This document shows positions 1-45,739 of a DNA stretch of 45,739 nt, piece by piece (within the stretch, counting starts at the first letter, position 1; each line of letters starts with the position of its first letter). Both the position numbers and the translations under genes were made by a program. The DNA is from a virus, in the IMG/VR virus record IMGVR_UViG_3300035698_017008, positions 1 through 45,739 of that record. One strand, 5' to 3'. The notes beneath the pieces were generated by a model. That model was not told the origin of the DNA. It saw only the letters and a list, made by a program, of their open reading frames with translations, and did not search any database.

Positions 1-121
1 AGTCGATATTGACGAATGCCTTCTTAACAGAGTCAAAGACCAATCCCTGGCCGTCCCTGAGGTTCTTAATATAGAAGGTGGGTACGTATTGATTTAGAAG
101 AGTATTTTGTCCTACAATCAT
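1..121 (-). CDS. N-terminal part of an unknown protein, cut by the window edge
   Basis: An open frame of 40 codons begins with ATG at 121 and runs leftward off the window without a stop. It starts MIVGQNTLLNQYVPTFY. A GGAG ribosome binding site lies 11 nt upstream and a GATAAATA late-type promoter lies at 150-157, so this looks like the first gene of a late transcript. Nothing in the visible residues identifies a family. A virion or assembly role is only suggested by the late promoter. Confidence 0.55.
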   Translation of the reverse strand, partial: MIVGQNTLLNQYVPTFYIKNLRDGQGLVFDSVKKAFVNID

Positions 122-149
122 ATTATGGCATTCTCCAATTTCTTTTTAT

Positions 150-157
150 TATTTATC
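150..157 (-). promoter_or_regulatory. T4-type late promoter
   Basis: GATAAATA on the minus strand, followed by AATA, 29 nt before the ATG at 121 and just downstream of the terminator at 184-209. It matches the TATAAATA late promoter used by T4-like phages at 7 of 8 positions. Confidence 0.55.
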
Positions 158-183
158 AAAAAAACGAAAGAATATGCCTATCT

Positions 184-209
184 AAAAATACCCCTTTCGG
201 GGTATTTTT
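184..209 (-). terminator. Rho-independent terminator
   Basis: Perfect 11-bp stem (184-194 with 199-209). On the minus strand it has a GAAA tetraloop and ends in a run of T. It follows the stop of the gene at 228-665 and precedes the next late promoter. The A/T-rich flanks could let it work in both directions. Confidence 0.85.
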
Positions 210-227
210 ATTGATATTGATATCTTA

Positions 228-665
228 TTATAGACTTATCAGAGCCTTGTCGATTTGACCCCATTGCCAAGTTTGCCATTGTGGGCTCATAACTGGGGGT
301 TGTATGTAGTCGCGTGTTAGCACTGCCCTGACCCAGACAAAATTGCCCCAAAAAGTAGTGGCCATTGAGCCTGTATCGCCCCCGTTTTGACCTGTGGGAG
401 CATAGGGGTCGCACGGGAAAGGAAAGAACGGAGTGTTGACGTCGCCGTTAGGGTTGAGCTTTATCCAAAACCAATCTTCCGGCTCTGGGTTTATTGCAAG
501 TGTGCCTTGTATTCCAAAGCCACCAACTAAGTTTTGATACACTACTTGGACTGTGTGAATTCCGTCGGTGTATCCGTAATACGCATTGCCGCGAATTGGT
601 TCACTGAAAACGTTCCATTCGGTGCCTGTGTTTGTCATCATCACGACAGATTTTCTGATTGCCAT
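228..665 (-). CDS. Unknown 145-aa protein, probably virion-associated
   Basis: This 145-residue protein is rich in aromatic residues, Gly, Pro and Thr, with no membrane segment, signal peptide or catalytic motif that I can see. The composition suggests a beta-rich structural protein. It is a single-gene late unit: a GATAAATA promoter at 685-692, a strong AGAGGGGC ribosome binding site and a terminator at 184-209. I do not recognise the family; a virion role is inferred from the promoter type and composition only. Confidence 0.7.
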   Translation of the reverse strand: MAIRKSVVMMTNTGTEWNVFSEPIRGNAYYGYTDGIHTVQVVYQNLVGGFGIQGTLAINPEPEDWFWIKLNPNGDVNTPFFPFPCDPYAPTGQNGGDTGSMATTFWGNFVWVRAVLTRDYIQPPVMSPQWQTWQWGQIDKALISL

Positions 666-684
666 TTTGCCCCTCTCTTTCTAT

Positions 685-692
685 TATTTATC
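685..692 (-). promoter_or_regulatory. T4-type late promoter
   Basis: GATAAATA followed by ATAGAAAGAGAGGGGC and then ATG at 665. Nearly the same promoter-leader string occurs before the gene starting at 5369 (GATAAATAATAGAAAGAGG), which argues that this is a conserved late promoter and leader module. Confidence 0.65.
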
Positions 693-706
693 TATCGGAG
701 CCGTAA

Positions 707-730
707 AGATGCCGCCCGGAGGCGGCATCT
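707..730 (-). terminator. Terminator of the clpA unit
   Basis: Perfect 10-bp stem, AGATGCCGCC at 707-716 with its complement at 721-730. On the minus strand the loop is TCCG and the stem is followed by TTT after the final T of the stem. It lies 13 nt past the clpA stop. The T-run is short, so termination may be partial. Confidence 0.65.
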
Positions 731-742
731 GGCAGAGCAATG

Positions 743-2959
743 TCAGATCCGGACAGTCTCTACTATTGCATCTAGAATGGTCACCGTCAGTTCTTCATTA
801 TCAACATCGATGTGAGCACGGCCGCCGTTTCTAAGTCTACTAAACAGAATCTCAGTCGACAGTGGCATCTTGACTTTTGCCTCGAACAGTCTCTCGAATG
901 GACGAGCACCCATAACAGGGTCGAGACCATTCTTTGCTAGCCAATCTCTCGCATGTTGTGTGACATTTAGGGAGATGTTCTTAGGAGCAAGCATAGCTTC
1001 GGTCTTCTCAACTTCAGCATTTACAATCAAATTCATCTCGACTAAGGTTAGTGAATTAAACTTCATAGTTGCATCTAAACGGTTTCTAAACTCTGGCGAT
1101 AAGAATCTTTTCAATTCTGCATCAATAGCACCCGAATTATCTTGGTCGCCGAATCCGATCTTGAGTTTTTCAGCATCTGCTGCACCCAAGTTTGCCGACA
1201 TAATGATAATCACATTTGAGAAGTCAACAGTCTTACCCTTGGCCGATGTAAGACGTCCGTCATCCATGACCTGCAGGAGCACCGTTAGTACATCAGGGTG
1301 TGCCTTTTCAATCTCATCTAATAGCAACACGCAGTTGGGATCAGTATCGATTGCTTGAATAAGCTGACCTTCTCCCATCTTGCCTTCGCCGTGGCCAACG
1401 TATCCCGGAGGTGCGCCGATTAGCTTTGCCACTGTGTGTTTTTCCATGTATTCCGACAAGTCGAAGCGAACAAGTTTGACCCCGAGTGCTTCTGCAAGTT
1501 TCTTTGCAGTATAGGTCTTGCCAGTGCCCGTCTTACCTGTGAACAGGAAGTTACCAATCGGCTTAGACGGATTACGCAGGCCAGCCTTGGAAAGATAAAT
1601 TGCTGCCACAACCTTGTCGATGGATTCATCCTGCCCGTAGACTTTGTTCTTAACTCTCGAAGCTAAGTTGGACAAGGAGTCATTTTCCTTCATATCCATC
1701 ATCTGTGGCGGGATGCGTGCTATCTTGGCAGCTTGCTTGAGTACAAGGTCTTTAGTTACTACTTTTTCCTCTAATAGCTTTGCAATGGCGCCCGCCGAGT
1801 CCATAATGTCAATGGCCTTGTCCGGGAAGAACTTTTGCTTCATGTAGCGATCAGCCAAGTCGACGCAGAGGTCTAGAGCGCCGTCTTCGAAGGTTACGCC
1901 GTGGAACTTTTCATATTGATAAGCGACGCCTGCAAGGATCAGTTTTGTTTCATCGGCCGACGGCTGGTGAATGTCATACTTTTGGAATCGACGGAGAAGG
2001 GCCTTATCTTTCTCAAAGTGTTCATGGAACTCGTCATATGTTGTAGCTCCGACGCACATCAGTTCGCCCTTGGCCAACATTGGCTTCAATAGGTTGCCTG
2101 CATCCATTTGGCTGCCGGTTGTAGAGCCAGCGCCTAGAATCATATGGATCTCGTCAATGAACATGATACAGTTGCCAAGCTTCTTGACTTGGTCCAGGAC
2201 ACCCTTGAGTCGTTCTTCAAAGTCTCCTCGGAATTTAGTTCCGGCTAGCAATGCACCAAGGTCCAAGCTATACACCACCTTTTCCTGGAGTGCTTTTGGT
2301 ACTTCCTTATTTGTAATTTTTAGTGCAAGCCCTTCTGCAAGGGCAGTCTTGCCCACCCCGGGCTCGCCCACAAACACTACGTTATTTTTCTTCCTACGTG
2401 CTAGAATTTCAATTGTGTCGGCAACTTCTTTTTCTCGACCAATGACAGGGTCAATAGTACCATCTGCCGCTTCTTTGTTTAGGTTCCTTGCAAACATGTC
2501 CAAAGGAGTTTCTTCCGCTTCAGCTGTCTTCTCAGATGCTTTCCTAAGTTGCGCAATGATTTTTTCTCTCGTAGCGCCGTTGCGTCCCAGGAAGAAATAT
2601 GCATGGCTTGTTTCTTCCGCAAGAATACTCAGCAGGACTGCTTCGTTATTTAGTTCGTTTCTTCCACTAAAAACGAGTTGAGTCAGCGCCCTCTGAAAGG
2701 TTCTATTTAATACTTGTGTTCTTTTTGGTGGAACATCCTTCAAATCATCTGGCTTCTTCATAGCAGGGTCACTCAGAAACTGAATGACTTCTGCTTTTAC
2801 TTTTGCAGGCTGGCCGCCGATGGATAGGATAAGTTCATTGATGTCTTTCTCATGAAGTAAAGACAGAAGTATGTGCTCTAAAGTCACATATTCATGGTTG
2901 TTGTCTGTCGCCACATCAACTGCGCGCTTCACCATTTTTTCTACTTTTTGTGTACTCAT
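743..2959 (-). CDS. clpA: ClpA, AAA+ unfoldase of the ClpAP protease
   Basis: 738 aa, close to the length of bacterial ClpA. The parts in order are: an N-domain (about 1-145) that in bacteria docks ClpS; a first AAA+ module with Walker A GEPGVGKT at 198-205 and Walker B FIDEIH; and a second module with Walker A GKTGTGKT at 475-482 and LLLDEIEKAHPD near 546-556. The ClpP-docking tripeptide is IGF at 601-603, within the consensus [hydrophobic]-G-[FL], so it should bind a ClpP ring. There is no ClpB-type middle coiled coil. The start has an AAGGAAAG ribosome binding site. The gene is followed by a terminator and preceded by the dnaJ-like gene. ClpP, ClpS and ClpX are also encoded in this window, which makes a phage-encoded ClpAPS machine plausible. 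Annotation is firm; target proteins are unknown. Confidence 0.95.
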   Translation of the reverse strand: MSTQKVEKMVKRAVDVATDNNHEYVTLEHILLSLLHEKDINELILSIGGQPAKVKAEVIQFLSDPAMKKPDDLKDVPPKRTQVLNRTFQRALTQLVFSGRNELNNEAVLLSILAEETSHAYFFLGRNGATREKIIAQLRKASEKTAEAEETPLDMFARNLNKEAADGTIDPVIGREKEVADTIEILARRKKNNVVFVGEPGVGKTALAEGLALKITNKEVPKALQEKVVYSLDLGALLAGTKFRGDFEERLKGVLDQVKKLGNCIMFIDEIHMILGAGSTTGSQMDAGNLLKPMLAKGELMCVGATTYDEFHEHFEKDKALLRRFQKYDIHQPSADETKLILAGVAYQYEKFHGVTFEDGALDLCVDLADRYMKQKFFPDKAIDIMDSAGAIAKLLEEKVVTKDLVLKQAAKIARIPPQMMDMKENDSLSNLASRVKNKVYGQDESIDKVVAAIYLSKAGLRNPSKPIGNFLFTGKTGTGKTYTAKKLAEALGVKLVRFDLSEYMEKHTVAKLIGAPPGYVGHGEGKMGEGQLIQAIDTDPNCVLLLDEIEKAHPDVLTVLLQVMDDGRLTSAKGKTVDFSNVIIIMSANLGAADAEKLKIGFGDQDNSGAIDAELKRFLSPEFRNRLDATMKFNSLTLVEMNLIVNAEVEKTEAMLAPKNISLNVTQHARDWLAKNGLDPVMGARPFERLFEAKVKMPLSTEILFSRLRNGGRAHIDVDNEELTVTILDAIVETVRI

Positions 2960-2967
2960 GTCTTTCC

Positions 2968-3816
2968 TTATATTTTAATAGATTCCCGATGGACAATTGT
3001 CTTAATAGCCGACTTTTGCTCTTCGGTTAAATTCTGTGGAGTCTTCACTGCTATCCTAACCAACATATCCCCATTCTTATCTGATTCGGGATTTTTTATA
3101 CCTCGGCCACCTAATTTGATTATTTGGCCATTCTGTATCCCCTGCGGTATGTTAAATTGCAGTGTAACACCATCGAGGTGCTCTAGTATAGCCTCCGCGC
3201 CTAGCATCGCCTCTACAGCATTTATCTCAACGTCCACCAATAAATCATCGTTGGACCGTTTATATTTATAGTGATTTTGAACTTCTATTCTATACAACTT
3301 TCCGTTCGCATAAAATTTAGTACCCGAGCGGGCGCCCTTCGGCACAGTGAGATTAGTGCCATCGTCCAACTTTAAAGTACACCCAACATAGGCGTCTGTG
3401 AGTGAAATGTTGACAACATATACCCTGGCTTGCGAACTAGTATTAGTGCTAGTGCTGGAAAAATTTCCCCGGGAGAACATATGTTTGAATATCTCATCGA
3501 AAGCTGGGTCACCGGATCCCTGCTCGAATGTCCACGTTCGGTTATTCTGATTACGAGGCTGGCCGGAAGAACTGTGCCGGAAGAACGGATCACCCTGTCC
3601 AGTTGTGTCGTATATTTGTTTCTTACCTGGATCGCCTAAAGTCTCATAGGCTTCGTTTATTTCTTTAAGCTGGGTCTCTAATACAGCTTTCTTCGAATCG
3701 TCCGGTTCTTTGTCCGGATGAAACTTACTGGCCAGCTTACGGTAAGCTTTCTTTATATCATCGTCGGATGCGTTTTTAGTAACGCCGAGGACATCATAAT
3801 AATCCCGCCTGCTCAT
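2968..3816 (-). CDS. DnaJ/CbpA-type Hsp40 co-chaperone
   Basis: 282 aa. The N-terminal J domain starts [10 protein letters not shown] and carries the HPD tripeptide at 33-35, which stimulates Hsp70 (DnaK) ATPase. After a Gly/Ser/Asn-rich linker (about 75-125) comes a C-terminal peptide-binding domain. The CxxCxGxG zinc repeats of classical DnaJ are absent, so this is a type II, CbpA-like protein. No dnaK is visible in the window, so it probably redirects the host DnaK. It is transcribed leftward from the IF-1 gene side into clpA. No clear ribosome binding site precedes the ATG, which suggests translational coupling. Confidence 0.93.
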
Positions 3817-3827
3817 TTGATGGCAGT

Positions 3828-4049
3828 TTAGAATCTATAAGTGATTCTGCCCAATGTCAAATCATATGGGCTCATTTCCACCTCGACTACGTCGTCTAGG
3901 AGAATTTGAATGTTGTTTTTTCTGATCTTTCCACTGATAATTGCATTCAAGACATGCCCATTCTCTAGCTTCACTTTAAATCGAGCACCGGGACTTGCAT
4001 CTGTAATTTTGCCCTTAGTAACAATCATGTCTTCTTTATCTTTAGCCAA
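3828..4049 (-). CDS. infA: Translation initiation factor IF-1
   Basis: 73 aa, an S1-like OB fold. Blocks matching bacterial IF-1 include [18 protein letters not shown] and [16 protein letters not shown]-1 binds the 30S A site and assists IF-2 and IF-3. I chose TTG at 4049: it gives MAKDKED, matching the MAKED start and 72-residue length of E. coli IF-1, has AGGA 9 nt upstream, and lies 4 nt after the TGA of the preceding gene. A longer reading from TTG at 4070 would overlap that gene and add 7 residues with no counterpart in the family. Phage-encoded IF-1 is uncommon; with bS21 at 30414-30674 it suggests steering of host initiation. Confidence 0.93.
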
Positions 4050-4053
4050 TTTA

Positions 4054-4806
4054 TCAATTCCTATAATCAAGTTGAGTATGTCTCAGTAACATTACCTTGT
4101 CGTCCCTACTGACGCAAAGATATCTTCCAATGGGTAATACTTGGCAGTTCCCTAGCATGCTCTGTAAAACTTGGGCTTCGTAAGGATTCTGACCTACCCT
4201 AAATGCAGATTCACTTAGATAATTTCTGCCTATCACAGTATCGTAGTCGCCTACATCTGCAACTTCGGCAACTATTCTTCTGCCGTTCTGTCTTAGTGTA
4301 ACAACATTACCATCTATTGTCAAGTTTGATGCTAGGGAATTATTGAAGAATTCGTTAATATCTTTTTGTTTGTCTGCCATTTTGAATTCATCCTTAGGTA
4401 CATAGTCTGCTGGAGACAATATTAAGTGGTTGTACAGCTCTGGGTCATTTGCAGCAAATGTCCTGTCATCTGAAAAATATGTTTTGACTTCCCAATCTAG
4501 CTTTCCTGCTACATTCTTTATATCTTTTAGTAATGCTTGGAACTTGTTTGGAAACGTATCATCTCTCGACATTTCGACGAAGACGAGATAGCGCCCTTCC
4601 TCATCTGTATTGGGACTTACTTCAACACCCAAGGTGTCGATAACTCCTCTCTGGATGAATGTGTTTAGGTCATCGGCCGGGGCTTGATCTTCTAGATAGA
4701 AAGCCACAACAATGACATCTGCGTCGTCACCCGCTTTTGGCTCAAACTCATCAATAGATACTTTCGGCAAGATGGTACCTGCTAGATCGCCATTCTTTAA
4801 GCTCAT
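4054..4806 (-). CDS. Conserved-looking phage protein of unknown function, 250 aa
   Basis: A 250-aa soluble acidic protein that starts [17 protein letters not shown]. It has no signal peptide, membrane segment or catalytic motif that I recognise. It overlaps the preceding gene by ATGA (4803-4806) and runs straight into infA, so the three are probably co-transcribed from the late promoter at 5387-5394. I have an impression, not a search result, that similar proteins occur in marine T4-like phages. Head or neck completion is possible but not shown. Confidence 0.7.
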
Positions 4807-5369
4807 ACTTCTTCCTCTCCAGTTGGCTGCTCGTCCATGCCGGACTCCATTCCCATATCTTCGGGTGCAGCCATTTCTTCCGGCGCTTCAGTCTCATACG
4901 CCTGTGCTAATTCTGCATTAGTATCTTGTATATCTTGTTGAATGATATCGTCTAGTGTCTCCAGACCACGATTAATATATTTGATAGGTAGGTCAATTGT
5001 GACAAGCCATATGTCTACCTCTTTCATTTTGGCTTTCTTTGATTCCGGATCTACCCAATCCTGTGGACCCCTGACCTTCACAGGATGTTTGAACACCCCT
5101 TTCTTAAATCCTACATTAGCTCCCAATTTTGTCAATCTCAGCCCAGCTTCCGGATCAGGCATCATGTTGTATGGATACATCCACACAGTTTTATACCAGT
5201 AACGGCTTATAGTGGGGCCTTCGACAAGCTCTCCGAGAATCCAATTCTTATATGCAAACATCTCAGCATTGTCCAGAGTCCTCTCGAACTCGAGCAATGT
5301 GTCTAGAATAGTATCACCCTTTGATATTCCAACTAGAGTTTGTTTAATTTTGTCTAAGTCAGTGGTCAT
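4803..5369 (-). CDS. Unknown 188-aa protein with acidic tail
   Basis: Start chosen at ATG 5369, MTTDLDKIKQ, because AGAGGAC lies 6 nt upstream and a late promoter at 5387-5394. The longer frame upstream would run through that promoter. The body (about 1-145) has many Trp and Tyr; the last 40 residues are strongly acidic and Met/Pro-rich. No catalytic motif recognised. As the first gene of a late unit it is likely structural or an assembly factor. Confidence 0.7.
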   Translation of the reverse strand: MTTDLDKIKQTLVGISKGDTILDTLLEFERTLDNAEMFAYKNWILGELVEGPTISRYWYKTVWMYPYNMMPDPEAGLRLTKLGANVGFKKGVFKHPVKVRGPQDWVDPESKKAKMKEVDIWLVTIDLPIKYINRGLETLDDIIQQDIQDTNAELAQAYETEAPEEMAAPEDMGMESGMDEQPTGEEEV

Positions 5370-5386
5370 TTTTGTCCTCTTTCTAT

Positions 5387-5394
5387 TATTTATC
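5387..5394 (-). promoter_or_regulatory. T4-type late promoter
   Basis: GATAAATA followed by ATAGAAAGAGGAC and the ATG at 5369. Its leader is almost identical to that of the promoter at 685-692. It probably drives the unit 5369 to 743 (two unknowns, infA, dnaJ-like, clpA). Confidence 0.65.
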
Positions 5395-5459
5395 ATAACA
5401 ATGACAGATGTGTAAAGATTTAAAATGTGGGGCATTCGGTGACTTCTATCCAAAAAAGA

Positions 5460-5467
5460 CATAAATA
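5460..5467 (+). promoter_or_regulatory. Late-type promoter next to the phoH start
   Basis: CATAAATA on the plus strand ends 7 nt before the phoH ATG at 5475. With T4-like spacing, transcription would begin at or within a base or two of the A of that ATG, giving a leaderless mRNA. No Shine-Dalgarno sequence is seen. Confidence 0.45.
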
Positions 5468-5474
5468 TCACTGT

Positions 5475-6311
5475 ATGAACAGTACCCTCGATGAAATGAT
5501 CGAAGCAGCATTAGGACAGTCCTTGTCCAGTGGAAAAACTACACCAAAAAAATCAAACATAAGGAGCATACCCTTGAGCAAAAATAGAAAAATGGCAGCG
5601 AAGGCCTCGCCACACACTCGTCCGGCACGCGAAGACCAAACTAGCAATGTTGTTAAGTTGGGCAATAGAAACTATAAACGAGTTGAGATTGTGCCGCGCA
5701 ACACAGCCCAAGAGGAATACGTAGACGCATTGATGCAAAAAAGAATGGTATTTGCCATTGGCCCTGCAGGCACAGGCAAAACATTACTAGCAGTGCTAAG
5801 AGCCATTAAGGCACTGAGAGAGCAAGATATAACGAAAATCATTATAACTCGCCCGGCCGTAAGTGTCGATGAGAAGCATGGATTTTTACCGGGGGATTTG
5901 AATGCAAAAATGGAGCCATGGACAAGACCTATATTTGATGTTTTCGAGGAATATTATGGATTACTAGAAACAAAACGAATGCTGGAGGAAGGAACAATTG
6001 AAATTGCACCACTCGGCTTCATGCGAGGCAGAACTTTTAAACACTCATACATCATTGCAGATGAAATGCAAAACGCCACCCCTGATCAAACCAAGATGCT
6101 TTTAACTAGAATAGGTGAAGGTAGTAGCATGATCTTAACTGGCGACCTGAGGCAGCATGATCGAGGATTTGAGAAGAACGGCCTAAAGGATTTCCTAGAG
6201 CGCCTTTCTGTACATAATAAAACTACAATGGCAGTTTGCACATTCAGACGTGAACACATTGAAAGAGACCCTCTGGTCTCGGATGTCCTCGAAGTATACG
6301 GGGAAGACTAA
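5475..6311 (+). CDS. phoH: PhoH-like P-loop ATPase
   Basis: 278 aa. After a basic, low-complexity N-terminal region (about 1-65) comes a RecA-type fold with Walker A GPAGTGKT at 96-103 and Walker B IIADEMQNAT, followed by the conserved TGD and RxHIxRxxLV-like ending (HIERDPLVSDVL). PhoH proteins are ATPases linked to RNA metabolism and are common in large aquatic phages; their exact phage role is not settled. ATG 5475 is preferred to a GTG at 5427 because the extra 16 residues are not PhoH-like and would cross the promoter. It is one of only three plus-strand genes here and ends at a shared terminator. Confidence 0.92.
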   Translation: MNSTLDEMIEAALGQSLSSGKTTPKKSNIRSIPLSKNRKMAAKASPHTRPAREDQTSNVVKLGNRNYKRVEIVPRNTAQEEYVDALMQKRMVFAIGPAGTGKTLLAVLRAIKALREQDITKIIITRPAVSVDEKHGFLPGDLNAKMEPWTRPIFDVFEEYYGLLETKRMLEEGTIEIAPLGFMRGRTFKHSYIIADEMQNATPDQTKMLLTRIGEGSSMILTGDLRQHDRGFEKNGLKDFLERLSVHNKTTMAVCTFRREHIERDPLVSDVLEVYGED

Positions 6312-6336
6312 AATGGGCCCTTCGGGGCCCATTTTT
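6310..6336. terminator. Bidirectional terminator between convergent genes
   Basis: Perfect stem AAAATGGGCCC with TTCG tetraloop and TTTTT following on the plus strand; the mirror image also ends in T on the minus strand. It serves phoH from the left and the small membrane gene ending at 6335 from the right, whose stop lies inside it. Confidence 0.9.
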
Positions 6337-6538
6337 ATTGCTTACTTAATTCTTCTATTGCTGCTCGGTTATCTTTGACCGCCTGCTCGATCTGTTCTTT
6401 GAAGGCATTATATTCATCCCTCTTCATGTATCTCATGTCAGTAAAGTAAAAGCTGCCTATAGTCACACAAACAGTTATGATTGTGCCTAATGTAATTTTC
6501 CATGGGTTTTGTTTGACAATCTCTATAGCTCTGTTCAT
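6335..6538 (-). CDS. Small membrane protein, 67 aa
   Basis: One clear membrane segment at about 15-33 (ITLGTIITVCVTIGSFYF) followed by a charged helical tail of about 30 residues. It overlaps the previous gene by ATGA (6535-6538), and that protein has the same plan (N-terminal membrane helix, charged tail). Such nested pairs recall phage holin/spanin or membrane-complex partners, but no lipobox or other diagnostic feature is present, so function is unknown. Confidence 0.65.
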   Translation of the reverse strand: MNRAIEIVKQNPWKITLGTIITVCVTIGSFYFTDMRYMKRDEYNAFKEQIEQAVKDNRAAIEELSKQ

Positions 6539-6867
6539 TGTTTCTCCGAAATGGCTTTCTTTTGAATTATTTCATCTAGCTGTCTTTTGTATCTAGCCGC
6601 CTGGGCTGCTTCTAGCGGAGAGAGTCTACGATCTGCGCTTTGCTCTCGTTTAAAGTCATATTCAAACAATTTGTCTTCGAGCATTTGTTGCCGAATAGTA
6701 AGTGCAGTTTCTACGACCAGGCGCTGAACTTGTGCTTTATCTTTTATTACGTCCGCTGCATGTGCGTACCTGGAGTCTAGCGCAAATAGCGCACCGATCA
6801 GGGCAATTATTGTCCCGACCGAGCCCCAGAGTATCTTAATGCTGTTTTCTTTTGTTGGCATTTGCAT
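6535..6867 (-). CDS. Small membrane protein with coiled tail, 110 aa
   Basis: One membrane segment at about 11-29 (ILWGSVGTIIALIGALFA) and then about 75 charged, helix-prone residues ending in Lys/Glu-rich sequence. AGGGGA lies 7 nt before the ATG, and the GATAAATA promoter at 6888-6895 starts the unit. It is translationally coupled to the 67-aa membrane gene. It resembles the general shape of phage Rz-type or membrane-anchoring proteins; no firm assignment. Confidence 0.65.
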   Translation of the reverse strand: MQMPTKENSIKILWGSVGTIIALIGALFALDSRYAHAADVIKDKAQVQRLVVETALTIRQQMLEDKLFEYDFKREQSADRRLSPLEAAQAARYKRQLDEIIQKKAISEKQ

Positions 6868-6887
6868 ATTGTATTCCCCTAATGCAA

Positions 6888-6895
6888 TATTTATC
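6888..6895 (-). promoter_or_regulatory. T4-type late promoter overlapping a stop codon
   Basis: GATAAATA on the minus strand. Its first base is the last base of the TAG stop of the HAD gene, so the promoter is embedded at the gene end and drives the two small membrane proteins downstream. Confidence 0.55.
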
Positions 6896-7497
6896 TAAAT
6901 GCCATATTCGTTCTGTACTAGGTTATAGATAGTCTCCCAAGGGCACCCGGGGCCGACAATCGGAAAGTGATCTGTGTCATATTTGGAATTATGGCCGTGC
7001 TGCACGAGTATAGACTTCAACCCAAGTTTATGACCAGCTTCAGAATTTTCAATATGATCTTCGATCCAGAACAGGCCAGAATTCTCCCAAGACTTCAAAA
7101 CACTATCCTTGGGCTCTCCAAGGCCTATGCAAATTACTTCTAGGAAAATATCTCCAAATAGATTTTTCAGATTCTCCATTCTGTAAACTCTAGCATCCGG
7201 TAGGGAACTGAGGCTTGTGATAACAACAAATCTAAATCCTTCCTCTGCTAGTGCCTTGACGTACTTCACAGAGTCCATGTAGGCAGGTAGTGTAGCAATG
7301 AAAGGGCTATGATTGTAATCAGTTATGCACTTGAGGGCTACGTCAGACGTCACCCCGTACCTGTCCTCGATCCGGTAGTATTGATCACCATCCGGGCTCT
7401 CTACATGGCCGAGCTCGGCCATGTATTTGATGAACCCAGCATTCCAATTCACCAGAACACCATCGCAGTCTGTTAAGATTATTTTCTGTTTAGTCAT
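6895..7497 (-). CDS. HAD-family phosphatase, 5'(3')-deoxyribonucleotidase-like
   Basis: 200 aa. HAD motif I is DCDGVLVNW near 10-18 (nucleophile and acid Asp), motif II is ITSLSS near 93-98, and motif IV is IEDHIENS near 140-147. The small alpha-helical cap after motif I resembles nucleoside monophosphate phosphatases. In a phage such enzymes usually balance dNTP pools or process degraded host nucleotides, which fits the nucleotide genes elsewhere in this window; substrate is not shown by the sequence. It overlaps the preceding gene by ATGA. Confidence 0.8.
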   Translation of the reverse strand: MTKQKIILTDCDGVLVNWNAGFIKYMAELGHVESPDGDQYYRIEDRYGVTSDVALKCITDYNHSPFIATLPAYMDSVKYVKALAEEGFRFVVITSLSSLPDARVYRMENLKNLFGDIFLEVICIGLGEPKDSVLKSWENSGLFWIEDHIENSEAGHKLGLKSILVQHGHNSKYDTDHFPIVGPGCPWETIYNLVQNEYGI

Positions 7498-7847
7498 ACG
7501 TCAAATACTGTCTTGGCCCTAACGTTTCCGAATTTATCGACAAACACCTCCGCACTATTATCTAGACGGGCCTGATCGACTCCATACGCCATATCCAATT
7601 GGGTCATTTGTTCTTTATACTTTGTTCTTACATATTCTTCAAACTTTTCATAATCATCCATGCCATATCTGGATCCTGTAATCATTTTTCGATTGATGTA
7701 ATCACCAATGGCACTAGATGTTGATGTGTGTTTGTTTCGGATTGTGCTCACAAATTCAACTTTCTCATGAACGTCCCATTCTGTCCTGGAGCCCTTCTTT
7801 AGAGTGTTCATATGTGAAAGTATAATATAGACAGTTTCTTTTGCCAC
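7494..7847 (-). CDS. Unknown 117-aa protein next to the clamp loader
   Basis: GTG start at 7847 supported by GGGAG 9 nt upstream, inside the end of the clamp-loader gene. The protein is hydrophilic, with a helical middle (about 60-90). In T4 the gene after 44 encodes the small clamp-loader subunit gp62, but I cannot see gp62 similarity here, so position alone is not enough to name it. Confidence 0.6.
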   Translation of the reverse strand: MAKETVYIILSHMNTLKKGSRTEWDVHEKVEFVSTIRNKHTSTSSAIGDYINRKMITGSRYGMDDYEKFEEYVRTKYKEQMTQLDMAYGVDQARLDNSAEVFVDKFGNVRAKTVFDV

Positions 7848-7848
7848 T

Positions 7849-8784
7849 TTACATCGCTCCCTTTGAAATCATTTCTAGTTCTATTAGAGTTGCACTCAGA
7901 TTGATCTCTGGATCAGCACAACTGGTATGCTTTACCAGACCATCTCTGATAGTGAGAATACACTTGCCTTGTTTCTCGTCATCTTCACCCCAAATCTCTA
8001 AATTTTGGTACATGAACCTGAAAATGTCTTCATACTCCTCCGGCGTGGCCTGAGTACAAATAACTGTCCTAGCTTCTTTGTATTTGCCTGCTTTGAAAAG
8101 AGCAATCATATCTATCTTATAGTCGCTGACGTTTTCACTAGCCTCTGGCAAGTGCAGTTTGCCTTCGTAGGAGTTGGCTTGAATGATGCTAATGCCTCTT
8201 CGCAAATCTGGGTATGTAGCCTGTACGAGTGTGTCAATTGTGTCCATCTCAAAATCTACATCTTCTTGCATCAAAATACTGCAAATTCTAAGTGTAAATT
8301 CATCTCGATCCAGCTTATCAATGTGCATGCGCCCAGTCTCAGTTCTAGACTGGATTGCGGGGATAATTTTATGCGGGTAGTTACAAGTTAGGATAAATCT
8401 GACGGTGGAAGCGTATCTCTCCATTGTGTTTCTAAGGACGGCCTGGGCGTTGATTGATAGGTAGTCCGCTTCATCAAGTAGGATGTATTTAATTTCGCCA
8501 AAGCCCATCGTTTCTGCGAACCGCGTAATACTATCGCGAATGAAATCAACTCCGTTATCTTGCGATGCATTGACCTCCTTAATGTCGAAGTCATTTATAC
8601 CCAACTCGTGCAGTAAAACCTTCGCCAAAGTAGTCTTTCCGGTGCCAGGTGCACCGGACAACAGCATATGCGGAAGTGCGCCTTCTGCAAGCCACTTCTC
8701 AATTTGCTTCTTTTGCTTCTGATCCTTAAAGACATAGTCTTTAATACCATTGGGCCTATATTTTTCTGTCCAAAGTTCTTTCAT
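7849..8784 (-). CDS. Sliding-clamp loader ATPase (T4 gp44-like, RFC small-subunit type)
   Basis: 311 aa AAA+ ATPase. It opens with ELWTEKYRP, the RFC-box signature. Walker A is GAPGTGKT at 44-51, Walker B is ILLDEADYLS near 102, sensor 1 is TCNYPHKI, and the SRC-like finger reads IQSRTE. It loads the processivity clamp for phage DNA replication. It has a near-perfect sigma-70 promoter directly upstream, consistent with early expression. The ribosome binding site AAGGAA lies 11 nt from the ATG. Confidence 0.93.
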   Translation of the reverse strand: MKELWTEKYRPNGIKDYVFKDQKQKKQIEKWLAEGALPHMLLSGAPGTGKTTLAKVLLHELGINDFDIKEVNASQDNGVDFIRDSITRFAETMGFGEIKYILLDEADYLSINAQAVLRNTMERYASTVRFILTCNYPHKIIPAIQSRTETGRMHIDKLDRDEFTLRICSILMQEDVDFEMDTIDTLVQATYPDLRRGISIIQANSYEGKLHLPEASENVSDYKIDMIALFKAGKYKEARTVICTQATPEEYEDIFRFMYQNLEIWGEDDEKQGKCILTIRDGLVKHTSCADPEINLSATLIELEMISKGAM

Positions 8785-8807
8785 GATTATACTATTCCTT
8801 TAGAAAA

Positions 8808-8836
8808 AGTATAACATACACACAACGAAATGTCAA
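8808..8836 (-). promoter_or_regulatory. Sigma-70 promoter of the clamp-loader gene
   Basis: TTGACA (8831-8836), 17-bp spacer, TATACT (8808-8813). The -35 box contains the TGA stop of the upstream GroES-like gene. This is a strong host-type early promoter. Confidence 0.8.
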
Positions 8837-9147
8837 GCGAACTCAGAGAAGATTGCGGTCTCCGGATCAGTGTCTGAAACAAGCATTACGGATGCTGGCC
8901 ACTCGACACCCCATAGCTGAAGGTCGCCGACCTTCAGCATCCTCGTCCAACGGCCGTTTTCGATCAAGATCCATTGTCCGGGAACAACATCAGTAATATC
9001 TTCTCCAACAGAATGTATGCGACCCCATCGTGGACGAATACCCTCGCTCTTTCCGTTATCATCGGGTATAATAATTCCACCAATGATTCTAGACCCACGC
9101 TCTAAGTCAGTAACTAGGACCTTTCCTTTAAGTGCTTTTACTATCAT
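8833..9147 (-). CDS. GroES-like co-chaperonin
   Basis: 104 aa. The pattern KVLVTDLERGSRIIGGIII, PRWGRIHSVG and the glycine-rich IIGGIIIPDD segment resemble the fold and mobile loop of GroES and phage co-chaperonins (T4 gp31 type), where an Ile/Val-rich loop binds GroEL. Phage versions replace GroES in folding the major capsid protein. I used the ATG at 9147 because AGAGGA lies 5-6 nt upstream; an ATG at 9153 overlaps that site. The call is by pattern, with moderate certainty. Confidence 0.6.
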   Translation of the reverse strand: MIVKALKGKVLVTDLERGSRIIGGIIIPDDNGKSEGIRPRWGRIHSVGEDITDVVPGQWILIENGRWTRMLKVGDLQLWGVEWPASVMLVSDTDPETAIFSEFA

Positions 9148-9484
9148 TATCATCCTCTATTATGATGTCGCCAGATTCTAATTCAACTTCTTTTGTTTTC
9201 GACGCTGCCTTTTTCTCTTCGGGAACAGCCTTCACCTTTTTCGGAGCTTCCAATGCTGCTGGCTCCGACGGCATCTTACCCTTTAGCCCTGTCTTGACTA
9301 CCGCAGTCTTTACTCGATGATTTTCTCTTGCAATTTGGTCGGCTGTCTTGGTTATTTTTCCGCCTCTGATTTGGTCGCCACGGGCGTTCACTGGCATATT
9401 ACCAATTGCAGTCGTTTTTTCATTTTCCCGGCGCATAGAATCCATATCCATGGTAACGCCTCTAAATGTTACATGTCTGCTCAT
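9128..9484 (-). CDS. Unknown 118-aa protein with charged low-complexity tail
   Basis: The N-terminal half (MSRHVTFRGVTMDMDSMRR, then ADQIARENHRVKTA) looks conserved and helical. The C-terminal half is rich in Lys, Ala, Pro and Glu and ends acidic, so is likely disordered. AAGGAT lies upstream. It overlaps the start of the GroES-like gene. No enzyme motif. I recall similar short proteins in T4-like aquatic phages but cannot give a role. Confidence 0.6.
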   Translation of the reverse strand: MSRHVTFRGVTMDMDSMRRENEKTTAIGNMPVNARGDQIRGGKITKTADQIARENHRVKTAVVKTGLKGKMPSEPAALEAPKKVKAVPEEKKAASKTKEVELESGDIIIEDDNDSKST

Positions 9485-9489
9485 ATTCT

Positions 9490-9678
9490 TTATCCTTGTT
9501 TTGCTTCCTTGCGTGCATTCTTTTCTAGAGTAATTTCGTTTCGACGAGCTTTAATCAGCTTTGCCATCTCACCTAATGCCTTGCGAGCGCGGGTACCGGC
9601 TGCGGCATTGCCTTTATTGAATTTTTCATTCTCTTCCAGAAATGAATTGTATTCTGCTTGTAGTTGTTCAGTTGTCAT
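9490..9678 (-). CDS. Small basic protein, histone H1-like (Hc1-type)
   Basis: 62 aa, single helix-rich chain with the segment GNAAAGTRARKALGEMAKLI, which resembles bacterial Hc1-type proteins (GNKAAG-RARKAL). Such proteins bind nucleic acid through basic residues. AAGGAA lies upstream of the ATG. It could compact DNA or bind RNA; the assignment rests on this one motif. Confidence 0.5.
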   Translation of the reverse strand: MTTEQLQAEYNSFLEENEKFNKGNAAAGTRARKALGEMAKLIKARRNEITLEKNARKEAKQG

Positions 9679-9711
9679 GCTTTATTCCTTTGTTGTTAAA
9701 ATTCTACAGGA

Positions 9712-10227
9712 CTATTTCAAATAGTCCTTTATATCAAATCCGTATTTCAGGGAGTCTACTCTATGGACGCCTATTAAAAACAGAATATAAGAAGAGACGC
9801 TAGACCCTCGGCCGACACCCCAAATATATCCCTTCTCCCTCATGTAATCGACTAGGAAAATGAAGAGTCTAAGCAACATCAGGAGTTCTCTTTCCTCGAA
9901 TAGCTTATATTCTTCGTCTACCCTATCTATCTCGACCTGTGTTTTACATTTATCTAATAACCACTGCTTAACGTTAATTTGTTGATAGACAATAGGGAAA
10001 ACCCATTCATCTGCTCGTTGTTGGTGAAACTCGTCGAATGTAAGTTTCTCCTCAGGGGCGTCTAGAAAAGTGATTGTATCTGGTATCAGTCCAGATTGGT
10101 ATTTTTGAAATAAATCAATCTCCTCATCGAAGATGACATTCAAATGGCTTATGTTTTTCCCCTGTAACAAGAGTTCCCTAAGATTGTCACTTGACAGTAT
10201 GGCCTGACCATACATATTTATTTTCAT
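9712..10227 (-). CDS. Stand-alone fragment related to DNA polymerase III alpha (DnaE)
   Basis: 171 aa. The C-terminal part reads WGVGRGSSVSSYILFLIGVH followed by RVDSLKYGFDIKDYLK, which matches the DnaE motif G-GRGSAAGSL-AYLLGIT-DPLKY in the PHP/palm boundary. The rest of DnaE (PHP, palm, fingers, OB) is absent, so it cannot be a polymerase on its own. ATG 10227 forms an ATGA overlap with the upstream gene, whereas an ATG at 10251 has no ribosome binding site. I believe similar short DnaE-like proteins occur in other T4-like aquatic phages; role unknown. Confidence 0.65.
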   Translation of the reverse strand: MKINMYGQAILSSDNLRELLLQGKNISHLNVIFDEEIDLFQKYQSGLIPDTITFLDAPEEKLTFDEFHQQRADEWVFPIVYQQINVKQWLLDKCKTQVEIDRVDEEYKLFEERELLMLLRLFIFLVDYMREKGYIWGVGRGSSVSSYILFLIGVHRVDSLKYGFDIKDYLK

Positions 10228-10946
10228 TCTTCTACTTTCTTTGGTTTCCATTTTTCTACTTGGACTATCTTTGCCGGTTCCCTGACTATGCCAATCTTGC
10301 TATCGGTCATCTCCAGGATAACTTTGTTAAATTCGTCTAAGGGATCAACAATTTCTTTAAATATTTCTTCTGCCAATGCATCCGAATCTTCGGGCATTAT
10401 GAACTCGAAGCAAAATCCATCATTCCTGGTCCACCATGCCTGCTTATCTCTTGCAATTCCGCTCAGACAATAATCGGCAGTAAGCTCGGGAAGTTCATAT
10501 GAGCCACCTTGAACATCAAACGTGTACTGTAATGCAGTATCGCTACCTCTTAGTGTCATTTCGCTAATGATTAGGTCATCACCTGCTATTTTGGATAGCT
10601 TTGAATGCAAAAGTTGAATTATAAGATCATCTGAAGGATTTCCAGGACAGAACATTGCGATGTTTGATAGTAAGTTTGCAATATAAAGATCATCCTCATT
10701 ACTTGCATCTATTGCTATGACATGTGGCAAGTTTGCATCCAACCAAAAGTATAGTCTTTGATATGCAATGCTTGCATTGCGTTCTTTTTCAACTCGCTGT
10801 TTATCGCCATTATGACTTGCGGCCACAAGATTTATAGACAAATACCAATCCACCGAAGTTAATGTCGTATCTTGGATTCTGACCCCGGTAAACTCGAAGT
10901 CTAATGTCATATAATTTCTGACAAAAGTTTTTCCTATCTTTATCAT
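10224..10946 (-). CDS. Unknown 240-aa protein
   Basis: Soluble, mildly acidic protein with no recognised motif. It overlaps the gene before by ATGA (10943-10946) and the DnaE-like gene after by ATGA, so it is a middle gene of a tightly coupled set that begins at the TATAAATA promoter at 11215. Confidence 0.65.
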   Translation of the reverse strand: MIKIGKTFVRNYMTLDFEFTGVRIQDTTLTSVDWYLSINLVAASHNGDKQRVEKERNASIAYQRLYFWLDANLPHVIAIDASNEDDLYIANLLSNIAMFCPGNPSDDLIIQLLHSKLSKIAGDDLIISEMTLRGSDTALQYTFDVQGGSYELPELTADYCLSGIARDKQAWWTRNDGFCFEFIMPEDSDALAEEIFKEIVDPLDEFNKVILEMTDSKIGIVREPAKIVQVEKWKPKKVEE

Positions 10947-11197
10947 TCTTCGTCCTCGAGGGTACCTAGTTCGATTGGTGATGTATCGGTTGGATTTTTC
11001 TTATTGTACTCGCTATCCATTGTTTTTTGCATTCGGTCATGCCGTTCATTCTCAAGAGATTGAATAACCTCTTGAATGCTCATGACTGTCGGGGTATGAC
11101 CGAGGGAGTTTTGGGCATTCATAAATGAATATGCCCTGCCGAGCCTCTCGATAATTTCTTCATCACTTAATTTGCTTACGTCTAAGAATGGGTGCAT
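10943..11197 (-). CDS. Unknown 84-aa protein
   Basis: Helical protein that starts MHPFLDVSKLSDEEIIERLG and ends in acidic residues. It has a GAGAGGAC ribosome binding site and the best late promoter of the window 18 nt further upstream. I recall similar short proteins in T4-like aquatic phages; no function known to me. Confidence 0.65.
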   Translation of the reverse strand: MHPFLDVSKLSDEEIIERLGRAYSFMNAQNSLGHTPTVMSIQEVIQSLENERHDRMQKTMDSEYNKKNPTDTSPIELGTLEDEE

Positions 11198-11214
11198 ATT
11201 TGTCCTCTCGTTTA

Positions 11215-11222
11215 TATTTATA
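11215..11222 (-). promoter_or_regulatory. Perfect T4 late promoter
   Basis: TATAAATA exactly, on the minus strand, followed by TAAACGAGAGGACAAAT and the ATG at 11197. It is the only full match to the T4 late consensus that I found, and it anchors the reading of the related GATAAATA sites. Confidence 0.8.
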
Positions 11223-11252
11223 CGAGTGCAGCACCAGCAAGGAAAAAGCTGA

Positions 11253-11666
11253 TTATTCTTCTTCGAACTCGTGTATTGTAAATAGGAGTCTCGACGGCCA
11301 GATCTTCACACGAGTGACTTGCGATTTTGCAGATAGCATAAAGCTAAGAGCATCTTCTGAACTCTGAAAACAGAGATAGCCAGCAAGCCTGGTTAGTGCA
11401 AGTTTATAGGCTGCGCCTGTATGGACTGCATTCGCCTTATTGAAAATAGGAAACATAGTCACATCAGGGCCAGTTTCATAACCGTAAGTTTCCCTATCGA
11501 GGATGGTGGACCCCCAAGTGGCCGAGGCGGTCTTAATAACCCGTCTGCATTCTTTTCCATAATCTATAAAGGCGCTGCTGGACGACGCGTCGTCCGGGTA
11601 TGTGACCCTAACTACTGCCCCAACTGGGAAAAATATCTTTGAAGATGTGTGTATCTTCTTTGGCAT
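11253..11666 (-). CDS. Unknown 137-aa protein
   Basis: Mixed alpha/beta composition with no recognised motif. Its ATG overlaps the stop of the upstream 80-aa gene as TAATG, so it is translationally coupled in a row of four small genes (11253-12451). Confidence 0.6.
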   Translation of the reverse strand: MPKKIHTSSKIFFPVGAVVRVTYPDDASSSSAFIDYGKECRRVIKTASATWGSTILDRETYGYETGPDVTMFPIFNKANAVHTGAAYKLALTRLAGYLCFQSSEDALSFMLSAKSQVTRVKIWPSRLLFTIHEFEEE

Positions 11667-11908
11667 TAGATATATTGATGGTGCAATCTATGGAAGTTGG
11701 TCAGGTCATCCTTTTCCGAAAATCGAATAGAGACATATTGCCCCATGTCTATTTCAGTGTATAAGCCCTTAACATTACCGAAACCCTTTTCGATTTCAGC
11801 GAGCCGTCGATAGAAGGTGGCGGGATGAAGCTTCACCGATAGCCAGTCTGAAGTCATCCTATCGAGTCTTACCGGATCCCCAATAATACATTTTCCTAGT
11901 TGCTTCAT
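11666..11908 (-). CDS. Unknown 80-aa protein
   Basis: Starts MKQLGKCIIGDPVRLDRM, with AGGAAA upstream. Basic N-terminal half, no membrane segment. Coupled to the 137-aa gene through TAATG. Not recognised. Confidence 0.55.
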   Translation of the reverse strand: MKQLGKCIIGDPVRLDRMTSDWLSVKLHPATFYRRLAEIEKGFGNVKGLYTEIDMGQYVSIRFSEKDDLTNFHRLHHQYI

Positions 11909-11909
11909 T

Positions 11910-12182
11910 CTATTTCCTAAGTAAGCGGAGCCATTTCTCGTAAATCAAAACCCTAAGTGCCGTATTAGTCACGTCGTCATAGACGCCAAACATATTCTTT
12001 TGCTTATTCATGGAGACACGGTGGGCTCTGCCGCCCACCGTTGACAGATCAATAGCGATGTCTCCTTGCAAGACATCAACAACCTCGTCATCTTCGTCCG
12101 GCCATGTCATACTCTCAATGAACGACATGTGTAACACGGATCGTTCATTGATGTATAGATAGTCCGAAGAAAAAGCCGACAT
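11910..12182 (-). CDS. Unknown 90-aa protein
   Basis: Begins at ATG 12182 in a TAATG overlap with the upstream gene. It has an acidic middle (WPDEDDEVVDVL) and a basic C-terminus (YEKWLRLLRK). No motif recognised. Confidence 0.55.
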   Translation of the reverse strand: MSAFSSDYLYINERSVLHMSFIESMTWPDEDDEVVDVLQGDIAIDLSTVGGRAHRVSMNKQKNMFGVYDDVTNTALRVLIYEKWLRLLRK

Positions 12183-12451
12183 TAAATCAGGCTGAGGTAC
12201 AGCGCAGCAGACTCATCGAAGTCTTCCTTGAAGATGTAGACTTTCGGATTGACTGGCTTGCCCGCCTTCAGGGACTTGAGCACTCGGCCCTCCATGGTCC
12301 ACTGGTCCTGTCCTTTGCCGACGTTAGAATTCAGCCAGTTCACGATCTTATAGAACTGGTCACGATCGCGGATCGAAACACGGAAGCTATGGGCTGCGTT
12401 CTTTTCCTTCATATTCTCGGGGATCGCTTCGGGGGTAGTTTGCTTGGCCAT
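12182..12451 (-). CDS. Unknown 89-aa protein
   Basis: ATG 12451 gives MAKQTTPEAIPENMKEKN; the frame extends 5 codons further to a TTG but without better support. Possible weak promoter AATAAATA at 12483-12490. Motifs such as RVSIRDRDQFYKIVNWLN suggest a small alpha/beta domain. It is not similar to T4 RegA as far as I can see. Unknown role. Confidence 0.6.
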   Translation of the reverse strand: MAKQTTPEAIPENMKEKNAAHSFRVSIRDRDQFYKIVNWLNSNVGKGQDQWTMEGRVLKSLKAGKPVNPKVYIFKEDFDESAALYLSLI

Positions 12452-12482
12452 ATTACACTCTTTCAAAAGTTAGGGAGTTGAT

Positions 12483-12490
12483 TATTTATT
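12483..12490 (-). promoter_or_regulatory. Weak late-type promoter
   Basis: AATAAATA on the minus strand, about 32 nt before the ATG at 12451. It lacks the G or T at the first position, so it is less certain than the others. Confidence 0.3.
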
Positions 12491-12526
12491 TCACTAGATT
12501 AGACTTAACACGTCAAGTGGTGCTGA

Positions 12527-12703
12527 TCAATAAATTTTATCTTGACCACACATGGTACATCTATAGATGGACTCGTCGGCATAGCTTGCAACATAAACCC
12601 ACCTTTGGTTATGAGGGCACTTTCCCTGTAACACCAACAAAATTTGTTCCTCTTCCGTCGGCTGCAGATAGTCGTATGTTTTAGTCGGGTCTTCCTGGGA
12701 CAA
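12527..12703 (-). CDS. Small zinc-ribbon protein, 58 aa
   Basis: Start TTG at 12703 has GGAG 8-9 nt upstream, within the end of the dCMP deaminase gene. The protein begins MSQEDPTKTYDYLQPTE and carries CPH near 30-32 and CTMCG near 50-54, a CxH plus CxxC arrangement typical of a small zinc ribbon. The frame is open between two genes that otherwise leave a 230-nt hole, and it ends in a plain TGA. It overlaps the deaminase by 23 nt. Role unknown; nucleic-acid or protein binding is likely for this fold. Confidence 0.6.
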   Translation of the reverse strand: MSQEDPTKTYDYLQPTEEEQILLVLQGKCPHNQRWVYVASYADESIYRCTMCGQDKIY

Positions 12704-13139
12704 TCTTTACTCCAGCTTCTTCTAGCATTTCCACGGCCACGCGCATATCGTCTTGCCATCTTTCTGGCATTTTTTCTGCTATGTTATCTTCGTCCACTAC
12801 CAATGTTTTAATGCCTCGTTGAATGATCGATTGGGCACAGTTGGTACACGGAGAGAATGTAACAAACATGACACAGTCGGATAGATCGGCTTTGGATGCT
12901 AGATCCATTGCGTTACGCTCGGCATGTGCCATCCATTTGTATTTATATGGCCTAACATGGCGTTCTGGAACATCGTCATCAATCCCCATCGGCATACCAT
13001 TGAAACCCCAGGAGACCGGTCGGCCGTCATTAGTAGTTATGACAGCACCGACTTTGGTAGACCCATCTTTGGACCAGGATGCTATATCCTTTGCCATCTT
13101 TAAAAGACGGCCAGCCCACTTTCCGTTTGTTATATCCAT
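12681..13139 (-). CDS. dCMP deaminase
   Basis: 152 aa from ATG 13139 (a TTG at 13178 would add 13 residues). It deaminates dCMP to dUMP, the substrate of the ThyA encoded at 35815-37467. Zinc and catalytic residues are H72-A-E74 and PCTNC with C98 and C101, the cytidine deaminase signature. Early residues (KWAGRLLKMAKDIASWS, then TKVGAVI) fit the family. It overlaps the small zinc-ribbon gene after it. The start codon is less certain because neither candidate has a good ribosome binding site. Confidence 0.9.
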   Translation of the reverse strand: MDITNGKWAGRLLKMAKDIASWSKDGSTKVGAVITTNDGRPVSWGFNGMPMGIDDDVPERHVRPYKYKWMAHAERNAMDLASKADLSDCVMFVTFSPCTNCAQSIIQRGIKTLVVDEDNIAEKMPERWQDDMRVAVEMLEEAGVKIVPGRPD

Positions 13140-13158
13140 TCTGTTATATTCTGCGGCG

Positions 13159-13506
13159 TTATCTGGACAATTTTTCAATTGTGATAATTTGGCTTATTTC
13201 TTCACCTAAATTCTGCCCATCAGGTATGACATATAGTGATGATGTATACCTGTCCTTTATTGGCTCATATTGGTTGCAATAAACAACCGTGCCACCGTTA
13301 GCTCGGTAAACAGTAAAATTCATTGCATTTGGAAAATCTGGTCGGCCTGCCGCCAGCCCAGGGGGCCCGACTGGCACACTCGATTGGCTGAGCATTGATC
13401 TCGGTACCGTTTCCTTTAAGCCCATGTCGTAGGAGCTCGAATTAAGATTGGGCTCGTTGATTGCCCACTCAAATACGCGCCTAATTGATCTTTTTACAAT
13501 TCCCAT
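13159..13506 (-). CDS. Unknown 115-aa protein
   Basis: Starts MGIVKRSIRRVFEWAI and has a Gly/Pro-rich middle (PVGPPGLAAGRPDFPN). It is coupled to mazG by TAATG at 13506. No motif recognised. Confidence 0.6.
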   Translation of the reverse strand: MGIVKRSIRRVFEWAINEPNLNSSSYDMGLKETVPRSMLSQSSVPVGPPGLAAGRPDFPNAMNFTVYRANGGTVVYCNQYEPIKDRYTSSLYVIPDGQNLGEEISQIITIEKLSR

Positions 13507-13916
13507 TATATATCATTGTCCTTTCTGTTCTCAGAGTACCATGCATCAAATTGACCGCCTGGAAAACGACTCTCCAGTTTATTTACATTCTCTGCAACAA
13601 CTTCGTTCGGGTCCAACCCCAGAGCCATACATGCTTGTACCCAGTACCAAATGATATCACCTAACTCCCGCTTCATATGGAATACATTTTCAGCACTGTA
13701 CTCTTTGCCCTGGAAGATGATCTTCTTCACAATCTCATCGAACTCTCCTCCCTCGCTTGCAAGGCCGATGCCAGCAGTCAACAGTCTGGGTACATTAGCC
13801 CCGGCGTCCTGTAGTTTCCTCATGCGTGCAATCAGCACTTCTAGGTCTTTACTGGGGTCACTAGTAACGCCATCTACAAATTCTGAATACTTGTTTAAAT
13901 CAATTTTCTTTGTCAT
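13506..13916 (-). CDS. mazG: MazG-type nucleotide pyrophosphohydrolase
   Basis: 136 aa, all-alpha NTP pyrophosphatase. The metal-binding pattern is ASEGGEFDEIVKK (ExxE) followed by KRELGDIIWYWVQ (ExxD). MazG enzymes hydrolyse (d)NTPs to monophosphates and are frequent in aquatic phages, where they are thought to tune host nucleotide pools or remove odd nucleotides. ATG 13916 has GAGGAC 5 nt upstream; the frame open to 13928 would not improve on it. It lies beside dCMP deaminase, which supports a nucleotide role. Confidence 0.85.
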   Translation of the reverse strand: MTKKIDLNKYSEFVDGVTSDPSKDLEVLIARMRKLQDAGANVPRLLTAGIGLASEGGEFDEIVKKIIFQGKEYSAENVFHMKRELGDIIWYWVQACMALGLDPNEVVAENVNKLESRFPGGQFDAWYSENRKDNDI

Positions 13917-13924
13917 TTTTGTCC

Positions 13925-15076
13925 TCAATTATAAGTTTCGTTTTTAACTTGTTTTGTTATCCTGTAATATGTAGTAAAATCATCAAATGTGTAAACGTTC
14001 CCCTGATTTCTAAAAAATGGCCGCTTGGTTGATAGTTTGAAGTTAGGACTATCATCGATAAATATTTCAACATCACAGACACCGAACTCTATCACCGGGC
14101 CCGTTGAGCTACTAGAGGAGAAGTAGGGATGATTTACAACAAACAGTTTGCCATTACTATCTTCGAGTAGGAGATCTCCTATAGTGGAATCTTCCATTGA
14201 GTCCAAATATATCTCCATTGCCGTATCTTTATCAACAGGGCATCGTGAAAAAGTTACATCCTTAACTGCTGCACATGACACAAATCTAATTCTATTCTTA
14301 TAAAATCTGCAATGGACTATGTCCGAACTGTCAGTGAAGTATGTAGTTTTGTTAATTTCTGAGTTAACAAAGTTTACAGAATCTATCCTTGACATCGGGC
14401 TCTGGGTCTTCTTAACAATCTTCAGAATCTTCACATTTGTCTGATAATGATAAATTCCGGGGGATACTCTAACTACCTGCCTCCGTAAATATTTATGAGC
14501 GGTGATCATTTTATCTCCAGAGGATGATGAATGGTCAGACGCGCCGGTGTACAGCGACATCACACCCATATATGTGCCAGTCAGCCCATTCTGTAAAAAC
14601 ACCTCATCACCTATCTGCACATCTTTTATGTCAATTTTGTTCTCGATGAGTTCTGTGTTTTCTAATATTGTCTGATACTCGGGAGAGTTGACTGGCATAA
14701 GTGTCATTGAGGTTTGGCTGTTATTCCTCACCCACAAACATCTCTCCTGTATGAGTCCTTCTGTAATTCCTGAAATTGTCAGGATATCTTCCAGATTATC
14801 GTTTGTTATTCTGCACAAAAATCCCCGCGGGTCAATTACCAGCCAAGTCTGATCGGCCGACCCGTATCTTTTTCTATTCACTTTATAAAGTGTAAATCCC
14901 GGCAATGGCACATTATCGTGCTCATAGAGAATATCGTATTTTTCTGTTGATTTTTTTATTTTTCTTTGTTCATTAGCAGAATCGCCCATTGGTATTATTT
15001 CTGCTTCCATTAATGGCAGTGAATTAGAAGTTCCTATGTATTTCCCTACGAAAATCTGTTTAGCAATATTAATCAT
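13925..15076 (-). CDS. Unknown 383-aa protein
   Basis: Large soluble protein with the recognisable stretch YGSADQTWLVIDPRGFLCRI and ITEGLIQERCLWVR near 70-115. Ser-rich stretches occur in the middle (DHSSSSG) and near the end (FSSSSST). AGGTG lies 5 nt before the ATG. I think related proteins exist in other jumbo phages, but I cannot name a function. Confidence 0.6.
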   Translation of the reverse strand: MINIAKQIFVGKYIGTSNSLPLMEAEIIPMGDSANEQRKIKKSTEKYDILYEHDNVPLPGFTLYKVNRKRYGSADQTWLVIDPRGFLCRITNDNLEDILTISGITEGLIQERCLWVRNNSQTSMTLMPVNSPEYQTILENTELIENKIDIKDVQIGDEVFLQNGLTGTYMGVMSLYTGASDHSSSSGDKMITAHKYLRRQVVRVSPGIYHYQTNVKILKIVKKTQSPMSRIDSVNFVNSEINKTTYFTDSSDIVHCRFYKNRIRFVSCAAVKDVTFSRCPVDKDTAMEIYLDSMEDSTIGDLLLEDSNGKLFVVNHPYFSSSSSTGPVIEFGVCDVEIFIDDSPNFKLSTKRPFFRNQGNVYTFDDFTTYYRITKQVKNETYN

Positions 15077-15104
15077 TTACACCTATTTTCCGTCGTTACT
15101 GCAT

Positions 15105-15335
15105 TTAAGCGCCAAAACCAAACTGCATCCTAAACATAGTGGCGTCAGAGCCATCTTCAAATCCAAATTTATTGCCACCGAGCATTGTCCACCTTCCTTC
15201 AAGATTCTCTACACACCACATGACAATCCCTTTCTCGGCAATATCGGCATAGGGCATGTTAATGCTTGTAAAGGTCCAAGACTTTTCTTTGTCATATATT
15301 AGCTTATTCAATGGCACATACTTATTATGATCCAA
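15105..15335 (-). CDS. Unknown 76-aa protein
   Basis: TTG start at 15335 supported by AGGAG 5-6 nt upstream. The protein contains KGIVMWCVENLEGRWTMLGG and ends FRMQFGFGA, a compact aromatic-rich domain. A sigma-70 promoter lies at 15363-15392. Function unknown. Confidence 0.6.
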   Translation of the reverse strand: MDHNKYVPLNKLIYDKEKSWTFTSINMPYADIAEKGIVMWCVENLEGRWTMLGGNKFGFEDGSDATMFRMQFGFGA

Positions 15336-15362
15336 AATGTCTCCTACATTATTTTGTATTAT

Positions 15363-15392
15363 ATTGTAACTAAATCACAACGCATAAGTCAA
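15363..15392 (-). promoter_or_regulatory. Probable sigma-70 promoter
   Basis: TTGACT (15387-15392), 18-bp spacer, TACAAT (15363-15368), in the short gap before the gene starting at 15335. Confidence 0.55.
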
Positions 15393-15400
15393 GAGTATGC

Positions 15401-16135
15401 CTATTCATTCCAAAATGGTTTCCAATTTTCTCGAGTATAAGATAGTCTGTTTGCAATTATATACATTGATATTGGATTGTGGCCCAGGCCTAGATGACTG
15501 GCACCGGGTATTTCAATATTCTCAGATATAGGGGACGCATCTTCGATAGAGCACTCCCAATCAACGACACCGTCTGTCTTGCTGTATATCGAGGTAAAAG
15601 GTACAGGCGGGGGATCGCTTAAATGCTTGATTAATGAAGGATCTTTATGGCTCTTGTCCTTGCTTAATAGCTCGTATAGTAGTGTTGCATTAGTCCGAGT
15701 GGATATCTCCCCTTTAAAGGGTGTGCCCAGAGTTATCACTTGTCTAATCAAGTTTGGACACTTCTTTGCAACTTCCCTTGCGTATATTCCGCCAAGTGAC
15801 CAGCCGATTATACTAACTTGTTTGCCACCAGAACTGTTATAAAGATCATCTACCCTGATTGCTATTTTATTTAGTAGGTTGTCCAATCCGCCTCTCGGGC
15901 CAAGATTCCTGCCAAGCCCCCAACTGTGAGTTTCATATCCACAGCCATTTAAGAACTTTCTAACATAGTGTGTTGAGCCATCAGCAGTGCCTAATCCGGG
16001 TATAACCATTACTGAATGGCCATCACCTGACGGGGAAAGATACTGCAAGGGTGTATTAAGCACCCATCCTAGCCCATACTCATACATTGACCTAAAGGCT
16101 TCTGTGCTCAGAAGCAACTTAGACGGGACGCCCAT
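15401..16135 (-). CDS. Alpha/beta hydrolase (lipase/esterase-like)
   Basis: 244 aa. The nucleophile elbow is GWSLGG with Ser113. The likely acid is Asp188 in KTDGVVDW and the base His214 in GASHLG, in the canonical order. VMVIPGLG near 42-49 is the oxyanion loop. It looks like a cytosolic lipase, thioesterase or PGAP1-type esterase; there is no signal peptide in the chosen frame. ATG 16135 has AAGGAA 8 nt upstream and follows the iscA-like stop by 14 nt; a longer frame to 16180 overlaps that gene. It sits in a unit with ClpP and an Fe-S carrier. Substrate unknown. Confidence 0.8.
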   Translation of the reverse strand: MGVPSKLLLSTEAFRSMYEYGLGWVLNTPLQYLSPSGDGHSVMVIPGLGTADGSTHYVRKFLNGCGYETHSWGLGRNLGPRGGLDNLLNKIAIRVDDLYNSSGGKQVSIIGWSLGGIYAREVAKKCPNLIRQVITLGTPFKGEISTRTNATLLYELLSKDKSHKDPSLIKHLSDPPPVPFTSIYSKTDGVVDWECSIEDASPISENIEIPGASHLGLGHNPISMYIIANRLSYTRENWKPFWNE

Positions 16136-16149
16136 TTTTTTAATTCCTT

Positions 16150-16470
16150 TTAGAACCCTACGCTCGACCCACAGCCGCATTTTGATGTGGCGTTGGGGTT
16201 GTTAAATACGAAGGATTCACCCATCATATCTTTCTTGTAATCAATCTCGGCATCCTCCAAGTACATACTACTCATTGCATCAACAACAAGTTTATATTCT
16301 TCACCCAGATTATACTCGAAGTCATCTTCATTCTGTACATCTTCCAATGTGATGAAATATGTAAATCCTGTACATCCTCCGCCTTGTAGGCCAAATCGAA
16401 TCATTTTGGCCGTCTCCCCTTGCAAGATATCAATAATTTTCTCTTTAGCCTTTTCTGTAATTTTTATCAT
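16150..16470 (-). CDS. A-type iron-sulfur cluster carrier (IscA/SufA/HesB family)
   Basis: 106 aa, the usual length. The three cluster-ligating cysteines are present: C33 in GGGCTGF, and C98 and C100 in KCGCG. A-type carriers take a nascent Fe-S cluster from a scaffold to target enzymes. The ATG overlaps the clpP stop (ATGA at 16467-16470). A SufB/D-like gene at 24708-25745 may be functionally connected. Confidence 0.92.
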
Positions 16471-17066
16471 GTCCTGTTATTCACTATTTGATCTGCTAGT
16501 CCAAATTCGACAGCCTGTGGTGCAGTCAACCACTTGTCCCTGTCCAACATCGGGACAAAATCATCATAAGTCTTGCCCCTGCTATTATGTTTTACATAGA
16601 GTTCAGTTAACTCTTTCTTAATACGAATGCCTTCCTGCAGATCAATCTCCATATCAGACACTTTGCCTTGAGATCCCGAAGATGGTTGATGGATCATAGT
16701 CATAGCGTGAGGCAAGATGTATCGATGGCCCGGTTCCCCTGCTTGCGCAATAAATGACCCCATGCTTGCTGCCCAACCAGTGACATATGTGTGGACAGGA
16801 CATTTTATGTATTGCATTACGTCATAAACTGCGAGGCCATCATACACAGAGCCACCGGGCGACTTAATGTACATACTTATCGGCTTTTCTGGACTTTCTG
16901 CTTCTAAGAATAGCAACTGAGCAACAACAATTTCAGTCATAGTCTCGTTAACTTCGCCGCTGAAGAAAATAACCCGCTCTTTCATTAAGCGAGAGTAAAG
17001 GTCATATGCCCTTTCACCGCGTGCATTCTGTTCCACGACCATCGGTACTAAATTAGCTTGCATCAT
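16467..17066 (-). CDS. clpP: ClpP, serine protease subunit of the Clp system
   Basis: 199 aa. The sequence follows bacterial ClpP closely: [20 protein letters not shown] at the start, then catalytic Ser101 (AASMG), His126 (MIHQP) and Asp175 (LDRDKW) with canonical spacing. The N-terminal segment preceding LVPMV is very short, so little propeptide needs removal. It should form tetradecameric rings docking ClpA or ClpX. AAGGAA lies just upstream; ATG 17063 is an alternative start. The next gene upstream is a divergent ClpP paralogue, 6 nt away, so mixed rings are possible. Confidence 0.97.
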
Positions 17067-17072
17067 ATTTCC

Positions 17073-17639
17073 TTAAATAATTTTAGTTGATATTCCCAGC
17101 TTCAAAGACTCATCGGCTGTGAGATTCTGATCAGCATTTACTGATCTCCTCTCTAAAAACCTTTTATCAGTCAACTTAGCTCTTTCTTTATATATAATGT
17201 CGGTATAGTTTTCTATATCCAACAGTCTTTCTTGAGCTTTACGCAACTGTCCTTGAATAGTATACACTTCTGACAGGGTCAAAGTCAAATCTGTATGATT
17301 AAGGCTATATGATTTTAAGAAACTATACATTCCCCATAATGTCCAACTTGTCGGGTGTATCATAAATTGAGTAGAATGATTAGCTATTCTTTCATCAGCA
17401 GCTAAAAATATAAGAACTGCTGAACTCATGCACTTTTTGCCGGCTATTGCAGTAGTCCTGTGCCGATAATTTTCTAGTATATCATATATGAACTTTGCAG
17501 GGTCTGGGTCTCCACCATCAGAATCTAGAGTTATAACTAACGCTAAGTTTGGGTCTGCATCAAGTGCCAATATGGCTGCCTGAATCAGATTAATGTGTGA
17601 GCTGTTTATACTTCCACTGATAGTTACGGAGTATTGCAT
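17073..17639 (-). CDS. Divergent ClpP-like protein (S14/SppA fold)
   Basis: 188 aa. It has the ClpP-fold landmarks TLDSDGGDPDPAKF (oxyanion Gly-Gly), KKCMSSAV with probable nucleophile Ser72, and FMIHPTSW with His95. The N-terminal docking segment of true ClpP is missing, and the helix region (about 105-150) is different. It lies immediately upstream of clpP in the same direction. It could be a second ring subunit like ClpR/ClpP heteromers, an independent peptidase, or a head-maturation-type protease. Start ATG 17639 has GAGGAC 3-4 nt upstream. Confidence 0.8.
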   Translation of the reverse strand: MQYSVTISGSINSSHINLIQAAILALDADPNLALVITLDSDGGDPDPAKFIYDILENYRHRTTAIAGKKCMSSAVLIFLAADERIANHSTQFMIHPTSWTLWGMYSFLKSYSLNHTDLTLTLSEVYTIQGQLRKAQERLLDIENYTDIIYKERAKLTDKRFLERRSVNADQNLTADESLKLGISTKII

Positions 17640-17685
17640 GTGTCCTCGTTTAAATATGTATTTACTTCTTTCAGCAGATAAAATT

Positions 17686-17693
17686 GATAAATA
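17686..17693 (+). promoter_or_regulatory. Late-type promoter, leaderless arrangement
   Basis: GATAAATA on the plus strand ends 5 nt before the ATG at 17699, with no room for a ribosome binding site. Transcription from it would start at about the initiation codon. Confidence 0.45.
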
Positions 17694-17698
17694 TATGT

Positions 17699-18088
17699 AT
17701 GAATATAAAAGATATCTTAAACGAAAGTGCTACAGACATGGTTGCTCGATTTTACAAAGAAGCAAGCCAAGAATCAGACAGATTCTATAACTCGGAAGAT
17801 GTCAAATATAAAGAAAAGAATGACAAGTATTATGATGAACACTTCAAAGAGTGGTTTAAGGAAGGCATAGTTCCTATATTTACAAAGCCAGTGGATAAAC
17901 CTCAGCCGGAGTATACAAATCACCCAAAATCCGGTAAGTTGCAATCCCCGGGATATAGAGGGCTCCAATATGCACTTGCTGCGGCTGGATTACCTTATAA
18001 TCATGATGTTCAAAACTATAAGCAAGATCCATATAGGCTTTTTGCATCAGAGACTATGGACGGCACCAGAGATAATAACGGTCAATAG
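17699..18088 (+). CDS. Unknown 129-aa protein on the plus strand
   Basis: Starts MNIKDILNESATDMVARF. Hydrophilic, rich in Lys, Asp, Tyr and Asn, with Pro-rich middle (FTKPVDKPQPEYTNHP). The short amphipathic start resembles the N-termini of other proteins here (MKVSDIV, MSHIRKW, MKLNDF), which may be an assembly or sorting signal. It lies between two minus-strand units and ends 7 nt inside the convergent gene. Late promoter and location suggest a virion or head role; not proven. Confidence 0.6.
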   Translation: MNIKDILNESATDMVARFYKEASQESDRFYNSEDVKYKEKNDKYYDEHFKEWFKEGIVPIFTKPVDKPQPEYTNHPKSGKLQSPGYRGLQYALAAAGLPYNHDVQNYKQDPYRLFASETMDGTRDNNGQ

Positions 18089-18321
18089 CCTTGTAATTTC
18101 TTAATTACTATTTTTTCTAATTGTTCTTCTGTAAACTGAAAAACTTGCAGACCCAATCTCGTTAACTCTTTAGGAAGAGTCTGAAATAATTGGTCAATAT
18201 CAGCTTCTGACTTCCTGATCGCAGGCATACTTGCCCTTATCCATGCCTTAAGAATATAAACATTCGAACCGGTTCTATTACATAGAACCCTGGCTCTATC
18301 CTGAGTCATTATCCCGAACAC
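18082..18321 (-). CDS. Unknown 79-aa protein, copy 2 of a tandem pair
   Basis: GTG start at 18321 directly after the TGA of its neighbour, with AAGGGG 6 nt upstream. It aligns over its whole length with the gene just upstream: MFGI / MYGI starts, VLCNRTG / VLCTNRLG, ASMPAIRKSEADID / ASRPILKSGQIDID, and endings FTEEQLEKIVIKKLQGY / FSEEELEVFLINKLKGY. It is a local duplication. Function unknown. Confidence 0.65.
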   Translation of the reverse strand: MFGIMTQDRARVLCNRTGSNVYILKAWIRASMPAIRKSEADIDQLFQTLPKELTRLGLQVFQFTEEQLEKIVIKKLQGY

Positions 18322-18552
18322 TCAATACCCCTTCAATTTATTAATTAGAAATACTTCTAATTCTTCTTCCGAAAATTCATGAACTACAAGTGCATAGTCC
18401 TCCATATCTAAAATCATCTCTTGTAACAAGACATCTATGTCAATCTGGCCAGACTTTAGAATAGGCCTGGACGCCATATGAATGGGCATAAAAATATAAT
18501 GTCCTAATCTGTTAGTACACAACACAGACTTATTCAATCTTATACCATACAT
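18322..18552 (-). CDS. Unknown 76-aa protein, copy 1 of a tandem pair
   Basis: Paralogue of the following gene (see the matched blocks there). Its ATG overlaps the stop of the ExoX-like gene as TAATG, so both copies are expressed with the exonuclease. No family recognised. Confidence 0.65.
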   Translation of the reverse strand: MYGIRLNKSVLCTNRLGHYIFMPIHMASRPILKSGQIDIDVLLQEMILDMEDYALVVHEFSEEELEVFLINKLKGY

Positions 18553-19328
18553 TAGTCGATACCGAGCGCCTTATGGATACTCATGGCAAGATCTGGATCA
18601 TAGGAGTCCGATTCTTCATCAAACCAATCTGTGCTACGCATCGCCCATTGCCAGTATGAATGGGGGACATCACTCATCTTTTCATTTTTATGTTTACCAA
18701 AGGGCATCCGTTCATAAATGACGGGGGCAGCCGCCCATGCTGCGATCTGAGGACCATATGGCATGTCTGTTTCTAGTAGCCCCATTTCCTCCATGTAGTC
18801 AACAAATGTCTCTAGGAGTCTACCAGTCATATAAGAGTCATTTCCTGCACGGTGACAATGCATTTCGATAGGAACATCAAGCTCTAGTGCAAATCTCAAA
18901 TATGGCAAGCCGGTTTCTGTGATTGTTTCTACGCCGTTGAATAGCTTTTTAGCCATTCTCCATGTGCATATCCAACTATGCTTGTCCATATTGATGCCAT
19001 GATTCTCTAATACACGCATATCATAGAAGTTATTGTGGGCAACCAGGTATCCACTGCTGTATCCATCAACTACAGCCTGAAAAGTCTCGCTGGAGTCAAC
19101 AAACGGCACCTTGTCAGCTACCATTGCATTTATAATATAGCAAATGGATTCTATCTTTGGTGGGATTGGCCCAGATTTGGGCTTGTGCAATTCTTGGAAA
19201 ATCGTCCAGTCATTATTTTCTCTAATAACAAACCCAGACTCAATGATTTCTGCTATTTTATATTGATCAGATGTAGTCTCAGTGTCAAGGACTAAACACT
19301 GCTGTAAAAATTCTTCTTTTCTAGTCAT
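18552..19328 (-). CDS. DEDDh 3'-5' exonuclease, ExoX-like
   Basis: 258 aa. Exo I motif LVLDTETTS (Asp15, Glu17), Exo II AHNNFYDMRVL, Exo III HRAGNDSYMTG with the His-x4-Asp of DEDDh enzymes. After the nuclease core is a tail reading MPFGKHKNEKMSDVPHSYWQW, the same kind of FGK-xG segment seen at the end of E. coli exonuclease X. It degrades single-stranded DNA 3'-5' and may serve repair or recycling of host DNA. It has its own sigma-70 promoter and a CTGGAGAG ribosome binding site, consistent with early expression. Confidence 0.88.
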   Translation of the reverse strand: MTRKEEFLQQCLVLDTETTSDQYKIAEIIESGFVIRENNDWTIFQELHKPKSGPIPPKIESICYIINAMVADKVPFVDSSETFQAVVDGYSSGYLVAHNNFYDMRVLENHGINMDKHSWICTWRMAKKLFNGVETITETGLPYLRFALELDVPIEMHCHRAGNDSYMTGRLLETFVDYMEEMGLLETDMPYGPQIAAWAAAPVIYERMPFGKHKNEKMSDVPHSYWQWAMRSTDWFDEESDSYDPDLAMSIHKALGID

Positions 19329-19350
19329 ATGAAACTCTCCAGTATTTTAT

Positions 19351-19379
19351 AGTATAGCACCTATAAACTGAAGAGTCAA
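19351..19379 (-). promoter_or_regulatory. Sigma-70 promoter of the ExoX-like gene
   Basis: TTGACT (19374-19379), 17-bp spacer, TATACT (19351-19356). The -35 box contains the TGA stop of the upstream 53-aa gene, the same economy as at the clamp-loader promoter. Confidence 0.75.
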
Positions 19380-19537
19380 CGATTCTTCGGGGCTTTCTTT
19401 TGTTTTTCAATAGAAATGTGTTTTACGGGATTGAACAGGTCCTGTATTATCTTCCTATTGACGGGGTCGACGACTTTATGCATGAACTTGCCGACCATCG
19501 CCTGGGTGCCGCCCTTAACTATGTCCGATACTTTCAC
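19376..19537 (-). CDS. Small basic protein, 53 aa
   Basis: Open frame filling the gap between two genes: GTG at 19537 follows the TAA of the upstream gene directly. It begins MKVSDIVKGGTQAMVGKF and ends basic (EKQKKAPKNR). The start resembles other short amphipathic N-termini in this genome. The ribosome binding site is weak, so translational coupling is likely. Function unknown. Confidence 0.5.
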   Translation of the reverse strand: MKVSDIVKGGTQAMVGKFMHKVVDPVNRKIIQDLFNPVKHISIEKQKKAPKNR

Positions 19538-19924
19538 TTAATATTCGGCTGTCCTAAGGGATTGTCTTATCGAGGTCGCGACTTCGTGAACTAATGCGTC
19601 TGTTGATACTTGACCTTCATAATGCGTGACACTCATTATAGCGTTGCCAATTGCATGCTGACTTGCCTTCTCTAGGAGGTCCGGATATTGATCTTCTAAG
19701 GCATTATAGATTTCATCAGCAAATGCAGAGCCGTCGTCATTTTCTTTGACGCCATAAGCCTTTTTTATCTCGTTATTAAACTGCTTATTTGTAGCTTTAA
19801 CAATTCCAGAAAACCTCTTATTGGCTCGCTCCGTGTTCCCGGACTTATCTGCTGCCGATGCATCTTTACCGGCAGCAGATTTATAGTCGGCCAACTTCTT
19901 AGTCGATATCTCGTCTAATCTCAC
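19538..19924 (-). CDS. Unknown 128-aa protein with KLADYKSAAGKDASAADK motif
   Basis: GTG start at 19924 in a GTGA overlap with the upstream gene, with AAGGG 9 nt before it. The N-terminal third carries KLADYKSAAGKDASAADK followed by RFSGIVKATNKQFN, a motif I associate with structural or internal proteins of T4-like aquatic phages. Lys/Ala-rich and helical. Coupled to the large acidic protein upstream, so probably a virion or prohead component. Confidence 0.6.
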   Translation of the reverse strand: MRLDEISTKKLADYKSAAGKDASAADKSGNTERANKRFSGIVKATNKQFNNEIKKAYGVKENDDGSAFADEIYNALEDQYPDLLEKASQHAIGNAIMSVTHYEGQVSTDALVHEVATSIRQSLRTAEY

Positions 19925-21852
19925 CTGCCGTATCCCTTCATGTTTCCAAGACTAGCGAAACGCTTCATCCAAGATAGCACTTCCGGGTCAGCACCTTCTT
20001 CAACCGACTCTGCTGCCTTCTTGTGAACAACACCCTTTTCAGTCTTTGTTACAGTTCCGCCCTTGTGGGTCTTAGTCTGAGTTCCGACTTTTTCACCCTT
20101 TGGTTTTTCTTCCTTGCTGGCAAGATCTTCCCACGGGTTCTTTTCTTCGTCAACTTTTTCTTTCTTGTCCTTAGCAGCCTTTTTCATAGACTCTTTTTCG
20201 TCGCCGTCGCTGTCTATGTCAGCAAAATCAGGCTTTGCTTTCTTTTTCTCAAGAACAGGAGCAACCGATTCTTTAAGCATGTCATATTTTTTCAATGAAG
20301 CCATCATTGCGGCTACGTCTTTATCTACATTTTCCATCATTCTTTCTCCAATTTGTGTTGAGGTAAAGTCTTTACCGGTAACTTCTCTATATGTATTCTT
20401 AAGTTGGCTAGGGTTCATGCCGGCTAAATCCTGTTCAGAATAGATTTTATCCGACTTCCCTACTCCGTTGTCCTGTGCATTCTTAATAATTGAAATCATG
20501 TCTAATGCTTCTTCCGGATCGATGCTTTCCATATCGTCATAGGCTTGCCTGACTGCCATCGGATCTGCATCATAGTCGGGTTCTTCGATGTCACCGAACT
20601 CGGAAGGTTGTGGATCATACCACCCCTCTTCCATATCTGTCACATCTTCTCCGCCAAAATTTGCTTGAGAATATCGTCCGGCCTTGCCATAGTCTTTCGG
20701 GTCAGCACCATCAGGCAGCTCTTCAGCTAAATTGTCATCACCGTATGTCATTGGGGAATCTTTCCCTGCTGACCCGGCCGGCACAAATTTTTGTACGATA
20801 TTTCCTAGCTTTACGCCCTTGCCGCTGCTTGGTTTCTCGGAAAATGTCATCTCGGTGTCATCTTCTTCTACCGGTGGTGCATATGCGACTCCACCTGCTC
20901 CCATTCCACCGGTTGAGCTGTCCTTTAATTCCATATCAACAACTTCAAATCCCGTGCCATCGCCGAATTCATCGTCGACAACTTCTTCTTCGTGACCGCC
21001 AAGGTGTGTGGACCCACATGCAGGGCAAACTTCTACTTCAACATTTGTGTCTGGAAAGCAAGATGGGCAATCCCAGCTTCCGCAACCGCATTCGTTAGTA
21101 GTCTGCTGATCTGACGGTTGCTGTTGTCTTTGCTGCTGTAGCTGCTTCTGATAATCTTCATCATCTTCCAAGTCTGGCTCGCTCAATATTATACCTTCTG
21201 ATTGCAATGCCTCTTCTACTGCACCCATCCATTTTGAAAACTCATCTCTATGACCCATTGCTGGCTCCTGTTTTGATACACTTTGTTCATCTGACATATG
21301 TACATTATCTGACCCAAATGACATTGGCGATAAATTTCCGTCATTATCCATATCGTCGAAATTGTCCTTAGCATCCTGCTCCAACACAGAAGCAACATTT
21401 TCGACCGGTACCACTATTTGCTTACCGTCGAATAAAACTATGCAATCTTCGCCGGTAGTGCCGTATCCCACAAACACACCAAACCCTGGACCGATAACGC
21501 TTCCGTAGACATCTGCTATTTTTATCATGTCACCAGGCCTAAACTCTGGCTTATCATTCTGTGTTCCCGGAGTTTCACCTTGAACAGACATATGGAACCA
21601 ATCGTTTCCAGTATCAGTATCACGATTTGGGACTGCAAATTCGTCCTTTGCAAATTCCTTAGCAATGCCCTTTATGTCTATCATAGCACCTGACTCTGTA
21701 AACTCCATAAATCTTCCCACGCCGCCGCCGCACGACGCGCTTATAATCACAGTGTCGTCTCTCTTCAGAGAAGACTCATCATTAGTATCGGGCTCTGATA
21801 TTATGGGAGGAACACTCTCCATAATTTTTAGCCATTTTCTTATATGTGACAT
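19921..21852 (-). CDS. Large acidic low-complexity protein with zinc ribbon, probable prohead/virion protein
   Basis: 643 aa from ATG 21852 (GGGGA 4 nt upstream). The N-terminus MSHIRKWLKIMES is amphipathic. Two SH3-like glycine-rich stretches near 40-170 (GGGVGRF, GPGFGVFVGYG) precede a Gln-rich run and a four-cysteine-pair region (CGCGSWDC, CPACGS) near 260-290 that looks like a zinc ribbon. The rest is acidic, Gly/Asp/Met-rich and likely disordered. Near the end is KKKAKPDFADIDSDGDEKES and a Lys/Thr-rich repeat region. Late promoter at 21878-21885. I infer a scaffold-like or internal capsid protein. No enzymatic motif. Confidence 0.65.
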   Translation of the reverse strand: MSHIRKWLKIMESVPPIISEPDTNDESSLKRDDTVIISASCGGGVGRFMEFTESGAMIDIKGIAKEFAKDEFAVPNRDTDTGNDWFHMSVQGETPGTQNDKPEFRPGDMIKIADVYGSVIGPGFGVFVGYGTTGEDCIVLFDGKQIVVPVENVASVLEQDAKDNFDDMDNDGNLSPMSFGSDNVHMSDEQSVSKQEPAMGHRDEFSKWMGAVEEALQSEGIILSEPDLEDDEDYQKQLQQQRQQQPSDQQTTNECGCGSWDCPSCFPDTNVEVEVCPACGSTHLGGHEEEVVDDEFGDGTGFEVVDMELKDSSTGGMGAGGVAYAPPVEEDDTEMTFSEKPSSGKGVKLGNIVQKFVPAGSAGKDSPMTYGDDNLAEELPDGADPKDYGKAGRYSQANFGGEDVTDMEEGWYDPQPSEFGDIEEPDYDADPMAVRQAYDDMESIDPEEALDMISIIKNAQDNGVGKSDKIYSEQDLAGMNPSQLKNTYREVTGKDFTSTQIGERMMENVDKDVAAMMASLKKYDMLKESVAPVLEKKKAKPDFADIDSDGDEKESMKKAAKDKKEKVDEEKNPWEDLASKEEKPKGEKVGTQTKTHKGGTVTKTEKGVVHKKAAESVEEGADPEVLSWMKRFASLGNMKGYGR

Positions 21853-21877
21853 TAGATCCCCGTTATTCAATTATACT

Positions 21878-21885
21878 TATTTATC
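21878..21885 (-). promoter_or_regulatory. T4-type late promoter
   Basis: GATAAATA on the minus strand, 25 nt before the ATG at 21852, immediately after the terminator at 21906-21933. Drives the large acidic protein and the genes coupled to it. Confidence 0.65.
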
Positions 21886-21905
21886 TACTGAGCCGGAGTT
21901 TTAGT

Positions 21906-21933
21906 CAAAAAGAAAGGAGCACAATGGCTCCTT
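21906..21933 (-). terminator. Rho-independent terminator after the RNA ligase gene
   Basis: Minus strand: 7-bp stem AAGGAGC/GCTCCTT (21927-21933 with 21914-21920), loop CATTGT, followed by TCTTTTT. It closes the DNA ligase/RNA ligase unit, and a late promoter follows it. Confidence 0.8.
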
Positions 21934-21946
21934 ATCTTTGCATGTG

Positions 21947-22573
21947 TTATTTCAGTTTATTAGGCGTAAAAACACCCTTGGTTCTCCAATGAGATGTAGT
22001 TTGCACATGCCCCTTTCTAACATACTTGGCAACACTAGTTCCGAAATCCGCATACTTAAAACTATCGGCAATTCGGACCACATAACCCTCGTCGTTGATC
22101 GGATCTAATTCATTCTCCAGGAGTCGTATGGTATTTTGATTATATACACCATCATACATCACTTGGACGGGACTAATACCGAGCAAACTAAAATATTGTA
22201 CAGTATCATCCCAACTTAAACATACATTCTCATCATTCCATATGGAAAATCCAAGAAAGTAAGAGGGCAAGTCGCTATAGTGTATAGAGTGTTCTGCCCA
22301 TAAATTCTCACCACAAACGCGCCAATCTTTCGGTATATCATAGGAGATTGTTGACCAGAATCGCTTAACCCAATCTCTGTCGACACCGCCGACAGAATCC
22401 AAACTGCGAGCATGGATGTGATCTGAATACATGGTTGTATTCTCGCCGTCCATCTTTTTACTTACGATAACTCTTCTTCCGATAAAGATGGAAACATCTT
22501 TCAGAACTCTATCGTCATCAGTGAACCCTGGGCTCCATGGCAGGTGGAATGTTCTGGGGTATTTAGTGTGCAT
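21947..22573 (-). CDS. ATP-dependent RNA ligase
   Basis: 208 aa. Nucleotidyltransferase motif I is KKMDGEN with adenylated Lys40 (KxDG); motif IV is EGYVVRI and motif V is KYVRKG near the end. It is short, with only the catalytic domain, as in RNA ligases of the Rnl2/PF09414 type. Such ligases repair RNA nicks, for example tRNAs cut by host anticodon nucleases. No polynucleotide kinase is visible in the window. A GC palindrome (22585-22600) lies between the preceding stop and its GGGAG ribosome binding site. It is in one unit with DNA ligase. Confidence 0.85.
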   Translation of the reverse strand: MHTKYPRTFHLPWSPGFTDDDRVLKDVSIFIGRRVIVSKKMDGENTTMYSDHIHARSLDSVGGVDRDWVKRFWSTISYDIPKDWRVCGENLWAEHSIHYSDLPSYFLGFSIWNDENVCLSWDDTVQYFSLLGISPVQVMYDGVYNQNTIRLLENELDPINDEGYVVRIADSFKYADFGTSVAKYVRKGHVQTTSHWRTKGVFTPNKLK

Positions 22574-22584
22574 GGTATTCTCCC

Positions 22585-22600
22585 GGTGGCCCGGGCCACC
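22585..22600 (-). repeat. Perfect GC palindrome in front of the RNA ligase gene
   Basis: GGTGGCCCGGGCCACC can fold as a 6-bp stem with a CCGG loop. It sits between the TAA of the 49-aa gene and the GGGAG site of the RNA ligase. It lacks a T-run, so is not a standard terminator; an RNA-processing, stability or protein-binding site is possible. Confidence 0.6.
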
Positions 22601-22601
22601 A

Positions 22602-22751
22602 TTATTTACAAATTGCTATGATTTCTTCGGCAGTTTTTTCTGTCTTACCTAGTTCTATACGGCATTGCCCCTTTTGATATTCAGTGACCGCAATGGAGCC
22701 GGCCATGACAATGAAGAATACTGCCGCAGCTATATAATACCATTTTGTCAT
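22602..22751 (-). CDS. Small membrane protein, 49 aa
   Basis: ATG 22751 has AGAGGAC 5-6 nt upstream and overlaps the DNA ligase stop as ATGA. It begins MTKWYYIAAAVFFIVMAGSI, one membrane segment, followed by a polar tail with two cysteines (QC and ICK). It fills the gap between the two ligase genes. I recall similar tiny proteins in T4-like aquatic phages. Role unknown. Confidence 0.65.
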   Translation of the reverse strand: MTKWYYIAAAVFFIVMAGSIAVTEYQKGQCRIELGKTEKTAEEIIAICK

Positions 22752-24103
22752 TTTATGTCCTCTGAAGAGTTTGCAACAGACTTATCAAATCTGCGTTCGA
22801 GAAATCTAGGGAGAAAGAGGCTGTCAACATCTTCACGACCCTTTCCTTGACTCTTAATTCTTTCATTATACAGAACTGCAACAATACTACCAATCCAACT
22901 TTCGATATCTCTGGTAATTTCATCTCGAAGATCGTCGGGAAATCCACTTATTGATGTTACAACTTTTCTGTCAGAAGAGGCAACAATTAAACTCCCGACT
23001 TTGCCCTCGAACTTTCCAGTTCCCGGATTCCATCCGATGACTTCCATATCAGCATCCTTCTCTGCCTTAAACTTCACAAGATGCTTGCTTCGATTATCTT
23101 CCCACAGTCCTACAAAGTTCTTAAGAATGGTTCCTTCCTCGCCTTCCGACAACATTTCTTCGAAATGAGCCTGGGCCTCATCTAAGTTGACAACCACCCG
23201 GCAAGGAATGGCCCAATATTTTAAAGTCAACCCCTTAAGCTTTGCTGCAAGAGCATCAGCACCCTTAGGTTGCAATTTTTCAATAATACGACTAAGCGTT
23301 ATATATCTATCTCGGTAAGTGAGGGAGGACTTACCTGCCTTGAACTCGTCAGCTGGTATGATGTCCCACAGTTGGGCACGGACCATCTTGGCTTCTTCAA
23401 TGGATATAGTTCCCTTGATGGCTTTATTGATAATACCATTTCCAACTTTACGGGAGAGTAGTTTACCGTTTTCATCCACTACCACGAGTTCACCGTCGAA
23501 CACCACAGCAGCGCCTGCCTCTTTACCAAGTTCGATGAACTCGGCGTCCATTTCCCCTAATAGGTCAATTGCACGACCGGAACGACCACAGATTGAAATC
23601 TTACTTCCATCAACATGGAAGTTTACCCTCAAACCATCAGCTTTGAGCTGGCTATATGCAGGGTATGTGATGTTTTTGATATTCTTCGAGTCGTATGCTC
23701 TTGCAAGCAAACACGGATACGTCGGTATATGGCCTTCTACAACCGCATTGACGATACCATCTGCCATGCCACAACGAAGATCCTTGCCGATAACCCTACT
23801 AACAACAGTAGCATCATCAATGGAAACGTTAGAAAGAATATTGCGTAGATGCTCAATACCTGCGTGCCCTGTGAGTTGGCGGCTCGAAAGCTTTTCAAGT
23901 TCAACCAATGCCCAGTCGAGGGGCTTTCCACCTTTAGGGTCATAGTCGGGGATTTTCCTAATATAAAAATTGACATACGGGTCCAATGCAAGCCCCACAA
24001 CCTTCATAAATAGCGCATTGTCCTTGTGCTTATTTATCAACGCCAATTTGTGACTGCGCTTTGTGTCTGAACCAATTTCTTGTAAAATATCTAGGATATT
24101 CAT
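22748..24103 (-). CDS. ATP-dependent DNA ligase (T4 gp30-like)
   Basis: 451 aa, close to T4 ligase length. An N-terminal helical domain precedes motif I QLKADGLR with adenylated Lys154, motif III VFDGELVV, motif IV EEGTILKN and motif V HLVKFKAEKD, then a C-terminal OB domain. It seals Okazaki fragments and repair nicks. It is first in a unit with a small membrane protein and RNA ligase, behind a consensus-like sigma-70 promoter, so probably early. AAGGG lies 5 nt before the ATG. Confidence 0.95.
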   Translation of the reverse strand: MNILDILQEIGSDTKRSHKLALINKHKDNALFMKVVGLALDPYVNFYIRKIPDYDPKGGKPLDWALVELEKLSSRQLTGHAGIEHLRNILSNVSIDDATVVSRVIGKDLRCGMADGIVNAVVEGHIPTYPCLLARAYDSKNIKNITYPAYSQLKADGLRVNFHVDGSKISICGRSGRAIDLLGEMDAEFIELGKEAGAAVVFDGELVVVDENGKLLSRKVGNGIINKAIKGTISIEEAKMVRAQLWDIIPADEFKAGKSSLTYRDRYITLSRIIEKLQPKGADALAAKLKGLTLKYWAIPCRVVVNLDEAQAHFEEMLSEGEEGTILKNFVGLWEDNRSKHLVKFKAEKDADMEVIGWNPGTGKFEGKVGSLIVASSDRKVVTSISGFPDDLRDEITRDIESWIGSIVAVLYNERIKSQGKGREDVDSLFLPRFLERRFDKSVANSSEDIK

Positions 24104-24126
24104 GTGTGCCCTTAATCTATGTCACT

Positions 24127-24154
24127 ATTATAGCTTGGACCCAGTAAATGTCAA
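24127..24154 (-). promoter_or_regulatory. Consensus-like sigma-70 promoter of DNA ligase
   Basis: TTGACA (24149-24154), 16-bp spacer, TATAAT (24127-24132). Both hexamers are perfect. The transcript would start about 20 nt before the ligase ATG. Confidence 0.85.
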
Positions 24155-24280
24155 CCGGAGTCACATCCAATCTAAATATTACTAAATTCTGGTACCCCAT
24201 GATGGAACACTTCAAACCACCGTCCGTTCGATTATCAATTCGACTGCTCTTTATAGTGTAACATAGGAAAACATGGAGCC

Positions 24281-24292
24281 GGTGGCGCCACC
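24281..24292. repeat. 12-bp perfect palindrome
   Basis: GGTGGCGCCACC, about 130 bp upstream of the DNA ligase promoter. Its arms (GGTGGC/GCCACC) are the same as those of the palindrome at 22585-22600 in the same transcription unit, so the two may share a binding factor. Confidence 0.5.
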
Positions 24293-24350
24293 TTATATCC
24301 AGTGGTTATCCGTTTTTCTGAGCTAATGAGGCAGTTCTATTTTACTAGAT

Positions 24351-24680
24351 TTACTCTAGATCTGCAAGATGCTCCAGAATCACTGTGTCATAATTATGTT
24401 TGACTGCGAACTCGATAATGTCGGATAAAATTATGTCCTCATCGCTTGTGGAATACCATAGTATCCTTGAGGGGTCTATAGAATCAAACCCAGTTAAAAC
24501 CTCAATCGACTTCTCTAAGTATGTGGAATAAGAACCGAATGTCTCAGGCACATACTCACCTAATGCAGCATCTAAGATTTCAGTCTGAGGTATAATCTGT
24601 ATTGTTTTGACTATTTTTCCATTTTGGTCAGAAATAGTATATTCTGTGCCCAACGATTCTATATTTGTTGCTTTGTACAT
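24351..24680 (-). CDS. Unknown 109-aa protein
   Basis: Starts MYKATNIESLGTEYTISD. Mixed alpha/beta, acidic. GAGGAT lies 8 nt upstream and CATAAATA at 24705-24712 gives a separate late start. It follows the SufB/D-like gene. Not recognised. Confidence 0.6.
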   Translation of the reverse strand: MYKATNIESLGTEYTISDQNGKIVKTIQIIPQTEILDAALGEYVPETFGSYSTYLEKSIEVLTGFDSIDPSRILWYSTSDEDIILSDIIEFAVKHNYDTVILEHLADLE

Positions 24681-24704
24681 ATCTTATATCCTCGAGTTAT
24701 ATTA

Positions 24705-24712
24705 TATTTATG
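24705..24712 (-). promoter_or_regulatory. Late-type promoter overlapping a stop codon
   Basis: CATAAATA on the minus strand; the TAA in it is the stop of the SufB/D-like gene. It drives the 109-aa gene. Confidence 0.5.
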
Positions 24713-25745
24713 GAAACTGTAGAAATTTTGCCTTATTATCGTAAAATCTCTTTACTCCTATCATCCTAGCAAGAATAGTCCTGTCTATGATGTCTGTTAC
24801 ATATTTCTTAACTTCCATTTCCGCACTTTTATCAAATGTGCCTGTTACACTGATATTAGAGACGTCTATTTTTGTATTTTCACCAGGCACTTGCCCCAAA
24901 ACAACAGGCAAAAATGTCACCTTAGCACTTTCCTGCAAAATTTCCTTGTAATTTACTGATACAGAGTACACGTCTGATGTGGGCTGGATATACAGTAGAG
25001 TGTGGAATCTCCTATTAGCAGAATTGACTACTCCGATTAGTTCTGCGATAGAGTTATGATGCATCACTACTCTGTTTTCATCAATAACGTTCGCGGCGCC
25101 TTTACCCATCATTGCATGATTATATATGCCGGCTTCATGTACAGTCACATTTCTATAAATCATCGATGTTGCTGAGATATTACTTTGATAGAATGTAGTT
25201 AGATGCAATTTAGCCTGTTGTTGAAGGGTGTAATTCACAACAGAAATTGCTGCACATGAACTTTCAATTTCTTCTACAATTTCTATTTCTATATTCGGTG
25301 ATATGTCAAAGAATGCGACCGAACCATAACATGTCTCGAAGTCACTCTTGTATTTGATATAAATAGGCTGGTCTATTTCTCCAACTATCTGAAATGTGAT
25401 ATGATTTTGACACATCAAATATGCCAAAGTAGGAAAAATTTCGGGATTATAGTAGCTACGTGGATTAACAAGGAGATTTGGATTTTCTAAAGAGTTAGTT
25501 ACCAAGACACCCGGGTGATCAAAGAACTCTTTGCTAATATGAATCTCATTTCCCGTTATTGTAGCAACAAGGCCAGTCAGCCCGGGGTCCACAATCATTT
25601 GGACTTTGTTGTTTTGAATAAGAAACCGCTGTTCGAAGAGCGAATCGAGACCTGTGTTAGAGTACTTGTCCTGGGCCGCTGCGTAGTTTAGTTCAGGATA
25701 ATATTTTCCCAAAAAAGATTTTACTGATGTTAAGTTTGGTGTCAT
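24708..25745 (-). CDS. SufB/SufD-like beta-helix protein
   Basis: 345 aa. The second half reads as a right-handed beta-helix: short hydrophobic strands with turns, then HTLLYIQPTSDVYSVSVNYK and EILQESAKVTFLPVVLG, which resemble the SufB/D pattern H-x-H-P-x-S-x-YK-x-IL-x-A-x-F-G. SufB/D with SufC form the scaffold that builds Fe-S clusters. No SufC ATPase is visible here. The known SufB/SufD functional Cys/Glu/His positions cannot be confirmed by eye. The A-type carrier at 16150-16470 makes an Fe-S role attractive. ATG 25745 chosen for GAG at 6 nt upstream. A structural beta-helix protein is the main alternative. Confidence 0.45.
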   Translation of the reverse strand: MTPNLTSVKSFLGKYYPELNYAAAQDKYSNTGLDSLFEQRFLIQNNKVQMIVDPGLTGLVATITGNEIHISKEFFDHPGVLVTNSLENPNLLVNPRSYYNPEIFPTLAYLMCQNHITFQIVGEIDQPIYIKYKSDFETCYGSVAFFDISPNIEIEIVEEIESSCAAISVVNYTLQQQAKLHLTTFYQSNISATSMIYRNVTVHEAGIYNHAMMGKGAANVIDENRVVMHHNSIAELIGVVNSANRRFHTLLYIQPTSDVYSVSVNYKEILQESAKVTFLPVVLGQVPGENTKIDVSNISVTGTFDKSAEMEVKKYVTDIIDRTILARMIGVKRFYDNKAKFLQFP

Positions 25746-25768
25746 TTTATTCTCGTGTTCCAACGAGA

Positions 25769-25776
25769 TATTTATC
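25769..25776 (-). promoter_or_regulatory. T4-type late promoter with palindrome at the start site
   Basis: GATAAATA on the minus strand, directly followed by the inverted repeat CTCGT-N6-ACGAG (25752-25767), and then the ATG at 25745. It lies just past the clpS stop. Confidence 0.55.
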
Positions 25777-25777
25777 C

Positions 25778-26083
25778 TTAAATTTCTTCAAAGGTCGCAA
25801 CTAGTGGGAAACCATTTGCCCTGGCCAACGAAGCAGTTTCGAGTGCCTTTTCTTCTGCAATTTCTCGGGTATACGGTGCACCGGCAATCCCTTGGCCCTC
25901 GACATGAATTTGCTTAGTCAGGAGAATAGCATCATCGACGGATTTGTAGAAAATAGTTGTCAAAACCAATAAGACAAATTGGAATGTAGTTGTGTCATCG
26001 TTGTGCAGGATGACTTTGTACATGCTTGGAATCTTAACCTTAATGGTTTCATCAATCTTTTCAATAACTTCGATATCTGGCAT
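25778..26083 (-). CDS. clpS: ClpS, N-end-rule adaptor of ClpA
   Basis: 101 aa, normal length. The core PSMYKVILHNDDTTTFQFV carries N28-D29-D30 and IHVEGQGIAG carries His60, corresponding to the pocket that binds the free amino group and side chain of N-degrons in bacterial ClpS. The ending TREIAEEKALETASLARANG also fits. A 16-17 residue N-terminal extension, needed in E. coli to inhibit other ClpA substrates, is present. ClpS directs destabilising-N-terminus proteins to ClpAP, and the window also encodes ClpA and ClpP. Its GGGGA ribosome binding site lies inside an inverted repeat over its promoter. Confidence 0.95.
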   Translation of the reverse strand: MPDIEVIEKIDETIKVKIPSMYKVILHNDDTTTFQFVLLVLTTIFYKSVDDAILLTKQIHVEGQGIAGAPYTREIAEEKALETASLARANGFPLVATFEEI

Positions 26084-26091
26084 AATTTAGT

Positions 26092-26126
26092 CCCCGGGTG
26101 TGAGCTTTATTTTACACAACCCGGGG
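26092..26126 (-). repeat. Inverted repeat over the clpS promoter and ribosome binding site
   Basis: Arms CCCCGGGTTGTG and CACACCCGGGG (one unpaired base) flank the -10 box of the clpS promoter; the downstream arm contains the clpS Shine-Dalgarno GGGGA. In a transcript reading through from hsp20 it would fold and hide the ribosome binding site. In DNA it could be an operator. It has no T-run on the minus strand and so is not an ordinary terminator. Confidence 0.7.
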
Positions 26127-26137
26127 CAAAAAGTCAA
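26109..26137 (-). promoter_or_regulatory. Sigma-70 promoter of clpS
   Basis: TTGACT (26132-26137), 17-bp spacer, TAAAAT (26109-26114). Predicted start is around 26102, giving a leader of about 19 nt that contains only one arm of the inverted repeat. Confidence 0.65.
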
Positions 26138-26140
26138 TCT

Positions 26141-26563
26141 TTATTTAATGGCGATTAACTTTGGTTTGGCTTCTTCTGGTGTATTCTTCATGAATGTTAC
26201 AGAAAGAATGCCGTCTTCGAGCCTTGCGTCAACAATCTCAAAGAATTCAGCAATGCGGAAGCTCTTTGAGAAAGATCTGGATGCAATACCCCTGTATTGA
26301 TATGCATCAGCATGGTCCTCTGCGTCAACGTCCTTGTCGCCGCGGATGGTTAAAATACCTTCCTTTGTTTCTGCAGTAATTTGATGCTTCTTAAATCCGG
26401 CAACTGCAAGCTCGAGAATGAAAATATTCTCTGTGTTCTTTACAATGTTGTGTGGGGGATACCCGGTTGTTGCCTGTGTTTGAAAATCCCTAAATGTGGG
26501 ACCAAATCCTACAGCAAATGATTCGAGTTGATCAAATAAACGTGAAAAGTCATTTCTAGACAT
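26141..26563 (-). CDS. Small heat-shock protein Hsp20 (IbpA-like)
   Basis: 140 aa with an alpha-crystallin domain at about 38-130: the pattern FILELAVAGFKKHQI, ILTIRGDK and the G-x-L motif EDGILSVTF are all present, plus a short C-terminal tail. It is an ATP-independent holdase. Hsp20 genes are frequent in T4-like aquatic phages. The leader from the late promoter at 26645-26652 is about 75 nt and contains a sequence able to pair with the ribosome binding site in the manner of ROSE thermometers (see separate entry). ClpS follows. Confidence 0.93.
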   Translation of the reverse strand: MSRNDFSRLFDQLESFAVGFGPTFRDFQTQATTGYPPHNIVKNTENIFILELAVAGFKKHQITAETKEGILTIRGDKDVDAEDHADAYQYRGIASRSFSKSFRIAEFFEIVDARLEDGILSVTFMKNTPEEAKPKLIAIK

Positions 26564-26644
26564 AATATAACTCCTTATAGCAAGTTAAAATGCGGCTTCT
26601 ACCGCGTTAAAGTGTAAAGCCCCACCATGGGCACCTTACAAATT
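26564..26644 (-). promoter_or_regulatory. hsp20 leader with ROSE-like thermosensor
   Basis: In the RNA the segment UAACUUGCU (26579-26587) can pair with AGGAGUUA (26568-26575) across an AUA loop, using the UUGCU facing AGGAG arrangement with one G opposite G that marks ROSE thermometers in bacterial hsp20 leaders. A second hairpin, GCGG-N6-CCGC (26593-26606), lies upstream. The three-base loop is tight, so the fold needs testing. Confidence 0.45.
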
Positions 26645-26652
26645 TATTTATC
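26645..26652 (-). promoter_or_regulatory. T4-type late promoter of hsp20
   Basis: GATAAATA on the minus strand, just after the stop of the GH16 gene (26654) and about 80 nt before the hsp20 ATG. Confidence 0.6.
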
Positions 26653-26653
26653 T

Positions 26654-27400
26654 CTAGTAGAGAGGTGTATAGTTAAAATTCTTTACCCACATATACCTTT
26701 TGATATTGCTTGTGGCTCCACCACCCCAGTTTATGTTGTCAGTTCCCCAGTGATTCATCATAACCCTGGCCGGCAGAGATGGGACTACCCTTGTGTGGGT
26801 GCCTATCAAAGCGTCATCCCTGAAGAATTCAATCTTTCCGGGTTGCCAAATAAATTTATATCTATGGAAACCATTGTGCGGCATGAAGTTTGAACAGTCA
26901 ACTTTAGTATGTTCACTCGGCATAGATTCACCAACCCAACTTGTTATCTGTGTAAAGTGACTTCGATCGTTGCCTTCTACTTCAAAGTCAATTTCTGTAT
27001 TTGCCGAATCGAAATATATGAAACACCCGGTAACGGAACCACTAATCGGTTGCCCGACAGAATCAATGGAGTCTGCTGTTGAGCTTGCACGCATTTCCCA
27101 TTCAAACGTACCATAATGAAAGAGATCCTTAGATGCGAGCTCGGCACCGTTTGACACTATTCCGGAATCAGTCGAAGACTGTACCATTGCGAGACGCAAG
27201 GCGCCGTCGACAATAGCTACATTACTGGCAAGAAATGACCCCTTGTGCGTCGGAGTTACCCCGGGTGCAGTCCAAGTGGATACAGTCCATTTTTCTGTAT
27301 CTAATTTTTTGAAATTATCAACAAAGGTTGGCCCTTTGGGTGTAGGTGTCGGCACAGGCGGGCTAAAAACTCTTTTAAACCATTCTTTAATTTTTTTCAT
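26654..27400 (-). CDS. Glycoside hydrolase family 16-like enzyme
   Basis: 248 aa from ATG 27400, which overlaps the deacetylase stop as TAATG. A basic N-terminus (MKKIKEWFKRVF) and proline linker (SPPVPTPTP) precede a beta-jellyroll. The catalytic signature ExDxE is seen as TEIDFEVEG with Glu136, Asp138 and Glu140. GH16 enzymes cut beta-1,3/1,4 glucans, agar, carrageenan or related polymers; the bond is not predictable here. No signal peptide is obvious, though the basic start plus linker could be a non-classical anchor. Last gene of the envelope cassette, so possibly processes the polymer made by the GT2 enzyme, or acts on virions as a depolymerase. Confidence 0.8.
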   Translation of the reverse strand: MKKIKEWFKRVFSPPVPTPTPKGPTFVDNFKKLDTEKWTVSTWTAPGVTPTHKGSFLASNVAIVDGALRLAMVQSSTDSGIVSNGAELASKDLFHYGTFEWEMRASSTADSIDSVGQPISGSVTGCFIYFDSANTEIDFEVEGNDRSHFTQITSWVGESMPSEHTKVDCSNFMPHNGFHRYKFIWQPGKIEFFRDDALIGTHTRVVPSLPARVMMNHWGTDNINWGGGATSNIKRYMWVKNFNYTPLY

Positions 27401-28155
27401 TATTGACATGACCTTAGTTCTCCCGATTCGATCATAAACTTGATATCTTCTGGCGTGCAATTGCCATTAATATTTAGCCTTTTTATCTCAAGAGTATCGT
27501 CACCCTTTTTATTATTTGAAATGGAATTGACATGTGCTGTGGATGTAAAACCGAGTTTCGATGACATCCTTAGCGCATCTTGTCTAAAATATCCAAACGG
27601 CCATGCAAAGCTTGTCACAGGTTTTCCTATAATTCCTTCAATAATGGCCTTAGACATGACCATTTCTCCAACAAGAATTCTTATATCAACTGTGTCCATC
27701 TTCCCTTCCCATTCCATATAGTGAGTATGAGAATGTGCGCCAATTTGGAAGTTGTTGTTTGAAGATAGCTCCAATAGCTCGTCCCTTGCCAGACGGTCCG
27801 GATTATCAAACACTCCACTCATTACATAAAATGTAGCCGACATTTTTCTATCACTTAGCATCGTGGCGGCCAGAAGATTATCCTTCCATCCGTCGTCGAA
27901 CGTAATCGCGATTGTTTTGTCGGGGAGGGAAATGCCGCCCCTCATATATTGCTCCAGAACATCTACTGTTACAGTAGTGTAACCCGAGTTCGCAATCACA
28001 TCTAAGTGCTTAGAAAAGTTTTCAGGAGAAATTGCAGTATCGGAAGCAGGGTAATCTATCGTTACCTTATGGTAAATCAAGACAGGTATAATTGATTCGG
28101 ATGCCATAGCTGCAAACTGTGCTAAAAGCAGAATAATTCCTATGTAAACCCTCAT
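27400..28155 (-). CDS. Secreted polysaccharide deacetylase (NodB/PgaB-like)
   Basis: 251 aa. A signal peptide (MRVYIGIILLLAQFAAMASES) leads to PVLIYHKV, the usual start of NodB domains in PgaB-type enzymes. Metal and catalytic residues are TFDDGW (Asp87, Asp88) and HSHTH (His141 and His145). It should remove N-acetyl groups from a periplasmic or surface polysaccharide such as poly-GlcNAc. The ATG overlaps the upstream stop (ATGA), and the stop overlaps the GH16 start. Host-type secreted carbohydrate esterases are unusual in phage operons; here it belongs to a six-gene polymer cassette. Confidence 0.88.
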   Translation of the reverse strand: MRVYIGIILLLAQFAAMASESIIPVLIYHKVTIDYPASDTAISPENFSKHLDVIANSGYTTVTVDVLEQYMRGGISLPDKTIAITFDDGWKDNLLAATMLSDRKMSATFYVMSGVFDNPDRLARDELLELSSNNNFQIGAHSHTHYMEWEGKMDTVDIRILVGEMVMSKAIIEGIIGKPVTSFAWPFGYFRQDALRMSSKLGFTSTAHVNSISNNKKGDDTLEIKRLNINGNCTPEDIKFMIESGELRSCQ

Positions 28156-28496
28156 TTAATGATTACTTTCGAGTTAGAACAACAATCTACTAATTTTTCA
28201 TAAACCTCTGGTTCAACATTTACGCAACCGGCAGTAACTGTGAGTCGGTGTTTTGCATATGGGCTCTTTATTCTAGCAAATCTTTGCTGGCCAGGAACAT
28301 CTATGACTCGATGGACTGCAAACAAATTGTTCTGTTCTCTATGAAACAGCAGAATATCTCCCCCGTAGCCGGGTTCGGACGTACTATAATGAGTAATCTC
28401 GAACTCACCAACAGGGGTATCATTGCCTACCAAGGCAGGATAACAATCTGAGGCGAAGCAGATTATCGCAAGGGCAATATCCACAACCACAGTCAT
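28152..28496 (-). CDS. L,D-transpeptidase-like protein (YkuD-related)
   Basis: 114 aa. A hydrophobic start (MTVVVDIALAIICFASDC) probably exports it. The segment LVGNDTPVGEFEI, then HREQNNLFAVHRV and finally TAGCVNVEPEVY fits the YkuD layout (TPxGxF, His, SxGCIRV-like cysteine). In bacteria these enzymes cross-link or anchor material to peptidoglycan. It is shorter than most and the Ser-x-Gly-Cys motif is altered to Thr-Ala-Gly-Cys, so activity is uncertain. AAGGGA lies upstream. Confidence 0.6.
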   Translation of the reverse strand: MTVVVDIALAIICFASDCYPALVGNDTPVGEFEITHYSTSEPGYGGDILLFHREQNNLFAVHRVIDVPGQQRFARIKSPYAKHRLTVTAGCVNVEPEVYEKLVDCCSNSKVIIK

Positions 28497-28499
28497 AAG

Positions 28500-28805
28500 T
28501 TATCCCTTAATCTTGCAGCCCTTGAGCCTTAGGTTCTGCTTTTCTTTCTTTGAAAGACCTGTAGTATCCTTCTCAGGCGGACACACAAATTCCAAAGGCT
28601 TTGGTGTAGGTTTTACTACTGGCTGGGGTACAGGTACCGGCGGAGGTGGCACCTCAATTTTCTGAATGACAGGTGGCGGCAAAGCCGGCGGAATCTCCTT
28701 AATTGCAACTGTCGAAATGCCAACTGCTGCGGCTATTGGCACTAACACCGGAAACCGCATCAGAAAGTTTACGACAACTGCGTTGCCTGGAAGTCCTAAT
28801 GACAT
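28500..28805 (-). CDS. Membrane-anchored proline-rich protein (TonB-like layout)
   Basis: 101 aa. One membrane segment near 18-36 (PVLVPIAAAVGISTVAI), then a stiff proline-rich stretch (about 38-70: PPALPPPV, VPPPPVPVPQP), then a small basic C-terminal part with two cysteines. This is the design of TonB/TolA-like proteins that span the periplasm. In the cassette it could connect the inner-membrane synthase with the outer-membrane-like protein. No direct family match. A GGGGAG ribosome binding site is present. Confidence 0.55.
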   Translation of the reverse strand: MSLGLPGNAVVVNFLMRFPVLVPIAAAVGISTVAIKEIPPALPPPVIQKIEVPPPPVPVPQPVVKPTPKPLEFVCPPEKDTTGLSKKEKQNLRLKGCKIKG

Positions 28806-28808
28806 GTA

Positions 28809-29267
28809 TTATCTCCCCAAGTTCCAGCCGAACCAATAGCTAGCGTAGAGCTGCATACCGGTACCACGACTGGGTCCGCTAGTCACACCGCGGAAATGAT
28901 TTTCATGAACTGCTTGAAGTCCTACATCAAAAACACCGCTATCAAACGAGCGGCTCATTTTAACGCCAACTGCCGGGACAACCTTGTTGTTATAAGAGAG
29001 TCCGTTCTTGTCAGCACTGTAGCCCAAGCTAACATAAGTATTTAGCGTCCATTCTTTATTATCACCTAATTTGCGCCAATCAATACCCTGCTCAATTTTA
29101 CCCTGGAGCAGAACATTATCGTCCTCGGGGGTGTTCTTAATTACACCCGGGTTGACAGTCAGCACGCTCCACGTCGATCCGGGATACCCCAACGGGGTCA
29201 GCCCGTCTTGGGCAACGGCGATACTAGATGCAAACAGAAATGCCGCAGTAATCAGAGTCTTTTTCAT
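28809..29267 (-). CDS. Secreted, probable outer-membrane beta-barrel-like protein
   Basis: 152 aa. Clear signal peptide (MKKTLITAAFLFASSIAVAQ). The mature part alternates polar and hydrophobic residues in strands (WTLNTYVSLGYSAD, VGVKMSRSF, GVFDVGLQAVHENH) and ends in aromatic YASYWFGWNLGR, typical of outer-membrane strands. It is too short for a large porin alone and may oligomerise. The ATG overlaps the GT2 stop (ATGA). By position it could play the part that PgaA or NfrA plays beside a GT2 synthase, but I see no detailed match. Confidence 0.6.
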   Translation of the reverse strand: MKKTLITAAFLFASSIAVAQDGLTPLGYPGSTWSVLTVNPGVIKNTPEDDNVLLQGKIEQGIDWRKLGDNKEWTLNTYVSLGYSADKNGLSYNNKVVPAVGVKMSRSFDSGVFDVGLQAVHENHFRGVTSGPSRGTGMQLYASYWFGWNLGR

Positions 29268-30337
29268 TTAAGTTCCTTTTGTGTTAAGTGTGAATCGAAG
29301 TCGTACCTTTTTACTTTGTTCCACGCAAGCATATGCTTGCCTAAAACGATAATTTCCACAAAGGCACGCATAAATGCATAGAAATTTACATAGCTTATCC
29401 AATAGTATACAGGAAATTTATATATGACGTCAAGTCTCCTTGTTCGGTAGGACGAGTATATGCACAAGAAAAGTGCGACTGACATATCAACAATCATCAA
29501 GGGAATTACTATGTTCGGGGCAACAAACAACAATGCAACCAACCAAATAATTCTATTAAACAAGACGGCGTCGGCAATAATCAACATCATATACCAATCC
29601 ACTGACTGTTTTTTAGTGAATGAAAAAGTTTTGTGCTTCTTCACTACTTGCCAAAATCCCCTATACCATCTCAATATTTGCTTATGATAATCCCTAAATG
29701 TGCTAGGATCCTGGGTATTAACTGCTGCTGCAGGAACATACAACACTTTATACCCGAGCCGATGACATTGCATAGTAAGGTCCATATCCTCTGCCAGAGT
29801 ATTGTGGTCTATGTGCATTTTGTCTAGAATTCTGGAATTGTACATGGATGCACAGCCCGGAGAAACAAACACCACATTAAAATTACTTTGTCCTTGCTTG
29901 ACAATATCTTGACCGTATGTATAGTCAAACGCCCTACTAGCAGAAAATATATGCGAATTGTTTACAGACTTTACTTGCCCGACAAAAAGTCCTACATCAG
30001 GATTCTTAATGGCAGCCTTCTTCATTTCTTTAAGGAAGTTAGCATCGACCTTCGTATCGCCGTCTAAAAAGATTACCCAATCATATCGATGAGTCAGTAG
30101 ATAGTAGCGCAATGCCTCTCTCTGGGCACGAGCCTTTCCGCCGTTTTCAGGCATTGTATAAACGTTGATGCCGGTTTTCGCTGCGATAAGTGCAGTGTCG
30201 TCCGTTGATCTATCATCAACAACATAAATGTCTGATTTTGGTGTGCCAGCGACTACCAGCGCATCTATTGTACCGCCAATAACGAGCTCTTCGTTATACG
30301 CCGGTATTAGAATGGCAACAGAATGTTGTTTTTGCAT
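29264..30337 (-). CDS. Membrane family-2 glycosyltransferase, processive synthase type
   Basis: 357 aa. A GT-A domain starts VAILIPAYNEE and carries VVDDRS (Asp41), DGD (92-94), AEDMDL (184-185) and QILRW (220-224), the D, DxD, D, QxxRW set of processive synthases such as PgaC, NfrB and cellulose synthase. At least two hydrophobic stretches follow (about 250-290 and 308-334), placing it in the inner membrane. It likely polymerises a UDP-sugar. Start is uncertain: ATG 30337 (chosen) or TTG 30355; neither has a ribosome binding site, and a hairpin sits just upstream. First gene of the envelope cassette. Confidence 0.88.
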   Translation of the reverse strand: MQKQHSVAILIPAYNEELVIGGTIDALVVAGTPKSDIYVVDDRSTDDTALIAAKTGINVYTMPENGGKARAQREALRYYLLTHRYDWVIFLDGDTKVDANFLKEMKKAAIKNPDVGLFVGQVKSVNNSHIFSASRAFDYTYGQDIVKQGQSNFNVVFVSPGCASMYNSRILDKMHIDHNTLAEDMDLTMQCHRLGYKVLYVPAAAVNTQDPSTFRDYHKQILRWYRGFWQVVKKHKTFSFTKKQSVDWYMMLIIADAVLFNRIIWLVALLFVAPNIVIPLMIVDMSVALFLCIYSSYRTRRLDVIYKFPVYYWISYVNFYAFMRAFVEIIVLGKHMLAWNKVKRYDFDSHLTQKELK

Positions 30338-30351
30338 ATACGCAAATAATA

Positions 30352-30383
30352 ACAAAGGGGTTGAATAAAATCAACCCCTTTGT
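30352..30383 (-). terminator. Hairpin between bS21 and the GT2 gene, probable terminator
   Basis: Perfect 13-bp stem (30352-30364 with 30371-30383), loop of six. On the minus strand it is followed by TATTATTT, so it can terminate the bS21 transcript. The same bases contain a possible weak promoter (TTGATT, 17 bp, TATTAT) whose start would be next to the GT2 ATG. Confidence 0.65.
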
Positions 30384-30413
30384 GTGTGCGATAGTTGACG
30401 TATCGCTGTATTT

Positions 30414-30674
30414 TTAGTAGTTCTTGTCTTTATGCCACTGACCCGAGTCGATCATGTCTTCGACGGATCTTTCCCATCTCTTTCTAGCTTGCTTCTTTCT
30501 GCGTTGCTTCTCGATAGCAGGCTTCTCGTAAGCCATTCTGTCTTTGACTTCTTTCAGAAGACCGGAGTCCTGTATTTTCTTACTAAATGTCCGAAGAGCT
30601 CGGCCGACATCATCGTGCCTAACCTCTACAGTTGTGCCTCTAGTCTTCTTACCGTCTCTGTATTTATTAACCAT
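30414..30674 (-). CDS. rpsU: Ribosomal protein bS21
   Basis: 86 aa from ATG 30674 (GAG 6 nt upstream, overlapping the clpX end by 8 nt). After a 10-residue basic start the core TTVEVRHDDVGRALRTFSKK followed by EVKDRMAYEKPAIEKQRRKK matches S21: V-V-R-xE-x-A-LRRFKR and R-FYEKP-xERKR. S21 sits near the 3' end of 16S rRNA and influences mRNA recruitment. Phage S21 copies are known from aquatic phages and could bias initiation to phage mRNAs. The C-terminal tail (MIDSGQWHKDKNY) is phage-specific. IF-1 is also encoded in this window. Confidence 0.92.
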   Translation of the reverse strand: MVNKYRDGKKTRGTTVEVRHDDVGRALRTFSKKIQDSGLLKEVKDRMAYEKPAIEKQRRKKQARKRWERSVEDMIDSGQWHKDKNY

Positions 30675-31896
30675 TGTTTGCTCGTTTTTTTGCCTTATGA
30701 ACATATCTTGTTTTACCACTTTCGTCAATAAATATTTTATTGACGCCTTCCTTTGCTAGTCTAGGCAGTATATATTGCACTGCCTGTAAGTCCTTTTCTA
30801 TGATTGTTCGCAAACCCCTTGCCCCAATCTTCTGTCTTAAGCATTCCATTGCTACTTTCTGCAGGTATTTATCATCAAAGTCTAGAATCACACCGTCATA
30901 TTTGAACAGCGCCTTAAATTGATCCACAATATTGTTTTTAGGTTCTTTGAGGATTCTAACTAGCATACTTACGTCTGAATCCTCAAACACAACCGTCACG
31001 GGGTGTCGGCCAACGAATTCAGGAATGAGCCCATACTTGACCAAGTCTTCCGGCAATACCGAATTCAAGGCATTTAATACATCTGAACTAGAATTCAGTG
31101 TGGCACCAATACCTATGCTGGATCCCGACCTACCTTTGCGAATAACATCGTCTAGTCCAACGAACGCGCCGCTAGATATGAATAAAACATCCTTTGTATC
31201 AAATGGAACTGGCTCATCATAGTCATCTATGACTATTATAGTTCCCTCGATTATTTTTAGAAGAGCCTGTTGCACGCCTTCACCCGACACATCTCGCGTA
31301 ACTGTAGAAGACTCTGTCTTTTTAGCCTTTTTATCAATCTCATCAATAAACACTATTCCCCTCTGCGCTTTTTCCATATCTTCACCCGAGGCCTCGATTA
31401 GTCGTTTTATAATGCTCGACACATCATCACCGACATATCCTGCCTCTGTTATCGACGTGGCGTCAACAATAACATATGGCAAATCAAAGAATTTAGCTAT
31501 TGTTTTAACTGTATGTGTTTTTCCACTACCGCTTCCACCAATCATCAACATATTAGATTTTTCTATTTCAGTTTTTGACTTATTGTTAATTCTCTTATAG
31601 TGATTATAGACAGCAACAGACAGTGCCACTTTGGCACCATCTTGTCCTATAACATATTCATCTAAGTGGGCCTTTATTTGCTCCGGTGTTGGTATTTTTT
31701 CTCTTTTCGTTCTGGGAACCCTGACAGGTTCTTCACTGTGCAATATCTTATGTGTTATATCCACACATTCATTGCAAATATAAATATTTTCTCCGTGGAA
31801 TTTTGGTCCTTCGATGATTTGTTCTACTTCTGTTCTGCCTTTTCCACAGAAGGTGCAATTAATGCTTTTTGTAATCTCTGCGTCTTTTTCTTCCAT
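30667..31896 (-). CDS. clpX: ClpX, AAA+ unfoldase of ClpXP, with altered loops
   Basis: 409 aa. Zinc-binding domain with C14-x2-C17 and C41-x2-C44, Walker A GGSGSGKT (120-127), pore-1 loop GYVG (153-156), Walker B VFIDEID and sensor-like arginines near GARGLR. Two differences from bacterial ClpX stand out. The ClpP-docking loop reads IGI (261-263) instead of IGF. The segment that in E. coli holds the RKH loop, which recognises ssrA-type tails, is replaced by a short acidic stretch (IIVIDDYDEPVPFDTKD). So it may bind ClpP with changed affinity and choose different substrates. Ribosome binding site AAGAGG. It overlaps bS21. Confidence 0.95.
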   Translation of the reverse strand: MEEKDAEITKSINCTFCGKGRTEVEQIIEGPKFHGENIYICNECVDITHKILHSEEPVRVPRTKREKIPTPEQIKAHLDEYVIGQDGAKVALSVAVYNHYKRINNKSKTEIEKSNMLMIGGSGSGKTHTVKTIAKFFDLPYVIVDATSITEAGYVGDDVSSIIKRLIEASGEDMEKAQRGIVFIDEIDKKAKKTESSTVTRDVSGEGVQQALLKIIEGTIIVIDDYDEPVPFDTKDVLFISSGAFVGLDDVIRKGRSGSSIGIGATLNSSSDVLNALNSVLPEDLVKYGLIPEFVGRHPVTVVFEDSDVSMLVRILKEPKNNIVDQFKALFKYDGVILDFDDKYLQKVAMECLRQKIGARGLRTIIEKDLQAVQYILPRLAKEGVNKIFIDESGKTRYVHKAKKRANNG

Positions 31897-31897
31897 C

Positions 31898-33271
31898 TTA
31901 TTGCCTCTTAAATTCAGTCAACCAACTTAGAGTCCTCGGATATTTCTTATCTTCTGTGATATCGGATATATTTGCCGGTTCAATATTCAACTTTTCAGGA
32001 ATAAAATGACGACCGTTACCTAAAAACTCGCGCAGAATAGTCTGATCATTCATCCACGGCGAAATCTTGCCTATTCTATCACTAGGTGTTTCCTGTATCG
32101 AGTTTTCCACTTTGGTTGACTCGGCATTTGGCGTGCGCCCCGGAGACTTGGGGAGCAATGCTCCCGAATACAGAGGTTGACGAATGATGGCGTGCGGAAT
32201 AGGAGATTCGGAATACTCCTCCAATACTGTTTTTTCTTCTTCACCCATATCTCCTGTCATGGCTGTCATCTTAAGTGTATTTTCTTCTATCGGGCTAGTC
32301 AAAGCCTCCAGAGGTGCATTAGATATCGATGCATGTATCTCGGCCGTGGGTATCTTCTGATTTTCGCCACTAGGTAACTGGCTATCGACGACCACGGGTA
32401 CCCCGGCTGCCGGTGGCGGGCTAACCGTGCTGCTTGCATGCTCATTCGGCGCTGGTGACGGTGCAGTGGGGCTTGGTGCTTGACCGGGGCCGGGCGATCC
32501 CGCATTATTATTTTCTTCTTTTTCACGCTTGCGCCTCATAAATGTATGGTTTGCTGCAATCAGCAACATTACGGCAAGTGGATCCAGAGTCAAAACAATG
32601 ATAAGGGTAAATATCCTTACTGCTGCCTCGACATTTTGTCCAGAACCATCGTCGTGCCCGTAGATTACCTCTGCTATATACCGAATAGGCCCAACATCTA
32701 GTTCTAACTTCCTTACTTCCGATTCGAGTTCGAACTTTTTAGAATTCAAGTCATCTATTTTCTTTTGAGAAGCCTCAATATCCGCTGCTATCTGATCGCG
32801 CTCTGCTTTTTGAGACCGCCTGACTGTAATAGAACGGGTGACAAACCCCTCCTCTATAAACTTATCTATGGCTGAATCGAGTCGAGCAATGGCTTTTTCA
32901 CTATTCTCTATGTTAGTTTTTTCTCTGGAGATCTGATAGGTCAAATCATCGACCTGGGCTACATTATTGATGGTTGATGCGCCTTGTTCTAAGTGTAATT
33001 TTGATAGAAATCCAAACACACCTATGCTTGTTATCATCATCACTGATAACACTGCGACTAAGAGTGGAATCTTCAATATATAGGAAGCATGCCCCCAATT
33101 TCTATAAACCCAACTTGTGGTTACTAGCTTGGCAATCTCTATCGTGACACCCATCACCAGTGCATAGAATGGGCCGCCTGCATAAATTGCCATCATCCCA
33201 ATTATCGAAAACCATCCTGCAACTGTGGCCAGTGATAGCGCCGATAAGAGGGTAATTATTGCAATGAACAT
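31898..33271 (-). CDS. Membrane protein with coiled coil and proline-rich tail, 457 aa
   Basis: Three hydrophobic segments lie in the first 90 residues (near 1-25, 30-50 and 66-90), then a coiled coil (about 105-195, rich in Glu, Lys, Ile, Ala and Ser), a fourth membrane segment (about 220-243), and a long disordered Pro/Ser-rich tail (SPGPGQAPSPTAPSPAP). No enzyme motif. I recall membrane proteins of this plan in T4-like aquatic phages. The ATG is only 4 nt from a GATAAATA promoter and has no ribosome binding site. It could organise a membrane-bound phage structure; function unknown. Confidence 0.7.
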   Translation of the reverse strand: MFIAIITLLSALSLATVAGWFSIIGMMAIYAGGPFYALVMGVTIEIAKLVTTSWVYRNWGHASYILKIPLLVAVLSVMMITSIGVFGFLSKLHLEQGASTINNVAQVDDLTYQISREKTNIENSEKAIARLDSAIDKFIEEGFVTRSITVRRSQKAERDQIAADIEASQKKIDDLNSKKFELESEVRKLELDVGPIRYIAEVIYGHDDGSGQNVEAAVRIFTLIIVLTLDPLAVMLLIAANHTFMRRKREKEENNNAGSPGPGQAPSPTAPSPAPNEHASSTVSPPPAAGVPVVVDSQLPSGENQKIPTAEIHASISNAPLEALTSPIEENTLKMTAMTGDMGEEEKTVLEEYSESPIPHAIIRQPLYSGALLPKSPGRTPNAESTKVENSIQETPSDRIGKISPWMNDQTILREFLGNGRHFIPEKLNIEPANISDITEDKKYPRTLSWLTEFKRQ

Positions 33272-33275
33272 GTAT

Positions 33276-33283
33276 TATTTATC
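33276..33283 (-). promoter_or_regulatory. Late-type promoter adjacent to a start codon
   Basis: GATAAATA on the minus strand, 4 nt before the ATG at 33271. Its first two bases overlap the TGA stop of the preceding gene. A third case in which the mRNA would be leaderless or nearly so. Confidence 0.45.
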
Positions 33284-33548
33284 AGGAAATTATGCCCTTC
33301 AGGATCAAAGCGGTGGCCTCTTCGCCCGCAATTTCATAAATGTTGACATCTGCCCCAATTACAATAGCCTTTGTATTATCTGGAAGAATATCTCTTACTG
33401 ATTTCATTGCACTAGCAACATATTCCTCATTAAGCATCTTGGTTGCTCGAGGTAGTTGGAAAACTAAAATGCTATCAGATTTCTTTTCGATATTGTGTAA
33501 AAATCCAACAACACCTGATGTCGGGTTCGATACTGTGACTTTAGTCAT
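33282..33548 (-). CDS. Unknown 88-aa protein
   Basis: Compact alpha/beta sequence (VVGFLHNIEKKSDSILVFQL, later KAIVIGADVNIYEIAGEE). ATG in a TAATG overlap with the previous gene. No known motif seen. Confidence 0.6.
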   Translation of the reverse strand: MTKVTVSNPTSGVVGFLHNIEKKSDSILVFQLPRATKMLNEEYVASAMKSVRDILPDNTKAIVIGADVNIYEIAGEEATALILKGIIS

Positions 33549-33781
33549 TAACTTCCGTTCCCTTCGTATGCTGCTAGTTTAAAAAATAAATCATGTGTCA
33601 AACCATAAGATTTAAATGCCTTGTCTACTGCCGGCCGAAGTTCAAATAGGGGCACACCACCAATTGGGTGTCCTAACCTTGCAGATACTTCTACAAAAAT
33701 CTTCTGATACATTTCAGATGCCTCTTCATAAGTCAGACCTTTTAGCCTCTTGAGGGTGTCATCCTCACTATCAGAATTCAT
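33548..33781 (-). CDS. Unknown 77-aa protein
   Basis: Helical, starts MNSDSEDDTLKRLKGL. Its start overlaps the QueD-like end by 11 nt. Not recognised. Confidence 0.6.
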   Translation of the reverse strand: MNSDSEDDTLKRLKGLTYEEASEMYQKIFVEVSARLGHPIGGVPLFELRPAVDKAFKSYGLTHDLFFKLAAYEGNGS

Positions 33782-34244
33782 TATCTTCCCTGTGACCTAT
33801 TCTCATGGCCATATTGGAATCAGTTTCCCTAACTTCAACCTTGCAACACCAGAGTCTCTCTGCTTCAGACTTACCATAGCTGGGAAGAAAAATTGTGTTG
33901 ACATATTCATAAAGAAAATCTGCTAACCCTTCACAACCAGTTTTTTCCACTTCGGTAATCTTTGCAATCTTCAAGCGGCCCAATTCTAGCAAGGCTTCTC
34001 TGTGGGGATCGTCTAAGGCAACAAGCAAAGTATGGTCAAACCACTCTTCTAACTTATCCTTCAGTGGACGAAGTCCTCCGTAATCCATTGCCCAATTTCT
34101 TGCGTCCAAGTCATCACATTCAAACTCAAATTTGAATGATAATGCATATCCATGTACAAATCTGCAATGGGAATCTGCTCGCCATTGCCTGTAGGCGACT
34201 GGCCCAATCTGCTTGTATTCTTTTGTGCTAATATATTTTGCCAT
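33771..34244 (-). CDS. QueD-like 6-pyruvoyl-tetrahydropterin synthase family protein
   Basis: 157 aa. It shows the family pattern RQWRADSHCRFVHGYAL (His26, Cys27, His31), RNWAMDYGGLRPLK, WFDHTLLVALDDPH and GCEGLADFLY. The classic HGH zinc motif is HGY here, a variant I associate with a subset of QueD-like proteins. In the pathway from GTP, FolE (encoded nearby) makes dihydroneopterin triphosphate and QueD makes 6-carboxy-tetrahydropterin, the route to 7-deazaguanine bases used by some phages to modify DNA. QueE and QueC are not in this window, so product use is unknown. Confidence 0.78.
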   Translation of the reverse strand: MAKYISTKEYKQIGPVAYRQWRADSHCRFVHGYALSFKFEFECDDLDARNWAMDYGGLRPLKDKLEEWFDHTLLVALDDPHREALLELGRLKIAKITEVEKTGCEGLADFLYEYVNTIFLPSYGKSEAERLWCCKVEVRETDSNMAMRIGHREDNEF

Positions 34245-34261
34245 ACATGTCCTTAATTTTT

Positions 34262-34741
34262 TTAAGATTTATTCGAGATGTAATTTTCATGTTGTACCCA
34301 CTCAAATGTAGTCCAATCCCAATTCTTATGTGTTAAGAATCCCCAATCCCGTTTTTGTGGGCCGGGCATGAATAATGTCCAGCAATCAACATTGGGTTCT
34401 AGTTCGATTCTATGATAACTGTTTGGTCTGCAAACTCTGAAATGTCCCGGACCTCTCCATATTTTTCTTTCACCATTTATTATCTTGTGTACTTCATTAT
34501 ATTGTGGAATCCATTCCCAATACCCACCTTTAAGGATAAGAGTGGCGTATGGCCACGGATGGTCATGCAAATCATCCGGGTCGCTTCTATGGAAATTATG
34601 TATGAAGATATTAAATGGAAATTTCTTGCGATCTTTCAAGAAAATATAATATCTGGTCAAATACGGTTGATCACTCTGCCTATCCAGTATAACCCGTTTG
34701 CGATCATACTTTTCTAAAAACTTGAGAAGTGAATCAAACAT
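34262..34741 (-). CDS. Cupin-fold protein
   Basis: 159 aa. A double-stranded beta-helix pattern: DDLHDHPWPYATLILKGGYW (HxH with following Gly, cupin motif 1) and HFRVCRPNSYHRIEL (motif 2 His), with a final aromatic-rich segment. It likely binds a metal through His residues. It sits between folE and the QueD-like gene, so a pterin, nucleotide or sugar substrate is possible, but cupins are too diverse to say. AAGGAC lies upstream. Confidence 0.6.
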   Translation of the reverse strand: MFDSLLKFLEKYDRKRVILDRQSDQPYLTRYYIFLKDRKKFPFNIFIHNFHRSDPDDLHDHPWPYATLILKGGYWEWIPQYNEVHKIINGERKIWRGPGHFRVCRPNSYHRIELEPNVDCWTLFMPGPQKRDWGFLTHKNWDWTTFEWVQHENYISNKS

Positions 34742-34742
34742 A

Positions 34743-35423
34743 TCAGTCCTTACCTATAGACACCATTCTCATAAATTCTGCCCTAACTTGTGGCTCATCT
34801 TTGAAACAACCTCCCAATTTACTTGTGATCGTGCTGGACCCAGTGTCTTCAACACCCCTGCTCTTTACGCAGTAATGTTGGGCATGGATTACAACCCCGA
34901 TATTATCAGTTTCCAGTATGTATTGCAAGGCATGATATACTTGCTCAGTTAATCTCTCCTGAATTTGTGGTCGTTTGCTGAAATATTCTACGATTCGGTT
35001 AATCTTACTAAGGCCTAAGACTTTTTGTTTGGGTATATAACCGACAGTTGCCAATCCATCAATGATTACAAAGTGATGTTCGCAGTTTGACTGGACATTG
35101 ACATTACGCTCAATCACCATCTCATCATATTTCATCTTATTGTCGACTGTTGTGCATTTCGGGAATGCATCATAATCTAAGCCCCAGAAAATTTCGTTTA
35201 CATACATCTTAGCGACACGCTTTGGTGTATCAGCAAGACTATCGTCGGTTAAATCTAACCCAAGCGTTTCCATGATGACACCAAAGTGTTTCTCGATAAG
35301 ATCAATCTTGTCTTTCCTATCTATCTTTGTGTCAAATGTCGGGGTTTCTACACCGCAGTTCTCTAAGTGTTGGTGTACACGTTGACCCAGTTCGGGGTCA
35401 CATTTTGTTTTATTGTATGACAT
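34743..35423 (-). CDS. folE: GTP cyclohydrolase I
   Basis: 226 aa from ATG 35423 (AAGGAAGGA upstream; the frame extends further but without support). Zinc ligands are in SNCEHHF and HYCVKSRG; GYIPKQKVLGLSKINRIV and FSKRPQIQERLTEQ are core family blocks. It converts GTP to 7,8-dihydroneopterin triphosphate, feeding folate or 7-deazaguanine (QueD) synthesis. ThyA next door needs methylene-tetrahydrofolate, so both uses are plausible. Confidence 0.95.
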   Translation of the reverse strand: MSYNKTKCDPELGQRVHQHLENCGVETPTFDTKIDRKDKIDLIEKHFGVIMETLGLDLTDDSLADTPKRVAKMYVNEIFWGLDYDAFPKCTTVDNKMKYDEMVIERNVNVQSNCEHHFVIIDGLATVGYIPKQKVLGLSKINRIVEYFSKRPQIQERLTEQVYHALQYILETDNIGVVIHAQHYCVKSRGVEDTGSSTITSKLGGCFKDEPQVRAEFMRMVSIGKD

Positions 35424-35484
35424 ATTTGAATCCTTCCTTAAGCGGATATGAGTTTTGAAGTTTGTAACCTTTGTGTTACACAAG

Positions 35485-35492
35485 TATTTAGC
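35485..35492 (-). promoter_or_regulatory. Possible late-type promoter of folE
   Basis: GCTAAATA on the minus strand about 60 nt before the folE ATG. The same variant occurs upstream of the genes starting at 38312 and 41893. Close by is the inverted repeat TTGTGTAACACAA. Confidence 0.3.
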
Positions 35493-35494
35493 AT

Positions 35495-35818
35495 TTAATA
35501 GACACCATACCTGCTTTTTAGGTTGCTCATATTATTCGCTGTCGACATGTCATATGGATTATATGCACTCTCGACTAAAGTACCAATGTCTGTTCTTAAT
35601 ATGGATAACTCTGATCTAAGAGTGGAAACTTCGACTTCCAAGCATGTCATATTGTCAAGCATTTCCTGAATAGGCCCCCTGGCTGGAGGGCCGCCCTTCA
35701 GCTTTGCTGAAACTAGTTCACTGCCTATAATTTCTAGTAAATCTTCTGTAGATATTGACAACAGGAATCTGTCTAGTAGTTCTAACTTCTCTCTGCTAGT
35801 AAAATCAAATGCAATCAT
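35495..35818 (-). CDS. Unknown 107-aa coiled-coil protein
   Basis: Starts MIAFDFTSREKLELLDRFLL. Residues about 55-85 look like a coiled coil (CLEVEVSTLRSELSILRTDI). The ATG overlaps the thyA stop (ATGA). No family recognised. Confidence 0.6.
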   Translation of the reverse strand: MIAFDFTSREKLELLDRFLLSISTEDLLEIIGSELVSAKLKGGPPARGPIQEMLDNMTCLEVEVSTLRSELSILRTDIGTLVESAYNPYDMSTANNMSNLKSRYGVY

Positions 35819-37467
35819 ACTGCCATCCCTGGTTTATTTTTTACATCTGGGTGAGGATCATACCCAATAAGTTCAATATCTTCCCATTGTAGATTCAGAA
35901 TGTCATCAAATGTAGGTAGATCTTTCTTAATATTCAATATGGGCAAAGGCCTAGAGTCACGTTCTAGCATCTCTTTACACATATCCATTTGGTTTTGATA
36001 GATATGCACGTCCCAACCGAAGTAGACAAGCTCGCCGGGTTGCATACCCAAATGTTTTGCAAAAATATGGTTAATCAACGCATAGCTTGCGATATTAAAG
36101 GGGAGACCGAAGGGTACGTCGTTACTCCGCATCACGAAACTGCTGTTTAATCGGTTTCCTTCAACCGAATACATGTTCATTATATGGCACGGTGGTAAAG
36201 CAACTTTCCCTAAGTTGCCGGGATTCCATCCAGTAACTATGTGCCGCCTACTCAACGGATCGGTCTTTAAACCACCGAGTAAGTCTTTAACCTGATCTAT
36301 ATAAAACTTCTGGCGCCATGCATGTCCTGCCGGGGCAGTTTCTTTTGTAAATACCCAGTCTTTGGTATTCCCGCTTTGTTGTCTTAGGGCACGGTCGACC
36401 ATTCCTCTTGTATTTGTGAATTTATTAAAAAAATAAGGTGATGTAAATTTAAACTTCTTTCCTGTATGTTTGTTTTCTGCAACAAATAGATCGCCAGACA
36501 CAGAATTTAATATATTCTCGTTATATTTCCGCGGAATAAACAACGTAGTTTCCTTGCTGTAGCAATTTGCCGAAAAATAATCTTTGTCTAACTGAAAATC
36601 ATGCGGTGCAGTGGCCCAGTTATCAAAACCTATCAACGATTGTATGTCTCCATAGAAATTACTAAAACATCTCCATCGCTGATCTACAAATACCCCACGA
36701 TCCCTGTAGTTTGCTGTTTTAATCGGGTCATTCCCATGGCATCGTTCCATCATGTTACGCCACAATGTATAAGCATGTGTTAAGAATGGTGATTTGTTTG
36801 TTAACTTACCGTGCACCCCGCCTGTTTGTGTTCTCTGGTACGGATTTTTTACCTGACCCCTCTTTAAATTAGGTCGAGGAACTTCTACAACATATTTAAT
36901 GTCGTCTATAAATTGGGCACGGTAGTACGTATTTCCGTTTCTTGTGGGTAATTTTTCTAAAACAAGTATGTCGCCACTCTCGTTTGTCCTTAGTGTTTTT
37001 CCGACCATGTCGTCAGACAATATAACGGGCTGCAACGGGATATCTATATAATAATCGGCATTGATACCAAGGTATGTAGATTCTTTTATGAGTTCGACTG
37101 CCCTCATCCATTCGTCTCCCGCAAACTCCCATTTCCGCCAAACATATCCGTATCCGCGACCCATGTCACCTTCCGGCAAATGTTGAAGCCCGCGCTTATC
37201 TAGGAACTCCCTTGAGGTGTTCCCTTTCCAAATGTTAATATTCTTCTCTTCAAGAAGTTTTGTGTTTGTTTCTCCGCGAAGGAAAAACATTGTTTCTTCG
37301 AATGCAATTCGAAATGGCACCCTACGTGTTGTTTGTATTGGAAACCCCTTTGCAAGATCCCATCTCAGCATTCTCCCGAATACCGCTCGTGAGCCAACAC
37401 CAGTTCTATCTGGTTTGTCTACTCCGTTATCTAAAATATCTCTAATAAGGTCTTTATAGTTATCCAT
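35815..37467 (-). CDS. thyA: Thymidylate synthase interrupted in frame by an endonuclease-like module
   Basis: 550 aa, about 275 more than normal ThyA. Residues 1-111 (RTGVGSRAVFGRMLRWDL, QTTRRVPFR, ending GRGYGYVWR) and about 386-550 (YIDQVKDLL, SRRHIVTGWNPG, catalytic Cys427 in ALPPCH, FGLPFNIASYAL) together make a full ThyA, which methylates dUMP. Between them lies an uninterrupted coding insertion (see mobile element entry). No intein splice motifs are seen at the ends. It may be an inserted domain carried in the enzyme, or be removed in a way not obvious from sequence. A sigma-70-like promoter with an overlapping palindrome lies upstream. Confidence 0.9.
   Translation of the reverse strand: MDNYKDLIRDILDNGVDKPDRTGVGSRAVFGRMLRWDLAKGFPIQTTRRVPFRIAFEETMFFLRGETNTKLLEEKNINIWKGNTSREFLDKRGLQHLPEGDMGRGYGYVWRKWEFAGDEWMRAVELIKESTYLGINADYYIDIPLQPVILSDDMVGKTLRTNESGDILVLEKLPTRNGNTYYRAQFIDDIKYVVEVPRPNLKRGQVKNPYQRTQTGGVHGKLTNKSPFLTHAYTLWRNMMERCHGNDPIKTANYRDRGVFVDQRWRCFSNFYGDIQSLIGFDNWATAPHDFQLDKDYFSANCYSKETTLFIPRKYNENILNSVSGDLFVAENKHTGKKFKFTSPYFFNKFTNTRGMVDRALRQQSGNTKDWVFTKETAPAGHAWRQKFYIDQVKDLLGGLKTDPLSRRHIVTGWNPGNLGKVALPPCHIMNMYSVEGNRLNSSFVMRSNDVPFGLPFNIASYALINHIFAKHLGMQPGELVYFGWDVHIYQNQMDMCKEMLERDSRPLPILNIKKDLPTFDDILNLQWEDIELIGYDPHPDVKNKPGMAV
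36313..37134 (-). mobile_element. In-frame homing-endonuclease-like insertion in thyA
   Basis: Codons about 112-385 of thyA. The first part (DMVGKTLRTNESGDILVLEK, later GQVKNPYQRTQTGGVHGKL) and second part (AYTLWRNMMERCH, NYRDRGVFVDQRW, FSNFYGD, FQLDKDYF, TTLFIPRKYN) follow the two-part layout of phage mobile HNH-like endonuclease proteins. WR occurs at both edges (VWRKW and AWRQKF), and joining them restores standard ThyA spacing. The insert is in frame with no stops over about 820 nt. Confidence 0.6.
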
Positions 37468-37481
37468 GCATTTTCAAAATT

Positions 37482-37506
37482 AAGTTGTAAGCACATATTA
37501 CAACTT
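37482..37506 (-). repeat. Perfect palindrome at the thyA promoter
   Basis: AAGTTGTAA and TTACAACTT (9 bp each) separated by 7 nt; on the minus strand the -10 box TAATAT overlaps the first arm and the loop. AATTTT follows, so it might alternatively terminate transcription from the 98-aa gene upstream. Operator and terminator readings are both possible. Confidence 0.6.
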
Positions 37507-37523
37507 TTCTGATGAAAAGTCAA
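37495..37523 (-). promoter_or_regulatory. Sigma-70-like promoter of thyA
   Basis: TTGACT (37518-37523), 17-bp spacer, TAATAT (37495-37500). It lies in the 50-nt gap between the 98-aa gene and thyA and overlaps a palindrome. Confidence 0.55.
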
Positions 37524-37816
37524 AGAGTATCTGCAATCTTTCTTATGAGAAATTCTTCTTCAGTTATCGATTCTATAAAATCTGTATGGAGATGTTCATG
37601 CTCCTCACCGCCTTTAAAAAGAGGCGTTGAATAGGTTGCATACTTTCGGTAGTAATGTTTTGCCCATACTTTGTTCCCACCCTCGCATTCGACTGATAGA
37701 AATGCAAATACCCTTATATAAAAGGGGTAGCATATAAGCCCGTCTCTCCAATCTATTGGCTTAGCTTTAATTGCCTGTTTCCTAAGCCTGGCCTGTATTT
37801 TATTTGTAAAAAACAT
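37520..37816 (-). CDS. Unknown 98-aa protein
   Basis: ATG 37816 with GGA 5 nt upstream; starts MFFTNKIQARLRKQAIK, basic, with a Tyr-rich middle (KHYYRKYATYSTPLF). Overlaps the end of the SleB-type gene by 17 nt. Not recognised. Confidence 0.55.
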   Translation of the reverse strand: MFFTNKIQARLRKQAIKAKPIDWRDGLICYPFYIRVFAFLSVECEGGNKVWAKHYYRKYATYSTPLFKGGEEHEHLHTDFIESITEEEFLIRKIADTL

Positions 37817-38312
37817 GTTTTCCAAGTGTCATTGTGGGTTGCAAGTCTTCGGCCCACTTCGGTTGGGCTTTCTCTGGATTAAAGAAATGGGTTGCACCTT
37901 TCGTGATATCCCTTAATTCGCCCTGCATTGCCTGCACGGCTATTTTGGCGGCTGTTTCAAATTCTCTTATTACTCTTTCATTCTCAGTTCCATTCTTTTT
38001 TATGACAGGGACTTTGTTGTAATCAGAACATACCCAACTAAAAGCACAGACTACTTTATCACTGTACTTCAATTTTGCACTTTGCTCAACAACTCCGCAA
38101 ATTGTATCAGGGTACCGTTCGCTGTTTACTCTGTTCATTGTTACTAATGCTACTGCTTTTTGTCCTTGTATACCTTCTCCGCGTGCCTCAAAATAGATAT
38201 TTTTGGCCAAACAATATGCTTCATTCTCGTCAATACGTGACACATCAGATATAGTGCCAGACAATGAAAAAGTTTGGAGGATGTACACAAGGAGAATTTT
38301 TGCTGTTGTCAT
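37800..38312 (-). CDS. Cell-wall hydrolase, SleB type (candidate endolysin)
   Basis: 170 aa. A hydrophobic N-terminus (MTTAKILLVYILQTFSLSG) looks like a signal or signal-arrest sequence. The hydrolase_2/SleB core follows: AKNIYFEARGEG with catalytic Glu42, VALVTMNRVNS, RYPDTICGVV, FSWVCSD and THFFNPEKAQPKW. These enzymes cleave the glycan strand of peptidoglycan. It probably acts in lysis or virion entry. ATG 38312 has AAGGAG upstream, and a perfect sigma-70 promoter precedes it, which is unusual for a lysis gene normally expressed late. Confidence 0.88.
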   Translation of the reverse strand: MTTAKILLVYILQTFSLSGTISDVSRIDENEAYCLAKNIYFEARGEGIQGQKAVALVTMNRVNSERYPDTICGVVEQSAKLKYSDKVVCAFSWVCSDYNKVPVIKKNGTENERVIREFETAAKIAVQAMQGELRDITKGATHFFNPEKAQPKWAEDLQPTMTLGKHVFYK

Positions 38313-38350
38313 TATGACATTTCTCCTTCTTGATTTTTTCAAGTAAGTGT

Positions 38351-38370
38351 TATTTAGCCAAAGGCTAAAA
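38351..38370 (-). repeat. Leader hairpin of the SleB gene
   Basis: TTTAGCC-TTT-GGCTAAA (38353-38369) begins within a few bases of the predicted transcription start of the promoter at 38374-38402. It also contains GCTAAATA (38351-38358), a late-promoter-like word. It may protect the RNA 5' end or provide a second, late start. Confidence 0.4.
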
Positions 38371-38373
38371 TCA

Positions 38374-38402
38374 ATTATATACAAATAATAATAAGATGTC
38401 AA
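38374..38402 (-). promoter_or_regulatory. Perfect-consensus sigma-70 promoter
   Basis: TTGACA (38397-38402), 17-bp spacer, TATAAT (38374-38379), directed at the SleB-type gene. Both boxes and the spacing are ideal, the strongest host promoter seen in the window. It is back to back with the late promoter at 38409-38416. Confidence 0.88.
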
Positions 38403-38408
38403 TATTTG

Positions 38409-38416
38409 GATAAATA
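38409..38416 (+). promoter_or_regulatory. T4-type late promoter of the 782-aa gene
   Basis: GATAAATA on the plus strand, followed 13 nt later by AAGGA and then the ATG at 38438. Confidence 0.65.
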
Positions 38417-38437
38417 GTGTAAAGAAAGGATTTTTAT

Positions 38438-40786
38438 ATGAAACTAAACGACTTCGGGAAAGCAAAAAATGAGGGGCAAGCCCAAAACCCCCTGCCAGCT
38501 GTCTTAAAAGACGATGAGAGTCAAGTGCCGGAGCCAGGTGAGGCCGTTAGGACATTTAAGAGTCGAATAGAAGGACGTTGTGAACGTGTAGACGGGAACA
38601 CTGTTTATTTCAGAACCGGTGACGGTAGACTTATGAAATGTCCGATGGATAAGTTAAGTGTTATCAAAAAACTAGAAGATGGCATCGGTGGATCAATTGT
38701 AGGAGCAGTAGCTGGCGCGGCGATCACTAAATCACCAACAGGTGCTTCAGTAGGTTCAAAGATAGGCAGCGGGCTGCAAGACATGATGACAAAGGAATCT
38801 GGACTTAAATTTTACCCGGGATCTTATCCTGATGTTGACCACATGCATGGTGCTGTTTACAAGGGCGAGGATCCGGGTGGCAGAACAACTATCACAAATA
38901 AGGATTCATGGACTAAAAAAGCCAATTATATTAACTCAGTGTCTTATGATGACAACGCTGATATCATTTCTGACAGAAATGGAAGCCAATACGTAGCAGA
39001 CGGAACAGTATTTGCCAAATGGAGCAATAAATCAAATATTGGGTATGTTCTTATGCCAACAACAGAAGGTAGTATGGGCGGCATCAATAGATCACGCCCT
39101 GCACAAGACGTAAGTTACGAAAAAGTTCTAGACGATGACGTATCGCGTGAAGTATACGAAAAATGGTCTATGTTTAGTGAAGAAAGTACTGATGACAAAG
39201 TAGGCATACTCAAGAAGTGGGCCATGGATAATTACGAAAACGGTGCTGATACTTTTATTGAGACATACAGTGATGAAGACTATGCACTTATGTTGGATGA
39301 CCACCACGGAAGTGTTAAGGATACATTAGACACAATGGAACGCATGGCAAGTGTATGGAGTGAAAGGCAGGCCGATGCCAGATATTACTCTCGCGGAGAG
39401 ATGGAAGAAGACATTAAGAAAGACTTCGCAGATATTTTAGGAAAACAGCATCAAGAAGAACAGCCAAAAAAGAAAGTCCAAACCAAAGAAATACCATTTA
39501 ATGGATGGACAATTAGATATAGTGTCAAACAAAAACCAGATGATAAGTCTAAGTGGATGGTGTTTGATAAGAAATTCGTAGTACAGGGACAAGGCGAGTC
39601 TTACAACGAAAAACAAGCTGTTGCTGACGCAGAAGAATACATCAAAAAAGGCGGCGGTGCAAAGAAAGAAGCGACTGATAAAGTCACTATCGACTTTAAT
39701 GTCGACTTTACAAAGGAGTTTGGAGATACATTCTTCGCAAGAATTTTAGATGATGAAGATGGACCGGCTCTACTGATCGCATATGAGCCAGGCAACGGCA
39801 TGCAGCGTACACACATCCGTAACCAAAAAGATAAAATCACAGCCACAACTACCAAGCTAACATCCATGTCTATGAGCCCACGTGCATCTAATGAAGCAGG
39901 CTTACAGCCAAATGGTCGCTATATACTTGGGGCCAAGAAAGATCTAGGTGATGGTATTTCTAAATTCCCTCTCATATATCAGAGCACTGTTCAGGGAAAG
40001 GGCGATATGGTTAAGCTAGGTAAGCCCGGACTAACTGTGGCTCACAGTAGAGATGTGTCAGAAGACATAACACCGTGGGGTGGCTACACTAAAGACGACC
40101 CGGGCTATAAAAAGACTCAAAAATCACCAAAAAACATTAGACAAGGGGATACTGCATACCCGTTAGACCAAAGAATTAAAAACGGAATACAAACGCACGG
40201 GTTAAAGTGGGCGTTCGACGAATATGTTAAAAAGGCCGGTATCCCGCCCAGACAATTCCAAATACTCGCAGGACTTGCACCAAGTAAGCCAGGGTCAAAG
40301 ACACAGTCGTGGGAAAAGCCTGCACCAATAAGACTAAACCATAAGGATAAAGAATCTTGGTGGAAAAAGATGGTAAACAAATTCTTAGAGGAAGAAGATC
40401 CTTGCTGGAAGAATTATAAACAAGTAGGCATGAAGGTTAAGGGCGGTAAGAAGGTGCCTAACTGTGTACCTGTCAGCGAACACGAAGTAACACTAGAAGG
40501 TGACGAGTTTATAGGTCAGTTATATGACGAAGAATCGCTGTTAGAATCAGAATACCAAGGTAGATCTGTAACACTTAACAAGCCCATGCAAGGCGATGTA
40601 AAGAAGTTTAAAGTTTACGTTAAGGATCCGTCTACAGGCAATGTTAAAAAAGTAAATTTTGGCGACCCGGATATGAAGATTAGAAAATCAAACCCCGAAG
40701 CCAGAAAGAGCTTCAGAGCAAGACACAATTGCGATAATCCAGGACCAAAAACAAAGGCAAGATATTGGTCTTGCCGGAAGTGGTAA
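38438..40786 (+). CDS. Large probable prohead/virion protein, 782 aa
   Basis: Starts MKLNDFGKAKNEGQAQNP. There is a Gly/Ala-rich hydrophobic stretch near 80-115 (GGSIVGAVAGAAITKSPTG), an acidic helical middle, a domain near 350-410 that repeats Lys/Trp-rich strands (PFNGWTIRYSVK), and a compact C-terminal domain (about 710-782) ending SFRARHNCDNPGP and KARYWSCRKW, which I associate with structural or scaffold-linked proteins of T4-like aquatic phages. AAGGA 7 nt upstream. The stop abuts the stop of the convergent next gene. Role inferred only. Confidence 0.65.
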   Translation: MKLNDFGKAKNEGQAQNPLPAVLKDDESQVPEPGEAVRTFKSRIEGRCERVDGNTVYFRTGDGRLMKCPMDKLSVIKKLEDGIGGSIVGAVAGAAITKSPTGASVGSKIGSGLQDMMTKESGLKFYPGSYPDVDHMHGAVYKGEDPGGRTTITNKDSWTKKANYINSVSYDDNADIISDRNGSQYVADGTVFAKWSNKSNIGYVLMPTTEGSMGGINRSRPAQDVSYEKVLDDDVSREVYEKWSMFSEESTDDKVGILKKWAMDNYENGADTFIETYSDEDYALMLDDHHGSVKDTLDTMERMASVWSERQADARYYSRGEMEEDIKKDFADILGKQHQEEQPKKKVQTKEIPFNGWTIRYSVKQKPDDKSKWMVFDKKFVVQGQGESYNEKQAVADAEEYIKKGGGAKKEATDKVTIDFNVDFTKEFGDTFFARILDDEDGPALLIAYEPGNGMQRTHIRNQKDKITATTTKLTSMSMSPRASNEAGLQPNGRYILGAKKDLGDGISKFPLIYQSTVQGKGDMVKLGKPGLTVAHSRDVSEDITPWGGYTKDDPGYKKTQKSPKNIRQGDTAYPLDQRIKNGIQTHGLKWAFDEYVKKAGIPPRQFQILAGLAPSKPGSKTQSWEKPAPIRLNHKDKESWWKKMVNKFLEEEDPCWKNYKQVGMKVKGGKKVPNCVPVSEHEVTLEGDEFIGQLYDEESLLESEYQGRSVTLNKPMQGDVKKFKVYVKDPSTGNVKKVNFGDPDMKIRKSNPEARKSFRARHNCDNPGPKTKARYWSCRKW

Positions 40787-41893
40787 TTACTTAGTCCTAT
40801 AATACCCGGTGTATGCCATAGTCTGGGTAAAAGATGTCAAATCTACGTGAGAGTGGTTTACTATACCGCTAAGTCGGCCCTCTAGCATCATTTCCAACAC
40901 TGCTACTCCACCGCCGGCCGTTGTGGATTGAATCGCTGTTAAGTTATCTACTCCGTAGAATTTTTCGGAATAATTTTTGACACAAAGGGCATTGCTATCC
41001 CTCCCCGTTACCTTAGCATAGACAACAATAACATCATCTTGCGTAGTAGGGAATTTTCGTAAGAACGTTTCCTTAATTTTTTCAAAATCCCCGTTCAGTT
41101 CCCGGACTACTTCCCGAATATATCGATAGTGACCCGGATACCTCAACGTCATATAATGAACATTGGGAATGTGATCCAATTCATCTACCAAGCTCCCTAT
41201 TCCCCCAGAGGTTAATGCGGCCTCATACTCGATACCATCCAAGATCACCGTTTGAGTATTGTTAAGGCCTGCTACTTCCTGCAAAACTTTGTCTTTTCTT
41301 ATTCTGCAAGGACGAATATACTCGTTCACGAGGCCATCCACACTCCAGGTTAGATTATAAGATTCTTCCGGATGATGTGAACTATAAGAAACTAGTCTAG
41401 GCAAGGCACCAACACTAATCATAAGAGTTTCTGGGGCTTCAATTTTTGTCGCCATTGAGTGGCCTAGGTAATTTATAAAGCCGGGGGCCAAGCCACACTT
41501 TACAGCGCATGTTAGGCCCGATCCTTCATACAATTTTTGCACAGAATCTGCCATTATGTCGTCCTCTGTGAAGTCAATATAGTGGCAATTTGCTTTGACT
41601 GTTGCAGATGCTATTTTTTTATTCATGAAAAAAGGTAACGCATTCATTACATGCGTTACCTCATTCTTCATCAGTATTTGTGCCAATTCATCTGAACTGG
41701 ATTCTTCCAGATCACCTACGATGTGGTCGCCGTCTGGGAGTTTGAGTAGATTTCTCTGATCTTTATCGATGACAAAGGCCTCAACATCATTATGCGGACT
41801 GATGTGATATTTAGATTTTTGTTTTAAATCTCTAATAATATGATATACTGCTACGCCAATATGTCCCGCACCTAAAATTGCTACCTTTGTCAT
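40787..41893 (-). CDS. Saccharopine dehydrogenase-family oxidoreductase
   Basis: 368 aa. An N-terminal Rossmann fold (VAILGAGHIG) binds NAD(P). Further blocks are VMNALPFFMNKKIA, CHYIDFTED, KCGLAPGFINYLG, TWSVDGLVNEYI and TAGGGVAVLEMMLEG. These fit the saccharopine dehydrogenase/lysine 6-dehydrogenase/carboxynorspermidine dehydrogenase superfamily. Such enzymes act in lysine turnover or polyamine synthesis. It could change polyamines used to balance packaged DNA charge, or lysine metabolism; substrate cannot be read. A strong AGGGGG ribosome binding site is present. Next to NAMPT, also an NAD-linked gene. Confidence 0.8.
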   Translation of the reverse strand: MTKVAILGAGHIGVAVYHIIRDLKQKSKYHISPHNDVEAFVIDKDQRNLLKLPDGDHIVGDLEESSSDELAQILMKNEVTHVMNALPFFMNKKIASATVKANCHYIDFTEDDIMADSVQKLYEGSGLTCAVKCGLAPGFINYLGHSMATKIEAPETLMISVGALPRLVSYSSHHPEESYNLTWSVDGLVNEYIRPCRIRKDKVLQEVAGLNNTQTVILDGIEYEAALTSGGIGSLVDELDHIPNVHYMTLRYPGHYRYIREVVRELNGDFEKIKETFLRKFPTTQDDVIVVYAKVTGRDSNALCVKNYSEKFYGVDNLTAIQSTTAGGGVAVLEMMLEGRLSGIVNHSHVDLTSFTQTMAYTGYYRTK

Positions 41894-41918
41894 TCCACCC
41901 CCTAAATAAGTATGCTGT

Positions 41919-41926
41919 TATTTAGC
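41919..41926 (-). promoter_or_regulatory. Possible late-type promoter
   Basis: GCTAAATA on the minus strand, 25 nt before the ATG at 41893, overlapping the TAA stop of the NAMPT gene. Same variant as before folE. Confidence 0.3.
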
Positions 41927-43307
41927 GAATACCCGCCTTTGCACGGGCACGAACCTGGTCGAACGTTGTCTGGTTGTACAGCTTACCGTCCAGATAGCGA
42001 CGTTGCAGATGATCCACAATATCCCTACCGAACTCCAGGACTTTAGTAACAAGTTTGCCACTCTCGTCGGTAACAAGCATCAGTCGGCCGCGCTTGCTCT
42101 TCTTCATCGAAGAAGTAACCGGGTCCTTGTACACTTCCACCCACTTGCCATTGATCATTGCAGCAGAACACTTCATTGCAAACTCCATCGTGTCACGGTT
42201 GACCATCTGAAGCAGTGCGCCGCCTTGGCCAAACGCTACGTTGTCGGAACTATATCCGTTCATATCCATTACAGTAAGAATGGCGCGGATCATTTGGTGA
42301 TCAATGCCATCGCCCTGGATAACACGAACGTTGTTCAGAACCTTGTAGCCTTTGGCATTGACAGTGTGACCAAAATACTTGTCGAGGATCTTCAAGCAGT
42401 CGTTTACAACTTGAACAGGGTCGCCACTATCCGGACGAATCACAACTACTGCCTTGCTGTCAATCACTTCTTGTTTCAGTTCAGTTCCCCATTTCTTGCA
42501 AGCTTCGAAGATGTCATAACTATCGCTCACACAAGCAAGAATCTTGCCTTCCTTGCCGTAATGCTTCAGCATGTTACGGAAAGATGCAGTTTCACCTTCT
42601 CGACCCCAGCTGGTAACGGTGCTGTGCTCCATGGCCGGAATACTGAACCCGGAAACTTCCGCATCGTAGTATTCCATTGCAGCCAATACGCCCGAAAGAG
42701 TATCGGTGCCCATGAAGTTGATCAGGTGGGCCATGCCACCAAGTGCAGCACTTTCGAGGCTCGACACGCCGCGGGCACCGAAGTCGTGCAACTTGAAGTC
42801 GATCAGACCGGGATCACCATTCTTCTCAAGAAAGTGAGCAATGATTGTCTTGCTGTGATGGCTATTAGATGCCACAGTAGTTGGGTACCAAATTGCACGA
42901 AGCAATGCGGTTTCCAGGAAGCTGGTCAACCAGTAACAATTCGGATCGGTGTTTACAATCGACACCAGAACGTTCTTCGGTGCCATGATAGTGCCTTCAT
43001 CTGCTGATTTAATTTCAACCGGAAGGTGGCCACCGTGCGTGTTGACAATATACATCCAGCCATCGTAATTGAATGGCTCGCCGTGTGCTTCCAGTATTGC
43101 TTTCGCCTTCATTACCATAGTAGAGGTAACTGGCGTGGTCATGTATTCGCGCAAGAATGCTTGCAGACCAAAAAAGACCAGTTCGTCGTATTTTCCGCCA
43201 CGTGATTCGATGTACGAATAAACGTACTCGGTGCCCTCGGGATACTGGACCCATTGGCTGTATTTGTAGCTGTCACTATTCAGGACAATGTTTTTTGCAA
43301 ATTCCAT
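41922..43307 (-). CDS. Nicotinamide phosphoribosyltransferase (NAMPT)
   Basis: 461 aa from ATG 43307 (AAGGAG upstream). Family blocks: LNSDSYKYSQWVQYPEGT at the start, FKLHDFGARGVSS (active-site region), SIPAMEHSTVTSWG, VVIRPDSGDPV and VIQGDGID. It makes NMN from nicotinamide and PRPP, the first step of NAD+ salvage. The next enzyme, NMN adenylyltransferase, is encoded at 44338-45369 in the same direction. Together they match the two-enzyme phage route reported to rebuild NAD+ after host defence depletes it. Confidence 0.96.
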   Translation of the reverse strand: MEFAKNIVLNSDSYKYSQWVQYPEGTEYVYSYIESRGGKYDELVFFGLQAFLREYMTTPVTSTMVMKAKAILEAHGEPFNYDGWMYIVNTHGGHLPVEIKSADEGTIMAPKNVLVSIVNTDPNCYWLTSFLETALLRAIWYPTTVASNSHHSKTIIAHFLEKNGDPGLIDFKLHDFGARGVSSLESAALGGMAHLINFMGTDTLSGVLAAMEYYDAEVSGFSIPAMEHSTVTSWGREGETASFRNMLKHYGKEGKILACVSDSYDIFEACKKWGTELKQEVIDSKAVVVIRPDSGDPVQVVNDCLKILDKYFGHTVNAKGYKVLNNVRVIQGDGIDHQMIRAILTVMDMNGYSSDNVAFGQGGALLQMVNRDTMEFAMKCSAAMINGKWVEVYKDPVTSSMKKSKRGRLMLVTDESGKLVTKVLEFGRDIVDHLQRRYLDGKLYNQTTFDQVRARAKAGIR

Positions 43308-43361
43308 AATGATAATCTCCTTATCGTTAAAATTGCCCAACTCTCTGTCGGGACTTGCTTA

Positions 43362-43619
43362 CTATATTACTACTGCCTTCAGTAATAATACAATCTTTTC
43401 TTCATCGGATATAGAATGTACTTTATTCGGATTGGCATATATATCCTTAAAATATGTTACCGTATTTCCGTTAACTTCATAAACTCTTTCTGCCATAGCC
43501 ATAGGACGATGTGAGCTAAATGATCCATAATGGACACGCAGTGGTCTTGAAGTTCTGCACAAAGCTGCCGGGACTGCCCCTCTAGCTACCATAAAATCAG
43601 AGTATTCGTAAAAGATCAT
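43362..43619 (-). CDS. Unknown 85-aa protein
   Basis: ATG 43619 overlaps the previous stop as ATGA, with AGAGG directly before. The second half (ERVYEVNGNTVTYFKDIY and later DEEKIVLLLKAVVI) looks like a folded domain. It lies between the NAMPT and NadM genes. Not recognised. Confidence 0.55.
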   Translation of the reverse strand: MIFYEYSDFMVARGAVPAALCRTSRPLRVHYGSFSSHRPMAMAERVYEVNGNTVTYFKDIYANPNKVHSISDEEKIVLLLKAVVI

Positions 43620-43774
43620 CCTCTGAACCCTATTGCTCCTTCAAACACTTCTAACAATGCCTCATCAGTCATTGTCGGAAATGTCATCGGATCGAGCTGA
43701 TTATCATCCCAGTCATAAAACTCGGCTCCGTTATTTTCCATATCTTTTAGCTTATCTAAAATCAATTGTCTCAT
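43616..43774 (-). CDS. Unknown 52-aa acidic protein
   Basis: Open frame linking two genes with ATGA overlaps at both ends (43771-43774 and 43616-43619). Starts MRQLILDKLKDMENNGAEF, followed by an acidic stretch (YDWDDNQLDP). Its perfect fit between neighbours supports it as real. Function unknown. Confidence 0.6.
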   Translation of the reverse strand: MRQLILDKLKDMENNGAEFYDWDDNQLDPMTFPTMTDEALLEVFEGAIGFRG

Positions 43775-44085
43775 AATTTTACTCCGAGTGCTTTAATCTC
43801 TTCTGTAGTCAATCTAGACAAGACTTCTTGTTTAAGTTTCCGTCTGGCCTCTCTAATTTCTGCTTCTTTTTGTTTCTTTTCTAGGGCAGCCGCTGCTGCC
43901 CTGTCAGCTTTTTTGTGTGCCATCCACCATTCGTGAATTTCTGGATCCTTCATTAATACAAATTCGAGTCCATCATTCGTTTGCTCGATGTGTTCAAGTG
44001 CTTTACAAGCAATTCGGGCAAGCTTATCGTTCAATTCTTGCAATTTGATGGCATTTGAGCTGTAATTGTCGTCATCATAACGCAT
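43771..44085 (-). CDS. Unknown 104-aa helical protein
   Basis: Highly charged with a coiled-coil-like stretch about 58-90 (ADRAAAAALEKKQKEAEIRE). AAGGAG upstream of the ATG. Coupled to the 52-aa gene. No function apparent. Confidence 0.6.
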   Translation of the reverse strand: MRYDDDNYSSNAIKLQELNDKLARIACKALEHIEQTNDGLEFVLMKDPEIHEWWMAHKKADRAAAAALEKKQKEAEIREARRKLKQEVLSRLTTEEIKALGVKL

Positions 44086-44089
44086 TTTT

Positions 44090-44341
44090 CTACTCCTTTT
44101 CTTCTATGGTTACTATCGGCATTTGCTGTGTCGGCGTTCCACCACAGGCCAGGACATATGCAATTGCATCATCTTCATATTCAAACTTCAAATGGGGGGC
44201 GACATTGCCCACCATATTGTCATTCCAACCCCCGGCATAATAATAAGCTCTGTCACCAGAGCCATGGCGATTTAAGTCCTCAGCAAGCGCAACATACCCG
44301 AGTCTGCCAGAGATTGCCTTAATTCTGACATACCAAGTCAT
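44090..44341 (-). CDS. Unknown 83-aa protein
   Basis: ATG 44341 overlaps the NadM-NUDIX stop as ATGA; the frame upstream of it overlaps that gene and is not used. Starts MTWYVRIKAISGRLGYVAL; small alpha/beta domain. Not recognised. Confidence 0.55.
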   Translation of the reverse strand: MTWYVRIKAISGRLGYVALAEDLNRHGSGDRAYYYAGGWNDNMVGNVAPHLKFEYEDDAIAYVLACGGTPTQQMPIVTIEEKE

Positions 44342-45369
44342 TTCTTTGCTCTTGCCACCATTGTTTCGATAATGTGTGCATGGTCGCCATACATGACTTC
44401 TCCCATTTTTGCTATCTCTGCAAGAGTAAACCATCTGGCAACCCTGGCATCGTCACTACCCTTAACTCTCGGCAATTCCCCATTGCCACCATCCAATTCG
44501 ATTAGATAAGCCTGGGTAAGCACGCGGCCACGCAGATCTCGATCCGGATGATCAAACTTTGTGTCGTAAGTAATTCCTTTTCGAAGCACAATTTCCGGAA
44601 CCTTGATTTTAGTTTCCTCCCGTAGTTCACGAATAACACCATCTTCAAGAGTTTCTCGTGGATTAAGGAATCCGCCGGGTAGAGCCCATAGTCCTTTCCC
44701 AGGAGAGTGACCTCTTTCGATTAGCAAAATGTGTCCGCCCTGCAAAACAACGGCGTCGGTCGTCTGCATAATGCATGGAAATTTCTTAGGATCGTAATCC
44801 CTGTAGAATTTATATTCTTCGACCATCTGTTCATAATATTCAGTAGTCTTCCAGTCTTTAAGCGCATTAAAAACATGCGTTGGGACGGCGCCCTGAATGT
44901 AATCAAGATGGCCTTCGAAGAATAATTCACGGACCTTGGTTGCATCAATTGGATTGCCGCCGTGGGCAACAAATCCCTTCAGCCCAATGAATTCCCAATT
45001 CGGGAATGCGTGATTATACCAGCTGGATTCATCCTTATCAAACCCAAGAATAGCAATATCACTATCGTCGATATCCGGACTATCTCGGTGTACGGTAGCC
45101 TGCACCTCTCGAATCCAGCTATTGTTGCTGTACTTGTGATCTCGGAGTGCATGGACTCCTATGCGATCGGAATTAACGGATCCCCTAATCATATCTGCAC
45201 GTTCATAGGACGAGAAAGGATTCTTCGGAGTCCTTGGTTGATGAGAACTGCCAATCAGAACGATCGCCTCGTCAGCAAGATCTAATGCTTGTTTTACGTT
45301 TGCAAGATGGCCGTTGTGGAAAGGTTCGAAGCGTCCGATAAGGACTGCTAGCTTGTAGCGTTTTGTCAT
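44338..45369 (-). CDS. Bifunctional NMN adenylyltransferase / NUDIX hydrolase (NadM-NUDIX)
   Basis: 343 aa. The N-terminal nucleotidyltransferase domain has GRFEPFHNGH (12-21) and SSHQPRTPKNPF, as in NadM-type NMN/NaMN adenylyltransferases, making NAD+ from NMN and ATP. The C-terminal domain has a full NUDIX box, GGFLNPRETLEDGVIRELRE then ETK, as in ADP-ribose pyrophosphatases. With NAMPT it forms a two-step nicotinamide-to-NAD+ route, while the NUDIX half could clear ADP-ribose or related signal nucleotides. GGGAG lies 6 nt before the ATG. Both a late and a sigma-70-like promoter lie upstream. Confidence 0.95.
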   Translation of the reverse strand: MTKRYKLAVLIGRFEPFHNGHLANVKQALDLADEAIVLIGSSHQPRTPKNPFSSYERADMIRGSVNSDRIGVHALRDHKYSNNSWIREVQATVHRDSPDIDDSDIAILGFDKDESSWYNHAFPNWEFIGLKGFVAHGGNPIDATKVRELFFEGHLDYIQGAVPTHVFNALKDWKTTEYYEQMVEEYKFYRDYDPKKFPCIMQTTDAVVLQGGHILLIERGHSPGKGLWALPGGFLNPRETLEDGVIRELREETKIKVPEIVLRKGITYDTKFDHPDRDLRGRVLTQAYLIELDGGNGELPRVKGSDDARVARWFTLAEIAKMGEVMYGDHAHIIETMVARAKK

Positions 45370-45394
45370 ATTTGGCTCCCAAATAAAGTTGAAT

Positions 45395-45411
45395 GTAGAG
45401 TCTCTCTCTAC
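45395..45411 (-). repeat. Leader hairpin of the NadM-NUDIX gene
   Basis: GTAGAG-AGAGA-CTCTAC in the minus strand starts about 5 nt after the late promoter at 45416-45423, so the late mRNA would carry a stem-loop at its extreme 5' end. Confidence 0.55.
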
Positions 45412-45415
45412 GTTG

Positions 45416-45423
45416 TATTTATG
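45416..45423 (-). promoter_or_regulatory. T4-type late promoter
   Basis: CATAAATA on the minus strand, 46 nt before the ATG at 45369. Confidence 0.5.
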
Positions 45424-45427
45424 CTCT

Positions 45428-45457
45428 AGTGTAGCTTAGAACCCTATAATAGGTCAA
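45428..45457 (-). promoter_or_regulatory. Sigma-70-like promoter of the NAD salvage unit
   Basis: TTGACC (45452-45457), 18-bp spacer, TACACT (45428-45433). Its -35 box contains the TGA stop of the 41-aa gene, as seen at two other early promoters. It would allow early expression of NadM and NAMPT. Confidence 0.5.
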
Positions 45458-45579
45458 TCACCGCGAAGCCTGGACATGATTTTCTCAGCTTCTTCGCTGC
45501 GCATCTTTCGTGTAATTGCAATATGGAACACAACCATAGGAATCGCAATCAATATCACCACAGCTACTAAAATCCACAT
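45454..45579 (-). CDS. Small membrane protein, 41 aa
   Basis: ATG 45579 overlaps the upstream stop as TGATG. One membrane segment (MWILVAVVILIAIPMVVF) then a basic/polar tail (ITRKMRSEEAEKIMSRLRG). It is paired with another membrane protein upstream. Function unknown. Confidence 0.6.
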   Translation of the reverse strand: MWILVAVVILIAIPMVVFHIAITRKMRSEEAEKIMSRLRGD

Positions 45580-45739
45580 CACAGCCGGTTTCCCCGAAGA
45601 CGATTAACAATCTTTACATCTTCTGGAGGGTCTTCTTCCATATAGGCCTTAAACTCTCCACTAACCTGGCGATATAAAGTGTAACATAGCCAAAAAGATA
45701 ATGCCAGTAACATCGGGGCTATGCATACTAAAACCCAGA
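45579..45739 (-). CDS. C-terminal part of a membrane protein, cut by the window edge
   Basis: Open frame entering from the right edge and ending in TGA at 45579. The visible 53 codons begin in a hydrophobic stretch (WVLVCIAPMLLALSFWLC) followed by a polar tail ending NRLRGNRL. Start may lie outside the window. Coupled to the 41-aa membrane gene by TGATG. Confidence 0.55.
   Translation of the reverse strand, partial: WVLVCIAPMLLALSFWLCYTLYRQVSGEFKAYMEEDPPEDVKIVNRLRGNRL

Follow-up and report, generated by a model that had tools for sequence, protein, structure and literature searches.

A probable polysaccharide-synthase cassette in large uncultured phages, with an adjoining putative L,D-transpeptidase and a C-terminal lysine tag on its neighbour

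In bacteria, the icaADBC genes for polysaccharide synthesis include an acyltransferase-3 (AT3) and a small membrane partner. Among viruses, chloroviruses such as PBCV-1 possess GT2 synthases (HAS/CHS) that make extracellular polysaccharide on infected algal cells, and the benefit to the virus is described as still unclear (PMC5408694). Covalent attachment of proteins to the wall is known from Lpp and OutB, of which the C-terminal Lys is bonded to peptidoglycan by L,D-transpeptidases (LDTs) (PMC12274547, PMC12729407). No description of phage-encoded exopolysaccharide or of LDT anchoring by phages was found in the open-access papers searched.

The window analysed here is the whole 45,739-nucleotide stretch of the IMG/VR record IMGVR_UViG_3300035698_017008, a relative of the jumbo phages PA5oct and Paride with a colinear, PA5oct-like backbone. 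Compared with Paride, a cassette stands in the S21-Hsp20 interval in place of two unrelated genes, as an exact insertion. ORF calling confirmed all six of its genes on the minus strand at 26654-30337, with overlaps of 4, 4 and 10 nt or gaps of 3 nt between neighbours, in agreement with the overlapping or nearly touching arrangement given in a preliminary description. The features are as follows, in order of transcription.

30346..30383, minus strand: hairpin overlapping a promoter-like site (TTGATT-17-TATTAT), directly 5' of the GT2 ATG
29264..30337, minus strand: GT2 processive-type polysaccharide synthase, 357 aa, with motifs DD/DGD/EDMD/QILRW
28809..29267, minus strand: small signal-peptide protein (beta-protein), predicted six-strand amphipathic beta-meander, AF2 pLDDT 86.6
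28500..28805, minus strand: transmembrane microprotein with an MR(F/W)P motif, a tail rich in Pro and GCKIKG as its C-terminal tag
28503..28520, minus strand: the tag GCKIKG at the end of the microprotein, before the stop, with Lys at -4 and -2; proposed as the signal for attachment by LDT
28152..28496, minus strand: putative YkuD-type L,D-transpeptidase (phrog_38499), His62 and Cys91, a conserved extra Cys, no classical signal peptide
27400..28155, minus strand: secreted NodB/CE4 polysaccharide deacetylase (TFDDGW ... HSHTH), Pfam Polysacc_deac_1 4.5e-17
26654..27409, minus strand: GH16 glycoside hydrolase (EIDFE), Pfam 1.2e-16, ATG start, the 10-nt overlap being with NodB

The gene set was found in at least four distinct genomic settings, and all six genes are under purifying selection (dN/dS 0.08-0.29); for these reasons the cassette is regarded as real and not a product of chance. 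Taken alone, the promoter-like site of the window is not significant, and stronger hairpin/promoter-like counterparts precede GT2 in two other records, L013 (12/12) and L041 (11/12). T4-style late promoters (TATAAATA) were not found near the cassette on its strand. When 50,697 GenBank phage records were searched, the beta-protein and GH16 had no match, GT2 had distant matches only, and the deacetylases found were unrelated. In the sources searched, neither the apparent polymer-synthase cassette nor its adjoining, presumably wall-anchoring enzyme has a description from phages, and the preliminary description likewise knew of no such complete set in a phage. The carriers of this conserved compact cassette are large phages of an uncultured group.

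Searches in both directions found GT2 together with the small secreted beta-protein in 23 records, of which 22 are viral and one is a bacterial metagenome-assembled genome (MAG), and neither occurs without the other save at a contig end. The microprotein is recognisable in 22 of these 23 records, its counterparts being 35-141 aa long. The core unit is three genes, GT2, beta-protein and microprotein, and not the six that had been taken as a unit; LDT, NodB, GH16 and acyltransferase are optional and present in some cassettes only, and an Acyl_transf_3 gene is added in two related ones. Two simpler rules were tried and given up. Some records with cassette-type GT2 have no LDT, and adjacency of GT2 and beta-protein is not exact, since NodB and AT3 sit between them in L007 and L008 and the order differs in L041.

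We lean, by a small margin, to the reading that the cassette encodes an inner-membrane polysaccharide synthase complex with a partner subunit covalently tied to peptidoglycan. In the infected Gram-negative cell, the phage-encoded complex would be assembled in the inner membrane, where GT2, with the beta-protein and the microprotein as obligate partners, would polymerise a beta-linked glycan, probably containing N-acetylhexosamine. The exported polymer would be deacetylated by NodB outside the cytoplasm, and GH16 may trim it or release progeny from it. The dedicated LDT would fix the complex to the wall by linking peptidoglycan to the C-terminal tail of the microprotein, which carries the Lys tag. 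As for the benefit to the phage, we infer that it is most likely shielding or reinforcement of the envelope over a long infection. Of the benefits proposed in the preliminary description, such as coating of the cell, a block to superinfection, a changed receptor or decoration of virions, the last is disfavoured because cassette proteins carry signal peptides.

The wall attachment is suggested by the LDT and its neighbour. The window's enzyme scores 18.1 bits against Pfam YkuD, below the gathering score of 23.4, and for this reason it is named YkuD-like and its transpeptidase activity is called putative. The earlier assignment nevertheless stands for the family, 20 of whose 30 members match YkuD at E<0.01 (best 2.9e-5), with His62, Gly90 and Cys91 invariant in all 30 sequences and the catalytic motif x-GC-[VI]-N present. 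The preliminary description had missed the apparent job of this enzyme, a partner with a C-terminal Lys tag. The C-terminus K-[KR]-I-x-[EGQ]-COOH marks the product of the gene directly 5' of LDT in phages. The pattern was built from 17 observed tails, and a separate hold-out was declared before testing. It occurs in 16/17 pairs of the derivation set against 16/243 controls (7%), and in the hold-out in 27 of 31 genes upstream of LDT against 2 of 32 downstream. The tag is common to at least six unrelated protein families, and Lys stands at -5 in 27 of 33 distinct tails. In the cassette of the window, the tagged protein is the microprotein; in L013, where the LDT is relocated, the microprotein has no Lys tail and the new neighbour of the LDT ends in PPPPKKIKE. 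Among hold-out cases, the beta-protein had been picked instead of the microprotein in L132, which has a tagged protein nearby, one gene lies between the tagged protein and LDT in L137, and a doubtful ORF was counted in L160, where a tagged secreted ORF ending in EKKIRE is directly upstream. The exceptions remaining are L157 and L171 in the hold-out and L020 in the derivation set.

A role of the tag other than anchoring, for example in translation coupling or proteolysis, is unlikely. Several pairs overlap or abut, so that the ribosome-binding site of the LDT gene could occupy the last codons, but the tag is kept in 21 of 22 pairs with an intergenic gap of at least 20 nt and its codons are mostly AAG AAG ATT, which are not SD-like; an artefact of this kind was therefore rejected. 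Such a role also fits poorly with the near absence of the tag from the downstream genes and other ORFs counted above, and with a chromosomal LDT relative of Neisseria that likewise follows an ORF, ending in KRIRQ. The tagged partner resembles LDT-anchored proteins in facing the periplasm and carrying a conserved C-terminal Lys signal, but with Lys at -4/-5 and not at -1. From these sequence patterns, the LDT probably bonds its tagged partner to the cell wall. We hold the chances about even that many large phages combine, for use in Gram-negative hosts, a sortase-like LDT with a tagged envelope protein that it bonds to peptidoglycan, here tying a polysaccharide synthase to the wall and rebuilding the host envelope with a wall-linked polymer.

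The synthase itself was correctly described as a processive-type GT2 with QxxRW. Translated from its ATG (a TTG at 30355 is not preferred), it matches Pfam Glyco_tranf_2_3 at 1.1e-26, its motifs are invariant across 19 homologues, and its AF2 model (pLDDT 90) has chlorella virus hyaluronan synthase as the best PDB match (TM 0.78). The DD, DXD, (T)ED and QxxRW motifs and the GT-A fold of processive synthases (HAS/BcsA/chitin synthase) are all present. Its best NCBIfam model is PgaC_IcaA, at 104 bits against a curated cut-off of 422. Three to four membrane helices are found at the C-terminus and none at the N-terminus; the lack of the N-terminal helices of PgaC/HAS counts against the synthase complex, and the microprotein could be the source of one such helix. 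The nearest bacterial relatives of GT2 are proteins in which it is fused with NodB and a GH18 domain. These fusions, together with the acyltransferase-3 of two cassettes, point to a modified aminosugar polymer, and with the GT2-beta-protein association they uphold the earlier idea of one coordinated envelope/polysaccharide module. It is rather improbable that GT2 instead puts a single sugar on LPS or a lipid carrier in the manner of GtrB, altering the phage receptor. GT2 does match the phage GtrB family at 1.7e-7, but the PgaC model scores far above GtrB-like models, QxxRW and the HAS/BcsA/chitin-synthase fold matches argue against this, there is no GtrA flippase within the cassette genes, and NodB and GH16 would be left unexplained.

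Among the cassette genes, GT2, NodB and GH16 exceed Pfam gathering scores. NodB is a secreted deacetylase as first described, with the Asp-His-His metal triad D88, H141 and H145 invariant and PgaB as best NCBIfam model (63 bits, cut-off 322). GH16 is closest to BglS/ExoK in NCBIfam and has invariant catalytic E138/D140/E142 in its ExDxE motif; the hydrolase assignment holds but not its classical secretion, since it has a cationic amphipathic N-terminus and a Pro linker and no signal peptide. The signal peptide and six predicted strands of the beta-protein agree with the beta-barrel-like protein described earlier, but it is small (152 aa, about 133 residues when mature). Judged from its model, it is a probable small or oligomeric outer-membrane barrel; its likeness to EspP/OmpA barrels is weak and not significant, and its size falls short of a pore of the PgaA/BcsC type, which weighs against the proposed complex. 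A PDB sequence search with LDT and the beta-protein gave no relatives of note. The microprotein had been called TonB-like, and Pfam finds no TonB signature in it.

Equally improbable as receptor conversion is a lysis or wall-degradation accessory set, in which NodB, LDT and GH16 remodel peptidoglycan or capsule late in infection and GT2 is incidental. GH16 and most LDTs of the phrog_38499-type family are without classical signal peptides, like many holin-dependent lysis enzymes, and this also counts against the synthase complex. However, GT2 is the best-conserved member and keeps its beta-protein throughout, some GT2 triads occur without NodB, LDT and GH16, and the window carries a separate SleB-like hydrolase (37800-38465) and small membrane proteins (6335-6867). 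Bacterial DNA carried by, or mis-binned into, viral contigs is hardly credible: one triad does lie between the S12 and EF-G genes of an Adlerbacteria MAG contig (L042), but the viral GT2s are 42-67% identical to one another (one outlier 28%) against at most 35% to bacterial matches except L042, T4-type gp23 occurs in the 336-, 358- and 122-kb records, and there is the PA5oct-like backbone. Adlerbacteria belong to the CPR bacteria, which are thought to have no outer membrane, and this triad counts against the synthase complex as well.

If the synthase-complex reading is true, phage synthase, deacetylase and hydrolase would be for viruses of bacteria what the hyaluronan coat is for chloroviruses, in genetically tractable hosts. 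The tag would be a sequence-readable rule for proteins that phages may weld to peptidoglycan. It would suggest a function open to testing for phrog_38499 and for genes without annotation in culturable Xanthomonas and Stenotrophomonas phages, and it may uncover so far unknown anchored proteins in bacteria. Pairs from cultured phages are gp120/gp121 of Stenotrophomonas phage DLP_5 and ORF391/390 of XacN1.

Among known systems, chlorovirus HAS/CHS shares a viral GT2 synthase and provides the closest PDB fold, whereas its host is an alga, the sources describe a single synthase gene plus precursor enzymes and mention no partner such as a deacetylase, an LDT, a beta-protein or a microprotein, and the N-terminal membrane helices of HAS are missing from the phage GT2. 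Pga/Ica is similar in the best models of synthase and deacetylase, the small membrane partner and, as in icaADBC, AT3 in two cassettes. The parallel to Pga or NfrAB drawn earlier does not extend to membership, since all curated cut-offs are missed, a 152-aa six-strand protein stands where a PgaA-size porin would be expected, GH16 takes the place of the PgaB hydrolase domain, and beta-protein and LDT are extra; no cassette ORF has the size of NfrA or the extra N-terminal domain of NfrB. The GH18-NodB-GT2 fusions, the nearest bacterial relatives, also combine synthase and deacetylase, but in a single polypeptide of at most 35% identity with no beta-protein or microprotein nearby. Finally, Lpp and OutB share the plan of the tagged microprotein: a membrane anchor, a linker and a C-terminal Lys. 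Their linking Lys is terminal or penultimate, whereas that of the phage tag usually lies 4-5 residues from the end, a difference that counts against the proposed linkage; and they are served by several general host LDTs, whereas the phage has one dedicated enzyme beside its partner.

The cassette occupies the minus strand, and its parts referred to below are as follows.

26654-30337, minus strand: GT2 synthase, beta-protein, microprotein, L,D-transpeptidase (LDT), NodB and GH16 genes
28152-28496, minus strand: YkuD-like LDT, catalytic Cys91

The observation of a six-gene cassette was confirmed: all genes are real and lie on a single strand, with overlaps of 4-10 nt or 3-nt gaps. Close relatives exist for each of them, and pairwise dN/dS is 0.08-0.29 in all pairs with estimable dS, the NodB pair of two compared loci (L003/L004) being saturated. 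The interpretation as one coordinated system is partly supported: this is a real, conserved phage envelope-polymer module, but its core consists of three genes, and NodB, LDT and GH16 vary. In searches with GT2, relatives of this clade turned up at 21 viral loci and on a single contig of a bacterial MAG, and every one of these carries the small secreted beta-protein. As a separate query, the beta-protein recovered only known contigs and one more, whose GT2 is lost at the contig end. Directly after it comes a transmembrane microprotein of 35 to 141 aa with an MR(W/F)P motif; among triad records, only locus L041 has no recognisable copy. Of 21 records, many of them fragments, 10 have NodB, 12 have LDT and 7 have GH16. 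Acyltransferase-3 is likewise variable between cassettes, and LDT is patchy across the GT2 tree. In two core-triad-only records, a second MRWP microprotein ORF overlaps the first (L028:1869-2063, L030:8552-8788).

The genomic setting also varies: the window group has the ClpX-S21/Hsp20-ClpS context, L005/L006 have phosphatase and nucleotidyltransferase genes as neighbours, and the contexts of L007/L008 and L033-L040 are different again. T4-type major capsid protein is encoded by the 336-, 358- and 122-kb records. The only bacterial triad found, on a Candidatus Adlerbacteria contig (L042:5989-8547), comprises GT2, beta-protein, MMRWP microprotein and NodB, flanked by S12 and EF-G genes; this group is thought to have no outer membrane.

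The window, a 45.7-kb virus fragment, has T4-type replication and proteostasis genes. The nearest cultured phages for its DNA ligase and ClpX are the Pseudomonas jumbo phages PA5oct/Paride (Arenbergviridae); for ClpX, Sinorhizobium phage Phosso is also close (about 46% identity). Its gene order is Paride-like (thyA, folE, QueD-like, ClpX, S21, insert, Hsp20, ClpS ... ligase, clamp loader, PhoH), whereas between S21 and Hsp20 Paride carries two other genes, one hypothetical and one QueD-like, in place of the cassette. Thus, the backbone is conserved and the cassette is an insert that can be exchanged. The proteostasis set at 743-31896 is unusually full: ClpX and Hsp20 (Pfam matches), and a ClpA/B-like ATPase, DnaJ, two ClpP-like proteins and ClpS (named by eye). 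The thymidylate synthase ORF (35815-37467, 550 aa) contains a long mid-protein insertion, perhaps an intein or homing-type insert.

Directly before the window GT2 are a hairpin and a weak promoter-like site, not significant by itself. Since the equivalent position in some relatives holds a stronger site (12/12 consensus matches in L013 and 11/12 in L041, against 0/200 shuffles; 10/12 in L002/L003), the cassette may be its own early unit. The -10-like box in the window (30335-30351) is 8 nt from the ATG, and the spacing is much alike in L013, L028, L030, L033 and L041, which suggests a leaderless GT2 mRNA.

GT2 has the full set of processive-synthase motifs and is without N-terminal membrane helices. 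Among known structures, the one closest to its model (pLDDT 90) is the hyaluronan synthase of a chlorella virus (TM 0.78), followed by cellulose and chitin synthases. Bacterial relatives (identity up to 35%) often combine GH18, NodB and GT2 domains in one polypeptide, and this probably ties the GT2 type to a deacetylated aminosugar polymer. Catalytic motifs of NodB and GH16 are intact. GH16 has no signal peptide; as a guess, it might be active only during lysis, when it would cut polymer in which progeny could otherwise be trapped.

The best-supported new claim concerns the LDT, which belongs to phrog_38499 (annotated as unknown function), a family spread well beyond the cassette. In each of the five Xanthomonas and Stenotrophomonas phages analysed, the LDT gene is directly downstream of that for a secreted Asn/Gly/Ser-rich protein. 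Products encoded upstream of LDT end in a Lys-containing motif: K.{0,4}[GEQ]$ was matched by 16/17 pairs in the derivation set and by 16/243 control proteins. A prediction fixed before new LDT loci were collected was then scored: the tag was present in 27 of 31 upstream products but in only 2 of the 32 products encoded downstream (p 2e-11). Some of these new loci are near-copies, and the pairs are not independent. Across 33 distinct tails, the consensus reads K(-5) [KR](-4) I(-3) x [EGQ](-1). The tag occurs in at least six families that have no detectable similarity to each other, and near the N-terminus the tagged products have a hydrophobic stretch, either a signal or a membrane segment. A Shine-Dalgarno sequence within the upstream gene does not account for the tag, because it is kept in 21/22 pairs with gaps of at least 20 nt. 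In L013, where LDT is relocated upstream, the microprotein has a Lys-free end (TMVLPSVGL), and the new LDT neighbour ends PPPPKKIKE. The Adlerbacteria microprotein ends RKEYTQ, matching the loose pattern; no phrog_38499-type LDT was found in that MAG, and the fit may be chance. The pairing of LDT with a tagged secreted protein is widespread in phages and does not depend on the polysaccharide cassette. In many large phages (L016-L020, L133-L168), such an LDT follows a secreted protein ending K-[KR]-I-x-[EGQ], either GNS-rich (280-550 aa) or of 130-150 aa.

A chromosomal LDT relative with a signal peptide occurs in Neisseria gonorrhoeae (L172:4370-5336, deposited as plasmid). The preceding ORF ends PAKPKRIRQ and, in this copy, is apparently frame-shifted from a lipoprotein start. 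Because a 2019 review states that no covalently wall-bound protein has been reported in pathogenic Neisseria, this pair counts as a prediction rather than as biochemical support.

LDTs join the C-terminal Lys of Lpp and of the inner-membrane protein OutB to peptidoglycan (PMC12274547; PMC12729407). The phage LDT, by analogy, would couple the Pro-rich, Lys-tipped tail of the microprotein to peptidoglycan, and the synthase complex would thereby be fixed to the wall. The window LDT has a hydrophobic N-terminus without a classical signal peptide; some relatives have signal peptides (L007, L008, L170, L171). Conserved extra cysteines (C13, C18, C105, C106) suggest that it works in an oxidising compartment.

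The parallels proposed with Pga and NfrAB do not extend to membership in either system. The best curated model for GT2, PgaC_IcaA, scores far below cut-off, and the beta-protein, modelled as an amphipathic six-strand meander with non-significant likeness to outer-membrane barrels, would not be a PgaA-kind export porin unless oligomeric; the cassette as a whole qualifies neither as Pga/Ica nor as NfrAB. We found no description of such a cassette in the open-access literature searched, and a 2025 LDT review has 'phage' only twice, with no phage-encoded LDT in the matching passages. Virus-encoded synthesis of extracellular polysaccharide is already known from chloroviruses (PMC5408694), and the predicted function of the cassette resembles it. 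The proposed role of LDT resembles LDT-mediated protein anchoring in bacteria. By these analogies, the cassette would work like chlorovirus-type polysaccharide synthesis combined with bacterial-type LDT anchoring.
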